Assembly: GCF_014695585.1 (NCBI RefSeq)
Contig: NZ_JACJON010000046.1
Location: forward strand, 1 to 64,000
From: Microcoleus sp. FACHB-831
GTDB lineage: Bacteria > Cyanobacteriota > Cyanobacteriia > Cyanobacteriales > FACHB-T130
DNA length: 64,000 nucleotides
Reading direction: 5' to 3'
Shown here: in pieces, positions 1 to 64,000 of the stretch
How positions within the stretch are numbered: position 1 is the stretch's first letter
Layout of the letters: each line of letters opens with the position of its first letter
The notes under the pieces: generated by a model
Database searches by the model: none
Told to the model about the DNA's origin: nothing
Seen by the model: only the letters and a program-made list of their open reading frames with translations
Made by a program: the position numbers and the translations under genes

Positions 1-27
1 GCTTAATGCCACTTATTATCATTAAGC
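1..27. terminator. Inverted repeat downstream of the NACHT gene
   Basis: GCTTAATG at 1-8 pairs with CATTAAGC at 20-27 around an 11-nt loop. It lies just after the stop codon of the minus-strand NACHT gene, so it may end that transcript. There is no clear T-run, and the window edge hides what follows. Confidence 0.45.
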
Positions 28-47
28 CTGTTTATTCTGGTTTCTCA

Positions 48-2354
48 TTAGTTCATTTGTACTCTTCCATCCCCTTTTGCTGATGTGTGACAGTTGTGGG
101 TGCGGAATGTGGGATTCAACTCCAGCAACAAAATCATCACGTTCAGCCCAGCATAAACATCAACCTGGCGCTGTCCTAACTGGATTCCTTGCTTTTGCAG
201 TTGTCGCGTCTTTTTTTGGGGTAAAGTTCCTTCGGGTATATCAACTGGTATATCAATAAATTCCCCATCGCACCAACGAAGATAGAAATTTTCCAGACGT
301 TTGAATAGCTGCAATGCTTGAAATTGCTGATTCGCAGTTAGCAACTCCATCAGGTATTCAACAATCTCTGGCGTTAGCCCACCGTAACCCAGTAGATCGT
401 ATATTTTCCAAGCCATCTGATCATTCTTGACGATAAATTCTTCACCTTTTCTGCCCGGTTCTGTCCATTCTTCCAGGCTTTCTTTCAACCGCTGGGCAAA
501 CAAAAACTCGCTGAAACTCTTGTGGGCAAATTCTACTGATCCACCCTTATCGCCCGCAGTTGGCTGAAGGTAAAAAGCAGCCAAGGCATTTTTTAGCGCG
601 TCATCTCCCCATCTCTCCCGTGCTTGTTGAATTAATGTAGCTGCATTTCCGTTATCCTGGATGCGCTCCTCCACCATTTGCAGCGCCGCACATTCACCGC
701 CAGACTGCACTACACATAGCGCGGCTTCTGACAGAATGCGCGCTAAACCGTCTGTTTCCATTTTTGTCAGCTGTCGGTTTAGCGTTTTTGGACGTTGTTT
801 AATTAGTACCCATTGCAAAGATTTTTGATAAATTAAAATTTTCGCCCTAATACTGCTGGCTCCCTCAAACATTTCAACCGTTAATTCGCCGTCTATATGC
901 ATTGCTGCTAATAGATAAAGCAATAGCGGTTCTTCTGCTAATTCCCGCACTCTATCTGGACAGCGCGAATCTTGCAAAAATTGCTGAAATGCTGAAGTCG
1001 TACCCTCTCCAAATTGTGCCGACCATTTAGTAAACCACTGCTGCTGGAGTTGGTAATCCATCGGCTGGATTTCCACTCGCTCCAGATTGTGTGGCATATC
1101 GGGTTCAATGCTGTGCAAAGCTAAGGCTCTGCCAGTAATTAAAACGCGATGCCCCATGTCTTTGCACTGTTGGCAATCCAGTTGAAATTGCCCCACTTCG
1201 CTCATAAATTCTTCTAACCCGCCGCTGGTTCTGCCCTGCATTAGCAATTCATCAAAACCATCCAACAAAAACAAATATCGCGTATTTCTATCTGTTAGCC
1301 AGCCATCATCGCTGGCAGCAAAATCGGGTTTCACTGCTTCTCGCAATGTTTGTCTAAAACTCGACTGCAATTGGGGTATATCTCGCAATAGAATTAACAC
1401 GGGCGTCCAAATTGGATGCAAATTCTGTCTCACCCAATCGGCAAACATCCGACAAAAGACGCTCTTACCGCGACCTGGCCCCCCTTGGATAAACATTACG
1501 TTATCCTGGTTTTGGCTAGTGTTGAGAATACCTTTTGCCCAACTCTCTAAATCAAAAGCTGCTGCCTTTTTATCTACATCGCCCTTTTGATCAACTGGCT
1601 TAGCCTTCAGCGGTACATAAATATCTCTAAACGTGAATTCTTCAGCAAAAACTTTCTCTTTAGGTTTGGCCGCAATCTCTTGCAGATATTCCTCGATGCT
1701 CTCGTATTTCTCCAGTTCCTTGCGCCAGCCATCGCGGTACAATTGAGCCAGCGTCTTAACTGCATTCCCCGCCTCAGCTAAGGATTGATTTAGATAACGG
1801 TGGGTATTGCGAGAAACCCGCTCTGTTACAATTTCAGCCTCATTTTGATTAATTCCGGCTTGTTGCAGATTATTGGACAACAATTGATTAAAAGCTTTTG
1901 CTAATTCCGATTCATGGAAGCAGACAATCACTTCTTCAGCTTGATCCTCAGTTAATTGAAAATTTTCCAGATTTTCAGCCTGCTGTTGCAATGTTTCGGA
2001 AACATTTTTTACACTAAGCGGCGTCCAAAAGTCAGTTTTTTCTAGCAATTTTTCTAAACTTTTTAGATAAGCTAATGTAGATGCTATCTTTACGCAGTCT
2101 CCAAGGGTTCTATCCTGCTCTCGCTTGTCGTGAAAACGCTTTAGCAGCCGCGTACTAATCCACACAAACGGCAGCCCAGCTGAGACAATGGGAGCTATGG
2201 GTGAAGCCAGCGCTCCTAGACCCAGAGCGATCCCCAGATCCAACACTGTCTTACATGTCTCGGTTAAATCGGCGATCGCATCGTGTTTTCGCCCAAATAA
2301 TTCCGGGACAGGAGTTTTAAACACCTTCAACACCTTCTCTAGCGTCGTTTCCAT
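48..2354 (-). CDS. NACHT-domain STAND NTPase
   Basis: Large P-loop NTPase of the STAND class. These proteins usually act as ATP-switched scaffolds in defence or signalling. The N-terminal third carries a hydrophobic stretch (about residues 40-70) and a helical region. The NACHT domain follows: Walker A GGPGRGKS at about residue 291 and a Walker B-like LFLLDGFDEL about 75 residues later. I chose the ATG at 2354 because AAGGGA lies 9 nt upstream; a GTG 33 nt further out would add 11 residues. The C-terminus is helical and ends shortly after GLNVMILLLEL in a tail (HNCHTSAKGDG) that does not look like a domain. From memory, relatives often continue into pentapeptide repeats, so this copy may lack its sensor. 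Target and partners are unknown. Confidence 0.85.
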   Translation of the reverse strand: METTLEKVLKVFKTPVPELFGRKHDAIADLTETCKTVLDLGIALGLGALASPIAPIVSAGLPFVWISTRLLKRFHDKREQDRTLGDCVKIASTLAYLKSLEKLLEKTDFWTPLSVKNVSETLQQQAENLENFQLTEDQAEEVIVCFHESELAKAFNQLLSNNLQQAGINQNEAEIVTERVSRNTHRYLNQSLAEAGNAVKTLAQLYRDGWRKELEKYESIEEYLQEIAAKPKEKVFAEEFTFRDIYVPLKAKPVDQKGDVDKKAAAFDLESWAKGILNTSQNQDNVMFIQGGPGRGKSVFCRMFADWVRQNLHPIWTPVLILLRDIPQLQSSFRQTLREAVKPDFAASDDGWLTDRNTRYLFLLDGFDELLMQGRTSGGLEEFMSEVGQFQLDCQQCKDMGHRVLITGRALALHSIEPDMPHNLERVEIQPMDYQLQQQWFTKWSAQFGEGTTSAFQQFLQDSRCPDRVRELAEEPLLLYLLAAMHIDGELTVEMFEGASSIRAKILIYQKSLQWVLIKQRPKTLNRQLTKMETDGLARILSEAALCVVQSGGECAALQMVEERIQDNGNAATLIQQARERWGDDALKNALAAFYLQPTAGDKGGSVEFAHKSFSEFLFAQRLKESLEEWTEPGRKGEEFIVKNDQMAWKIYDLLGYGGLTPEIVEYLMELLTANQQFQALQLFKRLENFYLRWCDGEFIDIPVDIPEGTLPQKKTRQLQKQGIQLGQRQVDVYAGLNVMILLLELNPTFRTHNCHTSAKGDGRVQMN

Positions 2355-2563
2355 TAGTTCTTTTCCCTTAATTTCTGCGCTTGACACCTTTAATCAACAA
2401 CTATAACAAGCCGATTTCTTGACATAAGATGCAAAACTCTGCAACAACCGCTTCGCTAACTTATACTTTTCTGATAAAGCAAACCTAACCCATTAACATC
2501 ATTTGGTTTTAGGATTGTGGAGTTGAAGTTCTGAAACTAACTATTTGTAGGGCTTCCAAAATA

Positions 2564-2590
2564 AAAATCTAAAATCTAAAATCTAAAATT
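2564..2590. repeat. 7-bp tandem array (AAAATCT)
   Basis: About four copies of the heptamer AAAATCT in the spacer before rplU. Heptanucleotide short tandem repeats (STRRs) are known from filamentous cyanobacteria. This is one of three different 7-bp arrays in the window. Confidence 0.7.
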
Positions 2591-2954
2591 GCCTAAAGCC
2601 ATCGCCTCTATCGCCTGCCATAATTTCCCCACATCGGTGTTTAGAAACTTGCAGAACTTTTGCAGTTCCGTTGCGATTTCTACCTCCGGGTGCTGATGAC
2701 ATAGTGCCTAGCCGATCTCGAAATATTGGCTCGCGATCGCTTGACACATTTACATATAATTACCGATAATGGTAGATTGTCTGTCTATTCCTGCTCGGAT
2801 CAGGTTGAGACATTCCAAAAGCTGCTTGGGGCTTGGTAGTTGGTGATTGATTGTTGGTCAAAGTTAGGAGTTTTGTATAGATGCCGATTTTCTTAGGCCA
2901 AGGCGATCGCGTCTTTGGCTAGGCACTTGCAAGAGTTAAAAGTTAAAAATTTAT

Positions 2955-2986
2955 ACTCAAAACTCAAAACTCAAAACTCAAAACTC
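2955..2986. repeat. 7-bp tandem array (CTCAAAA)
   Basis: About four and a half copies of the heptamer CTCAAAA, roughly 50 bp upstream of the rplU start. It probably lies in the rplU 5' leader or promoter region. Copy number is likely to vary between strains. Confidence 0.75.
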
Positions 2987-3034
2987 TCCCATACCCCATT
3001 TAGCTACCTGTACGGCAACCACTAGGACAATTTG

Positions 3035-3496
3035 ATGAGTTACGCAATTATTGAAACGGGCGGCAAACAGCTGCGAGTCGAACCAGGCCGCTTTTACGAG
3101 ATCGAACTACTTCACGTAGATCCAGACGTGCAAGTTACGATCGATAAAGTTTTGTTCGTTCACCACAACGACGACATCACCATCGGTCAACCATTCATCG
3201 AGGGTGCGACGGTAGAAGGTACGGTGATGCGTCACCGCCGGGGCAAAAAAATCATCGTTTATAAGATGAAGCCCAAAAAGAAAACCCGCAAAAAGCGCGG
3301 GCATCGCCAGGAAATCACCCAACTGATGATTAACTCCATTAGCATGAATGGAACGGCGATCGCTACCGAACAACAATCAGCCGCAATCCCCGCAGCTGAT
3401 GAGCCAGACGCCCAAACCATTGAGGCAGACGAAGCACAACAGGCTGCTGTTAGCGTGGTAGCTGATGAGCCAGATGCTCAGACGGTTGCTGAATAA
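3035..3496 (+). CDS. rplU: 50S ribosomal protein L21
   Basis: Large-subunit ribosomal protein L21, a 23S rRNA-binding protein. The N-terminus ([17 protein letters not shown]) and the basic stretch [17 protein letters not shown] are diagnostic of the family. ATG at 3035 is preceded by AGGA; an in-frame TTG three bases earlier is less likely. The conserved body ends near residue 103. A further 50 or so residues form an acidic, alanine-rich tail in which ADEPDAQT occurs twice, so the protein is longer than the usual 100-130 residues. rpmA follows after 29 bp, the standard rplU-rpmA arrangement. Confidence 0.97.
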
Positions 3497-3525
3497 TAGA
3501 GAAAGTACAAAACTTAGAGGAAATT

Positions 3526-3825
3526 ATGGCTCATAAGAAAGGTACAGGCAGTACGCGCAACGGGCGCGACTCTAATGCCCAGCGTCTAGGCGTCAAGCGC
3601 TGGGGCGGTCAAAAAGTTAAAGCTGGCAACATCCTAATCCGTCAGCGCGGCACTAAAGTTCACCCCGGCAATAATGTAGGTATTGGCAAGGATGACACCT
3701 TGTTTGCCCTTATTGATGGTGTGGTGACTTTCGAGCGCAAAGATAGAACTCGCAAGAAGGTAAGTGTTTACCCCTTGCCCGCACCCGCCGCTGAACAAAC
3801 TGAACCCGCTGTGGCTGCTGTTTAA
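3526..3825 (+). CDS. rpmA: 50S ribosomal protein L27
   Basis: Ribosomal protein L27, whose N-terminus reaches the peptidyl-transferase centre. The N-terminal [20 protein letters not shown] and [15 protein letters not shown] are family hallmarks. No Firmicutes-type cleavable extension is present. The start follows GAGGAAATT, a good ribosome-binding site. The last 15 or so residues are an Ala/Pro/Glu tail, echoing the acidic tail on L21. It is co-transcribed with rplU, and an inverted repeat lies about 65 bp downstream. Confidence 0.97.
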
Positions 3826-3889
3826 CCACCGCAGTTATAAACTTTTGTTGTGGGATCGGCAACTTGCCCGTCCCTGAGATAATAGTTCA

Positions 3890-3922
3890 AGAAACCCGTT
3901 TTCTCAAAGAAGGCGGGTTTCT
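3890..3922 (+). terminator. Hairpin downstream of rpmA
   Basis: AGAAACCCG at 3890-3898 pairs with CGGGTTTCT at 3914-3922 across a 15-nt loop. It sits between rpmA and hemB. No strong T-run follows, so it may be a stabilising hairpin rather than a full terminator. Confidence 0.55.
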
Positions 3923-4085
3923 GAGCTTTAGAAAATTCTACTTTCTAGCTAATTAACTCAAAACTCGCTTAGGGCGGTTTTAATTAAGGCTGTCGGCCAA
4001 ATTCCATAAGACGCAGTAAATCAGCGTCTCTAAAAGCCGTCCCTAAAAAACAAAAACCTTGAAGCCAAGCACTCAAAACTAGATT

Positions 4086-5069
4086 ATGTTCCCAACTCAT
4101 CGCCCCCGCCGCCTCCGCACTTCACCCCATCTGCGCCGTATGGTGCGGGAGACTGTTGTTACTACGAGCGATTTAATATACCCGTTATTCGCCGTTCCGG
4201 GCGAGGGAATTGCCAAAGAGGTTAAATCCATGCCCGGAGTCTACCAATTATCGGTAGACAAAATTGTGGAAGAAGCAAAAGAAGTCTACGACTTGGGCAT
4301 CCCAGCTATCATTTTGTTTGGCATTCCCGCTGATAAAGATGCAGACGCAACGGGCGCTTGGCACGATTGCGGCATTGTCCAAAAAGCTGCCACAGCCGTT
4401 AAAAGTGCGGTGCCAAATTTGGTTGTAATAGCTGATACTTGCTTGTGCGAGTACACCAGTCACGGTCACTGCGGCTATTTGCAAGTGGGGGATTTGACTG
4501 GGCGGGTGCTGAACGATCCGACCCTGGAGTTGCTGAAGAAAACAGCCGTATCTCAAGCTAAGGCGGGTGCTGATATTATTGCGCCATCTGGGATGATGGA
4601 TGGTTTCGTGCAGGCAATACGAGTGGGACTAGATGAGGCTGGCTATGAAGATACGCCGATTCTTTCCTACGCCGCTAAGTATGCCTCAGCTTATTATGGC
4701 CCATTTCGCGATGCAGCCGAATCAACGCCGCAGTTTGGCGATCGCCGCACTTACCAAATGGACCCCGGCAATGTCCGCGAAGCCCTCAAAGAAATTCACC
4801 TCGACATCGCTGAAGGCGCGGATATGCTGATGGTTAAGCCAGCTTTAGCATATATGGACATTATCTGGCGCGTCAAAGAAGCAAGCAATTTGCCAGTCGC
4901 CGCATACAATGTCTCTGGCGAATATTCTATGGTTAAAGCAGCTGCTCTCAACGGTTGGATTGACGAAGAGCGAGTGGTTATGGAAACCTTAACTGGCTTT
5001 AAACGTGCTGGTGCTGACTTGATTCTCACCTATCACGCTAAAGATGCCGCTCGGTGGTTGCACAGTTAG
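4086..5069 (+). CDS. hemB: Delta-aminolevulinic acid dehydratase (porphobilinogen synthase)
   Basis: Condenses two 5-aminolevulinate molecules into porphobilinogen, the shared precursor of haem, chlorophyll, phycobilins and B12. The length, 327 residues, is normal. The Schiff-base lysine is K251 in [12 protein letters not shown], with the second active-site lysine at K198 (LSYAAKYAS). Cysteines 119, 121 and 129 in [14 protein letters not shown] form the usual metal-binding cluster. The gene stands alone, with a strong terminator hairpin just after the stop. Confidence 0.97.
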
Positions 5070-5080
5070 TTTGGTGGAAG

Positions 5081-5137
5081 AGTTATGAGTGATGAGTTAT
5101 TAATTCAAAACTCATAACTCATCGCTCATAACTTTTT
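5081..5137 (+). terminator. Strong intrinsic terminator of hemB
   Basis: A 20-bp stem (5081-5100 with 5114-5133, one mismatch) made of GAGTTATGAG-type sequence is followed directly by TTTTT. It begins 12 bp after the hemB stop. The same AT-rich palindrome type recurs at 31255. Confidence 0.85.
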
Positions 5138-5207
5138 CGTGCGATCGGACACCAATATCCAGCTTTTTGATTAGTAGAATGACCCAGTACTAGACTCTAG
5201 GTTATTG

Positions 5208-5675
5208 ATGACGATGGATGACCGTCATATTCATTTTTGTCAGGAAAAATCAAAGGTTGACCTCAAGCAACTCAAGGAACTGTTTCGAGTTACTGCGTTC
5301 TGGGCACAAAATAGGCAAATTGAGGATTTAGCCATAGCGATCGCTAACAGCGATCCTGTTGTCAGCGTCTGGGATGCAGACCGCCTCATTGGATTTGCCA
5401 GAGCTACTTCAGATTGCGTTTACCGAGCCACTATCTGGGATGTCCTCATTCACCCGGACTACCAAGGTAGCGGACTCGGACGCAAGTTAATACAAACACT
5501 TCTCAGCCATCCACGCATGAATCGAGTAGAGCGCGTCTACCTGCTGACTACCTATCAACAGGGTTTTTACGCACGCATCGGTTTTGAATTTAGCAACCCA
5601 AGTACCACGATGGTGCTTCACAATAACAAGCCGTTGACTGGTTCTGTGCCTGCCTCTGTTATGCAGTCTCACTAG
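5208..5675 (+). CDS. GNAT-family N-acetyltransferase
   Basis: Predicted acetyl-CoA-dependent N-acetyltransferase of about 155 residues. The GNAT core is visible: [27 protein letters not shown] (beta strands 2-4) followed by the acetyl-CoA loop QGSGLGRKL and, near the C-terminus, FYARIGFE. ATG codons at 5205 (ATT GATG context) and nearby compete; the true start could be a few codons further in. A second, clearly related acetyltransferase (10498-11025) shares [11 protein letters not shown] and HPD-QG-GLG. Substrate unknown. The gene converges with the minus-strand kinase-like gene, the ends overlapping by 17 bp. Confidence 0.85.
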   Translation: MTMDDRHIHFCQEKSKVDLKQLKELFRVTAFWAQNRQIEDLAIAIANSDPVVSVWDADRLIGFARATSDCVYRATIWDVLIHPDYQGSGLGRKLIQTLLSHPRMNRVERVYLLTTYQQGFYARIGFEFSNPSTTMVLHNNKPLTGSVPASVMQSH

Positions 5676-6741
5676 GCGCTAGGGGCACAGAACACTGCAT
5701 CCGCGTGAAACTAGCTGGTGTTGATGCCCCAGAGCCTTCTTCTGGGGGTACTTCCACCACTTCCAATCGTCCGTGCATGACTTCGATCAGCATCTGATTC
5801 ATCAACAAATTCATTCCCGTTGAGAATGCTGCCTGTTTACGGGGCTGCTCATTGTTCTCAAGCGGGAGTTGCAGTAAATCCACTGGCTCAATCCAAACGT
5901 CTGGCGGGCATTCGGCATCAATGCAGATGTTGAAATAACCCGATGTTGGTGCATTTTGTGCAGAAATCTTTATGCTCCCTTCCTGCATTTTGCTAATAGC
6001 AGCATCCACCATATTTACTAGCACCTGTCGCAGTCTACGTTGGTCTGCTTGCACGTAAATATCTGCCTCTGGGGGCGATAAGTGGAGACGCAAACTGCGA
6101 TTAGTTGCTTGCAGGTGAGTCAGGTTATAAACTTCCTGCAAAACACCCGCCAAGTTCAAAGGCTGAGCATCCAATTTTGTAGTACCGTGTTCGGTTTTGG
6201 CGACACTGATAATTTCGTCTATTAAATTCATCAGCTTGATGGCTGAGGTGTTGGCTTGGGCGACAAATTCTCGCTCTTCACTTGGGTCTTCGCACAAATC
6301 GTTCAATATCAATTGATGCAGGCCAATTAAGCTACTGAGGGGCGATCGCAACTCGTGGGAACTCCGTGCCAAAAACCCTGCTTTAAACTTGCTCATTTCA
6401 CTTGCCATCTGGTAAGCAAGCTGAGTTTGCTTCAGTTCCTCCTTAAGGGCATCTGTGTCTAACTCAGAGTCTTTGCTGCTTACCTCTGGCGTTAAGTTAG
6501 AAACATCGCGATCGCCCTCTTGGCTTACTGCCGCTTGTGGTGGTACGGCGACAGTATCCGGTTGGGAATCTTGGGTTACTGCTGCTTCCTTGACTATCCT
6601 ACCCTCGTCAACTTTAGTGCCTTGTGGGCGTTGGTGCTGTTGTTGCCTGGATCTGCGGGGGGCTTCTCTTCCCAATACCCAGCTAATGCCAGCGCCTATT
6701 CCCAATCCCATAACCAAATATACCAAGTTGTCCCAGCTCAT
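5659..6741 (-). CDS. Degenerate sensor histidine kinase-like protein
   Basis: 360 residues. An N-terminal membrane segment (about 5-24) is followed by a low-complexity linker to about residue 100. A HisKA dimerisation helix follows with phospho-acceptor H129 in SSHELRSPLSSLIG. The ATPase part is eroded. In the N-box region RRLRQVLVNMVDAAI, the position of the Mg-ATP asparagine is A247, and I cannot find a DxGxG G1 box. It could accept or sense phosphoryl groups, or act as a scaffold, but autophosphorylation is doubtful. No response regulator is adjacent. Upstream on the same strand is the YrdC-family gene, about 95 bp away. Confidence 0.75.
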   Translation of the reverse strand: MSWDNLVYLVMGLGIGAGISWVLGREAPRRSRQQQHQRPQGTKVDEGRIVKEAAVTQDSQPDTVAVPPQAAVSQEGDRDVSNLTPEVSSKDSELDTDALKEELKQTQLAYQMASEMSKFKAGFLARSSHELRSPLSSLIGLHQLILNDLCEDPSEEREFVAQANTSAIKLMNLIDEIISVAKTEHGTTKLDAQPLNLAGVLQEVYNLTHLQATNRSLRLHLSPPEADIYVQADQRRLRQVLVNMVDAAISKMQEGSIKISAQNAPTSGYFNICIDAECPPDVWIEPVDLLQLPLENNEQPRKQAAFSTGMNLLMNQMLIEVMHGRLEVVEVPPEEGSGASTPASFTRMQCSVPLAPSETA

Positions 6742-6836
6742 TGTTTTAGCTCAACCCGTTACTACCAATTCTTTATTGCGTTGCTACAAATCGAAACTTA
6801 TATGCTGTGTTTTAAATGCGCTAAAGCTGGATAAAT

Positions 6837-7439
6837 TTACAAACCGCCATCGGAAGTTAAAACTATGCCTCCCTGCCTTAAAATTTCCCAGCCGCTACCC
6901 GTCCATTTAACAACAGTCGAGGGTAAGCCAATTACTCGTTTAACAGATTCCAACTCAGCAATATCCAGCGTGAGAACGTCGGGAAACTGAGTTTCTATTT
7001 CTGCCATCGTCTGCAAGGCTGCCTCTCCGGAACGGTTAGCGCTGGTGGTGGCTAAGGGGCCAGTTTGAGCCAATATTTTCTGCGCGATCGCGCAATCGGG
7101 CACTCGCACCCCTATTGTTGTCGGATCTGCTTGATTCATAGCCAATGGTACGCGATCGCTTGCTGGCAATACCAATGTCAGCGCCCCCGGCCAGTACTTT
7201 GCCGCTATTTTCTGCCAGATCTTCTTCTCTTCTGCACTTCCCTTAACATACGGCCACAGTGCTTCTGGCGAAGCCCCCATCAAAATCAACGGTTTTTCTC
7301 TGCTTCGTCCTTTTGCAGCAAATATTAAATCTGCGCGTTCCGGTAGAACAGCCAGTGCTGGTACTGTATCTGTGGGAAAACTCGCTAAGCTACCAGCGCG
7401 TACTCCTGCTATTAAATCTGCGATCGCAACCTGCGTCAT
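6837..7439 (-). CDS. YrdC/Sua5-family threonylcarbamoyl-AMP synthase
   Basis: Predicted L-threonylcarbamoyladenylate synthase, the first step in making t6A at tRNA position 37. Length is 200 residues. Family signatures include PTDTVPALA near the N-terminus, the nucleotide-binding AAKGRSREKPL (K43, R45) and TSANRSG near residue 130. The partner t6A enzyme tsaD is also in this window, about 8 kb away. The start follows no strong Shine-Dalgarno sequence. Some cyanobacteria carry more than one YrdC-like gene, so it may not be the only copy. Confidence 0.9.
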   Translation of the reverse strand: MTQVAIADLIAGVRAGSLASFPTDTVPALAVLPERADLIFAAKGRSREKPLILMGASPEALWPYVKGSAEEKKIWQKIAAKYWPGALTLVLPASDRVPLAMNQADPTTIGVRVPDCAIAQKILAQTGPLATTSANRSGEAALQTMAEIETQFPDVLTLDIAELESVKRVIGLPSTVVKWTGSGWEILRQGGIVLTSDGGL

Positions 7440-7719
7440 CCAAAATTTCTTATTTTTTATTTGTTATTTCTAGATTATTGTCGCTTAGCGATATTAGTAG
7501 CATTTAGTAATATAATTTTGCACCTTGCCAAGGTATAATTAAATAATGGAAATCTGTGCTTAAATAATATTTTTACAACTATTTCCATTATTGATAACAT
7601 TAATCATACCAGAAAATCTAAAAATAAAAGAACCCTAGAAAAAAAGTTTTTTATAAATCTCATATATTTTTTAATTTTTAATTACCAAAAAAATCACTGC
7701 TAGGAAATTCTAAAAGATT

Positions 7720-8643
7720 TTAATTGAAATTGATGATAGCTAAAGCAAAGCGTTCGATGCCAGCCAAATCCTTGTGAATTTGAATCTGGCTGTAGCTACC
7801 CTGATTTTGCAGCAATTCGCTGACAATTGCTGCCTGTCCTGCCATCATTTCAATCAGCCAAACGCCGCCTGGTCGAAGATACTCTGGTGCTGTCTCTACA
7901 AGATGGCGGATACAATCCAAGCCATCTTCTCCGCCATCAAGTGCGCTGTGGGGTTCGTGGCGTACTACTTCCGGTTGCAGAGAAGGGACGATGCTGCTGG
8001 GGATATAGGGCGGATTGGACACCATACCACTGAATTTTCCTTTAAGAGAGCTTAAAGGCTCCCACCAAGACCCTTGATAAAACTGAAGGCGAGAGGCCAT
8101 TCCTAGATGCTGGGCATTTTGTTGAGCGATCGCTAAGGCTTCAAGACTGTAATCGACAGCATGAATAGTAGCATCGGGGAAGGCGTCTGCAAGTCCGAGA
8201 GCGATCGCGCCGCTTCCAGTCCCTAAATCCGCCCAGTGTCCTTGTTCTAGTGGTGGAGAAACTTGGCGGCTGAAGCAGCGAACAGCAGCAATTACCAGAT
8301 CAATAACTAACTCTGTCTCCGGTCGGGGAATTAACACCGCCGGAGATACAGCCAGGGAAAAATTACGCCAGGGAGTAACACCAGCAATGTATTGAACTGG
8401 CAAGCGATCGCGAATCCGTCGCTGCCACAGATCGGTTAAAACTTGCAGGGGCAGCTTTAGTTTGATTTGAGGCAAGTCTTTATAAGATTCCAAACGCAGA
8501 GCCAACCGATCGAGACCAGCCACTTCTTGCAGCAACCAGTCTACTTCAGCGATTGGGATGTCAGATGAACGCGCTGCCTCGCGAGCTTTGTGCCGCCACT
8601 GCCAGAGTTCCAGACCTGAAACAACATGGGGTTCCTGGTTCAT
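7720..8643 (-). CDS. prmC: Peptide chain release factor N5-glutamine methyltransferase
   Basis: Methylates the glutamine of the GGQ motif in release factors RF1 and RF2. The SAM-binding DLGTGSGAIALGLA and the catalytic NPPYIP are both present, separated by about 70 residues as expected; the N-terminal helical domain includes LPVQYIAG. I prefer the ATG at 8643 (MNQEPHVVSGLELWQWR). An in-frame ATG seven codons upstream (8664) gives 314 residues. It stands alone on the minus strand, 72 bp downstream of the Tic22-like gene. Confidence 0.93.
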   Translation of the reverse strand: MNQEPHVVSGLELWQWRHKAREAARSSDIPIAEVDWLLQEVAGLDRLALRLESYKDLPQIKLKLPLQVLTDLWQRRIRDRLPVQYIAGVTPWRNFSLAVSPAVLIPRPETELVIDLVIAAVRCFSRQVSPPLEQGHWADLGTGSGAIALGLADAFPDATIHAVDYSLEALAIAQQNAQHLGMASRLQFYQGSWWEPLSSLKGKFSGMVSNPPYIPSSIVPSLQPEVVRHEPHSALDGGEDGLDCIRHLVETAPEYLRPGGVWLIEMMAGQAAIVSELLQNQGSYSQIQIHKDLAGIERFALAIINFN

Positions 8644-8736
8644 GGTTAATAGTGAATGGGTCAAGGGTCGGGGAAAAGACGCGAGCTTATTGGCGATCGC
8701 TCCCTAGCCCTTGACGCTTGAGCCTTTTGCTGTTTA

Positions 8737-9516
8737 CTAGCGACGTTGTTGGGGTCGAGCCTGGGCAGGGCCAGAAGCTGGGAGCGATTGCAAGAATTGC
8801 ATAGACTCCCGCGACGGAATCAGCATAATGTTATTCAACTGCTGATTGTTGCTGCTCTTCAAGGTTTGAATAACACCCTCCAAAGGCACCACCTGAATCT
8901 CAATCGTACTTGCCATAGCAGGCTGTTGCTGCTTGAAGCGGTCTACCATACTTTGCAATTGCTCTTTATCAAAGAAGAAAGGAATCACAGGCTTGTTGTC
9001 CTGTTGAATCGTTAGGTATCCCTTATCCTTTCCTCCTCTAGCAGCAAAAAGCGGTACGCCTGCAAATTGCTGTACTTTAGGATCGCTCTGGCGTAGCAGT
9101 GTTACTGCCGATTGCACTTGCTGCTGCACGGGCACGTAAGCAAAATCTAGAGCGTCTTTTTTATCTTTATTTGCTTGAGCGAGTTTGTAGACCTCTGCCA
9201 GCGACACTGGTACCACTTTGACTGTTTTAGCCAAATCGGGCTTTTCCTTGTTCAGTCTGTCGATAAAAGCCTGAGCATCCTTCTGGCTGATAAAGACGCC
9301 TGCCACTGCCCCTTTCTTAGGCCCATTATCCACAGAAGCAACCAGGGGCGCTCCTTGTGCATCTGTAATTGTAAACACAGGCACTGGTTGCAACTTTGGT
9401 ATGATCTGAGCTTCTGGCAATGCCACCGCCGGCATATTGCCGAGCAATGATGACCCCATTAGGGTAGTGCCAAGTAGACCCAGTGTTGCGCTCCAGCGAA
9501 CCAATGATTTCTTCAT
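8737..9516 (-). CDS. Tic22-family periplasmic protein
   Basis: Relative of the chloroplast Tic22 protein-import component. Cyanobacterial homologues lie in the periplasm or thylakoid lumen and are linked to outer-membrane biogenesis. 259 residues. A signal peptide covers about residues 1-33, ending at NMPAVA before LPEAQ. Two similar halves follow, each with a VPVF/VPLFAA-type strand and an aspartate- or glutamine-rich helix (KDAQAFIDRLNKEKPDL; KEQLQSMVDRFKQQQP). The C-terminus is Gln/Arg-rich. The start follows GAGGAAATT. An 840-bp spacer lies upstream. Confidence 0.88.
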   Translation of the reverse strand: MKKSLVRWSATLGLLGTTLMGSSLLGNMPAVALPEAQIIPKLQPVPVFTITDAQGAPLVASVDNGPKKGAVAGVFISQKDAQAFIDRLNKEKPDLAKTVKVVPVSLAEVYKLAQANKDKKDALDFAYVPVQQQVQSAVTLLRQSDPKVQQFAGVPLFAARGGKDKGYLTIQQDNKPVIPFFFDKEQLQSMVDRFKQQQPAMASTIEIQVVPLEGVIQTLKSSNNQQLNNIMLIPSRESMQFLQSLPASGPAQARPQQRR

Positions 9517-10359
9517 AATTTCCTCAGTGTTTAACCTTGATTGCTTTGTACTACCAGAATAGATTTAGATTGTTGTCAGACCTTCCGACTTTTCTGATGT
9601 GCTGCTGCCGACAACCCCCTAGCTATCAGTACTTGATGAAGATATACCCGTTCCTACGAGTCAAAGATTGTTCCCACATTAACTTTATCGGTTCTGTTGT
9701 TATATGACGACAAGCTAATGTAGATACTTTAACTCCCTAGTTACAAAGTCGTTGCAGAGCCTTGACTATTTCTTAGCAGAAAGATGCACGACCTGTAAAA
9801 GAGAATTACTCTAGATTTTTGCTTTTCCAGGGCTGTGTGCTTTCTATGACTCGGTGAGCAAGGTAAGAGTTCCGGGCAGCGTTGTATCTACATCAATTTG
9901 TTGCGTCTCAGACATGGCAGTTGTTCTACAGGCTGCGAGGCACCTCACTTAGTCTAACTGTGGCTCTTCTTGTCTCAACGCAATCAATTTTAGAGAGCAT
10001 TTAGCAAGAATAATTTTGATGTTTGACTAATTAACCATTAATGATTACGCGATCGCCAAAATACTTACAAATTTAACACTAGCTTCTTCGCTTAAGCTCA
10101 CGCTCTTCAGCATCACATTTGTCTAAACTTGCCTATAAAATCCTTCAATTGTGGTTGGGAGTGTAAATGATACTGTGGCAGTGGGATTTTAGAAATGGGG
10201 TTAGCTTTTTGATTATTTACGCTCTCTTGATGTCGCAAGCGCAGATTAATCTAAGCGATTTAATTTCTCCGAGCAAAACCTAAGCTTGTCAACGGCGATC
10301 GCTCGTTAAACCTGGGGGCACCCCCAAGCGAAACTTGAGAACTTTTTTAACCAATTAAA
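9517..10359. other. Long spacer between Tic22 gene and tRNA-Pro
   Basis: No gene of normal size seen on either strand. A minus-strand frame at 9844-9915 encodes 23 residues (MSETQQIDVDTTLPGTL...) and looks like the start of a protein, but it has no clear RBS and ends at once. A short GGGGGCACCCCC hairpin lies at about 10313-10325, on the 3' side of the tRNA gene. The rest is AT-rich. Confidence 0.5.
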
Positions 10360-10433
10360 TCGGGATGACAGGATTTGAACCTGCGACATCCTGCTCCCAA
10401 AGCAGGCGCGCTACCAAGCTGCGCTACATCCCG
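10360..10433 (-). tRNA. tRNA-Pro (anticodon UGG)
   Basis: Read on the minus strand, the 7-bp acceptor stem is CGGGATG/CATCCCG with discriminator A. The D-arm includes AGCGCAGCTTGGTAGCGC. The anticodon stem is CCTGC/GCAGG with loop TTTGGGA, giving anticodon TGG. The T-arm carries GGTTCAAATCC. CCA is not encoded. Confidence 0.97.
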
Positions 10434-10497
10434 TTGCTATTTCTCAATTATAGCTTATTTTTTAGAGTTTATCCTTAATATTATGAAATCCTAACAA

Positions 10498-11960
<1,463 letters not shown>

Positions 11961-12686
11961 ATGGCTACGGGTTTGAAATCATCGACACTGGAACTCCTGA
12001 AGCGATTTAATCGGTCGTTTCCTCAGTTCTACGAGCAGTTTGTCAGCAGTGAGATCCAGTTACAAAACCTCAGACTAGCCTATCGGCTATACAAAACTCA
12101 GCGAGCCGTGATTGAGCTGAAACCTGAAGGCAGCAAAAGTGCCCTGCATTTTGCTTACCGCAACCAATCTTTTCTCCTGAGTGATATTTTTGGCGTACTG
12201 GCTGCCTATGGGCTGACAATCCACAGTCTTAGCCTATATGGTCAGATCACGCCACCCATGCTGGTATTTATCAAACTCGTTGTATCTCGTGGTAGCAAAG
12301 CACTAACAGACAAAACAGCAGAAAATGTCTGCCGAGCAATTCGGGAAGCTCTGGCAGGGCGGTTTGAAGTGGAAGAGATGCTGGCGGTGGAATTTAATCT
12401 CGACGCTGGTTTAGAACAGGTAGAAACAGAATTTTATGTAGACCCCGTTTTCCATCTTCCAGCACTATTAATCGAGGCAGACAACCAGCCTGGTCTGTTT
12501 TATAAGGTAATGTACGCTATCTGGCAAGAGGATCTGCTGGTGGTAAATGCCAATTTGCTAGTCTGGCGGGGGCGAACCCGCCTGATTCTCTACCTACTGG
12601 GGCCGAATGAAAGCGTTATTCCCGAATATCTAGGTCAAAAAATTGCTGAAAGCGTCAGGCAGCGATTGTTAGGACGACGGTTTTAA
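11961..12686 (+). CDS. Tandem ACT-like domain protein, function unknown
   Basis: 241 residues; not assigned to a named family. Two regions resemble ACT regulatory folds like those at the GlnD C-terminus. The first is LLSDIFGVLAAYGLTIHSLSLYG (about residues 74-96). The second is ADNQPGLFYKVMYAIWQED followed by LVVNANLLVWRGRTRLILYLLG (about 175-215). In GlnD-type ACT domains the D-x-P-G-L pattern starts a ligand-binding helix; here it is DNQPGL. No catalytic domain or membrane segment is seen. A small-molecule sensing role is inference. It is followed, 143 bp downstream on the same strand, by an alpha/beta hydrolase. Confidence 0.75.
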   Translation: MATGLKSSTLELLKRFNRSFPQFYEQFVSSEIQLQNLRLAYRLYKTQRAVIELKPEGSKSALHFAYRNQSFLLSDIFGVLAAYGLTIHSLSLYGQITPPMLVFIKLVVSRGSKALTDKTAENVCRAIREALAGRFEVEEMLAVEFNLDAGLEQVETEFYVDPVFHLPALLIEADNQPGLFYKVMYAIWQEDLLVVNANLLVWRGRTRLILYLLGPNESVIPEYLGQKIAESVRQRLLGRRF

Positions 12687-12829
12687 AGACTTTGAGCGGA
12701 GCCTGTGACGCAAAGCCTGTCGTGGTGGGGACTTTTATCTGAAGACTCCAAAACTGTAATTTCTTTCGTGTTAATTGGAAGCAAGACTTTTCAAAACGCC
12801 TGCGTCCCTAACCGGGATAGGATTTAATT

Positions 12830-13750
12830 ATGGCAACCGTAGATATCCAGGGAGTTCCGCACGCTTACGAGTTGACGGCTCCAACCTCCTCTCCCCATGT
12901 TTTAGTATTCATACACGGCTGGCTCTTAAGCCGTCGGTACTGGCAACCCCTAATTGACCGCTTATCGCCGGATTATCAATGTCTGGCTTACGACCTGCGG
13001 GGGTTTGGTGATTCCCAGCTTTTTAAGGCTTCTAGGTTAGAAGGTTTGGGAATGTCGAAGCAGCCAGAAGCGATATTGCCTTCAGACAGTGTTGCCGAAC
13101 TTTTGGCGTCACTATACACGCCCGCTGCCTATGCCGGAGACTTGGGCATTTTGTTGCAGGAGTTGAATATTTCTAGTGCTTGGCTTATAGGTCACTCTTT
13201 AGGTGGCACTATTGGTCTTTGGGGAGCTTCCCTTCTGCCTGAGTGTGTTAAGGGAGTGGTGTGTGTTAATGCTGGCGGTGGTATTTACATTAAGGAAGGG
13301 TTTGAGAGGTTTCGGGCTGCGGGTCAACAGATTCTTAAATGGCGTCCTCGTTGGTTAAGGTATGTGCCTGGTATGGATTTGCTGTTTGCACGGGCAATGG
13401 TGGCGCGTCCTTTAGCTCGTTCTTGGGGACGGCAACGTGCGATTGATTTTGCGATCGCTCACCCGGACGCGGCGCTGGGGACATTACTCGATTCTACGAC
13501 TGAAGCTGAAGTCAACCGCTTACCCCAAATTGTGTCCCGGCTAAAACAACCTGTTTATTTCATTACCGGAGTTAAAGACACGGTGATGGAACCTAAGTAT
13601 GTGATGCATTTAGCTAGTTTTCATCCGCTGTTTCAAGGCTGTGGCGATAATGTGATTCAACTCCCTGACTGCGGACACCTGTCTATGCTTGAACAGCCAG
13701 ATGCAGTCTCCTGTCACATCCGCACCTTTCTCGCAGCTCATACATCTTAA
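12830..13750 (+). CDS. Alpha/beta hydrolase
   Basis: Cytosolic alpha/beta-fold hydrolase of 306 residues. The oxyanion-side HGW is near residue 29. The nucleophile elbow is GHSLGG with S123, the acid is D250 in TGVKDTV and the base is H283 in PDCGHLSMLEQP. A lid-type insertion lies between strand 4 (RGFGDSQLF) and the nucleophile. An RBS-like GGGATAGGA precedes the ATG. Substrate cannot be told from sequence; relatives include esterases and haloperoxidase-like enzymes. No signal peptide. Confidence 0.9.
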   Translation: MATVDIQGVPHAYELTAPTSSPHVLVFIHGWLLSRRYWQPLIDRLSPDYQCLAYDLRGFGDSQLFKASRLEGLGMSKQPEAILPSDSVAELLASLYTPAAYAGDLGILLQELNISSAWLIGHSLGGTIGLWGASLLPECVKGVVCVNAGGGIYIKEGFERFRAAGQQILKWRPRWLRYVPGMDLLFARAMVARPLARSWGRQRAIDFAIAHPDAALGTLLDSTTEAEVNRLPQIVSRLKQPVYFITGVKDTVMEPKYVMHLASFHPLFQGCGDNVIQLPDCGHLSMLEQPDAVSCHIRTFLAAHTS

Positions 13751-14466
13751 GATTGACTTTGTGAACCTCATAGTTCGCTCAAATATTTTTCTATTTTAGG
13801 TTTATTTACTCACCCTTTATTTTGGGTTGCCGAAAAAAGCTAGTAGGAATTTTTATTAATATATTTATAATATATAATACATAAAGTATTCTTATTTTCA
13901 TTGGCAGTTTGCTTTGCCTTAGTGCGTGCAGCAGGGAGGGTTAAGTTAAGGTTAAGGGCGCGTCTTAAACTAAGGCTTTACCGCTTGGCGAAATCGTGTC
14001 TGACAAACGTTATTTTTTATCACTGCCTTAACCCAGCATCCCCTAGCAAACCCAATTTCCCCAACTATAAAAATGCTAAATCAAAACCTAAATTACAGCT
14101 TATATAAAACCTATAAGCGCTACTAAAAATTACCAAAGTTGGGGAGTACTGGTGCTATGCTAATAGCATTAGATATTACTCGCTTGTCTAGCATAAATTA
14201 CTTATTCATGCTAGAAAAAAAGATGTAGAGCGTTTGAGTTTTGGGCGAACTTCATGACGGAAGGTGACAAATGCTGATTAGAGGAAATTGTTCACCACAC
14301 TTAAGGCAGATTTTGTAAGCTACCCTTCAAGTTAATATTCTTAAGGAAAACGATGGGGATCGCAAGCAAATTGCTCTTTCTACTAGCATGGCATAACAAT
14401 TGCGATCGCGCTTATTGACTTGATGAAAAGCTCGTGTCAGCAGACACGTTTAGAAGTAAGGAACTA
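13751..14466. other. AT-rich spacer upstream of the unknown gene
   Basis: About 700 bp with no supportable gene. A 21-codon frame begins at 14353 behind AAGGA and ends at 14418. It could be a leader peptide, but codon content is uninformative. The stretch 13850-13880 is almost pure A/T. An Arg/Leu-rich frame at 13901-14107 looks random. Confidence 0.5.
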
Positions 14467-14859
14467 ATGAAGTTAATGGATACCTTTATCTCTCAGGAAG
14501 CTAACGTGGAAGAAAGCCAGACCATTCAAATATCCTTAGAGTTTCCGGACGAGCATCTGGTTGCTATTTCCGACGCAGCAGATATGATAGCTTGCGAGTG
14601 TCCTAGCTATTTGGTTCGACTTTTAAAAGAGGTTAGAGAATTTCGCCGTTACACAACAGAATGTATAGAACGCTTTCCTAACGATACTGCTACTCATGAA
14701 TGGCTTGCCAGTCGGGCAAATCAAGTGGAAGTGCTGCTGTCTCTAACAATTTATGAGCTATTAGAAAAAGAAAATCTTGTAGAGAATTATAATCAACTGA
14801 ATTTGAAACGCCTTTCAGAAAGAAACCGCGCGATCGCTTTAGAGGAAATTATTTCCTAG
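14467..14859 (+). CDS. Hypothetical protein, all-helical
   Basis: 130 residues, not recognised. The ATG at 14467 (MKLMDTFISQEA) is chosen because AAGGA lies 5 nt upstream. A GTG at 14434 would add 11 residues. The sequence is acidic and mostly helical: ISLEFPDEHLVAISDAADMI, then YLVRLLKEVREFRRYTTECIERF, then a C-terminal helix ending near RAIALEEIIS. No catalytic motif or membrane segment is visible. The opening resembles small DNA-binding or antitoxin-like cyanobacterial proteins, but only loosely, and no toxin partner is adjacent. Confidence 0.65.
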   Translation: MKLMDTFISQEANVEESQTIQISLEFPDEHLVAISDAADMIACECPSYLVRLLKEVREFRRYTTECIERFPNDTATHEWLASRANQVEVLLSLTIYELLEKENLVENYNQLNLKRLSERNRAIALEEIIS

Positions 14860-14976
14860 TTTCTGCGTTGCAAGCAATCAAACCTAATTGTTATAGCGGT
14901 TTGCAGTTGAGTTAGAGACACCAAAACTAAGGGAATGCGGTCATGGATCTGTAAAGGTGAAGCGGGCGCTGTAAAA

Positions 14977-15009
14977 ATCCCTATTAGGGATTGAAACAGG
15001 GATTGAAAC
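14977..15009. repeat. Orphan CRISPR-type repeat fragment
   Basis: ATCCCTATTAGGGATTGAAAC (14977-14997) has the palindromic core and GATTGAAAC end typical of cyanobacterial CRISPR repeats. It is followed at once by a partial copy, AGGGATTGAAAC (14998-15009). No spacer array or cas gene is nearby, so it is probably a remnant, not a working array. Confidence 0.55.
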
Positions 15010-15124
15010 ATAGGGGTTGAATCGATAAAGGCGCTAGTTCATCTGGAAAGGCAACGCGATCGCGTTGCCTTTCCATGTTGTCAGAGGTAGAAAGTCGCAG
15101 ATAACAGCAGCAATTAGCCAGTAT

Positions 15125-16177
15125 TTAAACAGAAGCCTGGTAAAGCTGCATTACATCCGTAATAGCAAGGCGAGATTGTACTCCCAGAGTTAAGGGAGAA
15201 GTATGGCCTCGACTTAGATGGTCAGATGCGGCACAACCGATCATAGCGGCATTGTCGGTACAGAACTTGAGGGGCGGGAATAGCACCCGCAGGTTGCGAT
15301 TGGCACCCGCTGCTTGCAAGTGCGCCCTCAATCCGCTGTTAGCCGCGACGCCGCCGCCTACAGTAATGGTAGAGAGGTTATAGTCGCAAGAACAGGCGAT
15401 CGCTCTTTTGGTGAGACTTCGCGCTACACTTTCCTGGAAACTCGCCGCTATATCCCTCACAGGCAGCCCCTCACCGCCCTGCTGCTGTAACTTTTGTACT
15501 AGCCGCAAAACTGCTGTTTTTAAACCACTAAAACTAGAATCATACGGATGATAGCCGCCCCCTGGTAGTCCAACATTGCCCTCCGGTAAGGGAAAAGCTC
15601 GCGCATCTCCTTCTCGCGCCAGCTTGTCAATGACTGGGCCACCAGGATAACCCAGATTTAACAACCGCGCTACCTTATCGAAGGCTTCACCCGCGGCGTC
15701 ATCGCGGGTTTCTCCTAGCGTTTGGTACACGCCACAATCTTTGACATAAATAAAGCTAGTGTGTCCGCCAGAAACCAGCAGACACAAAAAAGGCGGCTGT
15801 AAGTCTGGTTCGCTCAGGTAACTGGCATATATGTGACCTTCGAGGTGATGGACGCCCACAAAAGGCTTCTGGTGGACAATGGCAAGCGTTTTAGCAGCAG
15901 TTAGACCTACCAACAGCGCCCCTACTAAACCAGGGGCACAGGTTGCCGCAATGCCGTCAATTTCTGCCCAGTCCATCTGGGCCTCTTGGAGTGCCTCAGC
16001 TACACAATCGTTAATAGTCTCGACGTGTTGACGAGAAGCCACCTCTGGCACAACGCCGCCATACTGCCGATGCACAGGGATTTGTGAGGCAACGATGTTA
16101 CTGCAAACTTTACGATTGTTAACAATAGCCACCGCAGTTTCGTCACAACTTGTTTCAATTGCTAAGACTGTCGCCAT
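15125..16177 (-). CDS. tsaD: tRNA N6-adenosine threonylcarbamoyltransferase
   Basis: Transfers the threonylcarbamoyl group to A37 of ANN-decoding tRNAs, the final t6A step, in complex with TsaB and TsaE. 350 residues with the ASKHA-fold opening [16 protein letters not shown]. Metal-binding histidines are H111 and H115 in [42 protein letters not shown] and [13 protein letters not shown] are also conserved. The ATG at 16177 faces psaF divergently across about 100 bp, so the two genes share a promoter region. Confidence 0.97.
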
Positions 16178-16279
16178 TCACTGGTAAGTTAATCTATCGA
16201 TACATGATTGCTTTCGTACAAACAAGCACAGTGTTTTGTACAAAAAAATTTTTGTTTCGTAACAAAAGGAAACAATGCT

Positions 16280-16780
16280 ATGCGACGATTGTTGGCTTTA
16301 ATTATTGCTGTTGGTGTGTGGATGAGCTTTGCCCCAGTTGCATCTGCTAATGATGTATCTGGGCTAGTGCGTTGTAGTGATTCGCCTGCCTTCCAAGAAC
16401 GGGCTGCTAATGCCCGTCCTACCAGCGGCGGCGACCCCGATTCTGCAAAACACCGTTTTGAGCGTTATTCGCAGGCATTCTGCGGCCCAGAAGGTTTACC
16501 GCACTTGATTGTGGATGGTCGCCTTAATCGTGCTGGGGACTTTATCATTCCTAGCATTCTGTTCCTGTATATTGCAGGTTGGATTGGTTGGGTAGGTCGC
16601 GCCTATCTGCAATCCGTTCAAAAGGAAGCTAATCCAGAATTGAGAGAAATTAAAATCGACGTTCCTCGGGCGATCCCTATCATGCTATCTGGCTTCACTT
16701 GGCCTTTGGCAGCTACTAAAGAATTCCTAACTGGGGAATTATATGCCAAAGACAATGAAATCCCCGTTTCACCGCGCTAG
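16280..16780 (+). CDS. psaF: Photosystem I subunit III (PsaF) precursor
   Basis: PSI subunit III, which sits on the lumenal side; in some organisms it helps dock plastocyanin or cytochrome c6. The precursor is 166 residues from the ATG at 16280 ([17 protein letters not shown]), with AAAGGA upstream. The signal peptide is cleaved after ASA at about residue 23, leaving [15 protein letters not shown]. Transmembrane part [20 protein letters not shown] is near residues 94-113. The longer frame from 16208 is not credible. psaJ follows after 38 bp in the usual psaFJ operon. Confidence 0.97.
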
Positions 16781-16818
16781 TTCAGCCTTATTAGTTAAGT
16801 AGTTTTGGAGAACGATTC

Positions 16819-16953
16819 ATGCAATTGAAGTATTTCCTGACATATCTTTCCACGGCGCCAGTGCTTGCCACCGTATGGCTGTCACTTACAGCTGTTCTGT
16901 TGATCGTGATTAACTACTTCTACCCCGATCTGCTTTTCCATCCTATGCCGTAA
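16819..16953 (+). CDS. psaJ: Photosystem I subunit IX (PsaJ)
   Basis: Small hydrophobic PSI subunit that contacts PsaF. 44 residues. The sequence opens [20 protein letters not shown] and has one transmembrane helix (about 12-33), then [13 protein letters not shown], typical of PsaJ. GGAGAAC precedes the ATG. It is the second gene of the psaFJ operon. Confidence 0.97.
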
Positions 16954-17059
16954 AGCTGATGCGGTTTAGGGTCAAGTGAATCCAATTTTAGATTTGGTCT
17001 TCAATGCAAAATTGAAAATTTAAAATCAAAATTGGACGGGTTAGTGCTAAGTGAAAATA

Positions 17060-17121
17060 AGAAACTCGCGATTGTTGAAAGTTGTAGGACTTATCCCGCA
17101 CGATTGGCAGCGCGAGTTTCT
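17060..17121 (+). terminator. Long-loop inverted repeat after psaJ
   Basis: AGAAACTCGCG (17060-17070) pairs perfectly with CGCGAGTTTCT (17111-17121), and GCCTTTTTG follows. The 40-nt loop is long, but the T-run suggests termination of the psaFJ transcript, separating it from psaL. Confidence 0.65.
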
Positions 17122-17259
17122 GCCTTTTTGTAGCGACAAGATTCAGCACAGTGTATAGAATTAATTAATTTTTCTAAAGATACACCCAAAGACTGGGAAT
17201 TAGGCTACGAAGCTGCCTTAAAATAATGCCACGACTGCATATAATTGGGAAAAAAAGTT

Positions 17260-17790
17260 ATGCAAGTGCAAGCGATTAGCGACTCTAAAGATCGGCCAAG
17301 AGATCCAAGGAATCAAGAGGTTGTCCACGTAGCTGGCGACCCACAAAACGGGAATTTAGCGACACCGATAAATTCTTCGGGGTTCACAGAAGCTTACATC
17401 AATAACTTGCCCGCCTATCGCAAAGGACTATCACCCGGACGCCGGGGGCTAGAAATTGGTATGGCTCACGGTTATTGGCTGATTGGCCCCTTCGCCAAGC
17501 TAGGACCATTACGGGATTCAGATGTAGCAAATCTGGCTGGTTTATTGGCAACAGTTGGTTTGATTGTCATTTTAACGATTGCGTTATCTCTATACGCTTC
17601 TAGCAATCCTCCCCAACCAGTGGCAACTATTACTAATCCCCATCCTTCTGACTCCCTTTCAACACAGGAAGGTTGGAATGAGTTTGCTAGTAATTTTCTG
17701 ATTGGTGGAATTGGCGGCGCTGGCTTTGCTTACCTGCTGATTTCTAATTTGGAAGTTCTCCAGAGCATCTCTAGCAATTTATTTAACTAG
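17260..17790 (+). CDS. psaL: Photosystem I subunit XI (PsaL)
   Basis: PSI subunit at the trimer or tetramer interface. From the ATG at 17260 (MQVQAISDSKDRP) it has 176 residues. An in-frame TTG at 17245 is less likely. Conserved sequence includes PAYRKGLSPGRRGLEIGMAHGYWLIGPF, followed by a hydrophobic helix (about 95-117) and a second one near the C-terminus (FLIGGIGGAGFAYLLISNL). psaI, often next to psaL, is not seen here. The gene lies 306 bp after psaJ in the same direction, with a hairpin between, so it is probably a separate unit. Confidence 0.97.
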   Translation: MQVQAISDSKDRPRDPRNQEVVHVAGDPQNGNLATPINSSGFTEAYINNLPAYRKGLSPGRRGLEIGMAHGYWLIGPFAKLGPLRDSDVANLAGLLATVGLIVILTIALSLYASSNPPQPVATITNPHPSDSLSTQEGWNEFASNFLIGGIGGAGFAYLLISNLEVLQSISSNLFN

Positions 17791-17829
17791 AGACAATCTG
17801 GTTATTGCTAAATCCTCCCTTGGATTTAT

Positions 17830-17874
17830 ATAAATGCCCCTGTCCTGAGTCGCAGTTAGGATAGGGGCATTTAT
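17830..17874 (+). terminator. Terminator hairpin of psaL
   Basis: A 17-bp stem (ATAAATGCCCCTGTCCT with AGGATAGGGGCATTTAT, one G-T pair) with an 11-nt loop lies 39 bp after the psaL stop. There is no obvious T-run. Confidence 0.75.
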
Positions 17875-18254
17875 ATTGGAGTTGTTAGTTTTTATAAAAA
17901 TGGCGATCGCGCATGATGGCAATGTCCACGATGCTTGCTTAAAAATTGCCATAGCCGGGAACCGTGCAAGCCTCCCCAAGAAGCGTCCAGGCGCCTGCGA
18001 CATTACTAACCATAACGTACTTAAGTTATAAATCTGAGTTTAATAATTAGTAACCCATGCCGTGCGGCAACTAATAAAAATTAAGCTAGAAATCCTATTA
18101 AACCTAAAATTCATAACCGCAGACGGACTCCGAGTTGGGGGATTTATCTCTTTAGTTTGGTGTAATACCTTGCCTGTAACTGTTAGAGTGACCCTAGATA
18201 AAAATTTGCAACAGATAGGCGTTCAGCCTTTTTAACAAATCGGAGATTATGGCT

Positions 18255-19556
18255 ATGACTGAAAACAAACAACCTTTAGATAAGCAAGACGAAAATGCTG
18301 ACCCAATTAACGAGCAACCCGAGGAATTGTCAGGAGGCCCAGGCATAGGTGCTGGCCTAGCTGGAGCAGCGATTGGCGGGGTAGTCGGTGGTAGAGTTGG
18401 CGGAGTGTTTGGTGCAGTAGCGGGCGCAGTAGCGGGCGCTTTGGCTGGTAGGGGTACAGCTGAGGCTGTTAACCGCACCGTAGACGGTGTAGTGGATGCA
18501 GTAAACACTGTAGCTGAGGGCGTCACCCACACTGTAGAAGGTGTAGGGGAGACTGTAAAGCATACCGCTGAGGATGTCAAACCATCTGTAATAGGTATAG
18601 TAGACGCCGTTAAGGATACCGTGGAGGATGCCAAGCCCTCTGTAATAGGTGCAGTAGATGCAGTCAAGGATACAGTTGAGGATGTCCGGCCATCTATAAA
18701 AGATGTAGCGGAAACTGTCAAGGATACAGTTCAAGAGGCCAAGCCATCTGTTGTAGAAACAGTAAGGGGCGCAGCTGAGGAGATCAGGCCAGCCGTTCGG
18801 GGTGTAGCCCAAGAGGTACAGGGTGCGGTTGACGATATCCGGCCATCTATCAAAGGTGTAGCCGAAGCCGTTAAGGGTACAGCTGAGGATGTCAGGCCAT
18901 CTATCAAAGGTGTAGCCGAGGCTGTCAAAGATACAGTTGATGAGGCCAAGCCATCGGTAGTAGACGCAGTAAAGAGTGCATCGGCTGATGCCAAGTCAAC
19001 TGTCAAAGATGTAACCAACCAGGTAAAGGGCGCGGCTTCGGATGTCCGACCCTCGGTGGTAGACGCAGCCAAGAGTGCATCGGCTGACGCCAAGTCAACT
19101 GTCAAAGATGTAACCGACCAGGTAAAGGGCGCGGCTTCGGATGTGCGGCCTGCTGTAACTGATGCAGCCAAGAGTGCATCGGCTGATGCCAAGTCAACTG
19201 TCAAAGATGTAACCGACCAGGTAAAGGGCGCAGCTTCTGATGCACGGCCTGCTGTAGCAGACGCAGCCAAGAGTGCATCGGCTGATGCCAAGTCAACTGT
19301 CAAAGATGTAACTAACCAGGTAAAAGGCGCAGCTTCAGAGGCGCGGCCATCTGACAATATCCTTGCCCAGCCACCCCAAAGACGGGTAGTTGCAGACAAG
19401 AAGCCGATGGAGACTGGTGATGTTGGCCTTGGGAAGCAAGTTGAACCTGACACAGGCAAAGCATCAATCCCACTAGAGATTGTCGATCGACGCAGCAAGC
19501 CTGTAGAGGCTCAAAAGCCAATAACTCCTACTGACAAGGACTTACCTTTAGGCTAA
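18255..19556 (+). CDS. LEA/apolipoprotein-like repeat protein with glycine-zipper segment
   Basis: 433 residues. Residues 25-65 are a glycine-zipper-like hydrophobic stretch (GIGAGLAGAAIGGVVGGRVG...), which may insert in or bind a membrane. The rest is an amphipathic helical repeat of short units ending in V-K-D-T/A and containing AKPS or VRPS. It culminates in four near-identical 33-residue (99-bp) units with SASADAKSTVKDVT. This resembles LEA group 3 and apolipoprotein-type helices linked to desiccation or membrane protection; the role is inference. The ATG at 18255 is best placed (9 nt from GGAG); ATG at 18249 is also in frame. A 14-bp terminator follows. Confidence 0.8.
   Translation: MTENKQPLDKQDENADPINEQPEELSGGPGIGAGLAGAAIGGVVGGRVGGVFGAVAGAVAGALAGRGTAEAVNRTVDGVVDAVNTVAEGVTHTVEGVGETVKHTAEDVKPSVIGIVDAVKDTVEDAKPSVIGAVDAVKDTVEDVRPSIKDVAETVKDTVQEAKPSVVETVRGAAEEIRPAVRGVAQEVQGAVDDIRPSIKGVAEAVKGTAEDVRPSIKGVAEAVKDTVDEAKPSVVDAVKSASADAKSTVKDVTNQVKGAASDVRPSVVDAAKSASADAKSTVKDVTDQVKGAASDVRPAVTDAAKSASADAKSTVKDVTDQVKGAASDARPAVADAAKSASADAKSTVKDVTNQVKGAASEARPSDNILAQPPQRRVVADKKPMETGDVGLGKQVEPDTGKASIPLEIVDRRSKPVEAQKPITPTDKDLPLG
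18960..19355 (+). repeat. Four tandem 99-bp coding repeats
   Basis: A 99-bp unit (GTAAAGAGTGCATCGGCTGA at its start) is repeated four times with few changes, mostly silent or in the linker codons (VRPSVV, VRPAVT, ARPAVA). This points to recent unequal crossing-over within the LEA-like gene. Confidence 0.85.
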
Positions 19557-19614
19557 GTTGCTGGGGTGAATTCCTAGCTCAGGCTGATTAAAACTAGGGC
19601 TTAGAACCGTTTAT

Positions 19615-19646
19615 AAAGGGTGGGTTATCAATATAACCCACCCTTT
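19615..19646 (+). terminator. Terminator hairpin after LEA-like gene
   Basis: Perfect 14-bp stem, AAAGGGTGGGTTAT with ATAACCCACCCTTT, and a 4-nt loop CAAT. It lies 58 bp after the stop. Confidence 0.8.
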
Positions 19647-19854
19647 GCCATAAGGGGGCGATCGCGTAATATCTCTATGCTTGTAAAATTGATAATGAGA
19701 AGGGGCGATCGCGCTTTAAATTTGTTTTTTATAAAGTGCGATCGCGTAGTATTTACTTACCTGCAAAATAGATAATCAGAAGGGGCGCTCGCATCGGGCC
19801 TGTTTTTAACTATAATTTTCAAAAATGTTAAGTAGACATTGCCCATTCTACAGA

Positions 19855-20688
19855 CTACAGCAGACCTTCGTCAGCATCAGCAGGAGGTTCAATTCCCAAA
19901 AATTCCCTGTATATCCTATCTTTGTATTCCCTACCAATTTCGTTGACAGCATCAATGAATGATTGGTAAGTACCCAAACCGCCTATCTTCTCCCAAAACT
20001 GATCCCCTATAAGAACTACTTCATCTTCTTGCATATTGAACCATCTGCCGGGAAAACTCCAAGCATAATTTTCTTTGCACCCGTATGGGTTATATGGCAA
20101 CGCATAGTATGCTCCATCAACTTTTAGTGGCTCCATACTGTATAGTTTTAGTATTTTTTCTTTACTAACTTTTGTTTGATCGCTATTGGGAAGAGGAGCT
20201 TTAAGCTCAAAAGCATACTTTTTATTATTAGTTCTATCCTCAGCGTAAACATCACAAACTACAGAAACGGGTATGTCTTCGCCATCTCCATCTAGAATGT
20301 AAGCTAACTCAGTATCCCAATCTGGTTTGATTCTTTTTTGTCCTCCAACTGCGTGTTCTAGCCTGTTAAGCACTTCTTGAATCCGCCTCAATCTCTCGGC
20401 TTTTACTGTTCCATGAATGCTATGGTTTATAGCGCCATATCCTATCCCTTCGTTAGCTGCAACCACAGCTAAGGTTTCCCATGCTGAACCAAAGGGTGTG
20501 ACAAACCTTCTCTCAAAATGAGAACCTTTGAATATTTCATCAGGAACTAAAGCTGCATAAAGAGGCTTTTTAGCCCGATGATCTTCTTTAATAAAAGGAT
20601 CTTTGAGCAAAACATTGTGCATAACTCTATCCATCATTTTTTTTATAACTGCTTGGATTGCAGCTTTCATCTGCTGCTGGTCAGCCAT
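19855..20688 (-). CDS. Type II restriction endonuclease, TdeIII-like
   Basis: Predicted restriction endonuclease of 277 residues. I place it near the TdeIII family from sequence style (HFERRFVTPFGSAWETLA and GTVKAERLRRIQEVLNRLE). A plausible PD-(D/E)xK catalytic set is D146 in VSVVCDVYAE with E161 and K163 in KYAFELKAP. Its position 50 bp downstream of a DNA methyltransferase on the same strand supports an R-M operon, methylase first. The C-terminus ends in an acidic PADADEGLL. Recognition site unknown. No frameshift is seen, so it could be active. Confidence 0.8.
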   Translation of the reverse strand: MADQQQMKAAIQAVIKKMMDRVMHNVLLKDPFIKEDHRAKKPLYAALVPDEIFKGSHFERRFVTPFGSAWETLAVVAANEGIGYGAINHSIHGTVKAERLRRIQEVLNRLEHAVGGQKRIKPDWDTELAYILDGDGEDIPVSVVCDVYAEDRTNNKKYAFELKAPLPNSDQTKVSKEKILKLYSMEPLKVDGAYYALPYNPYGCKENYAWSFPGRWFNMQEDEVVLIGDQFWEKIGGLGTYQSFIDAVNEIGREYKDRIYREFLGIEPPADADEGLL

Positions 20689-20738
20689 ATTTAAAACTTC
20701 CTCGTATTGCCACTACTTTGCTATGTTTTACCTATACT

Positions 20739-21968
20739 TCAGCGTTTCCGCCAGATAAATACAGACTCGTAAAACTCACCAGAACGTCTTCCCGTCCTCC
20801 TGTTGACATGACGCTGAACAATAGCCTCTACTTCTACACCGATAAAATCAGCTATTTGACCGTAAAGATTAGCTTTGTCACCCGCTATTACAATCAAACG
20901 GCTGCCTGCTGGCATAGAATCAAGCGCATTACGGAATACTTCTGAAATGTCTTGTTGGTACTGTCGTTGCGCTTTCTGGCTAGAACCATTAGCCGCGGCT
21001 CCAATTTCCCGTTCGCGTTTATCTTCCAACCCTAGTAAGTGGTAGGCGTAAGCGTGTTGTTCGTGGTAGTCAATTAAACCGACATAAGGGGGACTGGTGA
21101 TTACCCCATCTATTGGGGGAGGTGCAGTTTTACGGCTGTCAGCGTGACAGGCGATCGCCACTGCATCCGTGCGTCTGACTGAAAACTCTTCGAGCCTTTT
21201 AATAGTATCAAGGCTATATCGCTTCAAGAATTTTAATGCTTCTGTGGTGGGTTGGCATAACCTCGAATGTTTATAACACCAGTAAGGCTCTGTCTGGGGA
21301 TTTTTGGGAAAATCTAAATCAAAGTGCGTAGTCAAACGAGCCGAACGAGCCGAACGAGACAGTATTATTTTCAGTAAACTTTGATACTCATAACCTTCAG
21401 ACTCAATCAATTGACGATAGACTAATAACTCCCGACGAGCTTGCGGTGCAAACCACTGCTGAAGATACGGATCATCTGTTTCTTTCAAAAGCCAAGTTGG
21501 TGAACTTTCTTCCCATATGCATAATTGTTGGGATTTTGGCTGGCTTATGTCACGAGTTTTATTAAAAATATCCATAACTTCCTTGCGGACTTTAACTAAG
21601 TCATACTTTGCTGTTTTAGTACGAGTAAGAAGTACGTTAAAAGCCGATACATCATAACCAATAGAATTAATTCCCAACTCATTAGCTTGAACCAAAGTTG
21701 TACCTGAGCCACAAAAAGGATCTAATACAGTTTGTCCAGGACTAAAGTATTTTCGCAGAAATATCTCAACTAATTGGGGGATAAACTTACCTAGATATGG
21801 ATGAAGCCTATGAACGTGTTTTGTCCGTTCCTTTTCAGGTAACTCTTTCTCGCGCCAGTTTAAATTTAAATTTTCTAAATTCGTATCTTTTGTAACTTCA
21901 CTTGGCACAGTAGTTAAATCTGCACGCGAATATAATGCTACACGTTCTTCTTCATTTGTCAGCATCAC
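20739..21968 (-). CDS. Site-specific DNA methyltransferase (type II R-M)
   Basis: SAM-dependent DNA methyltransferase of 409 residues that would protect the host from the adjacent nuclease. Motif I is LDPFCGSGTT at about residues 82-91. The catalytic motif IV is TSPPY at 291-295; SPPY is most common in N4-cytosine enzymes but also occurs in N6-adenine enzymes. The 200 residues between the motifs probably hold the target-recognition region. LHPYLGKFIPQL before motif I is typical of this class. Start may be ATG 21968 or the adjacent ATG 21965. It is transcribed divergently from the EF-G gene. Confidence 0.9.
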   Translation of the reverse strand: MMLTNEEERVALYSRADLTTVPSEVTKDTNLENLNLNWREKELPEKERTKHVHRLHPYLGKFIPQLVEIFLRKYFSPGQTVLDPFCGSGTTLVQANELGINSIGYDVSAFNVLLTRTKTAKYDLVKVRKEVMDIFNKTRDISQPKSQQLCIWEESSPTWLLKETDDPYLQQWFAPQARRELLVYRQLIESEGYEYQSLLKIILSRSARSARLTTHFDLDFPKNPQTEPYWCYKHSRLCQPTTEALKFLKRYSLDTIKRLEEFSVRRTDAVAIACHADSRKTAPPPIDGVITSPPYVGLIDYHEQHAYAYHLLGLEDKREREIGAAANGSSQKAQRQYQQDISEVFRNALDSMPAGSRLIVIAGDKANLYGQIADFIGVEVEAIVQRHVNRRTGRRSGEFYESVFIWRKR

Positions 21969-22166
21969 GTTAACTTTTCAACGGTTAGATAATGGTCAAA
22001 ATTTCCGGCTCCATAGATCATATACCGCGAAGCTCCGTCCGCGCCACTTTGCGATCGCTGCTCCTTTATACACCATTGACAATTTTGTAGTATTTTTGTA
22101 GTATAAAGATAGTTGCTCAAGTGGCAAATATCTTTTCATCGCTCTGGTAAGGCAGAGTATTGTCCT

Positions 22167-24236
22167 ATGATTCCCCGAAAACGCATCCGTAATATTGGAA
22201 TTTCTGCTCATATCGACTCTGGTAAAACAACACTAAGCGAGCGGATTCTTTACTACACGGGCAAAATTTACAAAATTGGGGAAGTAAAAGGTAGCGGAGA
22301 TACTGCCACGCTGGACTACATGAAGCTTGAGCAAGAAAAAGGTATCACCATCACTTCAGCTGCTACAACTTGCATCTGGAATGATATCCAAATCAACCTA
22401 ATCGATACCCCCGGACACGTAGACTTCACAATTGAAGTAGAGCGTGCTTTGCGAGTTCTGGATGGCGCAATTATGGTGCTGTGCGCCGTTGCTGGAGTTC
22501 AGTCGCAATCCATCACAGTCGATAGGCAAATGAAGCGCTATCGCGTGCCGCGTATTGCCTTCATTAATAAGATGGATCGTGCGGGTGCAAATCCGTTCCG
22601 AGTTGTGCAAGCGCTTAGGGCCAAATTAAATTTAAATCCCCTACTCCTTCAATATCCAATCGGCAGCGAGGATAACTTTGTTGGCGTTATCGATTTAATT
22701 GAGATGACAGCAAATTACTTTGAAGGAGCAAAAGGCGAAAATCGCGTTAGCCAGCTTATTCCCGAACACCTACAAGATGAGGCAAAAGAGGCACGAGTAA
22801 AGATGCTCGATCGGCTTTCCATGTTTTCAGAAGAAATGATGGAAATGCTGCTTGAAGGCAAAGAAGTTCCCAAGGAGATAATTTGGACAACTATTCGCAA
22901 GGGAACTTTAAGTCTTGAGTTGACACCAGTTCTTTTAGGTTCTGCCTTCAAAAATAAGGGCGTTCAGAACCTGCTCGATGCTGTAGACCTTTATCTGCCA
23001 TCTCCAGAAGATCGGGAAGTAGTAACGGCAATTGATATTAGCACTAAGGAGAAAGTTAATGTCTACCCAGATAAAGACGCAAATCTTGTTGCTTTGGCGT
23101 TCAAAATTACAGATGATGCGTTTGGTCAACTGACTTATACTCGCATCTATTCCGGTACGCTGCGCGAGGGAAAACGGATCTACAACACCCGCACTAACCA
23201 ACGGTTTCAAGTCAGCCAAATCGTGCAGATGCATGCCAACAAACGCGAACACGTAGAAAGTGCAGCGGCTGGAGAAATTGTAGCTTTGCTTGGTGTGGAT
23301 TGCGCTTCGGGCGACACATTTTGCTCGGAAGGAACAAACCTTTCTCTAGAGCAAATGTTTGTACCAGAACCCGTAATTACCTTAGCGATCGCGCCCAAAA
23401 AACGGGACGATGCCGATCAAATTTCCAAGGCGCTTAACCGCTTTATGCGAGAAGATCCCACCTTCCGAGTCAGCATCGATCCCGAATCTAAGGAAACATT
23501 GATATCGGGAATGGGCGAACTCCACCTGGAAATTTACATCGAGCGAATTAAGCGCGAATACAACGCGGAAGTCTACGTCGGTGCGCCAGCAGTAGCCTAT
23601 CGCGAAACAGTCTCTCAATCGGCAAGTTTTGATTACAAACTCAGGAAACAATCAGGAGGAAGCGGTCAATATGCTCATGTAATTGGTCGTATTGAAGCTT
23701 GTGAAGAACCTTTTGTGTTCGAGAACCGAGTTGTCGGCGGTGCGATTCCCAAGCAATTCATCCCTGCTTGCGAAAAAGGCTTCCGCGATGCTATAGAAAG
23801 CGGACTTTTAATTGGTTATCCAATTATTGGAGTCAAAGTAATTCTAGAAGGCGGTTCTTACCATAACGTTGATTCTTCGGAAATGGCATTCCGGGTTGCG
23901 GCGAAGCAAGGATTCCAACAAGCATGTGCCAAAGCGACGCCGATTATTCTCGAACCAATTATGCTTGTGGAAGTGGAAACACCAAACGATTTTGTAGGAC
24001 GGGTGCAGGGTGATTTGTCGTCTCGTCGCGGCTTGCTGCTGGGTTCGCAGACGATAGAAAATTATGCCGCAATCCGTGCTGAAATACCGCTTGTGGAAAT
24101 GTTTGGTTACTCGACACCGCTGCGATCGCTTTCTTCGGGGATGGCTAATTTCTCTATGGAGTTCGCTGACTACAGACAGGTTCCCGCCAGCGTTCAGCAG
24201 CAGCTAATTGCAGACGCCGCCAAACTGCGCGGCTAA
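22167..24236 (+). CDS. fusA: Elongation factor G-like GTPase, divergent paralogue
   Basis: EF-G family translational GTPase, 689 residues from the ATG at 22167; the in-frame extension upstream has no family similarity. P-loop AHIDSGKT (14-21), DTPGHVDFTIEVERALRVLDG and NKMD are present, as are the later EF-G domains (RVQGDLSSRRG, near the C-terminus). The P-loop serine in HIDSGK, the segment TGKIYKIGEVKG and ERGI-equivalent EKGITITSAATTCIW match mitochondrial-type EFG1 and spd-type EF-G better than the canonical cyanobacterial EF-G (HIDAGK). It is not in a str operon, so it is probably an extra copy. Whether it works in translocation or ribosome recycling is unclear. Confidence 0.88.
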   Translation: MIPRKRIRNIGISAHIDSGKTTLSERILYYTGKIYKIGEVKGSGDTATLDYMKLEQEKGITITSAATTCIWNDIQINLIDTPGHVDFTIEVERALRVLDGAIMVLCAVAGVQSQSITVDRQMKRYRVPRIAFINKMDRAGANPFRVVQALRAKLNLNPLLLQYPIGSEDNFVGVIDLIEMTANYFEGAKGENRVSQLIPEHLQDEAKEARVKMLDRLSMFSEEMMEMLLEGKEVPKEIIWTTIRKGTLSLELTPVLLGSAFKNKGVQNLLDAVDLYLPSPEDREVVTAIDISTKEKVNVYPDKDANLVALAFKITDDAFGQLTYTRIYSGTLREGKRIYNTRTNQRFQVSQIVQMHANKREHVESAAAGEIVALLGVDCASGDTFCSEGTNLSLEQMFVPEPVITLAIAPKKRDDADQISKALNRFMREDPTFRVSIDPESKETLISGMGELHLEIYIERIKREYNAEVYVGAPAVAYRETVSQSASFDYKLRKQSGGSGQYAHVIGRIEACEEPFVFENRVVGGAIPKQFIPACEKGFRDAIESGLLIGYPIIGVKVILEGGSYHNVDSSEMAFRVAAKQGFQQACAKATPIILEPIMLVEVETPNDFVGRVQGDLSSRRGLLLGSQTIENYAAIRAEIPLVEMFGYSTPLRSLSSGMANFSMEFADYRQVPASVQQQLIADAAKLRG

Positions 24237-24240
24237 ACCA

Positions 24241-24281
24241 AATGTAGGGGCGCTATCCAAGTAGCCCCTACTTGGTTTTTT
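24241..24281 (+). terminator. Intrinsic terminator after EF-G gene
   Basis: GTAGGGGC (24244-24251) pairs with GCCCCTAC (24264-24271), followed by TTGGTTTTTTT. It begins 5 bp after the stop codon. Confidence 0.85.
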
Positions 24282-24357
24282 TACAGGCGATCGCGTTGGT
24301 GCTTTCATATCAATGCGGTTGATTGCTTAAGATCGCAATTTTCGACGATTTACCTTC

Positions 24358-24388
24358 AATCAAAAATCAAAAATCAAAAATCAAAAAT
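24358..24388. repeat. 7-bp tandem array (AATCAAA)
   Basis: Four copies of the heptamer AATCAAA in the spacer between the EF-G gene and purH, about 70 bp before the purH start. It is the third distinct 7-bp array in the window. Confidence 0.75.
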
Positions 24389-24455
24389 TGATGTCACGCG
24401 CTACGCGATCGCATTTATCCTGAATAAGAGTTGGATAAACGGAGACTTCTAATTC

Positions 24456-26003
24456 ATGGCGCGTCTGGCACTGCTGAGTGTATCTGATAAAACTGGGCTA
24501 ATTGAATTTGCCCGCAAACTGGTTGAAGAATTTGGGTTCGATGTCATCAGCAGTGGTGGAACTGCCAAAGCACTCAAAGAGGCAGGGATACCAGTTACTA
24601 AAGTTTCCGATTACACTGGTTCTCCAGAAATTTTAGGAGGACGAGTCAAAACCCTACACCCCCGGATTCATGGCGGTATTTTAGCGCGTCGCGACGAACC
24701 TTCGGACGTAGCAGATTTAGAAAATCAGCAGATTCGCCCCATCGATCTAGTCGTTGTTAATCTGTATCCCTTTGAGCAAACTATTGCTAAACCGGGTTGT
24801 ACCTTAGCAGACGCAGTTGAGCAGATTGACATAGGTGGCCCTGCTATGCTGAGGGCATCTGCAAAAAACTTCAAATATCTGACAGTTTTGTGCAACCCCG
24901 TGCAGTACGACGCTTACTTGGAGCAGTTGTACAAGCATGGGGAGGCTCCATCTTTCGAGTTCCGCAAAGCCTGTGCCCAACACGCATTTTCGCACACGGC
25001 GACTTATGACACTGCGATCGCTTCTTACTTGGTAAGTCAAGAGGAAGAAACAGCCAGCGATTTACCAGAACACTTTACAATTTCCGGTAAACAACTGCAA
25101 TCTCTACGTTATGGTGAAAATCCCCATCAACCAGCAGCATGGTATCAAAGTGGGACGGCGAAAAGTGGCTTTTCTGCTGCTACTAAATTGCAAGGGAAGG
25201 AACTTAGTTACAACAACTTAGTAGATTTAGAAGCAGCACGGCGAATTATTGCTGAGTTTCCCGATACGCCAGCAGCGGCTATTCTTAAACATACTAATCC
25301 CTGCGGTGTCGCTTTGGGGAATAGTTTATCGGAAGCTTACGAAAAGGCTTTCAATGCTGACTCTGTTTCTGCGTTTGGCGGAATTGTGGCGTTGAACCAT
25401 CCTATCGACGCGGCTACTGCAACACAGTTAACCAAGACATTTTTGGAATGTATTTTAGCGCCTGGTTGTGACGCAGAAGCACAAGAAATTATGGGTGCTA
25501 AAACCAACGTGCGAGTTTTAATTTTGCCAGATTTAAAGTCGGGGCCGCAACAGACAATTAAAGCGATCGCTGGTGGATTTCTGGCTCAAAATTCAGATGA
25601 TGCGGTAGAAAACCCTAGCGATTGGCAGGTAGTAACCGAGAAGCAACCAACACCAGAACAATTGGAAGAATTGCTATTTGCTTGGAAAGTCTGCAAGCAC
25701 GTTAAGTCTAATGCAATTGTAGTCACACGCGATCGCGCTACATTAGGCGTTGGTGCTGGTCAAATGAATCGCGTCGGTTCTGCCAAAATTGCTTTAGAAC
25801 AAGCTGGAGAAAAATCGCAAGGTGCTACTCTAGCTAGCGATGGTTTCTTCCCCTTCGATGACTCGGTAAAAACAGCAGCAGCGGCAGGAATTGTTGCTAT
25901 TGTGCAGCCTGGCGGTAGCATGCGCGATGCGGATTCTATCAAAGCTGCTAATGAGTTGGGATTGGTGATGGTTTTCACCAAAGTTCGCCACTTTTTACAT
26001 TAA
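24456..26003 (+). CDS. purH: Bifunctional AICAR transformylase/IMP cyclohydrolase
   Basis: Catalyses the last two steps of de novo IMP synthesis. 515 residues. The N-terminal cyclohydrolase half shows ALLSVSDKTGL, SSGGTAKALKEAG and GGRVKTLHPRIHGGIL; the C-terminal transformylase half shows LRYGENPHQ, LKHTNPCGVA (catalytic Lys-His) and the terminal DSIKAANELGLVMVFT. Full length with no disruption. The ATG at 24456 lies after GGAGACTTCTAATTC. It is a single-gene unit on the plus strand. Confidence 0.98.
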   Translation: MARLALLSVSDKTGLIEFARKLVEEFGFDVISSGGTAKALKEAGIPVTKVSDYTGSPEILGGRVKTLHPRIHGGILARRDEPSDVADLENQQIRPIDLVVVNLYPFEQTIAKPGCTLADAVEQIDIGGPAMLRASAKNFKYLTVLCNPVQYDAYLEQLYKHGEAPSFEFRKACAQHAFSHTATYDTAIASYLVSQEEETASDLPEHFTISGKQLQSLRYGENPHQPAAWYQSGTAKSGFSAATKLQGKELSYNNLVDLEAARRIIAEFPDTPAAAILKHTNPCGVALGNSLSEAYEKAFNADSVSAFGGIVALNHPIDAATATQLTKTFLECILAPGCDAEAQEIMGAKTNVRVLILPDLKSGPQQTIKAIAGGFLAQNSDDAVENPSDWQVVTEKQPTPEQLEELLFAWKVCKHVKSNAIVVTRDRATLGVGAGQMNRVGSAKIALEQAGEKSQGATLASDGFFPFDDSVKTAAAAGIVAIVQPGGSMRDADSIKAANELGLVMVFTKVRHFLH

Positions 26004-26111
26004 GTCGCGCTGGCTAAGCTTTGCTTCTGATTTCTTAACAATCATAAACCGAAAGCGATCGCGCCGCGAAGAACTGCTAAAGAACAAAGCTAACGCGATC
26101 GCTTGTTTATA

Positions 26112-26456
26112 TTAACTATTTTCTTCACTCTCCTTACCGGAATCTTCTACTTTTCGGGTATCGTCCTCTTCTACTTTTTGGGTATCGTCCTCTTCTACTT
26201 TTTGAGTATCGTCCTCTTCTACTTTTTGAGTATCGTCCCCGCTTTCGAGGTTGCTGAGCAAATCTTGCATCTCCTGTTTCTCAGCCTCAAGTTCAGCTTT
26301 CTTTTCGTCAAATTTTTCTAATTCAGCATCGATTTTACCTACTTCATCTTTTAACAAATCAACCAATTTCTGTTTTTCGCTAACCTGTGCAACCCCAAGT
26401 CTTTCCAGTTCAGCCTGCATTCTAGCTATTTGAGACTTTAGTTCCTTATTAGACAT
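26112..26456 (-). CDS. Small coiled-coil protein with acidic 8-residue repeats
   Basis: 114 residues, not recognised. Residues 1-75 form a continuous coiled coil rich in Lys, Glu and Leu (SNKELKSQIARMQAELERL..., DAELEKFDEKKAELEAEKQE). An acidic tail follows with four copies of DDTQKVEE (one as DDTRKVED), encoded by 24-bp DNA repeats. No signal peptide or membrane segment. A perfect palindrome lies just upstream of the start, in the place of a normal RBS, suggesting regulated expression. It is 265 bp downstream of the GalU-type gene on the same strand. Confidence 0.7.
   Translation of the reverse strand: MSNKELKSQIARMQAELERLGVAQVSEKQKLVDLLKDEVGKIDAELEKFDEKKAELEAEKQEMQDLLSNLESGDDTQKVEEDDTQKVEEDDTQKVEEDDTRKVEDSGKESEENS
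26144..26239 (-). repeat. 24-bp tandem coding repeats
   Basis: Four copies of a 24-bp unit containing CGTCCTCTTCTACTTTTTG encode the DDTQKVEE repeats at the C-terminus of the coiled-coil protein. The copies are nearly identical, so the array is young. Confidence 0.8.
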
Positions 26457-26465
26457 ATATAATCT

Positions 26466-26487
26466 CTATTGGTAAAGTTACCAATAG
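26466..26487. promoter_or_regulatory. Perfect palindrome upstream of coiled-coil gene
   Basis: CTATTGGTAA-AG-TTACCAATAG: two 10-bp perfect arms with a 2-bp spacer, ending 9 bp before the ATG of the minus-strand coiled-coil gene. In DNA it looks like a dimer operator. In RNA a 2-nt loop would be strained, so an operator is the better guess. Confidence 0.6.
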
Positions 26488-26721
26488 TATATCCTCTACA
26501 ACACCTGACTTTTAGGGCTTTTTTTGAAATAATTCTTATTATAAAAAAGTTATATATCTTTTTTTATTCGCGATTTTTTTGACTTGCGGCTAAATTTCCT
26601 CCGCGTTTTGTCGGACGAAGGTAATTTCCTCGAAAATTTATAGTTTCGGCAATCACCAGTTTTGTTTTAACACGGGATTCGGGGTGGGAAGCTAACGTAT
26701 TTGGCTAGCTTATTCCCTAAT

Positions 26722-27615
26722 TTATGAGTTACGAAAATCAATCATTGTCTGTCGATACGTCTCTGGCAATCCCGTGTCAAAACATTTTCCTTTAACAACG
26801 TACCCAGTGACTCCCTCATCTTGCCGCAATCTGTCAATACAGGACGTTAACTGAAATTCACCCCGTTCGCGGATGTTGTTGCTAATGTGTTCTTCTAAGT
26901 AGTCAAAAATTTTAGGCGTAAGTACATATAAGCCGAATACAGCTAGAAATTCATCATCTGCCATTCCCTCTACACGCAAATGCTTCCGTGCATATTCAAT
27001 ATCCGGCTTTTCGTATAGTTGGTTTATAGAAAGAATTGAGTTTTGTTCTTGCCAAAACCCTGTAATGCAGCCAGCCTTTTGAATAATCTCTACTGGCATT
27101 ACAGTTAAGCCAACAACGCTTTTGTTGAATTGTTGGTAAATGTCTATAACTTGGCTAGAACAAGATTTTTCCGTGCTTGATATGTAAACATGATCGCCTA
27201 ACAGCAGCAGAAATGTCTCATCTTTTACCCAATTTTTAGCACAAGATACGGCATGACCGAACCCTTCCTGTTCGTCCTGTGTCAAAATTGTAATTCTTTT
27301 GCCAATATCTACAAGATATTGGCTGTATTCCTGATTTTGTTGGGATAGTTTATTGAAAAGCTCTTTAGTGGGTGGAGTTTTAAAGAACTCCTCAAAAAGT
27401 GCGCGATCGCTTTTTTGTACGACAATCCCAATTTCTTCTATCCCAGCACTAATTGCTTCTTCAACAATCGCCATAATTACTGGTTTGGCGCGTCCATCTC
27501 TATCGATAATCGGGAAAAGTTCTTTTTTTACCACTTTTGTAGCTGGAAACAGACGAGTGCCGAAACCTGCGGCTGGAATAACAGCTTTGCGAACTTTGTT
27601 TTTTGAAGATTGCAT
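26722..27615 (-). CDS. galU: UTP-glucose-1-phosphate uridylyltransferase-type enzyme
   Basis: Sugar-1-phosphate nucleotidyltransferase of the GalU family, 297 residues. The nucleotide-binding signature AVIPAAGFGTRLFPATKVVKKELFP opens the protein. EQEGFGHAVSCAKNWV, LLLGDHVYIS (metal-binding Asp) and the C-terminal KGKCFDTGLPETYRQTMIDF are also typical. It is 34 bp downstream of a GHMP sugar kinase, so the pair may phosphorylate a sugar at C1 and activate it to a UDP-sugar. The usual housekeeping role, UDP-glucose synthesis, is equally possible if this is the only copy. Confidence 0.88.
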   Translation of the reverse strand: MQSSKNKVRKAVIPAAGFGTRLFPATKVVKKELFPIIDRDGRAKPVIMAIVEEAISAGIEEIGIVVQKSDRALFEEFFKTPPTKELFNKLSQQNQEYSQYLVDIGKRITILTQDEQEGFGHAVSCAKNWVKDETFLLLLGDHVYISSTEKSCSSQVIDIYQQFNKSVVGLTVMPVEIIQKAGCITGFWQEQNSILSINQLYEKPDIEYARKHLRVEGMADDEFLAVFGLYVLTPKIFDYLEEHISNNIRERGEFQLTSCIDRLRQDEGVTGYVVKGKCFDTGLPETYRQTMIDFRNS

Positions 27616-27649
27616 ATATTTTTTGCTATTTGATTATTTTGTAGATTTA

Positions 27650-28741
27650 TTATCTATAAGCTTCTCCTACAACAGATGAATTTGTAGAAGGTGAATACTC
27701 GCCTATCACCAGTTTTATACATTTCATCTGCGGAAAATCCCGCTCAAAAATTTCCATTACCTGGTGCTGGCTTTCCTCATCTTTAACAATAAATTGAACT
27801 GTGCCATCGCCTTGCGACCCAACACCTTTACCACCTAAAATATAGGGTTGAATTGGCTCATAGTTGAGTATTTTGTGCAGTACGGGAGCAGTTAACTGAG
27901 AAGGACAAGCAGGTATTAGATGCTTGTCAAATTCGGTTTGTGCTATTTCCATCAAAGCGCCAAGTTGTTCGGAAGCGCCTTTTTGTATAGCGTTAACTGC
28001 CTGATGTGTAATTTGAAAACTGATAGATCCAAGATATTTCTGGACGTTTCTGTGTACTTCGTTGGTGGCGATAGGATAAGACTGATTGAGTTGGCTGAGA
28101 ATTTCTAGAGTATTTTTGTTTGCACCGAGATCTACAATTACAAAAAAGAGATCTTTAGCAACGTTTAACTCGATGACATCAGTGCGATCGCCATCAAATA
28201 TCATTAATATTGGTCTGTTCCCGTAAGCACAAGCCTGATCCATACGACCGCAGCGTGAAGGTGTGGTAATTTCACCTTGATAAGCTAATTCCATCTCACC
28301 CCTAATTGTCATCTTCAAGTCATAGATACAATTAAATGCCCTCGCCACAAGTACGCATAAAGCTGCACTCGATGAAAGACCTTTTTTTATCGGCAAATCT
28401 GTTAAGTAATTGTCAATTTCAATTCCGCCAACGCGATAGTGAGTGATGGCTTGGTAAGCAACCCCAGCAGCATAACTAAAAAAACCGCCTTTTTCCGCTT
28501 CGGCAAGTAAAGTCGGTCTTTCCATAGGCAAAACAAAGGGTTCTTTACGGGTTCCATCACTTAAGGATGTGCGTAAAATTAGCTGGTTTGGATGAGACTT
28601 AACTGATGCATAAAGTCCCTGATTTGTACCAACAATTAAAGCAGCACCCTTTTCCAAAGCAGGATTTAGGCGACGATATCCCCCCGCCCAATCGCTGTGT
28701 TCGCCAAATAAACAAAGGCGACCAGGAACAAAAATTTTCAT
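27650..28741 (-). CDS. GHMP-family sugar kinase (galactokinase/arabinokinase-like)
   Basis: ATP-dependent small-molecule kinase of the GHMP fold, 363 residues from the ATG at 28741. The galactokinase-like N-terminal PGRLCLFGEHSDWAGG sets the sugar-kinase subgroup. The ATP motif LPIKKGLSSSAALCVLVA is intact, SRCGRMDQACAYGN matches the galactokinase region and motif 3 is GGKGVGSQGDG. A GGAGG lies 14 nt before this ATG; in-frame ATGs at 28762 and 28765 would place that GGAGG inside the gene. The product is probably a sugar-1-phosphate; which sugar (galactose, arabinose, glucuronate, fucose) cannot be told. Confidence 0.87.
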   Translation of the reverse strand: MKIFVPGRLCLFGEHSDWAGGYRRLNPALEKGAALIVGTNQGLYASVKSHPNQLILRTSLSDGTRKEPFVLPMERPTLLAEAEKGGFFSYAAGVAYQAITHYRVGGIEIDNYLTDLPIKKGLSSSAALCVLVARAFNCIYDLKMTIRGEMELAYQGEITTPSRCGRMDQACAYGNRPILMIFDGDRTDVIELNVAKDLFFVIVDLGANKNTLEILSQLNQSYPIATNEVHRNVQKYLGSISFQITHQAVNAIQKGASEQLGALMEIAQTEFDKHLIPACPSQLTAPVLHKILNYEPIQPYILGGKGVGSQGDGTVQFIVKDEESQHQVMEIFERDFPQMKCIKLVIGEYSPSTNSSVVGEAYR

Positions 28742-28827
28742 AAAATTTTCTACCACCTCCATCATTTAGATTTTGCGCGATCGCTGCTAAAAATTACCGA
28801 CAGCATGAGTAAAATCCACACTTGATA

Positions 28828-30213
28828 TTACTCTTGTGCCCCAGATGCTTTCAACATTTGCGCGACATTTGGATAACCGTTAAACTCAGCGATCGCTAAT
28901 GCTGTATATCCGCCCTGATTTTTCAGGTTTACATCTGCACCAGCACTTAGCAATACTTGTACTGCATCCCCATGACCGCGATGGGTTGCCCACATCAAAG
29001 CAGTTGCGCCAGCTTTATCTTGAATATTTACATCAGCGCCTTTAGCTACCAACTCTTGAATCGCGTCTGTATAGCCGCGATCGCATGCTTTCATCAGCGC
29101 CGTCTTTCCGTCGTCTGCTTTGGTGTTAGCATCCGCACCCGCCGCAAGTAATACTTTGACGGTTTCAGCGTGCCCGTTAGATGCAGCTAAAGTTAAAGCT
29201 GTCTCGCCAAAATTTTTGCTATTTGCATTGCTTTCCTTCTGCACCAGCGCCTCCACAATTTCAGCGTTACCATGCAAGGCTGCAACTAATAAAGGAGTGT
29301 CTCCCAGATTATTTCTTCCCTGGCAATCAGCGCCTCGGTTAAGTAAAATCTCGACAACATCAACATACCCTTCTACAACAGCTACATTGAGAGCTGTCTC
29401 GCCATCTTTGTCTCTGATATTGAGATCCGCTCCGCCATCAAGCAAAATCGATACCGTGTCGATTTTGCCAGCAGCAGCTGCTGCCATTAGTGCGGTTCCA
29501 CCATCTATGTTTTTGGCATTGACATCAGCACCAGCTGTTAGTAATGCTTGCACAACATTAGCGTGGCCTTGGTCTGCTGCTAGGGTTAAAGCAGTTTCCC
29601 CCTCTTTGTCTTTAGCATTGACATCAGCGTTGTTGATTAATAGTTGGACGACTGCTAAATCGCCAGTTTCAGCTGCTGCCATAAGCATATTTCTGCCATC
29701 TTTTGTTGTGGCCTTGGCATCAGCTCCGGATTCTAATAAAATTTGTACGGTTTTGGCGTGGCCTTGCGCGATCGCCACATTCAAGGCTGTATCTTCATCC
29801 TTATCTTTGGTATTGACATCAGCACCCGCATCAAGCAAAATTTGCACGATGCTACTATGTCCTTTCGCCGCCGCCGCCATTAATGCTGTGCTGCCGTCAT
29901 CATTTTTCGCATTCACATCAGCGCCGACTTTGACCAACTCGCGCACTATATCAACTTGATTAGCGGCGGCTGCTATCATCAAAGCCGTCAGGCCATAAAG
30001 TTTTCTAGGCTGGTTGACCTTCGCACCAGCTTCCAGCAGCACTCGGACAATCTCGGTATAGCCATTTCTTGTGGCAAACATTAAAGCGGTTGTGCCGTCT
30101 TTATCCGCTCCGTTGACGTTAGCATCATTAGCGAGTAGTGCTTTTACTCTATTGATGTCTCCATTCTGAGCCGCCCGTCTTAATAAGATATCTTTATCTT
30201 TAGTGCTAGTCAT
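28828..30213 (-). CDS. Ankyrin-repeat protein
   Basis: 461 residues made almost entirely of about 14 ankyrin repeats of 33 residues, each with the pattern (T/A)AL-x-x-A-x-x-x-GH-x-x-x-V-x-x-LL-x-x-GADVN-x-K. No other domain, signal peptide or membrane segment is seen. Such proteins bind other proteins; the partner here is unknown. Repeats 4, 7 and 8 are close to consensus, while 6 and 10 are one residue short. The gene lies upstream of the GHMP kinase on the same strand, 86 bp away, so all three minus-strand genes could share a transcript. Confidence 0.93.
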   Translation of the reverse strand: MTSTKDKDILLRRAAQNGDINRVKALLANDANVNGADKDGTTALMFATRNGYTEIVRVLLEAGAKVNQPRKLYGLTALMIAAAANQVDIVRELVKVGADVNAKNDDGSTALMAAAAKGHSSIVQILLDAGADVNTKDKDEDTALNVAIAQGHAKTVQILLESGADAKATTKDGRNMLMAAAETGDLAVVQLLINNADVNAKDKEGETALTLAADQGHANVVQALLTAGADVNAKNIDGGTALMAAAAAGKIDTVSILLDGGADLNIRDKDGETALNVAVVEGYVDVVEILLNRGADCQGRNNLGDTPLLVAALHGNAEIVEALVQKESNANSKNFGETALTLAASNGHAETVKVLLAAGADANTKADDGKTALMKACDRGYTDAIQELVAKGADVNIQDKAGATALMWATHRGHGDAVQVLLSAGADVNLKNQGGYTALAIAEFNGYPNVAQMLKASGAQE

Positions 30214-30325
30214 TGCCCCTTCATTTCCATCCCCAGCAATGTCAACTTAGCGTTAAATCAGGCTTTTGAGAAGGCGGTGCGGGGGGAGCATTCCATTTAT
30301 GCAATCAAATATGCGATTAGAGCGA

Positions 30326-30569
30326 TTATTCCCCAAGTTTGCTGAGAACAAAGGCGGCGAGAAACCCCAAGACGGTGATTAAGCCAGCAAAGTCGTGGGT
30401 TTGCTCGAAGGCTTCTGGAATCATTGTGTCGGATATCATAGCCAGAATTGCGCCTGCGGCGATCGCTCTATTGGGGAATCGTGGCATAATAGCCCACTAC
30501 TGCGCCAATTAGCAGCGCCGATCCGCCAACTAAACCCCAGAATCCCGCCTGCAACCAGACTGGCAACAT
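30326..30569 (-). pseudogene. ZIP-family metal transporter, internal-deletion remnant
   Basis: The first part reads MLPVWLQAGFWGLVGGSALL and ends at a stop after ATIPQ. One base out of frame, the sequence continues RAIAAGAILAMISDTMIPEA and ends in LSKLGE followed by TAA. From memory these are the N- and C-terminal ends of a cyanobacterial ZIP-type transporter of roughly 250 residues, with the middle missing. The junction falls on the HIP1-containing GAGCGATCGCCGCA, which would encode Ala-Ile-Ala-Ala in both parts. A deletion between two HIP1 copies is a plausible cause (inference). No functional product is expected. Confidence 0.7.
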
Positions 30570-30725
30570 CAGACACTCTCCCTAGTAGCCAACCAAACCG
30601 TTATATCTTTAACAGGTTTACTACAAGCTCAACATCAGGCAGCCGAGGTATTACGATTACCCAAAAAGCGATGGGGATAATTATGCTAATTTTTATGAAG
30701 TTTCTTAAACGATCCAGAGAACACC

Positions 30726-31196
30726 ATGAGTTTTGAGATCCCCGCATCGGTTAAAGTTTGGAGCCAATTTTTTCACCCCGTTTTAATGTGGGTGTTGTTA
30801 GCCGTGTCCCTATATGCCCTTTATTTGGGCGTTCTAGTCCGACGTACCAGAACGGCGGAAGGAGAAGCCAAGAAAGAGCTAATCAAGGGCAAGTTCAGCG
30901 TCAAGCACTATCAAATCGGATCGTTGCTCTTGGCGCTGATGATCGTTGGTTCGCTGGGGGGAATGGCTATCACCTACATCAACAATGGCAAACTGTTTGT
31001 AGGGCCGCACCTGCTGGCTGGGTTAGGCATGACAGGACTGATTGCGACTTCGGCGGCTCTTTCGCCTTATATGCAGAAAGGAAAAGACTGGGCGCGTTAC
31101 ACGCACATTGTCCTGAATTCAGCCCTATTGGCACTGTTTAGCTGGCAAGCGGTGACAGGGATGCAAATTGTGCAAAGAATTATCAGCAAAATGTAG
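30726..31196 (+). CDS. DUF4079-family membrane protein
   Basis: 156 residues with four predicted membrane helices: about 16-35 (VLMWVLLAVSLYALYLGVLV), 62-82 (IGSLLLALMIVGSLGGMAI), 92-112 (LLAGLGMTGLIATSAAL) and 125-145. This matches the DUF4079 family found in cyanobacteria and plastid-bearing organisms, whose histidine pattern (HPVL, HYQIG, GPHLLAG, YTHIVLN) recalls haem-binding membrane proteins; function is not established. The start ATG at 30726 overlaps no other gene. It stands alone on the plus strand. Confidence 0.82.
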   Translation: MSFEIPASVKVWSQFFHPVLMWVLLAVSLYALYLGVLVRRTRTAEGEAKKELIKGKFSVKHYQIGSLLLALMIVGSLGGMAITYINNGKLFVGPHLLAGLGMTGLIATSAALSPYMQKGKDWARYTHIVLNSALLALFSWQAVTGMQIVQRIISKM

Positions 31197-31254
31197 TAAT
31201 TCAAATTAGGGATTGGGGATTGGCAAGAGTCGCTGCGCTCCAGTTTTGCGTTTT

Positions 31255-31288
31255 GAGTTATGAGTTTTGAATTTATAACTCATAACTC
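31255..31288. terminator. Hairpin between convergent genes
   Basis: GAGTTATGAGTT (31255-31266) pairs with AACTCATAACTC (31277-31288). It lies between the convergent DUF4079 and DUF1997 genes and could serve both. The sequence is close to the hemB terminator. Confidence 0.7.
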
Positions 31289-31307
31289 CACCATTCCCCA
31301 TTCCCCA

Positions 31308-31982
31308 TTACCCCTTTTTAGATTTTTTTGGGGGGAAGGGGATGCCTAAAGCGGTGTGGAAATCTTCCTGAGTCTTGAAGGTTAAGCGGCGAGAGACTTG
31401 GCGGACAATCTGGCTGAGGATGCGATCGCCCGTTTTTTGCAGTAAAGACTTCTGTAACTTATAAATAAACTTGGGAAACCGCAGGTAAACGGCCACCTCC
31501 AACTGCCACTCAACTCGCGTCATCGGAACCCCATCTGTCGTTACTTCCACCAGATGCATAGACGATTTATAGTCAACGTCATACCCTGGGGGGACGTAAT
31601 TAGGAATCGGTACCGTCTGGATGCGATAGACTCCTGCTTCTGCTGGTAGCAACTCCAAGCCTATTTTTGGTTCCACTTCGTAACCAAAAGCACCAAAACG
31701 ACCGATAGTAAGCGCATAGGCGTTATCGCCCAAAGGCTCAACTTTCATAGGTTCGGCGCACTCTCCAAACCAACCTTGGTGGCTATCGAGGTAATTAGCA
31801 ACCGTTTTAGCATCAGCATAAAGCTCCATGCAGCTTTCAAAATGAGTCTGGAAGCACATCGGGCTAGTAGCATTCTGTGCTAATTCTGATGCTTCTTCGA
31901 CCTTTTCTGCTCCGATTGACGTAGCCTTCAAAAGTGCCGAGGAAACCTCTATAGGTTGGTTTTGAGCAAATTGCGACTGCAT
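31308..31982 (-). CDS. DUF1997-family protein
   Basis: 224 residues, matching the DUF1997 family of cyanobacteria and plants; function unknown. The conserved core includes MELYADAKTVANYLDSHQGWF, FGAFGYEVEPKIGLELLP and IPNYVPPGYDVDYKSSMHL. This layout resembles START/SRPBCC-like lipid-binding folds (inference only). There is no signal peptide. A conserved C-terminal helical region ends in PFPPKKSKKG. Single gene on the minus strand, divergent from the SDR gene. Confidence 0.82.
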   Translation of the reverse strand: MQSQFAQNQPIEVSSALLKATSIGAEKVEEASELAQNATSPMCFQTHFESCMELYADAKTVANYLDSHQGWFGECAEPMKVEPLGDNAYALTIGRFGAFGYEVEPKIGLELLPAEAGVYRIQTVPIPNYVPPGYDVDYKSSMHLVEVTTDGVPMTRVEWQLEVAVYLRFPKFIYKLQKSLLQKTGDRILSQIVRQVSRRLTFKTQEDFHTALGIPFPPKKSKKG

Positions 31983-32251
31983 AAGACGCTCTCCTGCGTT
32001 GGTTGCGGTTTGCTTATATCAAGTGTTCCCACTTGGGGGTTAAATATTCACAAGACTATCGCTTGTTATCGGTATTCCCGCCTCTGCCTAAAAACTGAGT
32101 GGGGACTCTCCGGGGAAAAGAACAAGACGAGCTGCCTTATACAAAGTTCATACAATTGGAAAAGTCGAGTTTACTGCCTAACGAGAGACTTTTTCCTTTA
32201 CCCATAGCCTGTATCTTGAGGATCGACCATGAGTAATTTACGGAGAAAAGC

Positions 32252-32911
32252 ATGAAAGCATTTGTAGCAGGGGCAACAGGTGAAACGGGTCGCCGGATTG
32301 TACAAGAGCTAGTTAAGCGAAATATTCCCGTCCGGGCATTAGTTAGGAACTTAGAGAAAGCTAGAGAAATTCTGCCATCTGAGACAGAGTTAGTAGTCGG
32401 CGACGTGCTAAATCCAGAGAGTATCAGGGCTGGATTGGCAGATAGTACCGTACTGCTATGCGCTACTGGTGCAGCGCCCAGCTTTGACCCTACTGGCCCG
32501 TATAAGGTGGACTACGAAGGAACTAAAAATCTGGTGGATGCGGCAAAGGCTAAGGGTATCGAGCATTTTGTCCTAGTTTCGTCTTTATGTACCTCCCAGT
32601 TATTTCATCCGCTAAATTTGTTCTGGTTAATTTTAGTGTGGAAGAAACAAGCGGAAGAGTATATCGACAAAAGTGGTATTAACTATACAATTGTGCGGCC
32701 CGGTGGCCTCAAGAATGAAGATAACCCATACCCAATCGTGATGTCTTCCGCAGATACACTGTTTGATGGCAGCATTCCGCGTACTAAGGTGGCGCAAGTC
32801 GCTGTTGAGGCACTGTTTCAACCAAGTGCGCGGAATAAAGTTGTGGAGATTGTAGCTAAGAGTGAGGCTCCGGAAAAAACTTGGGAGCAACTGTTTGCTG
32901 GTGTGGCATGA
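32252..32911 (+). CDS. NmrA-like NAD(P)-binding SDR protein
   Basis: Atypical short-chain dehydrogenase of 219 residues. The N-terminal dinucleotide motif is GATGETGRR (7-15). R30 in VRALVRNLEKAR suggests NADP(H) preference. VGDVLNPESI, the ATGAAPS strand and LVSSLCTS are typical of the NmrA/Ycf39-like group, followed by YTIVRPGGLKNE. These proteins often reduce or sense redox cofactors in photosynthetic organisms; the substrate is unknown. GGAG lies 8 nt before the ATG. Its stop codon overlaps the start of the muramidase gene (ATGA), so the two are translationally coupled. Confidence 0.9.
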   Translation: MKAFVAGATGETGRRIVQELVKRNIPVRALVRNLEKAREILPSETELVVGDVLNPESIRAGLADSTVLLCATGAAPSFDPTGPYKVDYEGTKNLVDAAKAKGIEHFVLVSSLCTSQLFHPLNLFWLILVWKKQAEEYIDKSGINYTIVRPGGLKNEDNPYPIVMSSADTLFDGSIPRTKVAQVAVEALFQPSARNKVVEIVAKSEAPEKTWEQLFAGVA

Positions 32912-33546
32912 GTAAAGTTTCAGTAATAGGGCGATCGCGTATTGCAGGCACAATTGGTTTAGCGTGCTTGCTTTTGTCCTTGCATGGCTGTGGGGATGCA
33001 CCTACAGGGCTTAATAATAGTAGTCGTCTGCCGCCTCTGGTTATGCAGGGGGGCGATCCGTACATTCGTGCATTGATGCGGACGATATCTGCTAGTGAAT
33101 CGAATGTTAAGCAACCATATTTTGTACTGTATGGGGGCGATCGCGTCAAAGACCTCAGCCGTCATCCCAGCCAATGCGTCACAATTACTGTCGGCCCAAA
33201 TAAGGGAAATTGCTCAACTGCTGCTGGACGTTATCAAATGATAAACCGAACCTGGGATGAAAAAGCTAAAGCCTATCACCCAAAGCCGTCCCAGTTTCTG
33301 TTTTGGAAGTCTTATAGTTTTGAGCCTCAATATCAGGATGCCGTAGTTTATGCTTGGTTAAAAGACCGTCGAGCTTGGGGTGCGGATATTTCTTCTTTGC
33401 TCCAACAGGGGAAGTTAGATCGGGTATTGCGCCTGCTGTCTGGCACTTGGACAAGTTTAGGTTATGGAATTGAAAATAATTCTAATACTGGTAACTTGCC
33501 AAGAGTTTATCAGCAAATGCTGCAAGAGGAATTAGCAGCTAGCTGA
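32908..33546 (+). CDS. Lambda-lysozyme-type muramidase, probable lipoprotein
   Basis: 212 residues. An N-terminal hydrophobic segment ends in LSLHGC, a lipobox-like site (C28) with an unusual His at -2, so outer- or inner-membrane anchoring is likely but not certain. The domain matches the phage-lambda endolysin type (GH104, lytic transglycosylase): SASES with catalytic E64, LSRHPSQCVTI, STAAGRYQMINRTWD and a final SLGYG element. It would cut peptidoglycan glycan strands. Translationally coupled to the upstream SDR. There is no holin or phage gene nearby, so a housekeeping cell-wall role is more likely than phage lysis. Confidence 0.85.
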   Translation: MSKVSVIGRSRIAGTIGLACLLLSLHGCGDAPTGLNNSSRLPPLVMQGGDPYIRALMRTISASESNVKQPYFVLYGGDRVKDLSRHPSQCVTITVGPNKGNCSTAAGRYQMINRTWDEKAKAYHPKPSQFLFWKSYSFEPQYQDAVVYAWLKDRRAWGADISSLLQQGKLDRVLRLLSGTWTSLGYGIENNSNTGNLPRVYQQMLQEELAAS

Positions 33547-33949
33547 ATACGAAAATAAGGCACCAGACCCAAGTTTTTGTTTTCCGGGCTTATGCCTGGA
33601 AATAAGGCTATGACTTACGCAAATTGACCGTTTCACTCTCATCTGTAGGGGCATATAGGTATGCGCCCCTACAGCTGGGAGTTGGTGAGTAAGTCTTAGA
33701 AGCGTTTGATTTTCTGCATTTATTTGTTATGAGTACTTAACCATGAAAAAATATTCAATTGTCTTTCAGTTCAATTAATATATTATTTTTAATTTGCATA
33801 TAAAACCTCTATTCTCGGAAGCTGGAAGGATAAAAATTACTGTTTTGTTAGAATATTTCAAATAATTAGGTTTTGGGAAGAAATCACTCTATACTGCGTC
33901 TAACAAGAAAACACTATAAAATTTTTAATTATAATTATAAATTTAAAGT
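33547..33949. other. AT-rich spacer with one hairpin
   Basis: About 400 bp without a gene. It contains the hairpin at 33643-33674 and then an A/T-rich stretch (33720-33949) that probably holds the promoter of the downstream hydrolase. Confidence 0.6.
33643..33674. terminator. GC-rich hairpin (dispersed repeat type)
   Basis: CTGTAGGGGC (33643-33652) pairs with GCCCCTACAG (33665-33674). The GTAGGGGC arm also occurs in the EF-G terminator. This is a common cyanobacterial palindrome type. Confidence 0.7.
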
Positions 33950-35182
33950 ATGAGCAGGCACAAGTTCAGAGGTTTACTAGCTCATTTAATTATTGCCAAC
34001 GTCACGAGTTTATTTATAAGCCCGCAGGCATACAGCAGACAAATAATTTATAATAGTATTGACTCATCCTCACAGCAGCAGCCACTAAGTAAAAACCTGG
34101 AGTTTTCGCCCCAAGCTCAATATCTGTGGGAAAAATATGTCGAAAATGTTAAAGCAGAACCACTACAAAACAACTGTATACCGCGACGATTTTCTCCACC
34201 TAAAATTGCTAAATATCGTGGAACAGTCATCTTATTTCATGGTTTCAGTGCTTGCCCGCAGCAGTTGTTTGAGTTGGCAGATCGGTTAAGGAAAGAGGGC
34301 TATGAGGTGCTGCTTCCTCTAAATCCAGGTCACGGTCGCCTTCCTAAAAATGGCAGAGATGTTATTGATTATATGCCAAGTATTGATAACTGGGAAAGAT
34401 ATGAGGAACTTGCAGATCGGATGAACGAGATTGCTGTAAACGTAGGAGGAACGCGGATTGTTGGCGGACTTTCTATTGGTGGAGCGATCGCAGCTTTGGC
34501 GACTAATAAATTTCCAGATTTGTACAACCGTCAAATTTTATTTACTCCTTTATTTAAGCTTTCGACAAGTATTATAACAAGTGAATTACAGAAGGATACA
34601 AAACGAAGCCAAGATACAGTAGTAGATAAATTAGTTGAACAAGTTGATAATTTAGCAAACCAGCGCGTTGGCTGGGGAAAAGTTTGTCAAGAAGAAAGAG
34701 CGGCAAATCGTGCAGGTTATTGCGAATTTAAAATAAAACATATTGCGGCAGTCGCCATTTTTGGCAGATACGTGCTTGGTCAACTTAAACCGACTAAAAC
34801 AGGTACTCAAGTTGTTGGTGTAGAGGGTGATGTGTTGGCAAGTAGTGCTGGAATTAAAACAGCGATCGCCCGGTTAAAGAGTAAAAAAAATGTGCCAGAA
34901 CAAAAATCAGTCAAAGATAAAATAACCTCCTTTCCTATATTTAATATTAATCAATCAGATACATTGTCTGAAAGCCAGATAAAAGACCAAACTTTTGTAA
35001 ATGCGTGCTTTTATCAAAAAGGAGTAAATCACTCACTCTTATCAAGGTTTGATGCGCCTAAAGAAGATAAATTTTGGATAGAAGGACTTTTGGAACAGAC
35101 GACGATGTTCGTCACATCAGGCAAGCCTTTTGATATAGGTGGCGCCAGTTCAGAAACTCCTCTGCAACGATGCAAAATTTGA
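33950..35182 (+). CDS. Secreted alpha/beta hydrolase
   Basis: 410 residues. An N-terminal signal-like segment (about 5-28) ends near SPQAYS, so export is probable. The hydrolase core has LFHGFSACP (about 95-103), the nucleophile elbow GLSIGGA with S175 and LLPLNPGHGR, resembling carboxylesterase/lysophospholipase-type enzymes. A conserved-looking HSLLSRFDAP near the C-terminus contains the likely catalytic His. Several cysteines (C76, C102, and near the end) could form disulphides outside the cytoplasm. Substrate unknown. The upstream region is very AT-rich, which suits a regulated promoter. Confidence 0.85.
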   Translation: MSRHKFRGLLAHLIIANVTSLFISPQAYSRQIIYNSIDSSSQQQPLSKNLEFSPQAQYLWEKYVENVKAEPLQNNCIPRRFSPPKIAKYRGTVILFHGFSACPQQLFELADRLRKEGYEVLLPLNPGHGRLPKNGRDVIDYMPSIDNWERYEELADRMNEIAVNVGGTRIVGGLSIGGAIAALATNKFPDLYNRQILFTPLFKLSTSIITSELQKDTKRSQDTVVDKLVEQVDNLANQRVGWGKVCQEERAANRAGYCEFKIKHIAAVAIFGRYVLGQLKPTKTGTQVVGVEGDVLASSAGIKTAIARLKSKKNVPEQKSVKDKITSFPIFNINQSDTLSESQIKDQTFVNACFYQKGVNHSLLSRFDAPKEDKFWIEGLLEQTTMFVTSGKPFDIGGASSETPLQRCKI

Positions 35183-35236
35183 TGCCTGGTTTGGGTGAAT
35201 ACATCATGCATCTGTAAGGAAATTCATAGTTGATCG

Positions 35237-35261
35237 TTCATTGCTGTAATGCAGCAATGAA
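35237..35261 (+). terminator. Hairpin after the secreted hydrolase
   Basis: TTCATTGCTG (35237-35246) pairs with CAGCAATGAA (35252-35261) around a 5-nt loop. It lies 54 bp after the hydrolase stop and on the 3' side of the convergent mini-pilin gene. Confidence 0.6.
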
Positions 35262-35288
35262 TGATGAATGAGGAGAGCTGTAGAATCG

Positions 35289-35486
35289 TTAACGAAGCAG
35301 CAATATAGGGCGGCTAGGCGAACCAATACTGCTGCCTAAAGGCGAGGGGGTCAAAAAAATGGGTAAAGCCATAATTAAGATTGCAATAACAAAAACATGA
35401 GCCAGCATATCAATAGTGGTGAAGCCTTTATTTTTAATATTTTTTACCCGCGATAACAGATGTTGAGCGTGGCGATGATTATTCAT
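35289..35486 (-). CDS. Short type IV pilin-like (prepilin N-terminal) protein
   Basis: 65 residues. A basic leader of about 21 residues ends in KNKG and is followed by FTTIDMLAHVFVIAILIMAL, a classic prepilin peptidase site plus hydrophobic helix. Position +5 of the mature protein, normally Glu, is Asp here. Only about 25 residues follow the helix, ending in PILLLR, so it is much shorter than a major pilin. It could be a minor pilin-like peptide, or a truncated gene. The RBS is weak. No other pilus gene lies in the window. Confidence 0.55.
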   Translation of the reverse strand: MNNHRHAQHLLSRVKNIKNKGFTTIDMLAHVFVIAILIMALPIFLTPSPLGSSIGSPSRPILLLR

Positions 35487-35744
35487 AAATATCTTTTGAA
35501 ATCTATATTTCTATTAATAAAGGGATAAAGAGCAAATGACTACCGTTTTTATGAGTAACTTCTAAGAGGTGTGCGATCGCGCCTTATCCGTAAAAACCCC
35601 TGCAAATCAGCCAAAGTGGGCACAGGGATACTAATAGTACAAAGTTAATATTGTCGATAGGGATACATTTTAAATTGCCCAATACCCTTTAAGATAAAGC
35701 CACTTAAGCTAGACAAAACTAATAAAATGCACTTGGGAGCATCC

Positions 35745-36482
35745 ATGAGTAAAGACGCATCCGATCAGATGAATATGTCAAACTCAAATACCCTGAAAAA
35801 CCTGGAAGCAGCCTTCGGGGGTGAATCAATGGCTAATCGCAAATATCTATTTTTTGCAGATGTGGCTAGTAATCTTGGCTTTAAAGATGTGGCGAAGCTG
35901 TTTAAAGAAACCGCTGCACAAGAGACGCAACACGCCTTTGCTCACTTTTCTTTATTACATCCAGAACTGGTGGTAAAAGACCCAGCGACACTAACTGATG
36001 CTCAAAAGCAGGAAATTGTAGCTCGTTGCCTAGCCTTGGCTGTAGAGGGCGAGACTTATGAGTACACTACAATGTATCCAGATTTTGCAGCAGATGCGGT
36101 GCGCGATCGCGATAGTGCGGCTGTTGTAGAATTTGAAGCCCAAGCTGAAGAATCTGCCGATCATGCTCGCATTTTTCGTGAAGCTGCCCATCGCTTTGGT
36201 TTACTTAAACACGTAGAAAATTACCATGCCGATCTTTACACTGACGCACTCCAAGTATTAGAGGGCGGACAGCCTTCAACCAGAGTACCTGGCAACGATC
36301 CAGCTACTCGCAAGTGGATCTGCAAGCAATGCAGCATGATTTACGATCCTGTTGCAGGAGATCCCGATTCAGGAATTGCCCCCGGTACGCGCTTTGAAGA
36401 TATTCCAGAAGATTGGATTTGCCCCATATGCGGTGCAAGCAAAAATTTGTTTACGCCATTTGAAGAGAAAGCGGCGGCGTAG
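35745..36482 (+). CDS. Rubrerythrin
   Basis: Non-haem di-iron peroxidase that detoxifies hydrogen peroxide. 245 residues from the ATG at 35745, which follows GGGAG; an in-frame ATG six codons upstream is less likely. The ferritin-like domain has the expected carboxylates and histidines ([25 protein letters not shown]). The C-terminal rubredoxin-like domain has two CxxC pairs: [10 protein letters not shown] and CPICGASK. Domain order is that of a classical rubrerythrin. It stands alone, with a bidirectional terminator downstream. Confidence 0.95.
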
Positions 36483-36549
36483 CTGAAAGAGGCGATCGCG
36501 CTTCGCGTCAAAGGATCTCAATAATCAACTAATTTCTATCTAAAACAGC

Positions 36550-36590
36550 TTAGTGGGATGAGCCGAAAGGCTCATCCCACTAAAAATCAT
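36550..36590. terminator. Bidirectional terminator between rubrerythrin and PEP-CTERM gene
   Basis: A perfect 15-bp stem (TTAGTGGGATGAGCC with its complement) closed by a GAAA tetraloop. A-rich and T-rich flanks sit on either side, so it could stop transcription from both convergent genes. Confidence 0.85.
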
Positions 36591-36619
36591 AGTTGTGTAA
36601 TTTGCTTAACAGGTAAGAA

Positions 36620-37879
36620 CTATTTCTTGTTGTTACCCTTACGGCTACGCATTTTCATCAGAGCTGCTATACCGAACGCTGCACCTGCCACAGTTGCTGG
36701 TTCTGGTACTTCTTGGGGGCTAGCACCATCACGACCTATGGGAGTGCTACCACCATCTATTGGGCTACCACCACCAGAAGTGCTACCACCATCTATTGGG
36801 CTACCACCACCGGAAGTACCACCGCCAGTTGATGTGTCACCACCACCGGAAGTACCACCGCCAGTTGATGTGTCACCACCACCGGAAGTACCGCCACCAG
36901 TTGATGTACCGCCGCCAGTAGATGTGTCGCCACCACCGGAAGTACCGCCGCCAGTAGATGTGTCGCCACCACCGGAAGTACCGCCACCAGTTGATGTGTC
37001 GCCACCACCGGAAGTACCGCCGCCAGTAGATGTGTCGCCACCACCGGAAGTACCGCCACCAGTTGATGTACCGCCGCCAGTAGATGTGTCGCCACCACCG
37101 GAAGTACCGCCACCAGTTGATGTGCCACCGCCAGTAGATGTGTCGCCACCACCGGAAGTACCACCACCAGTTGATGTGCCACCGCCAGAGGACGTACCAC
37201 CACCAGAGGACGTACCACCGCCAGAGGACGTACCACCACCAGAGGAAGTGCCACCACCAGAGGACGTACCGCCACCAGTTGATGTACCACCACTAGAGGG
37301 AACAGTGCTTGTAGCTACAGGGGCAGCAGTTTCTAGTTTGCTACTAAGCTCGCGCTTGCTTCCAGGAAGTCCTACGCTTGTGATCCGGATTCCGAAGCTC
37401 TGCTGCGAAAACATATCCAAAGTCAAAGGCTGAGAAGCGGATACGGTAAATGTGGTCGTTTGAATGTCATCCTTACCTATACCGTTTGTACCAAGTTCGA
37501 CTCCACCATCGAATGAGGCTTGACCGCCATCACCGTTAAGATTAGCATTGCCAACTTTGCTAACATTACCGCTAAAAGAAGTGTTGTTTACATTTGTACC
37601 AGATACTTTGAGGCTGCTTAGAAGCGAGTCGTCTTGAAGGTTGAAGAAGAATCCGCGCAGGTCGGCAGTATTTGGGTTTTGTGCGTCGGTTACAACCTTC
37701 AATGTCACAGTAATCTTACCGCTTCCATTGTTATCGTCCAAGGTTACATTGACCTTAGCAGGAGCGCCTGTGAAGTTAGTAGCATCGAAACTTGTAGTTG
37801 CGGCTTGAACCTGCTGTTGGCTGAAAACTGGAAGTGCAATCCCTGCTATTGCGAAAGCTGCGAATAATGCTGGTTTCAT
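36620..37879 (-). CDS. PEP-CTERM exported protein with Gly/Ser/Thr-rich repeats
   Basis: 419 residues. The signal peptide spans about 1-26, ending VQAA. A folded domain follows (about 27-185: TSFDATNFTGAPAKVNVTLDD... SFGIRITSVGLPGSK). A long tandem stretch then repeats GGGTS, GGGDTSTGGGTS and related units (about 195-370). The C-terminus is EVPEPATVAGAAFGIAALMK followed by RSRK, a PEP-CTERM sorting signal with one membrane helix. Such proteins are processed by exosortase and are linked to biofilm or extracellular matrix. The repeat may carry O-glycans (inference). The same DNA is also open on the plus strand as a Pro-rich frame, which I treat as a shadow. Confidence 0.9.
   Translation of the reverse strand: MKPALFAAFAIAGIALPVFSQQQVQAATTSFDATNFTGAPAKVNVTLDDNNGSGKITVTLKVVTDAQNPNTADLRGFFFNLQDDSLLSSLKVSGTNVNNTSFSGNVSKVGNANLNGDGGQASFDGGVELGTNGIGKDDIQTTTFTVSASQPLTLDMFSQQSFGIRITSVGLPGSKRELSSKLETAAPVATSTVPSSGGTSTGGGTSSGGGTSSGGGTSSGGGTSSGGGTSSGGGTSTGGGTSGGGDTSTGGGTSTGGGTSGGGDTSTGGGTSTGGGTSGGGDTSTGGGTSGGGDTSTGGGTSGGGDTSTGGGTSGGGDTSTGGGTSTGGGTSGGGDTSTGGGTSGGGDTSTGGGTSGGGSPIDGGSTSGGGSPIDGGSTPIGRDGASPQEVPEPATVAGAAFGIAALMKMRSRKGNNKK
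36820..37300 (-). repeat. 36-bp tandem repeats coding for GGGDTSTGGGTS
   Basis: About 13 copies, some shortened, of a 36-bp unit built from CACCACCGGAAGTACC-type sequence. Variation is mainly at third positions and between GGGDTS and GGGTSS units. The array is likely to vary in length between strains. Confidence 0.85.
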
Positions 37880-38694
37880 AGGAATTAAACCTCTTAATTG
37901 GTTGACGCAGAGGAGCGATAGCTAGAACGAAAGCGGTTAAAACTTTTATTACTAAAACGCCAAGGTAATTGCTTTTTACAATTCGGCGTTTCTTAATCAA
38001 ATAGTAGATGGCACTCTAATCGTTTGTTTAGCTGACTTGTTTGCCTTCTTCTTCGCCCTTACCAATTAATAGTGGCACGCTTTTATTAAATATGACAAGC
38101 ATTTAAGCTTTGTTTTAACGAAACAAGATATTTCTCGGTTTATTTTGAAGATTGGGTCAAAATAACCAGAAATCAGTATATCCACTGATTCAAATTAAGG
38201 GAACTACAAGTAGAGATTTTTCGTTATTAATAATCCAAAACAAAATAGATTTAGATTAAATAAATAAGCTAAATTACAGCGATTTTCAGTAAGTTTACTG
38301 AGGGCAGAAGCAGGGTTTAAGCAATAAAGCGGAAAACAACTATGATAAATATCCTACAAACTTATATTTCTATTAGATAAAAACTTGAATAGGTACTCAA
38401 CGTGTCTAAAGGTTTGAGGGAAAGCCGCTTAAAAGAACTGGAACTGGTAAAGAAGTTCTAAAGTTGGCTATGAAGCTTGCCAGAATGGTGTAGCGGGTGA
38501 ATGTGGCCTAGACGCGATCGCATTCGCCCCAAGAGCAGTAAAAAGGGGCGATCGCACTACGCGATCGCCCCTTATACAATTTTGAATTTTAGATTTTGCG
38601 CCCCTGGAGTTTCTCCGCAAAAAGGATTTTGGATACTTTTCTCCAAGCCCCAGATGTTATTAGGAGGGTAAAAGGCGAGACGCTTGCCCCAAAA
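37880..38694. other. AT-rich spacer upstream of the PEP-CTERM gene
   Basis: About 800 bp with no supportable gene on either strand. The first 450 bp are A/T-rich and probably include the promoter of the PEP-CTERM gene. The last 200 bp hold several HIP1 sites and the hairpin at 38543. Confidence 0.6.
38543..38573 (-). terminator. HIP1-containing hairpin after the caspase-WD40 gene
   Basis: AAGGGGCGATCGC (38543-38555) pairs with GCGATCGCCCCTT (38561-38573). Both arms contain the HIP1 octamer. It lies 122 bp downstream of the stop of the minus-strand gene and may end its transcript. Confidence 0.65.
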
Positions 38695-41600
38695 TTATGG
38701 CTGGCAAGTTTTTTTAGCACCCTTAGCGGCATCAGATTCAGGTTTTTTTAAGGTAGGATGGTCGCGCAAGCGATCGCACCCAACTTGCAGCCACGTTTTC
38801 CAATTGCCACCGCGCCACAACCTTAAAGTCTTGTCGCCGCTGCCGCTAGCAATATACTGTCCATCTGGACTAAAAGCGATCGCAAAGACGGCATCCTCAT
38901 GTCCCCGGAAAGGTTGCCCGATAGGTTCCCCCTTAAGATTCCACAACCTTAAAGTTTTGTCGCCGCTACCACTAACAATATATTGACCATCAGGACTAAA
39001 ACCCACCGAAGTCACAGCATAATCGTGCCCTCGGAAAGGTTCGCCAATCAGCTTGCCCGCTTTGTCCCACAACCTGATCGTCTTGTCTCTGCTGCCGCTA
39101 ACAATATACTGACCATCGGGACTAAAAGCGATCGCAAAGACGGCATCCTGATGTCCCCGTAACGGTTGACCAATCGGTTCGCCCTTAAGGTTCCAAAACC
39201 GCACTGTTCCGTCCCAACTCCCGCTGGCAATCGTCTGCCCGTCTGCACTAAAGGCAATCGAACTAACCACAGCCTCATGCCCCCTCAAAGGTTCGCCAAC
39301 TGCTTGCCCCTGCTTGTTCCAAAGCCGCAGAGTCTTATCAGCGCTGCCACTGGCAATATACTGGCCATCTCGACTAACTGCAATCGACAAAACAGCATCC
39401 TCATGTCCCGTCAAAGGTTGACCAATAGGTTCGCCCTTAATGTTCCACAATCGCACAGTGCGATCGCCACCGCCGCTGACAATATATTGACCGTCCGGAC
39501 TAAACGCAACAGAAGTGAAACCACCTTGCTGCCCTTGGAATGGCTGACCAATAGGTTCGCCCTTAACGTTCCACAACCGCAAGGTATTGTCATCGCTGGC
39601 ACTGATGATGTACTGACCATCGGGGCTAAAAGCGATGGAACTAACAGCTTGTAGATGTCCTTGGAATGGCTTGCCAGCATTGTCCCCAACGTCCCACAAC
39701 CGCACCGTAGTGTCATCGCTGCCAGTGGCAATGTACTCCCCAGTGGGACTAAAAGCGACAGATCTGACAGTATTCTCATGTCCCCGAAAGGTTAAACCAA
39801 GCGGCTTGCCCGACTTGTCCCACAACCGCAAAGTATTGTCAGCGCTAGCACTGACGATGTACTCGCCATTAGGACTAAAAGCGACAGACAACACAACCTG
39901 ATCGTGGCCTCCAAAAGGTTGGCCAATCGGCTGCCCCCCAATGCCCCAAACCCGCAGCGTCTGATCATAACTACCGCTGACAATGGATTGTCCGTTTGGA
40001 CTAAAAGCAATGGAACTCACAGCATTTTCGTGTCCGACGAATGGTTGACCAATCGGCTTGCCTGTAATTTCCCACAACCGCACTGTTTTATCCTTACCGC
40101 CGCTGACAACATAGCGACCGTCGGGACTAAAGGCGACAGCAAAAACATCACCTTGATGTCCCCGGAACGGTTGGCCAACGGTTTGACCTTTGAGATTCCA
40201 CAGCCGCAAAGTCGAGTCGGTACTTCCAGAAACGATGTACTGTCCGTTGGGGCTAAAAGCGACAGAACTTACAGCACCTTGATGTCCCTGGAACGGTTGG
40301 CCTATAAGTTGACCGTTGAGGTTCCACAACTTTAAGGTTCCATCCGCGCTGGCCCCCGCAATATAATTACCATTTGGACTAAAGGCGATCGCGCTAGCAG
40401 GACTTTCAACTGCAAACGGTTGACCTATCGGTTCTCCTTTTATATTCCACAAACGTACCGTCTTGTCTTTGCTAGCTGCTGCAATGTACTGTCCGTCAGG
40501 ACTAAAGGCGACAGAATTGACGTTATCTTCATGTCCTTGAAAAATATTTCGCTCGGTTGCTACTTGTACTGCGCTTAACAAGCTAGACTCAACAGGAGGC
40601 AAGACGCGCCCCAATTTTGCCCTGCTCTGACCCAAAAGCTGCATCGCACTCAACAATCCATCTACAGGCTGAGCAGCTACGGAATTTTGCACCACCACCG
40701 CCCGTTCGCGCAGCGTTGCGATCGCCGCATCCCGTTCAGCTTTTCGCCACAAGACCGCAAAAACCATAGCTATTACAGCTACCAACCCCAGCAAACCCGC
40801 ACCAATAGCAAGACGCGATCGCTGGTTATTTCGTCTCTTGTTGATGCTTTTCTCGACAAATTCATGGCTCAAGCTTGATAGCGGTACGCTCTGGGCATAA
40901 AGTTTAAGGAAATTCTCCGCTTCAGCTAATTTCAGTCCTTGCAACAGATAATCTCCCGCCTTGCCCTTTTCTTGCCACTCTTGGGCACCAGCCTCAATCA
41001 TCCGCTTTTGTCTTAGAGCATCCCTCGTCTCGCTCAACCATTCGCGCAAAAGCGGCCAATGGCGTATCAAAGCTTCGTGGGCAACATCTACGACTGCCAA
41101 CTTACCCGATTCCACGCCCTTCTCTATCAAAGTACTTGTCACCAATAACTTGGCATCGGCTAAGTTTTGAATTACCCGATCCACAATTGCTTCATCTTGC
41201 TGTTTGGTGACTAAATCCGGTTGTCGTACCTGTCTGCGAGTATCTTCCGTTCCTTCACCCAGTTGAGTAAGTTCTAGAAAAATTCGCCTTGTTGCTTGTT
41301 GTTCTTCTGGCGAAAACGATTCATAAACTTCCGTTGCTCGTTTTTGCAACGTTCCCCTTACCCCACCGAGTTGAGTATAGGCGCTCAACGTCAATCGATT
41401 CACCGTCCGTCGCTGCCACAGTTCGGTTAAGGTGTACTGCAAGAGGGGCAAGCTACCAGGAGAGCCGTCTACATCTGCGATCATCTGGGTGACTAGCTCG
41501 CGCTCGACTTCTAAGCCTACTTGTTTGGCAGGTTCTACAATCGCTTGCTCTAATTCTTCAGCAGTCATGGGCGTGACTGTTACTAGATGCTGTTGGATTA

Positions 41601-42975
41601 AATTAGCTAATCCGGCATACTGTTTCTCGGCACATTTGCCAAAGAAATCTGCACGCATCGTCATCACTATAGTGAGTTTTGAGTTCTTAGCTTCGTTTTT
41701 TGAGTTGTCAGTTGTTCCCTCAACTACGCCCAGCAAACATTCAAAAAATTGCTGTCTTTCCTTCTCGTCGTGGCAAAGGGTAAAAGCTTCTTCCAACTGA
41801 TCTACTAGCAGCACTACGCGAGGAGCAGCGATCGCTGCTATTAATTGCTTTAACCCCTCAGCACCTGCATTAATAAGTTCTTTGGCTTTGACTAGCTGGG
41901 AAGCTCTTTCAACTCCTTGAAGTTGCGGGTCTACAAATGCCCCAGCTAAATTTTCTAGCGGATGCTCGCCTGGTCTGAAAATATAAATTGGCCAAGTGTC
42001 GCTACCACTCAAACGCTGACCTAATTTAAGTTGATACAATAACCCTGCTCTGACTACAGAAGATTTGCCACTCCCTGAAGCTCCCAAGACGGTTAGGAAG
42101 TTCCCCTGACGCATTTGCTCTAAAAGTTGGTCTGTTAGCGTCGTCCGTCCGTGAAAATATTTAGGGTCTTCTTCGTTGCAGTCAAAATAAGATAAACCTT
42201 TGTAAGGACAGGTACCTCCTATAACTGCACCTGTCATAGACTCTTCTTCTTTTTTGCCCGTGAGGATAATTTGTCCGCCTGAGTTGGCAAAAACGGGTCG
42301 TTGGGTGGCAGTTTTTAGTGCTGTGTTTAGGTAATCAACGAGAGTATAGTTGGTTACTATTCTTTCCGGATGCTGTAATGGGTCAAGTCCTTGGACTAAG
42401 GCAGAGGTAAACACACCGCGATCGCCTGTAACATCTTCATAAGCAACCTCAAATTCGCGACTTGCAGCAATGAAACAGCGATCGCGCCCTTTGCCTCTAT
42501 CCCCCGGATCTGCATCGTCAAAGTTAAGTAATTCTCCACTATGGCAGCAATCTAACCATATAATTTGCTGTCGAATAGGGCTTTCTTGAAGTAAGCGCCG
42601 CAACCACTGCATCGACAGACCATAAAGCCCTAAATCTGGATTGACATCGCTAGTAGCAAGAAAGCCTTCTTGAACTCTACCTTTGACTTTACGCAACCCA
42701 TGCCCGGAAAAATACAATAGTGCCGTATCGGGTATATGTTTTCCCTCTGGCGTAAATAATTGTACAAGTGCTTCTTCTAGTTCATCGAGGCTGATTTTAG
42801 TTTTTTGACCGACGCGCACCTCACCGTCTTTGACAGCTTCGGGTAGGCGTCGAACTCTAAAGTCGCCCATGTCTGTAAGCATTTGGGCTACAGCTTCCGC
42901 ATCCTGTGCGGGCGCATTCAAACGACTTAAGCGCTCGTATGTATTAATTCCTACCACTAAGGCATCCCGGCTCAT
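38695..42975 (-). CDS. Caspase-nSTAND1-WD40 protein
   Basis: 1426 residues. Residues 1-240 are a caspase-like (metacaspase/orthocaspase) protease with catalytic His92 in YFSGHG and Cys144 in LDCCHSGELL. Residues about 256-700 are an nSTAND1-type NTPase: CPYKGLSYFD, Walker A GASGSGKS (298-305) and Walker B VVLLVDQLEEAFT. A membrane-like helix (RLAIGAGLLGLVAVIAMVFAVLWR, about 725-748) follows. The C-terminal 580 residues are 14 WD40 repeats, that is two seven-bladed propellers, highly alike (GQPFRGHEDAVFAIAFSPDG type). A role as a ligand-triggered protease in stress response or immunity is inference from this architecture. It is divergent from a Trypco1-like gene 83 bp away. Confidence 0.95.
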   Translation of the reverse strand: MSRDALVVGINTYERLSRLNAPAQDAEAVAQMLTDMGDFRVRRLPEAVKDGEVRVGQKTKISLDELEEALVQLFTPEGKHIPDTALLYFSGHGLRKVKGRVQEGFLATSDVNPDLGLYGLSMQWLRRLLQESPIRQQIIWLDCCHSGELLNFDDADPGDRGKGRDRCFIAASREFEVAYEDVTGDRGVFTSALVQGLDPLQHPERIVTNYTLVDYLNTALKTATQRPVFANSGGQIILTGKKEEESMTGAVIGGTCPYKGLSYFDCNEEDPKYFHGRTTLTDQLLEQMRQGNFLTVLGASGSGKSSVVRAGLLYQLKLGQRLSGSDTWPIYIFRPGEHPLENLAGAFVDPQLQGVERASQLVKAKELINAGAEGLKQLIAAIAAPRVVLLVDQLEEAFTLCHDEKERQQFFECLLGVVEGTTDNSKNEAKNSKLTIVMTMRADFFGKCAEKQYAGLANLIQQHLVTVTPMTAEELEQAIVEPAKQVGLEVERELVTQMIADVDGSPGSLPLLQYTLTELWQRRTVNRLTLSAYTQLGGVRGTLQKRATEVYESFSPEEQQATRRIFLELTQLGEGTEDTRRQVRQPDLVTKQQDEAIVDRVIQNLADAKLLVTSTLIEKGVESGKLAVVDVAHEALIRHWPLLREWLSETRDALRQKRMIEAGAQEWQEKGKAGDYLLQGLKLAEAENFLKLYAQSVPLSSLSHEFVEKSINKRRNNQRSRLAIGAGLLGLVAVIAMVFAVLWRKAERDAAIATLRERAVVVQNSVAAQPVDGLLSAMQLLGQSRAKLGRVLPPVESSLLSAVQVATERNIFQGHEDNVNSVAFSPDGQYIAAASKDKTVRLWNIKGEPIGQPFAVESPASAIAFSPNGNYIAGASADGTLKLWNLNGQLIGQPFQGHQGAVSSVAFSPNGQYIVSGSTDSTLRLWNLKGQTVGQPFRGHQGDVFAVAFSPDGRYVVSGGKDKTVRLWEITGKPIGQPFVGHENAVSSIAFSPNGQSIVSGSYDQTLRVWGIGGQPIGQPFGGHDQVVLSVAFSPNGEYIVSASADNTLRLWDKSGKPLGLTFRGHENTVRSVAFSPTGEYIATGSDDTTVRLWDVGDNAGKPFQGHLQAVSSIAFSPDGQYIISASDDNTLRLWNVKGEPIGQPFQGQQGGFTSVAFSPDGQYIVSGGGDRTVRLWNIKGEPIGQPLTGHEDAVLSIAVSRDGQYIASGSADKTLRLWNKQGQAVGEPLRGHEAVVSSIAFSADGQTIASGSWDGTVRFWNLKGEPIGQPLRGHQDAVFAIAFSPDGQYIVSGSRDKTIRLWDKAGKLIGEPFRGHDYAVTSVGFSPDGQYIVSGSGDKTLRLWNLKGEPIGQPFRGHEDAVFAIAFSPDGQYIASGSGDKTLRLWRGGNWKTWLQVGCDRLRDHPTLKKPESDAAKGAKKTCQP

Positions 42976-43058
42976 ACCTGAATCATTCCTCTAATACGAT
43001 TTACCTGCTACTATAAGCTGGGCAACAAGGTATTCTCCAGCAAAAAAACAATTTGATT

Positions 43059-43463
43059 ATGGATAAACTGACACCTATCGAGCTTGAAGATGGAACGATT
43101 ATATATATTGAAGCGACACAGGATGTAGATACTTCCAATGTCACTTCTAATAACGATGAAGAGGAGGAAGTAGGACGTAGGACAAGAGGAGCAGGTAGGA
43201 GTGTATCGGACAGCCAAGCTCAAGCTCTACAAAATTTTAAGGCAATTGAAGGAACGATTCGTACTTATACGACTTATACTCTAAATGCGTTTAAGCAAGT
43301 AACTACAGCAAATATAACCAAAGTAACTTTGGAGTTTGGCCTGAAAGTTGGCGGAAGCGTGGGTATTCCCTACATTACCCAAGGTACTGCTGAGAGCAAT
43401 TTAAAAATAACAGTAGAGTGTGAGTTTGCTAAGTCAACTAAAGTCACGTCTTCGATTGAATAG
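43059..43463 (+). CDS. Trypco1/CU044_2847-like small protein
   Basis: 134 residues. It matches the pattern of the CU044_2847 (trypsin-co-occurring, Trypco1) family: MDKLTPIELEDGTIIYIEA at the start, an acidic linker (NNDEEEEVGRRTRGAGR), and a strand-rich C-terminal part containing NITKVTLEFGLKVGGSVGIPYI and SNLKITVECEF. That family was described near proteases and STAND NTPases in predicted conflict systems. The ATG at 43059 has only a weak RBS; an in-frame TTG lies two codons upstream. Its neighbour, facing away across 83 bp, is the caspase-nSTAND1-WD40 gene. It may be a regulator or target of it (inference). Confidence 0.75.
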   Translation: MDKLTPIELEDGTIIYIEATQDVDTSNVTSNNDEEEEVGRRTRGAGRSVSDSQAQALQNFKAIEGTIRTYTTYTLNAFKQVTTANITKVTLEFGLKVGGSVGIPYITQGTAESNLKITVECEFAKSTKVTSSIE

Positions 43464-43466
43464 TTG

Positions 43467-43516
43467 ATTGTTCATTGTTCGTGGTTGATGGATCATTTCC
43501 ATGAACAATGAACAAT
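43467..43516 (+). terminator. Hairpin after the Trypco1-like gene
   Basis: ATTGTTCATTGTTC (43467-43480) pairs perfectly with GAACAATGAACAAT (43503-43516) around a 22-nt loop. It begins 3 bp after the stop codon. Confidence 0.7.
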
Positions 43517-43759
43517 GCACGGGGCTAAATATTGAAAGAGAAGCAACATAAAGCGATCGCTCTTACTTGTCGTCATTTTCTCTTCTTGTATATTTATCCT
43601 AGTATTCCTTAGCCTTGCTGATGTCTTGCTCTTGGGTACTTTTATCTCCGCCACACAATAGAAATAGACCGCTAGAAGGCAAAATTACAGACAGTATTTT
43701 CATCGAGTAAAGATGACCATAACCACGGAACGCGATAGTCAATTTATCTGATGTAGTCT

Positions 43760-44452
43760 CTATGAGCCGTACCATTGCAATCCGTTCGGTAGATTTTCGG
43801 CGGCAAACTCGATGTGGATAACACGTCGATGGGCGGGGGTTCGTGCCCGTCGGGAAGCATGGACTAGCAAGGGCTTCATTACTAGCACTCCGCCACAGGG
43901 CACAGGACAGGCGACGGCACAGGCTTTCTTGCTGTGAATGGTTTCCGGTTGCAAGCGCCCCTGACGATGGGAACCAGGAAGCACCAGCAGGGGAGCGTTG
44001 TCTAGGTCAGCATCGTCCAGATGGATACGCAGGGATAGCATTCCCTCCAAGATGCTTATGGGCGGCTGAACGTGGTGAACGTCGTCTTTGATAGACCAGG
44101 AACCGAAACCGGGTGTGTCAACACGTTGGCGAACGGCTATCGTTAGATCTTGATGCCAGGACACGCTCCAGTTGGCTTCAGGGTTCTTGTCAAAGAAGAT
44201 ACCTCGCACAGGAAAAGCTTCAGAACCAAGTATCGGTTCAACCAGGGCGCGGATGCTCACTTCCGAACACAGCTGATGCACTGTAGGTATTAGTTCGAGT
44301 AGGCGACGCATAGCATAGTCCTTGGCAGTGCGACCCCGAATTGCTGATTGCAGCGCTGCCCTCAGTGCTGCAACTTGGTACTGGTCAAGAACTCGCTGAA
44401 TCGGGTTAAACCCATACTCAGCTATAGCCTGACGGTATGCCGTAATAGACAT
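43760..44452 (-). CDS. Phytanoyl-CoA dioxygenase (PhyH)-family protein
   Basis: Fe(II)/2-oxoglutarate-dependent oxygenase of 230 residues. Iron ligands H100 and D102 are in SVSWHQDLTI. The distal His is H198 in PLLVHASRRA, and the 2-oxoglutarate Arg is probably R209 or R210 in AHRRVIHIEF. The Fe site looks complete, so the enzyme may be active. The gene is monocistronic; no biosynthetic cluster surrounds it. Substrate unknown. Confidence 0.88.
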   Translation of the reverse strand: MSITAYRQAIAEYGFNPIQRVLDQYQVAALRAALQSAIRGRTAKDYAMRRLLELIPTVHQLCSEVSIRALVEPILGSEAFPVRGIFFDKNPEANWSVSWHQDLTIAVRQRVDTPGFGSWSIKDDVHHVQPPISILEGMLSLRIHLDDADLDNAPLLVLPGSHRQGRLQPETIHSKKACAVACPVPCGGVLVMKPLLVHASRRARTPAHRRVIHIEFAAENLPNGLQWYGS

Positions 44453-44648
44453 GGGTACACTCTAACTTTTATCGCCTAATGGCTATTTTTACATGGCTTT
44501 TGGCTAAATCCATGTAGTACTTACGCAAAGAAACGCGGTTTGTGACTTTAATCAGAGGTTTACCAAGTCGAGGTGTAAGTCCTCAATTAATTAACGCTTC
44601 TATACAAGGACTCCAAGTCCATTTGCTTTCAAAATCGGGTAGGGCATA

Positions 44649-44993
44649 TTACGGTAAAAATCGATCTAGCGCCGCCTTTAACTCGACAATTTCAGCTTCA
44701 ATATTGCCCTCTTTTGCAGCGCGGGCAATGCAGGAAGTTAAATGTTCATCTAAAATCATCCGGGCTACTCGATCGAGGGCACCGCGCACGGCGGCAATTT
44801 GCACGAGTACGTCAGGACAAGCGCGATTTTCTTGCACCATAGACTTAATTCCTCGGATGTGTCCTTCAATCCGAGACAGCCGATTAACTACACGTCGCAG
44901 TGATTCTTCGCTGTGGACGTGATCGTGGTGATGCTCTTCATCCCCATGAAAGTGAACGCGATCGCCAACGGGCAAGGTTTCATCAGTTAGCAT
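44649..44993 (-). CDS. CsoR/RcnR-family metal sensor, InrS-like
   Basis: Metal-responsive transcriptional repressor of 114 residues from the ATG at 44993 (MLTDETLPVGDRVHFHGDEEH). The upstream extension is not conserved-looking. A His-rich N-terminus precedes HSEESLRRVVNRLSRIEGHIRGIK. The likely metal set is H27, C59 (RACPDV), H84 (DEHLTSC) and C88. These match the Ni(II)-binding His-Cys-His-Cys positions of Synechocystis InrS with a constant offset of 6. No nickel exporter gene lies next to it. Its target in this genome is unknown. Confidence 0.87.
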   Translation of the reverse strand: MLTDETLPVGDRVHFHGDEEHHHDHVHSEESLRRVVNRLSRIEGHIRGIKSMVQENRACPDVLVQIAAVRGALDRVARMILDEHLTSCIARAAKEGNIEAEIVELKAALDRFLP

Positions 44994-45154
44994 TCGATTC
45001 CGGTCGTGCAAAGTTAATAGGCTAGCAGCAGTATTAAACATCCTAGCCCAGAAGGGTGGCAATAGTGGAGAGCCAACGGGTCATGTCAGAGAACTGTAAA
45101 AATAGATATAGAAATATTTGTGGCAATCGATAGACAATCACGAAACTTGATGCT

Positions 45155-46384
45155 ATGACATTTTCAAATTTTTCTCGCTTTTTACGCCAACTTGCTACCT
45201 ATCTATTTGCCACCCTTCTGGGAGCCGTTTTAACAGCTAGTGTAGTGCTGCCAGCAAGGGCAGGGGAGCGATCGCTTGTGTCTCCCAAACCACCACTTGT
45301 AGCGCAGCGAACCGACAAGGTCGGCGCTTCGCTATCGGCTGAAGCAGCGATCGCATCTAATGGCAGCAGTTTTGTGACAGCATCCGTTAATCGCGTCGGT
45401 TCAGCCGTAGTCAGAATTGATACCGAGCGCACTGTCACCCGCAAGCTCGATCCGATGTTTGATGACCCCTTCTTCCGGCGCTTTTTTGGTGACGATCTAG
45501 GGATGCGGATGCCTCAACAAGAGCGCCTGCGGGGTCAAGGTTCTGGCTTCATAATTGACCGAAGCGGCATAATCCTGACAAATTCCCACGTTATCAACAA
45601 AGCGGATAAAGTCACAGTCACCCTCAAGGATGGCCGCACTTACACGGGCAAAGTCCAAGGTGCGGATGAAGTGACAGATTTAGCGGTCGTCAAAATAGAA
45701 GGAGGCAGCGATTTACCAGTAGCGCCTCTGGGAGATTCCGATATAGTGCAGGTAGGAGACTGGGCGATCGCCGTCGGCAACCCCCTCGGACTCGATAACA
45801 CCGTCACCCTCGGCATTATCAGCACCCTCAAACGCTCCAGCGCCCAAGTAGGCATCCCAGATAAGCGTCTAGACTTCATTCAAACCGACGCCGCCATCAA
45901 CCCCGGTAACTCCGGCGGGCCGCTATTAAACAGTCAAGGAGAAGTAATTGGCATCAACACAGCCATTCGCCCCGATGCAATGGGCATTGGCTTCGCCATT
46001 CCGATCAACAAAGCCAAAGCGATTAAAGACCAATTGGCACGCGGACAAAAAGTGTCCCATCCCTATCTCGGCATTCAGCTATTCAACCTGACACCCGAAC
46101 TCGCAGCCGAAAACAACAGCGACCCCAATTCTCCTTTTGAGGTGCCTGAAGTTAACGGGGTCCTAGTCGTAAAAGTTTTACCCAACACTCCCGCGGCGGA
46201 ATTTGGCATTCGTCGAGGAGACGTAATCGTTCAGATTGACGAGCAACCCGTTACCAGTGCCGACCAGTTGCAGGCTCTTGTCGAGAACAGCCACGTCGGT
46301 CAAGTCTTGCAGCTGAAAGTGGTGCGTGGCAACGAAACCGCATCGCTAGGCGTTCGCACCGGGCAACTAGAAAATCAGTCGTAG
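45155..46384 (+). CDS. HtrA/DegP-type serine protease
   Basis: Periplasmic or lumenal trypsin-like protease of 409 residues. An N-terminal hydrophobic segment (about 14-36) ends near PARAG. The catalytic triad is H145 (LTNSHVIN), D175 (VTDLAVVKI) and S253 ([10 protein letters not shown]). One PDZ domain follows (about 300-400: [41 protein letters not shown]). This is the cyanobacterial HhoA/HhoB/HtrA group, which removes damaged envelope proteins. The start codon lies 162 bp from the divergent CsoR-type gene. A 40-bp perfect palindrome follows. Confidence 0.93.
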
Positions 46385-46401
46385 ATTGCAATTAAAAAGG
46401 C

Positions 46402-46441
46402 AAAGGGCAAAAGAAAGAAAATTTTCTTTCTTTTGCCCTTT
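46402..46441. terminator. Forty-bp perfect palindrome between htrA and rpoC2
   Basis: AAAGGGCAAAAGAAAGAAAA is followed immediately by its reverse complement, with no loop bases. It lies 18 bp after the htrA stop and 26 bp after the rpoC2 stop. It can terminate both convergent transcripts. Confidence 0.85.
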
Positions 46442-46466
46442 TACTTTTTACTTTTACCTTATTTGC

Positions 46467-49400
46467 TTACTCCTCAAAATCATCATCGTCATCCTCAAAA
46501 TCATCGCCAAACTCTTCCTCTACCTCATCGAGATCCACCAAGGGTGTGAAGCCCCCGACTTTATCGCGTCCCCGGCTGCTGCCCTGAAAAGAACTTTCCT
46601 CATAACTGCGTGCAGTCCGGTCGTCCAGAACTACATCCAGCGGATCTTCGCCATCAGGCCCGACTATACCGCCAGAAGGGTCATAGGCAAGGTAGGAAGA
46701 CTGCAAATCGGCATCCGCAGCCAATGAAGGCTCTTCATAGGCATTGAAGCCAGTCCCGGCGGGTATCAAACGCCCGATGATCACGTTCTCCTTCAAGCCC
46801 CTCAACCAATCCGACTTACCCTCAATCGCCGCCTCTGTCAGCACTCGCGTTGTCTCCTGGAAACTTGCCGCAGAAATAAACGAGTCCGTATTCAGCGATG
46901 CCTTGGTAATCCCCAGCAAAACAGGAGTATATTGCGCCGGAGCGCCCCCCGTAATCGCCATCGCCTCGTTCACCTGCTCTATCTGCCGCAACTCCACAAG
47001 CTCCCCAGGCAGCATCGTCGTGTCGCCGCCATCGTCCACCCGCACCTTAGATGTCATCTGCCGCACGATCACCTCAATGTGCTTGTCAGAGATATCAATA
47101 TCCTGCGACTGATACACCGACTGCACCTCGTTCACCAAAAACGCCTGCGACTTCTGCAATCCCACAAGAGCCGAGTCGTAAACGCCCTGCTCCTCCCGCG
47201 TCAGTTCAAAGAAAATCTCTAGAATTTCATGGGGGTTCGCAGGCCCATCCGTCAGCGGCTCCGCAGGCGCAACATATTGACCATCCGAAACAATCGGGTT
47301 CTGCCCCGGCCCCAAAGGATATTCGGCAATTGTCCCGTCATCCTCTATCACCTTAACTTCCGTCGATTCGTTATCCTGCGAATAAACAACAGAAGCAGTA
47401 CCCGGACGCCGTGCCAAAATACAAGCCTCTTTTGGCTTGCGCGCCTCCAGCAATTCCTCAATTCTCGGCAAACCTTGGATAATATCCCCAGTCTTCGCTC
47501 GTTCAAAAACCAGCAACACCAAGTTATCACCCCGCTGCACCAAATCCCCGTCATCAATGTGCAGGACGGCACCCGCCGACACGCGATAAGGACGCGCCAA
47601 GCGCAGCGTCACGCTAGTTTTTTGCAGCGCCCCGTCTTGTGGATCGCCAGCAGTCCCGGGCAGACCAACCACTTGGCCCGATTCTTCAGTAACTATTCCG
47701 GGCGCAATTTCGCTCCCAGCCACCAGCAGTTCCCCAAGGCGTACCTTCGGCTTCTTGCCTTCAATGTCGATAGTCACCCGATCCGCCTCGCGCATTATCA
47801 GAATTCGGCGAATCATCTCGCTTCCTTCCTTAATACCCCGCACCAAACCTGCGTCCTTACACTGAATTTCAGTCCGGGCAACGACGGCACCAGGAGCTAT
47901 GCGATCGCCATCTTCCACCATAATCCGCGTCGAAGTCGAACCACCCAACGGATCTGCTGCTGTATCCCGGCGAATCACTAAAGATTCCAAAATCACTAGC
48001 TGCAACTGCAACGCGCTGGGGTCGTCTTCTGATGGCACCAGTTCTATGTCAGCGGCCAGTTGCGGTGCCCCCGCCACCCCGGTCGCTTCCATATCACGCC
48101 ACTCCAACACTAGCTGCGTCCGCAGCAATTCCAACCCTTCAACAGATTTTACCCGTTCCCCATCTTTGAACGGCAAGCGCTGAACAGCACGCAGCTCAAT
48201 CCCCCCGCTGTTGCCCGAAGAAATCGAAGCTTGAGAAGGCACGGCAGGATCGTCCGGTACTGCATACTCTGTCACTAAGCGCAACAATAAAGCTGGCCCC
48301 TCTGGTGCATCTATATAAGATGCATAGCGCAGCGCCGTCACCGATACCCCAGGAATCGCCTCCTCCCCAGGATAAAACAACGCTCCGTCCTTCGAGGCGC
48401 CCATTTGCGGGTCATCCAGCAGATGCAGTTCCCCTGGCTTAATGACAATCTCCCGCAGGATATCGTTTTTCTGAACAACTTCCACCACCCCGCTAGTCTG
48501 GCAGAAGATATCCTTAACCACTTCTGTCCCCGCTTCCACATATTGGCCGTCTTCGACTAATAGCAGGGAGATATCTTTATTTACTTCGTGGCACTCTTCG
48601 GGAACCCACAAGATAGTGCCGCCCTTAACGACTTCATATCCTTGCTTTGCCTTGGCCCGTTTGTGTACCTCAATCCCCGCATACTTGATAATGCCCCCCG
48701 TCGTCGTGCGATAGCGATCGTCAATTAACTCCGCTACCACTTGATGGTTCTGCACCTTGGTGCCTGGGGTGGCTTTAAGCAGAAATCGCTGATTATCCGT
48801 CGTGTAAATAATATAGTGGTCGCGTCCTCCCGTGCTTTCGGCTCGGACTGTCGCACTGTTTAGCTCGACGGATGCCGTGATAATTTCAATTTCTCGGCCT
48901 CCCCGCAGTCGAACAACACCACCATTCACGCTTTGCAGTTTGGTTTCTGCCAGCACGCTCCCAGGTTCAATTCTGTCACCGTTTTTCACAATCGGCTCTG
49001 CACCTGGGGGCAGGTTGTAGACTTCCCCAGACAATATCCATAGCAATCCACCCCGTTGGGCGATGCGAGTGCTGTTGCCTTGGCGGTCGGTTTTTTCTTC
49101 TGAAACCAGATCCGCGAAGAGTACTTCCCCAGCCAGGTCAGAGGCGACATCTTTGACGGCTTTTTCTGTTGTGCGGCGACGGTTGCCGATTGCGACTTCA
49201 GCTAGCATCTGTCCTGCTTGCACTGTGTCTTTGTCTGACACCATAAGAACAGAGCCGGAGGTGACGGGGAAGGTTTCGATGCGCCCGTTGGCACCAGTTA
49301 AGATAAGGTCGCCAGTTTGACTTTCAACTTGTTCGCGGTCTTCTCCATGCCGAGTGCGGGTGGGTCGAGTACGCAAACCACCAGCAAAGCGGAGGGTTCC

Positions 49401-50486
49401 GTCGAATGGTGCTTTCACCAAACGGGCTACTTCTCCGGTAAAGACCCCCCCGGTGTGGAAGGTACGCATGGTGAGCTGGGTTCCCGGTTCGCCGATTGAT
49501 TGGGCGGCGATGATGCCGACTGCTTCGCCCAGATCGACGAGTTTGCCATGGGCGAGACTCCAGCCGTAGCATTGCTGGCACACAGACCGTGCGGCTTCGC
49601 AGGTGAGGGGACTACGCGCTAAAACTTCTTCTACCCCCGACTTGCCGATAACTTTTGCCAAATCGTCGCTAATGGCTTGGTTGCGAGTGGCTATAACTTC
49701 CCCGGTTGTGGGGTGATGCACGTCAGCCGCCAAGATACGACCTAGAAGGCGATTTTCTAAAGGAATGAGGACGCGATCGTTGTCTCTCATCGGACGTACC
49801 CGCACGCCCCGCACGCTACCGCAGTCGCCTTCTCGCACAATTACATCCTGGGCAACGTCAACCAAGCGGCGGGTGAGATACCCCGAGTCTGCTGTCCGCA
49901 GGGCGGTGTCTACAAGTCCTTTACGTGCGCCGTAGGAGGAGATGATGTACTCCGTTACAGTTAGTCCTTCCCTGAAGTTGGTCTTAATCGGCAGACCGAT
50001 AATTTGTCCTTGCGGATCTGCCATAAGACCGCGCATACCTACCAATTGGCGCACCTGGGAAAGGTTCCCTCTTGCACCGCTGAAGGCCATCATATATACG
50101 CTGTTTAATGGATCGGTACGGCGGAAATTTTCCACCACTTCATCCTTCAACGCTTCGCTAGTGCTATTCCAAGTATCGATAACTTTTTGGAAACGCTCGA
50201 CTTCCGTGATTTCGCCCCGCGAGTAGCGAGTTTCTGTAGTGCGAATTTCTGCTTCGGCAGCTTCCAACATCTCCCGTTTGACGGGGGGAACTTGGAGGTC
50301 GTCAACACTAATCGACACACCTGCTTTGGTCGCATACCGAAAGCCTAAATCTTTCAGACGGTCTGCCATCTGGGCGGTGCGAGCGCTGCCGTAGTAGGTA
50401 AAAGCCCAGGATACCAGTTTTTTCAATTGAGACTTATCGACAACCCGGTTCCTGAAAGTTAGTTTCTGCTGCTGTTGTTCTGCCAT
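46467..50486 (-). CDS. rpoC2: RNA polymerase beta-prime subunit, C-terminal part
   Basis: Cyanobacterial split beta-prime subunit, 1339 residues. The N-terminal [22 protein letters not shown] and [19 protein letters not shown] (bridge/trigger-loop region) are hallmarks, with [22 protein letters not shown] for the trigger loop. A very long beta-rich insertion (about residues 340-970) is the cyanobacterial SI3 lineage-specific domain. [14 protein letters not shown]-like sequence and the acidic tail [16 protein letters not shown] close the protein. It lies 78 bp downstream of rpoC1, with a palindrome between. Confidence 0.98.
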
Positions 50487-50524
50487 TTTTCCGATGTTTC
50501 TCTTCTTCGAGGAAATGATGAATT

Positions 50525-50559
50525 ATGAATGATGAATTATTAGTTAATTCATCATTCAT
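50525..50559 (-). terminator. AT-rich palindrome between rpoC1 and rpoC2
   Basis: ATGAATGATGAATTA (50525-50539) pairs perfectly with TAATTCATCATTCAT (50545-50559), loop TTAGT. It sits in the 78-bp spacer upstream of rpoC2, so full termination here is unlikely; it may attenuate or stabilise the mRNA. No T-run follows. Confidence 0.6.
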
Positions 50560-50564
50560 ACCTG

Positions 50565-52439
50565 TTAAAGCAGTGAATCTTGAATTGTCTTGTTGAAAAG
50601 AATTCGACCGGGAGTTGTCTTAATGAACTGACTGACAACCTTTCCGCTTTTGTCCTCTCGCACTCGCCGGAACTTATATTCCTTCAGCAAGGTTCCATCC
50701 TCCAACCGTGACTCTTTCAGCGGTTCCGTATCTGGTTCTTCGGTCTCCATTGCTCCTTCATACCGCACCCAGATGTAGGAGTGTAAGTCTACTGAGGATT
50801 GCTCGTAGGCTCTGATGGCATCATCCAAATTGGCATAATAAGTGCCAGCCCCTTTCACAGCCGCACGATTCTCTGCTGTCAAATAATACGCGCCCAACAC
50901 CATATCTTGGCTCGGCGCGACAATTGGGCGTCCCGTTGCTGGTGACAAAATATTATGGCAAGCCAACATCAAAATTCGAGCCTCCGCCTGCGCCTCTAAA
51001 GACAGAGGAACGTGAACTGCCATCTGGTCTCCGTCAAAGTCAGCGTTGAAAGCGGGACAGACTAAAGGATGCAGCTGAATTGCGCGACCTTCAACCAAAA
51101 TTGGCTCAAAAGCTTGAATTCCTAAACGGTGCAGTGTTGGCGCTCGGTTCAACATTACTGGATGCCCTGCAATCACCTCTTCCAACACATCCCACACGCT
51201 GGGGTCATTACGTTGAATTAACTTTTTCGCCGCCTTAATATTATTTACCTGGCCTCCGCGAATTAGCCGATGGATGACAAAGGGTTGAAACAGCTCAATT
51301 GCCATTTCGCGTGGCAACCCGCACTGGTGAATCTTTAACTTCGGCCCTACAACAATTACAGAACGACCAGAGTAATCCACCCGTTTACCCAGAAGGTTTT
51401 GGCGGAATCGACCTTGTTTGCCCTCAATAATGTCAGACAGGGACTTCAGAGGTCGGTTGTTTGCTCCCACTACCGTCCGTCCCCGACGACCGTTGTCAAT
51501 AAGGGCGTCTACGGCTTCTTGCAACATCCGCTTTTCATTGCGGACGATGATTTCCGGTGCGAGGATTTCCTGCAAACGCTCCAATCGATTATTGCGGTTA
51601 ATTACTCGCCGATAAAGGTCGTTTAAGTCAGAGGTGGCAAAACGACCGCCGTCCAGTTGCACCATCGGACGCAAATCTGGAGGTATTACTGGGATTACTG
51701 ACAGCACCATCCACTCAGCTTTCGAGCCAGTAGCGATGAAGTTGTCGATGACCCGCAGGCGTTTAATTAACTTAGCCCGCTTTTGCCCTTTGGCGGAGGC
51801 AATTTCTTCTCGCAGTTCTTCTGCTGCTTTTTCTAAGTCCACATCTTGCAGAAGTCGCTGTAGCGCCTCAGCACCAATACCCACTTCTACTTCAGTTAAG
51901 GTGGAGTCTTCGCTGTAGAGTTGCTCTTCAATCTCTAACCACTGGTCTTCTGTGAGCAGTTGTTTGTAGGTGAGGTCGGGAGCGTTGCCCGGATTGAGGA
52001 CGACGTAGGCATTGAAATAAACAATTTGCTCTACATCTCTCAAGGGCATATCTAACAGAATGCTAAGATAGCTGGGAATGCCTTTGAGATACCAAACGTG
52101 GGCTACTGGAGCTGCTAGTTTGATAAAGCCCATTCGGTGACGGCGCACTCTGGATTCTGTTACTTCTACACCGCAGCGTTCGCAGACAATGCCGCGATGT
52201 CTTACTCTTTTATATTTACCGCAATGACATTCCCAATCCTTTGCGGGGCCAAATATGCGTTCGCAAAATAGCCCGTCCATTTCTGGTTTTAAGGTGCGGT
52301 AGTTGATAGTTTCAGGCTTTGTTACTTCGCCTACTACTTGACCATTTGGTAGAGTTCTTTCACCCCATTGGCGAATGCGTTCTGGGCTAGCAATTCCTAT
52401 TTTGACGTAATCAAATCTTGTTTCTAGCTGACTTCTCAT
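50565..52439 (-). CDS. rpoC1: RNA polymerase gamma subunit (beta-prime N-terminal part)
   Basis: 624 residues. The Mg2+-binding catalytic motif is [15 protein letters not shown]. The zinc-binding cluster [22 protein letters not shown] is near residue 70, and [21 protein letters not shown] and [17 protein letters not shown] are diagnostic. The ATG at 52439 is the normal start. A separation of more than 700 bp from rpoB is unusually wide for this operon. Confidence 0.98.
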
Positions 52440-53148
52440 TTTGTTACTTCCCTATTTAAATGGGTACTGTTGGAGTGCCCATATTAACTACTTAGTGCGA
52501 TCGCTTTCAGCAATTGGACTTATAGAAACATCCTACTCTTGTGTTAAATGAGTCATTGTTTCCCCATATGTCAGTGTTTGTTGTATCTCATCACCTATGG
52601 AAATAAAGCTTTGTTTTAGTTAAGACAGATGTTAGTACGACTTGGAGTACTTTTCCTTTCGTTTGGGCTTCGCGCAATTAGGGGCGATGCTGAAGGTTGT
52701 AATTTAAAGAGCGCAATAAGTACCCGGCTTGTTAACTAAACAGACTTGATGAGGCGCTATGTGTCTAGCGGCTTTCAATTTTTTGTACAACTGTCAGCTT
52801 AGGATTTGCTGGAAGATATTTAGAAGCGTACAATTTTTCGCGTTTCTTACAATGTGTTTGAGGCGATGAAAAAATAGCATTTTGCGGTTTACCTTTATGT
52901 AGCCATCCCTCTGAAATTGGAGATTAACTGCTGTAATAATGCAGCTAGTTGGGGGTAATTCTTCTAAAGAGCAAAGCGTGAAAGAGCAGCGATGAGATAA
53001 ATCAACGGATTGTTTTAAATGCATCTGTTGAGTTTAATTTCTTAGATCGCGCTTTTGTCGAAATAATTAATCATCTCGCGCTCAATTCACGCCTGCTTTC
53101 TTGGTTCGGTGTCGCGCCCCAAATAAGGGCGCGACCTACTACAAGAAA
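52440..53148. other. Unusually long spacer between rpoB and rpoC1
   Basis: 709 bp with no supportable gene. A 76-codon minus-strand frame (52794-53024) has no RBS and is Cys/Leu-rich, so it is rejected. Near the rpoB end is the 9-bp hairpin at 53111. rpoC1 may therefore have its own promoter within this spacer (inference). Confidence 0.65.
53111..53135 (-). terminator. GC-rich hairpin after rpoB
   Basis: GTCGCGCCC (53111-53119) pairs with GGGCGCGAC (53127-53135), 7-nt loop. It lies 13 bp after the rpoB stop. There is no T-run on the minus strand, so it may be a partial terminator. Confidence 0.6.
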
Positions 53149-56100
53149 TTAAACCTCATCTTCCTCCAATTCTTCTCGACTTAGAGACTCATAAGTTGGT
53201 CTCGTGGGCGTGCGACGATTAGACACATCTGCCATCAAATCAACCTCCACATCGCGGCTGCTTCCGTCTTCCTTGGTATCCACTTTATGGACGGCGATAT
53301 CCAAGCCTAGCGACTGCAATTCGCGCATTAGCACCTTAAACGACTCTGGCGTACCCGGACGAGGAATAGATTTCCCCTTCACGATCGCGTTGAGTGCCTC
53401 GTTCCGTCCCTGCATATCGTCGGATTTCACCGTCAGCAACTCTTGCAGAGTATACGCTGCGCCAAATGCCTCCAGCGCCCATACTTCCATTTCCCCGAAT
53501 CGCTGACCCCCCTGCTGCGCTTTGCCGCCTAAAGGCTGCTGCGTCACCAGCGAGTATGGCCCTGTGGAACGTGCGTGTATCTTGTCGTCTACCAAATGCA
53601 CGAGCTTCAGCATATACGCCTTGCCCACTGTAATTGGTCGGTCGAAAGCCTCGCCTGTCCGTCCGTCGTAAACAGAAATTTTCCCCGCATTTTCCGGGTC
53701 AAATACCCATCCCTTACCAGGCCGCGATCGCGCTTCGTCTAACTTTCCATGCACGGTCTCTCGCGATGACTCGCTTCCGTACATCTCGTCAAACGGCACC
53801 ATCTTAAACCGCATATCCAGGATCTCTCCTGCCCATCCCAGCAAGCACTCAAACACCTGCCCCACATTCATCCGCGACGGAACCCCCAACGGATTTAGCA
53901 CAATGTCCACTGGCGTCCCATCCGGCAAATACGGCATATCCTCGCAAGGTAGAATCCGGGAAATAATCCCCTTATTCCCATGGCGTCCTGCCATTTTGTC
54001 CCCAACCTGGATCTTCCGCTTCTGCGCTACATATACGCGCACCACCATGTTCGCCCCAGGTGGCAACTCATCTCCCTGTTCCCGCGTAAACACGCGCACA
54101 TCCACCACGCGCCCCTTCTCTCCGTTGGGTACTCGCAGCGAGTTGTCCCGCACGTCCCGCGCTTTTTCTCCAAATATCGCCCGCAGTAACTTCTCTTCAG
54201 GCGGCTGGTCAGATTCACCCTTCGGCGTCACTTTGCCCACCAGGATATCCCCGGCTTCCACCCAAGCACCAATTCGGATAATGCCAGTCTCGTCCAACTG
54301 GCGCAGCGCGTCCTCACCCACATTCGGGATTTCCCGCGTAATCTCTTCAGGCCCCAGCTTGGTTTGCCGCGCCTCTATTTCATACTTCTCAATGTGGATG
54401 CTCGTGTATACATCGTCATACACCAGCCGTTCGCTAATCAGAATCGCATCTTCGTAGTTATATCCTTCCCAAGGCATATAAGCCACTAAGATATTCTGTC
54501 CCAGCGCCAGCTCTCCTCCTTCAGTCGAAGAACCGTCTGCTAGCACCTGACCTGCAACTACATCATCCCCCTCAAACACTAAGGGGCGCTGGTTCAAACA
54601 AGTATCCTGGTTCGACCGCTGGTACTTCTGAATTTCATACACGATCTCGGCTGGCTGGTCGTTGTGTGCGTTCCGCCCTCCCTTAGATCGTCCTTCTTCC
54701 AACAACTGACCGTCAGATGTAGGACGAACTCGGATAGTCGTGGCGTCCACATAAGTAACTTCGCCATCCGTCTTCGACACGATCACCATGCCGCTATCTC
54801 GCGCCGCCTGAGCTTCCAGTCCCGTCCCTACCAAAGGACGCTCTGGCCGCAACAGAGGTACAGCCTGACGCTGCATGTTAGATCCCATCAGTGCCCGGTT
54901 GGCATCGTCATGCTCCAAAAAGGGAATCAAACTTGTGGCAACGGAGATAATCTGCACCGGGGAAACCAGAACAAAATCCACTTGATCCGGCGTCGTGGTT
55001 GCAAATTCCTGTCGATACCTAACGGGCACTACAGACCCAATAATGTACCCGTTCTCATCTACGGGTATGTCTCCTGGTGCAACTTGCTTGTCATCTTCTT
55101 CGTCCGCCGTCATGTAAATCGGCGCACGCTCTTTCAGCACCCGTCCGTTTTCTACAGGCCAGAATGGTGTCTCGATAAATCCATACTGATTCACCCGTGC
55201 ATGAGTTGCCAAACTGCCAATCAAACCTGCGTTCGGGCCTTCTGGCGTCTCGATGGGGCAAATCCGTCCGTAGTGCGATGGGTGAATATCCCGAACGGCA
55301 AAACCTGCCCGTTCCCGCGTCAGACCGCCAGGGCCAAGGGCGCTGAGACGCCGTTTGTGGGTCAGTTCCGCCAGTGGGTTTGTCTGATCCATGAACTGCG
55401 ACAGCTGGGAGGAACCAAAAAATTCCTTAATTGCCGCCACCAAAGGTTTGGGGTTCACCAAACTTGCTGGGGTTAGCGTCTCGCTATCGGATACGGTCAT
55501 CCGTTCCCGAATGATCCGCTCAAGTCGGTTAATGCCTACCCGTACTTGGTTTTGCAACAGCTCTCCGACGCTCCGCACTCGGCGATTTCCCAAGTGGTCG
55601 ATATCGTCTGTTTGACCGATGCCAAATTCCAAGTTAATTAGATAGTCCACCGCCGCCAATATGTCTTGCGGTGTCAAAATCCGCATTGTGTCTGGAACGC
55701 TAAGGCGCAGCTTTTTGTTGATCTTGTAGCGACCAACGCGACCCAGATCGTATCGTTTCGGGTCAAAAAAGCGGGAATCTAATAGCTGCTGTCCGCCAGT
55801 TACGGTTGGGGGTTCGCCCGGACGCAGCTTCCGATACAGTTCCATCAGCGCTTCTTCTTCGCTGGGGTTCCCTTCTTTTTCTAGGGTTTTTTGAAAGTAT
55901 TCTGGGTGGCGCAGGGCATCGAAAATTTCGCCGTCGCTCAGTCCTAGAGCTTTCAGCAACACCTGTACTGATAGTTTCCGGGTTTTGTCAATTCTTACCC
56001 AGACTATATCGTTTTTGTCGGTTTCAAATTTCAGCCACGCTCCCCGGTTGGGAATTAGGCTGGCTGAGTATGTACGGCGTCCGTTTTTGTCGGTTTCGCT

Positions 56101-56508
56101 TTTGTAGTAGACTCCGGGCGATCGCACTATTTGGTTGACTATCACTCGCTCGGCACCGTTGATGATAAAGGTACCGCGATCGGTCATCAAGGGCAGATCG
56201 CCGATGAATACTTCTTGTTCTTTTATTTCTCCAGTTTCTTTGTTAATTAACCGAGTAGGGACGTACATTTGCACGGCGTAGCTTGCGTCTCTGCGCTTTG
56301 CTTCGTCTACGTCGTATTTAGGCCATTTTAGTTTGTAATCTTTGCCCAAAAAGTGCAATTCTAGCTTGCCTGTATAGTCTGTAATAGGGCTAAAGCTGTT
56401 GAGTTCTTCAATCAGTCCCTCTTCCAGAAACCAGCGGAAGCTGGAGCGCTGAATTTCTACTAGGTCGGGCAACATATAGGCTGGTGCCAGTGCAGTCTGA
56501 TTAGCCAT
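53149..56508 (-). CDS. rpoB: RNA polymerase beta subunit
   Basis: 1119 residues, normal for cyanobacteria. [20 protein letters not shown] opens the protein. The rifampicin-pocket region [26 protein letters not shown] is wild-type-like. [11 protein letters not shown] and the C-terminal [28 protein letters not shown] are conserved. The ATG at 56508 follows GGGAGGAGAC, a strong RBS. It is preceded by a 14-bp palindrome that separates it from tatD. Confidence 0.99.
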
Positions 56509-56921
56509 GCGTCTCCTCCCACAAGCGGGAATTTGATTGTTATTTGTGTTTTGTTTACGGCACTGAATGGGCCGAGGGAACGTAGCACAACACTAAAGCG
56601 GGGCGGGGCTTTAGAAGCGGTTTTTACCACCCCAAACTGATAATATTTGTCGCTTTGACGGGTAAACTTGCCGCTAAGTGGTTAGTAGTAGAGATGCAAC
56701 TACTGGCGTCTCTACTACTAACACCTGCTAAGTTCATAAGGTAAGAACTCAATTTTTTTAAGGCTGTCTTTTTTTCTCTAATTGCAGCTCTGGTGGTAAT
56801 CACCTTAAGATTTGTTTACGGATGGTTTGGCGGCCAGTAGGCGCGAGGACGAGGCTCTGTTATTATCGGGAAAGGCTGCAATGCCTGTCTGCGTGAAAAT
56901 ATTCTGTTCATAGCAAGAGTA
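56509..56921. other. Spacer upstream of rpoB
   Basis: 413 bp between the tatD-type stop and the rpoB start; no gene seen. It contains the palindrome at 56681-56722 and should hold the rpoB promoter. Confidence 0.65.
56681..56722 (-). terminator. Palindrome between tatD-type gene and rpoB
   Basis: GTTAGTAGTAGAGA (56681-56694) pairs perfectly with TCTCTACTACTAAC (56709-56722), 14-nt loop. It could end the tatD-type transcript upstream of rpoB. Confidence 0.7.
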
Positions 56922-57761
56922 TTAACTATTATGACGCAGAGAAACTTCGTTGTGGGGAAAAGGCAGAATTACCTGCTCTTCTACTGAAATTCCAAATAGG
57001 TCGCAGGCATTTTGAGTGGTTTGGGCGGCAAGAGTCTCTAAGGATACACCTCTAAGTTGGGCTACGCACTCGGCTACATAACGAACGAATGAGGGTTCGT
57101 TACGTTTACCCCGTTTGGGAACTGGTGCTAGAAAGGGACAATCAGTTTCAATTAGGAGGCGATCGCTTGGAACCATACGCGCAGATTCCTGAATCTGAAT
57201 GGCGTTTTTAAAGGTCACGATGCCGCTGAAACTAATATGAAAGCCCAAATCGAGAAACCATTGGGTTTCTTCTGGCGTTCCTCCCCAGCAATGCATCACA
57301 CCCCGCACGGGTACGGCAGTCTTTTTGCTAAACTCCCGAACCATATCGCGCAGAACGCTTGCAGCGTCGCGACAGTGGATAATTACTGGCATGTCTAGTT
57401 GATGCGCTACGTTTAGCTGCGCCTCAAACACCTGTTTCTGCTGCTGATTGTTTTCGGCTTTGTAAAAATCCAAGCCGATTTCGCCAATTGCTACGACTCG
57501 ACGGTCAGAACTAGCAAGAACCCCGATCTGTTTCTCGGTTTCTGATGTCCATTTCTCAGCGTCTAAAGGATGCAACCCTACAGCAAAGAAAAGCTCTGGA
57601 AACTGGTCGGCCAATGCTTGGATGCTGGGAAACTCAGATGGTTCCACGCAAGAATGTATAAGCCGAACAACACCTGCTTCTTGCCAACGAGCGCGTACCG
57701 CTTCCAGCTCTTGCTGGAAGACGGCAAAGTTGATATGGACGTGAGTGTCAATCAACTGCAT
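56922..57761 (-). CDS. TatD-family metal-dependent DNase
   Basis: Predicted Mg-dependent 3'-5' DNase of the amidohydrolase fold, 279 residues. Metal ligands include H7 and H9 in IDTHVHINF, the Glu of [10 protein letters not shown] (about residue 94), the His of PVIIHCRDA and of GVMHCWGG, and the Asp in [12 protein letters not shown]. Full length. It follows rpsT in the minus-strand cluster rpsT-tatD-rpoB-rpoC1-rpoC2, an arrangement I know from cyanobacteria. Confidence 0.93.
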
Positions 57762-57797
57762 TGGTGCTGTCTCCCTTTATTAGCGATTTGTGTTTGG

Positions 57798-57975
57798 TTA
57801 CATCTGTCGCCAAGAAGCCGCCGTTCCGGGGCGCACGACCAGCAACACGATAGCTTGTTGACTTGCCAATTCCTTCTCGCTAATGGTAGATGAACAAATT
57901 ACTGGCTGGTAGCCAGTTTTTTCCAGCACTTGCAGTAGAATCGGGGTTCTGCGCCGATCTATGAAGCCTCTGACT
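57798..57975 (-). other. Open protein-like frame between rpsT and tatD-type gene
   Basis: A 59-codon frame overlaps the last few codons of rpsT and ends 36 bp before the tatD-type start. It reads RRRTPILLQVLEKTGYQPV and continues CSSTISEKELASQQAIVLLV. It looks like coding sequence, with hydrophobic strands, but no ATG or RBS is found. It may be a remnant or an overlapping gene. Not recognised. Confidence 0.35.
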
Positions 57976-58282
57976 GCTGAGTTGCGGCAGATTTAGGTGC
58001 CACTACACGTTGCAGCGATCGCGCTAGCCGGGATTTTTTCCGGGCGCCGTTGTTTATATGCAAAACACCCCGCTTTACGGCTTTATCTATTTTGCTGTAA
58101 GCAGCTGCCATATGGCTCTGCACTTCATTCATCGCTTCTGGGCTGGGGTTAGCCGCATATTTCTCTACCGAAGCCAGATATTTCTTCATCAGGGTCTTCA
58201 CCGCTGATTTGTAAGCCTTGTTGCGAAGTCGGTTGCGCTCGGCTGTATGTACACGCTTAATAGCAGACTTAATATTTGCCAC
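57959..58282 (-). CDS. rpsT: 30S ribosomal protein S20
   Basis: Small-subunit protein S20, binding 16S rRNA helix 44. 107 residues. [26 protein letters not shown] at the start and [27 protein letters not shown] are diagnostic. The C-terminal tail [15 protein letters not shown] is a little longer than in many bacteria. First gene of the minus-strand run leading to rpoBC1C2. Confidence 0.98.
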
Positions 58283-58897
58283 AGTGACCAGTTTGTATGG
58301 AAAAAGACAGAATCCTAGATTGTCTACTATAACATCTATTCTAGAAAATCGCGATCGCTCTTTAAAATCAGGTTAAGCTATGAAGATGGGGAAGATAGCT
58401 GTCTGGGTTAGGCAAGCAGTACCCAAGCAGGATAGGTAATACAGTACACGGAAACCCATCTGGCAAGTTAAAATAAGCGCGAGTACCCCTAATCAGGGGA
58501 AGTGAATAAAAACGTGTTGCTGTAGAGACGTTGCATACAAGGTTTCTACATGAGACAGCAGATGTCGGCACCGTTACTGGCCTTTAGGCATTCAAAAACG
58601 GGCAAACGCTATTCGCGCCTTGGATACGCGGAGATGAGTGACCAAAACAAACCAGCCCCGCATGAAAAGCTGCTGTCCCCCACTAGGGGTTATGAGCTTG
58701 GCTCGTCGGCGGGAGTAAGGTGAGTAAGGGTAGGCTGAATCGGTTTAATTGCGATCCATATAGATTTTAGATTGATGAGTAATCAAAAATCAAAATTTAA
58801 AAATCGATATGCTGATAACTGTAAACTAACAGCTCCCAACTGGATGCTTGTCAACCTGTTTTCGGGCGGTTAATTCCTAAATGGGCATTGCGACTCC
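58283..58897. other. Spacer between rpsT and hisD
   Basis: 615 bp between two divergent genes. It holds the promoter regions, the hairpin repeat at 58521 and a 29-codon frame at 58634-58723 (MSDQNKPAPHEKLLSPTRGY...). That frame looks protein-like, but GGAG abuts its ATG with no spacing, so I do not call it a gene. Nothing else is seen. Confidence 0.55.
58521..58550. repeat. Palindromic repeat of the GTAGAGACGTTGCATACAA type
   Basis: TGTAGAGAC pairs with GTTTCTACA, with an inner TTG/CAA pairing around CATA. This palindrome type is widely dispersed in cyanobacterial genomes (established from memory). Here it is imperfect, with one G-T pair and one mismatch. Confidence 0.6.
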
Positions 58898-60202
58898 ATG
58901 CTGCGAATAATTACTCAGCTGGCTGAGGCACAAACTGAACTGCGGCGTATCTGCGATCGCACTCACGACGACCAGACTGTTCACAAAGAGGCAACCGTTC
59001 GGGAAGTTATCCAAGCGGTAAAGCGTCAGGGAGATAAGGCCATCCTGCACTACACGGAGGAGTTTGACGGTCAAACCCTCAGTGCGGAAGAGTTGCGCGT
59101 TAGTGGCTCGGAATTGGATGCTGCATATCAACAGGTATCCAAAGAGTTGCTAGACGCGATTCAATTGGCGCGTCAACAAATAGAGGCATTTCACAGACAG
59201 CGGGTACCCAAATCGTGGGTGCAATTTGGCGATGATGATGTCGTGCTGGGCAAGCGCTACACTCCTGTGGATAGGGCTGGATTGTACATTCCTGGGGGTA
59301 GGGCGTCTTATCCCAGTACGGTTTTGATGAATGCCATCCCTGCTAAAGTGGCTGGCGTACCAAGAATTGTGATGGTGACGCCGCCAGGATCGGAGAAAAC
59401 GATTAACCCGGCTGTCCTCGTGGCGGCGCAGGAAGCTGGCGTACAGGAAATTTATCGGGTAGGTGGTGCCCAAGCGATCGCCGCTTTGGCGTATGGTACG
59501 GAAACCATCCCCAAGGTAGATGTCATAACTGGCCCTGGCAATATATATGTCACCCTAGCCAAGAAACTTGTCTACGGCACGGTGGGAATTGACTCGCTAG
59601 CAGGGCCATCGGAAGTGCTAGTGATAGCAGATAGCGGGGCAAATCCCGTCCACGTAGCGGCTGATATGTTGGCGCAAGCGGAACACGACCCAATGGCGGC
59701 AGCAATTTTGGTGACGACCGAGGCCAGTCTGGCCAAAAAAGTGCAGGCAGAGGTAGAGTGGCAGCTGAGGGAACATCCGCGACGAGTGCTGACCGAGAAA
59801 GCGATCGCTCACTACGGTCTAATTGTCCTTGTCGAATCTTTGGAAGTTGCGGCAGCACTTTCCAACGAATTCGCCCCAGAACACCTAGAACTCGAAGTGG
59901 AAGAACCTTGGGAGCTACTTGACAAAATTCGCCATGCTGGTGCTATTTTCTTGGGTAACTCAACACCAGAAGCGGTGGGAGATTACTTAGCGGGGCCGAA
60001 CCACACCTTGCCAACATCGGGTGCAGCCAGATATGCTTCGCCGCTGGGAGTGGAAACATTTATGAAACACTCCAGCCTGATTCAATACTCGCCAGCAGCA
60101 CTTGATAAGGTGGCAAATGCCATCCAGATTTTGGCAAAAGCAGAGGGGTTGCCTTCCCATGCCGAATCGGTGAGACTGCGATCGCAAGAGACTGAGGATT
60201 AA
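58898..60202 (+). CDS. hisD: Histidinol dehydrogenase
   Basis: Two-step NAD+-dependent oxidation of histidinol to histidine. 434 residues. GRASYPSTVLMNAIPAKVAGV, VDVITGPGNIYVTLAKK, AEHDPMA and the zinc/catalytic region EFAPEHLELEV plus GPNHTLPTSGAARYASPLGV are all present, so the active site is intact. The ATG at 58898 gives a standard N-terminus. It is separate from other his genes, as usual in cyanobacteria. Confidence 0.98.
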   Translation: MLRIITQLAEAQTELRRICDRTHDDQTVHKEATVREVIQAVKRQGDKAILHYTEEFDGQTLSAEELRVSGSELDAAYQQVSKELLDAIQLARQQIEAFHRQRVPKSWVQFGDDDVVLGKRYTPVDRAGLYIPGGRASYPSTVLMNAIPAKVAGVPRIVMVTPPGSEKTINPAVLVAAQEAGVQEIYRVGGAQAIAALAYGTETIPKVDVITGPGNIYVTLAKKLVYGTVGIDSLAGPSEVLVIADSGANPVHVAADMLAQAEHDPMAAAILVTTEASLAKKVQAEVEWQLREHPRRVLTEKAIAHYGLIVLVESLEVAAALSNEFAPEHLELEVEEPWELLDKIRHAGAIFLGNSTPEAVGDYLAGPNHTLPTSGAARYASPLGVETFMKHSSLIQYSPAALDKVANAIQILAKAEGLPSHAESVRLRSQETED

Positions 60203-60328
60203 GGACTGGGAATGGGATAATTTCTCGAAATTAGAGGCTAGTGGTATTCTCTGAAAGAGGGGAAGTCTTTTATTATCGTGTGTCCCAATCCCTTCTTAGA
60301 TCGCCCCTAGATAAAAGGAGACTGTTCG

Positions 60329-60754
60329 GTGCTAAAAACCATTTTGGTGGCTCTCGACGGTTCAGATCTGTCGCAGCGAGTGATGCAGTGTCTGGAGGAA
60401 CTCCAACTCCAGCCAGCAACAAAAATTGTCCTGTCCCACGTTATTTCCTCAAGTGGAACTGATGTAGAAGTGGCAGTCGATCGACCTCATGGTTTTTCAG
60501 AGGAGTTGCCCTATCGAGAGATTGAAAAGAAGCTGGAATCCTACCAGGAGTATTTGCCCTACGAGAGTGAACTAGAAATTGTTACGGGCGATCCGGCAGA
60601 AGAAATCGTGCGTCTAGCTCATATTTACAAGGCTGACTTGATTTTAATCGGCAGTCGTGGGTTAACTGGGGTGGAGCGAATTATAGAAGGGTCTGTCAGC
60701 AGTGAGGTTGTAGCGGATGCGCCTTGTTCTGTCCTCGTGGTTAAGCCAGAATAA
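60329..60754 (+). CDS. Universal stress protein, UspA family
   Basis: 141 residues from a GTG start with AAAGGAG 8 nt upstream. The core strand ILVALDGSDLSQRVMQCL and the ATP-binding loop GSRGLTGVERIIEGSVSSEV (G-x2-G-x9-G-S) are complete, so an ATP-binding UspA subtype is likely. It ends in CSVLVVKPE. The gene lies 126 bp after hisD on the same strand. Trigger and partner unknown. Confidence 0.92.
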   Translation: MLKTILVALDGSDLSQRVMQCLEELQLQPATKIVLSHVISSSGTDVEVAVDRPHGFSEELPYREIEKKLESYQEYLPYESELEIVTGDPAEEIVRLAHIYKADLILIGSRGLTGVERIIEGSVSSEVVADAPCSVLVVKPE

Positions 60755-60777
60755 AGCTGTTAAGCAAGGCAAAAGCA

Positions 60778-60798
60778 TTCCCAGGCAGAGCCTGGGAA
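60778..60798. repeat. TTCCCAGGC palindrome
   Basis: A 9-bp perfect hairpin, TTCCCAGGC-AGA-GCCTGGGAA, 24 bp after the UspA-type gene. It resembles a dispersed cyanobacterial palindrome and may help end the hisD/uspA transcript. Confidence 0.6.
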
Positions 60799-60841
60799 CG
60801 AGGGCAAAAGGCAAAAGAAAGAAAACTTGTGTTACCACGAC

Positions 60842-60868
60842 AAGAAGCCTAGTGAATATAGGCTTCTT
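60842..60868. terminator. Hairpin AAGAAGCCTA
   Basis: A 10-bp perfect stem with a 7-nt loop, 88 bp after the UspA-type gene. Likely terminator of that transcript. Confidence 0.6.
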
Positions 60869-60899
60869 AAATGTGGAACAGCTTATAACAAATAATCAA

Positions 60900-60935
60900 C
60901 TGGGGGCGTAGGAATGTATTGCCATACGCCCCCAG
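60900..60935. repeat. CTGGGGGCGTA palindrome
   Basis: An 11-bp perfect stem with a 14-nt loop. No gene flanks it directly, so it is more likely a dispersed repeat than a dedicated terminator. Confidence 0.55.
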
Positions 60936-61299
60936 AGCAATAGATACCCCCAGTTCCCTTTTTAAGGGAGTTGATAAGCTTATTTGTTGCAAAACTAAAG
61001 TGAAATGCTATTACCACTGGCGGTTTTTTTCGAGAAAGCTGGTTGACGTTCAAATCATTGAATCAATTTGGTAATAGTGCGCGGGGATTTGAGTAGGTTT
61101 CCCATCTCGTCACTTGCTAAGTAAGGTTGACAGGTGTTTAGTTTGGGAATATTTGAGCTAAAAACGCTGCGAGAGCAACGTAGGCAAACTTCCGATCGCA
61201 TACCCAATATTTGGCGTGTGTTCCCAACAGTTTAAGTTTGAATTGATAAGGATAGCAAAATTTCAATTCGTGTAATTTAGGCAAAGCGTTATAACTTTG

Positions 61300-61437
61300 C
61301 TATTCTTTGCCTCTGGCATCGATTTCATACTTTCCGGTGTTGGAAATTTTGATAATTTTGCCAATATCATAGGAGTAACCCCAACCAATATCGATGCAAC
61401 CGCCTCCATCTAGGAAGGCGCGGAATTTCAGAATCAT
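61300..61437 (-). CDS. Small frame, possible gene fragment (45 residues)
   Basis: Reads MILKFRAFLDGGGCIDIGWG and then YSYDIGKIIKISNTGKYEID before RGKE and a stop. Composition is protein-like: balanced, no low complexity, strand-like pattern. The frame extends seven codons upstream to a stop without a clear RBS. It may be a remnant of a larger gene or a small unknown protein. Not recognised. Confidence 0.35.
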   Translation of the reverse strand: MILKFRAFLDGGGCIDIGWGYSYDIGKIIKISNTGKYEIDARGKE

Positions 61438-62013
61438 ATCTGAATCGATACAATGAGATTAGTTAAGTTAGTGGGGAGCGCATCTATCCTCACTAGCCAA
61501 AAAATGATAACTGCAATTGATTTTATGCGATCGCTAGCTTCGATAGAGCTTCAAATTTCGTTCAACGATATTTATGAAGGAGTTAAGTTTTAATTAAATA
61601 GCACGTTGGGAAGATGCTCGTTCGCGCTGCATTCACGCAGGTATAAGAAATTCTTAAATTAGACAACTGTAGAGGAAATCAAGATAACATCCCGGCTGAA
61701 AAGCTAAACTAGGGAAACTCTCCCAACCAACTGAGATGGTTGCTGCCAAAATGCTCAAAACTATATACTAAACTGCGATCGCGCCCTTAAAAGGCTTCAA
61801 GGCTGCTACTCATTCAATCCAGGCTAACAGCGATCGCGCTAATATTTCTGCTTGGTATAACGATATTTCAAGACATAATAATTTAGAGCGATTGCCTGCT
61901 TTGCGTTACTTAGCAATTGAGCTAATTGTCTCGTGACGATTGACAAGTTATAGGTTAAGACAGTAAAAGCATCTTAATCGCAGCTCGCAGCGCACCTTAA
62001 AACTATCTAGAAT

Positions 62014-63978
62014 ATGTGGAAAAAGCTCGGAGAAAAAATCTGGGAATGGCGCGGCATATTGACAACTGCTCCCACCGTTGCCGGGATTGCGATCGCCCTG
62101 CGCTTATCTGGTGCATTGCAAGGCTTGGAATGGTCAGCCCTAGATCAATACTTCCGCTGGCGCCCAGCAGAAAAACGCGACGAGCGTATTGTAATTGTTG
62201 GCATTAATGAAACCGATATTCAAAAGTACGGATGGCCTATTCGCGACGATCTCTTGGCTCAACTGCTAGAGGAAATTAAAACACAGCAGCCTAGAGCAAT
62301 TGGTCTAGATATTTACCGAGATTTACCTCTAGAACCAGGACACCAGAAGCTAGTCAAAATATTTGAATCAACGCCCAATTTAATTGGCATTGAAAAAACA
62401 ATTGGGAATAAAAATAGCTCTGCTGTTGCTCCTGCACCTGCCCTAAAAAAACGCGGATTAGTAGGCGCTAATGATGTAGTCGAGGATGCAGATGGCAAGT
62501 TGCGTCGCGGGATGCTAAAACTGACATCACCAGAGGGCAAAATAGTATCCAGCTTAGGACTAAGACTGGCAGAAATTTATCTCAAAGCCGAGGGCGTTAC
62601 TCCTCAACGCGCTGATGGATATCCGAAATATATTTTGCAGTTAAATGGACTAATATTTCCACGTTTTAGAAGCGATGATGGTGCTTATGTTGGTGCAGAT
62701 GCAGGCGGCTATCAAATTTTGCTTAACTACAGGGGGCCAGCCCAAAGTTTTCGCACTATCTCGCTAGCAGATATCTTAGAAAAACGATATCCAGACGCTT
62801 TGCGCGATCGCATTGTTTTGATTGGTTCTGCGGCTACTAGCCTGAATGATTTCTTCCAAACTCCTTACAGCATTAATACTACGGAACGCACTCCAGGCGT
62901 AGAAATTCAAGCCAATTTAACTAGCCAGATATTGAGTACAGCTCTCGATGGTCGTACACTAATTCAAGTCTGGCCCGAACCTGCGGAGTGGCTGTGGATT
63001 TTATTGTGGTCTTGTATCGGTACAATTTTGAGTTGGAAATTGCGCGACGTGGAAGGTAATAGTAAGCGATCGCTTAGTTGGATATTCACCAGCATTTTAT
63101 TAGCAGGAGGCAGTTTGCTGGGCGGGTCTTATCTTCTTTTTTTAGGGGGAGTTTGGATACCCGTTGTGCCCTCGTTTCTAACTTTAATTGCTTCCGCAAC
63201 TGCGATCGCTGCTTATGTTGCGTACCTAGAAGGCGAAGACCGACAAACTGTGATGAATTTGTTTGGTCGTCATGTTAGTCCCAAAATTGCCGAAGCGATT
63301 TGGCGCGATCGCCAGCAATTGCTAACTGAAGGACGCCTCCGGGGACAACAAATTACCGCAACGGTGCTATTTACCGACCTCAAAGGTTTTAGTACCGTTG
63401 CCGAAATGCTCGATCCTGAAACGTTAATGTCTTGGCTTAACGAGTACATGGATGCTATGTCCCAGATTGTTCTAGAGTGCGGTGGCGTCGTTGATAAATT
63501 TATTGGCGATGCTGTTATGGCTGTGTTTGGCGTTCCTATTCCCAGCACTACAGATGAAGCGATCGCCCGCGATGCACAACAAGCTGTTACTTGCGCCCTA
63601 GCAATGGGAGAAAAACTGCGATCGCTCAATCAACAATGGCAATCGCAGGGACTCCCCACCGTCGCCATGCGCGTCGGTATTGCCACTGGTGTGGTGGTGA
63701 CTGGTAGCCTCGGCGGTTTCCAAAGAATCGAGTACACAACTATTGGCGACACTGTTAACGTAGCATCCAGACTAGAAAGCTATGATAAGTCGATAGATGG
63801 CGGTATTTGCCGAATTTTAATCAACGACGAAACTTACTATCGCCTTAAGGGCAAATATCCTACCAAAAGGCTCGGTAGCTTCCAACTTAAGGGGCGCGAA
63901 CAGCAGACAGACATTTACCAAGTTATGGTAGAAAATGCTTCCGATAACGATGCAATAAGTCAGAAGTCAGCAGGCTAG
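62014..63978 (+). CDS. CHASE2-domain class III adenylate cyclase
   Basis: 654 residues. An N-terminal helix (about 15-35) leads into an extracytoplasmic CHASE2 sensor domain (about 45-320: RIVIVGINETDIQKYGWPI, PRAIGLDIYRDLP, DRIVLIGSAATSLNDFF). Two or three membrane helices follow (about 325-410). The C-terminal cyclase domain has metal ligands D455 (LFTDLKGFS) and D499 (FIGDAVMAVFG), purine-selective K495 and, at the usual Asp position, T575 (EYTTIGDTVN). Lys/Thr places it among the class IIIb cyclases, a group that includes bicarbonate-stimulated enzymes. It would make cAMP in response to an external ligand. Confidence 0.93.
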   Translation: MWKKLGEKIWEWRGILTTAPTVAGIAIALRLSGALQGLEWSALDQYFRWRPAEKRDERIVIVGINETDIQKYGWPIRDDLLAQLLEEIKTQQPRAIGLDIYRDLPLEPGHQKLVKIFESTPNLIGIEKTIGNKNSSAVAPAPALKKRGLVGANDVVEDADGKLRRGMLKLTSPEGKIVSSLGLRLAEIYLKAEGVTPQRADGYPKYILQLNGLIFPRFRSDDGAYVGADAGGYQILLNYRGPAQSFRTISLADILEKRYPDALRDRIVLIGSAATSLNDFFQTPYSINTTERTPGVEIQANLTSQILSTALDGRTLIQVWPEPAEWLWILLWSCIGTILSWKLRDVEGNSKRSLSWIFTSILLAGGSLLGGSYLLFLGGVWIPVVPSFLTLIASATAIAAYVAYLEGEDRQTVMNLFGRHVSPKIAEAIWRDRQQLLTEGRLRGQQITATVLFTDLKGFSTVAEMLDPETLMSWLNEYMDAMSQIVLECGGVVDKFIGDAVMAVFGVPIPSTTDEAIARDAQQAVTCALAMGEKLRSLNQQWQSQGLPTVAMRVGIATGVVVTGSLGGFQRIEYTTIGDTVNVASRLESYDKSIDGGICRILINDETYYRLKGKYPTKRLGSFQLKGREQQTDIYQVMVENASDNDAISQKSAG

Positions 63979-64000
63979 ATATGCGATTTAGCCTCGATTC

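What the first reader, a model, noticed from the sequence alone, without database searches (positions are those of the whole stretch)
38695..43463. Caspase-nSTAND1-double WD40 protein divergent from a Trypco1-like gene
One chain combines an apparently intact caspase-like protease (H92, C144), an nSTAND1 NTPase with Walker A and B, a membrane helix and exactly 14 WD40 blades (two seven-bladed propellers). 83 bp away, facing the other way, is a small protein with the CU044_2847/Trypco1 start. That family has been described alongside proteases and STAND ATPases in predicted prokaryotic conflict systems. A two-gene unit (sensor-protease plus small partner) with a shared promoter is a testable new configuration. 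The near-identical blades suggest recent repeat turnover, as expected for a recognition surface.
Basis: partly seen in the sequence, partly recalled or inferred. Interest (0 to 1): 0.72.

Follow-up and report, generated by a model that had tools for sequence, protein, structure and literature searches.

The report
Cyanobacterial caspase sensor with small partner
This is a two-gene unit, found in many cyanobacteria, that joins a large caspase-type protease carrying a ring-shaped sensor to a small partner gene facing the other way; it is probably a self-destruct or defence switch, and its small partner was named for sitting beside a different kind of protease.

Summary
The anatomy is confirmed: an intact C14 caspase (H92/C144), nSTAND1, one predicted membrane helix and 14 WD40 blades, with a Trypco1/CU044_2847 gene 83 bp away, divergent. 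The pair is not local. A caspase-domain profile searched over 386 cyanobacterial genomes gave 62 hits, 26 with Trypco1 divergent beside them, in 17 genus groups. In a tree of 132 distinct Trypco1 domains, one half holds 47 tandem trypsins of 63 (the published arrangement); the other, with the window, 46 divergent caspases of 69 and no tandem trypsin. Six of seven plasmid copies viewed show the divergent pair. The part behind the caspase varies: WD40, pentapeptide repeats, CHASE2, NB-ARC. Two details fail: the window's blades are not near-identical (mean 56% protein, 63% DNA identity), though some relatives' nearly are; and a shared promoter was not shown. Best reading: an NLR-like, membrane-tethered caspase with its own subfamily of small partner, its regulator or its substrate. 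In the window's clade every paired partner (22 of 22) carries a Lys/Arg-Gly in its linker. A new variant of the EACC-caspase/Trypco-trypsin kind; function unproven.

The parts
42256..42975 (-). N-terminal caspase (C14) domain, aa 1-240, dyad H92/C144, acidic D142 two residues before the Cys
40957..42207 (-). nSTAND1 NTPase, aa 257-673, Walker A GASGSGKSS at 298, Walker B-like VVLLVDQLEEAF at 387
40747..40812 (-). predicted membrane helix, aa 722-743
   Evidence: hydropathy; sequence
38785..40542 (-). 14 WD40 blades, aa 812-1397, best read as two seven-bladed propellers
42976..43058 (.). 83-bp divergent intergenic region; promoter not demonstrated
43059..43463 (+). 134-aa Trypco1/CU044_2847 partner, caspase-associated half of the family tree
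43185..43190 (+). R43-G44 of the partner: Lys/Arg-Gly in the linker, found in 22 of 22 caspase-paired members of the window's clade; candidate cleavage site (inference)

Best explanation
It is a two-gene, NLR-like protease module. Shown: a chain of caspase, nSTAND1, predicted membrane helix and WD40 blades; a divergently placed Trypco1-family partner; recurrence of this pair in many cyanobacteria and on plasmids; an intact catalytic dyad in every paired caspase examined; partner and caspase that diverge in step; exchangeable parts behind the caspase. Inferred: the propellers (or the part that replaces them) sense a cue; binding lets nSTAND1 exchange nucleotide and oligomerise like an apoptosome; the clustered caspases become active and cut after Lys or Arg. 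The partner is the caspase's dedicated regulator or first substrate: it either holds the caspase in check or, when cut at the Lys/Arg-Gly between its N-terminal hairpin and its helix, releases the signal that leads to growth arrest or death. I rate module and pairing as near certain, a conflict or cell-death role as likely, and the substrate/regulator role of the partner as one in three to one in two.
For: Caspase-profile search: 62 hits in 386 genomes, 26 with Trypco1 divergent within 1 kb. Trypco1-first: 15 of 22 close relatives have the divergent caspase. Of 132 distinct Trypco1 domains the caspase-type half has 46 of 69 with a divergent caspase and 0 with a tandem trypsin; the other half 47 of 63 with tandem trypsin and 1 with a caspase, 768 bp off (Fisher 5e-17, not corrected for kinship; trypsin by a local profile). 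Of 54 Trypco1 loci with a caspase anywhere in the fetched stretch, 48 have it divergent within 800 bp (42 within 189 bp), the other 6 lie 4.9 kb or more away (one of the 48 is a duplicate contig, one is the 768-bp case). His/Cys dyad intact in 48 of 48 paired and 3 of 6 unpaired caspases. Six of seven CU044_2847 genes in five plasmid stretches have a divergent caspase with intact dyad motifs; three of the five plasmids are typed conjugative. Distance correlation of caspase and partner 0.877 in 46 pairs; shuffles within clades reach at most 0.621. Lys/Arg-Gly in the partner's linker in 22 of 22 of the window's clade against 3.8 expected by shuffling; orthocaspases cleave after positively charged residues (PMC6426788, abstract passage). 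Apaf-1 is among the best structural matches of the propeller region.
Against: 23 of 69 caspase-type Trypco1 genes have no caspase beside them; 3 lie at or near contig ends (L049, L057, L100) and 2 face truncated remnants (L048, L095), the other 18 are unexplained. In the second clade Lys/Arg-Gly is hardly enriched (9 of 24 against 5.7 expected), and L055 and L082 have it without a caspase in the fetched stretch. The search profile was built from Trypco1-paired caspases, so it is blind to the neighbour but not to that kinship, and the tool scored at most 7 candidates per genome. Correlated distances also follow from shared descent. No expression, binding or cleavage data exist here; the partner's fold could not be predicted (pLDDT 49.6) and has no PDB relative by sequence. 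The window's own surroundings look like housekeeping genes (rpoB/C1/C2, HtrA, named by reading the sequence), not a defence island.
Confidence: 0.6

Rival explanations
1. The partner is a brake (inhibitor or folding partner) of the caspase, like an antidote; its loss or displacement triggers the protease. The Lys/Arg-Gly is then part of a substrate-like inhibitory loop, not a cut that matters.
For: The divergent layout lets the two genes be set to different levels (inference). Partner and caspase diverge in step. Trypco1 persists where the facing caspase is truncated (L048, L095), so the partner seems harmless alone (inference).
Against: Caspases of a nearby clade have no Trypco1 in the stretches fetched, and have another small divergent gene or none found, so a Trypco1 brake is not required by the caspase as such.
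Confidence: 0.3
2. The partner is an adaptor that recruits a separate effector or docks the complex, as the published EAD/EACC components are thought to do; it is neither substrate nor inhibitor.
For: Trypco1 is called an adapter domain in PMC10907252 (passages). Trypco1 also sits beside trypsins in the same and other genomes, which suggests a generic link to peptidases.
Against: No fusion of caspase-type Trypco1 to an effector was seen; these ORFs are all under 200 aa. No third gene stood out in the nearest-neighbour listing, read by eye only.
Confidence: 0.25
3. Ordinary neighbourhood: a caspase-STAND signalling protein of unknown, perhaps developmental, role that happens to share a regulatory region with a small gene; no physical or functional link.
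For: Caspase-NACHT-WD40 proteins were already described as widely distributed (PMC3501461, passages). The window lies among apparent housekeeping genes.
Against: Pairing persists across 17 genus groups in a search by caspase and on plasmids; the partner's half of the tree tracks protease type.
Confidence: 0.1

Closest known systems
Trypco1 (trypsin-co-occurring domain 1) with trypsin-like peptidases, incl. VMAP ternary systems (PMC7159879, passages)
   Same: Small protein of the same Pfam/NCBIfam family beside a peptidase gene; nSTAND1 and WD40 also occur with the trypsin type (own genome, L063).
   Different: Caspase in place of trypsin; divergent instead of tandem; the other half of the Trypco1 tree. 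That text pairs caspases with an alpha/beta-hydrolase gene.
EACC1-caspase two-gene system ('System 4', PMC7159879) and EACC2-caspase (PMC8195603, passages)
   Same: Constant caspase with a variable C-terminal part and a constant component (for EACC1 a small partner gene); link to the membrane.
   Different: The partner is Trypco1, not EACC1; EACC1 is described as the 5' gene, mainly in actinobacteria. EACC1 model: 0 of 386 cyanobacterial genomes, but no positive control rang. The caspase scores under the EACC1-type cut-off (101 against 140).
Caspase-NACHT/STAND-WD40 proteins of cyanobacteria (PMC3501461, passages)
   Same: Same order of domains; pentapeptide and CHASE2 variants are mentioned there too.
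   Different: The passages read do not mention a small divergent partner; the whole text was not read.
Apaf-1 apoptosome and fungal HNWD/NWD receptors
   Same: STAND NTPase with WD40 propellers that controls a death effector; in some relatives near-identical blades that vary at a few positions (PMC4986451, passages).
   Different: The caspase is in the same chain; a membrane helix; a dedicated small partner; the window's own blades are diverged.

Membership tests
Trypco1 / CU044_2847 | Profile match over curated cut-off | tested here: met
   PF19493 80.2 bits (24.6); NF041216 91.2 bits (23)
Trypco1 / CU044_2847 | Co-occurs with a trypsin-like peptidase (the source of the name) | tested here: not met
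   Neighbour is a caspase; in the window's half of the tree 0 of 69 have a tandem trypsin by a local profile
EACC1-caspase system | Small EACC1 partner gene | tested here: not met
   Partner matches Trypco1 only; EACC1 0 of 386 genomes, no positive control
EACC1-caspase system | EACC1-associated caspase subfamily NF047832 | tested here: not met
   101.2 bits, cut-off 140
EACC1-caspase system | Constant caspase with variable C-terminal parts | tested here: met
   WD40, pentapeptide, CHASE2, NB-ARC (8 proteins); 10 of 46 without nSTAND1 by local profile
VMAP ternary system | MoxR, vWA and VMAP-C genes alongside | tested here: not met
   Next genes are PhyH and a metal-sensitive repressor by Pfam; further ones (HtrA, rpo genes, rubrerythrin-like) only by reading the sequence
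C14 caspase / orthocaspase | His-Cys dyad and C14 profile | tested here: met
   H92, C144; PF00656 60.6 bits over 21.4
C14 caspase / orthocaspase | Cleavage after Lys/Arg | not testable with these tools
   Needs an assay; D142 two before the Cys is kept in 54 of 54; that this residue lines the S1 pocket of metacaspases is recalled
STAND NTPase / NLR-like | nSTAND1 profile, Walker A and B, superstructure repeats | tested here: met
STAND NTPase / NLR-like | Ligand-triggered oligomerisation and immunity | not testable with these tools
   Needs experiments

The most novel reading that the evidence does not exclude
The small partner is the executor. The sensor-activated caspase cuts the Trypco1 protein at its Lys/Arg-Gly linker, and the freed helix-and-strand part carries out the death step, so this is a bacterial two-gene 'inflammasome plus cleaved effector'. 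The rule would be general: each peptidase type (caspase, trypsin) keeps its own Trypco1 subfamily, and a neighbouring caspase clade uses an unrelated small divergent gene instead (profiles do not match).
Probability: 0.2. Interest if true: 0.78.

Novelty: new variant of a known kind. Interest (0 to 1): 0.52.

Why it matters
Caspase-STAND-WD40 proteins have been linked to possible programmed cell death in cyanobacteria, but what they act on is not known to me. A partner kept beside the protease in 17 genus groups and on plasmids, some of them conjugative, is the most direct candidate, and one cleavage assay can test it. The split of Trypco1 into trypsin-linked and caspase-linked halves also widens the meaning of the domain's name: it may be a general partner of conflict-system peptidases.

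Tried and rejected
Near-identical blades in the window protein: rejected; 81-88% only in L039, L042, L044, and nearly uniform in L204. EACC1 as the partner: no hit in 386 genomes, but no control rang either. Fold of the partner: AlphaFold with 21 rows was too poor to search; PDB sequence searches found nothing for the partner profile up to E 1 or the caspase profile up to E 0.001. Partner switching proven by the caspase tree: not claimed, since the test does not reject Trypco1-linked caspases as one clade (p 0.43; L061, L052 and eight far rows were left out of that test). Homology of the other small divergent family to Trypco1: not supported. Shared promoter: consensus scan no better than shuffles; a TTCCG-like element is visible by eye in several relatives' gaps but not in the window's, not pursued. 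Phages: no match of the window's partner by tblastn at E 1e-3. Supplementary data of PMC7159879 could not be read here, so a caspase-Trypco1 pair listed there cannot be excluded; searches of the open library for Trypco1, Trypco/CU044_2847 and EACC1 and a combined search showed no text on it in the passages that I then read.

Full report
What is there. The minus-strand ORF 38695-42975 encodes 1426 aa: an intact C14 caspase (H92, C144), nSTAND1, one predicted membrane helix and 14 WD40 blades of 41-42 aa spacing. The model of the propeller region (mean pLDDT 79, four-row alignment) best matches PDB 2ymu, titled a highly repetitive propeller structure, with Apaf-1 at rank 4. The plus-strand ORF from ATG 43059, 83 bp away, encodes 134 aa and passes the cut-offs of Pfam Trypco1 and NCBIfam CU044_2847. 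The start is placed at that ATG because the N-terminus aligns with relatives.

How far the pair extends. A scan with the 134-aa protein found 22 relatives in named cyanobacterial records, the nearest in Argonema antarcticum (72% identity); 15 of 22 have a caspase gene divergent beside them, two of the other seven begin at a contig end and one faces a truncated remnant of a caspase start. A Trypco1 survey of 386 cyanobacterial genomes found it in 63. I then searched the same 386 genomes with a profile of the caspase domain: 62 hits at E up to 1e-30, of which 26 have Trypco1 divergent within 1 kb, in 23 genomes of 17 genus groups. Two limits: the profile was built from 16 Trypco1-paired caspases, and the tool scored at most seven candidates per genome. 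The 26 fall in two score bands (442-336 and 155-116 bits); the 36 without Trypco1 lie mostly between them (331-163, and two near 130). Those 36 show no Trypco1 in the 34 stretches fetched, 3.8 to 15.6 kb long, some cut by contig ends. On plasmids, five records match; in the five stretches viewed, six of seven annotated CU044_2847 genes have a divergent caspase with intact dyad motifs, and the seventh has an AraC-family gene upstream.

Two halves of Trypco1. A quick maximum-likelihood tree of 132 distinct domains splits with SH-aLRT 98 into 63 and 69 (midpoint root, few columns, many open forks). The half of 63 holds 47 tandem trypsins (by a local profile), 15 with neither and one with a caspase, L061, 768 bp off; that caspase groups with unpaired ones in the caspase tree. 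The half of 69, with the window, holds 46 divergent caspases, no tandem trypsin and 23 with neither. Fisher's p of 5e-17 ignores kinship. The window's own genome has one of each kind: the second copy, on contig 17, lies in tandem before a 1388-aa protein with trypsin, nSTAND1 and WD40 domains. Thus a similar tail occurs with either protease, and the partner's subfamily and orientation follow the protease.

Constant and variable parts. Of 46 distinct paired caspases listed, 36 have nSTAND1 and 21 of these also WD40 by local profile; 10 have no nSTAND1 (some ORFs are cut or short). Pfam shows pentapeptide repeats (L043, L045, L050), CHASE2 (L046) and NB-ARC (L047) in place of WD40 (eight proteins scanned). 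Of 29 uncut nSTAND1 members over 750 aa, 21 have a predicted membrane helix. The His-Cys dyad is intact in 48 of 48 paired caspases; three of six unpaired ones have lost it. In the clearest exchange, L046 against L044, the caspase is 92% identical and the part behind residue 800 only 21%; in five other comparisons the caspases share 73-98% and the C-terminal parts 27-89%.

The partner's linker. In the 21-row alignment the residue before invariant G44 is Lys or Arg in 18 of 21, read from the alignment; the three others, from Crocosphaera, have Leu there and a Lys-Gly a few residues on. Over caspase-paired members of the window's clade Lys/Arg-Gly occurs in 22 of 22 (3.8 expected by shuffling the same segment), in the second clade in 9 of 24 (5.7 expected). 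Kinship inflates the first number. Orthocaspases cut after positively charged residues (PMC6426788, abstract passage), which makes this a candidate cut site, no more. L055 and L082, without a caspase in view, have the motif too.

Co-divergence. Pairwise distances of caspase and partner correlate at 0.877 over 46 pairs; free shuffles reach 0.189 and shuffles within the two clades 0.621. Descent as a unit explains this as well as contact does.

The blades. In the window, blades share 56% of residues and 63% of bases on average, so no recent amplification is visible. In L039, L042 and L044 blades average 81-88% identity. In L204 (Nostoc plasmid) 15 blades differ by 5.5 amino-acid-changing and 1.9 silent codons per pair, with four or more residues only at blade positions 5, 6, 8 and 24 (counted from 0); the same four stand out in L044, and with one more in L039. 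In the window they are four among sixteen such positions, so the pattern is blurred there. Fungal NWD receptors are reported to be under diversifying selection at four positions per blade (PMC4986451, passages); I did not map those positions onto these. Rapid turnover of such cyanobacterial propellers is already published (PMC9218822, passages).

Comparison. In the passages of PMC7159879 that I read, Trypco1 goes with trypsins, caspases with an alpha/beta-hydrolase or with EACC1; PMC8195603 adds EACC2 (passages); [quoted passage not shown] Caspase-NACHT-WD40 is old knowledge (PMC3501461, passages). I found no text on a conserved divergent caspase-Trypco1 unit in the open library; supplements and most subscription papers could not be searched.

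A neighbouring clade. Among the 36 caspase genes of this kind without Trypco1, 14 have within 800 bp another divergent gene of an unnamed family. It is mostly a small protein of 150-170 aa, in three cases part of a longer ORF. My profile of it also caught CHAT-only ORFs in L177 and L179, which are not counted. Five small members gave no Pfam match and five no NCBIfam match. It is often followed by a gene of 437-544 aa, four of which gave no Pfam match over cut-off. Its profile does not match Trypco1. Whether one partner replaced the other is open, since the caspase tree does not reject a single Trypco1-linked clade.

Verdict. Real, conserved and more general than the finding said; mechanism inferred; a new variant of a known kind of predicted conflict system.

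Noticed in passing
L170:6264-8356, L176:3729-5977, L189:2959-4943, L190:2805-4754, L192:3757-5783, L196:3764-5772, L197:3181-4978: A second small (150-170 aa) divergent partner family, without Pfam or NCBIfam match in those tested, next to caspase-STAND genes and followed by a 437-544 aa gene; in L183 it is the start of a protein with a CHAT domain, and L186 and L194 hold long ORFs that match it.
   Followed up: partly
L063:7971-12456 (own genome, contig 17): Trypco1 in tandem with a trypsin-nSTAND1-WD40 protein: the trypsin counterpart of the window's caspase protein in the same genome.
   Followed up: partly
L204:1336-5865: Nostoc plasmid caspase-STAND protein with 15 nearly uniform blades that vary mainly at four positions per blade, with more amino-acid-changing than silent differences.
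   Followed up: partly
L111:3483-8161; similar layout in L126, L136, L149, L155: A Trypco1 clade preceded by a ~280 aa gene and a ~1075 aa gene, which is a SNF2 helicase in L111 (Pfam run only for L111).
   Followed up: no
L104:14081-16000, L122:1071-2951, L123:730-2748: Pseudo-caspases with Tyr for the catalytic His and Asn for the Cys, about 5-6 kb from a Trypco1 gene; in L104 and L122 that gene is in tandem with a trypsin-motif gene.
   Followed up: no
L048:6706-6864, L095:7513-7602: Truncated remnants of the caspase N-terminus facing an open Trypco1 gene: pairs in decay that kept the partner.
   Followed up: partly
window 36620-37879: Protein with a long Gly-Gly-Gly-Thr-Ser repeat and a PEP-CTERM-like end, beside the finding (label from recall).
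   Followed up: no
L207:12210-12342: A further CU044_2847 gene on an Acaryochloris plasmid with an AraC-family gene, not an annotated caspase, upstream.
   Followed up: no
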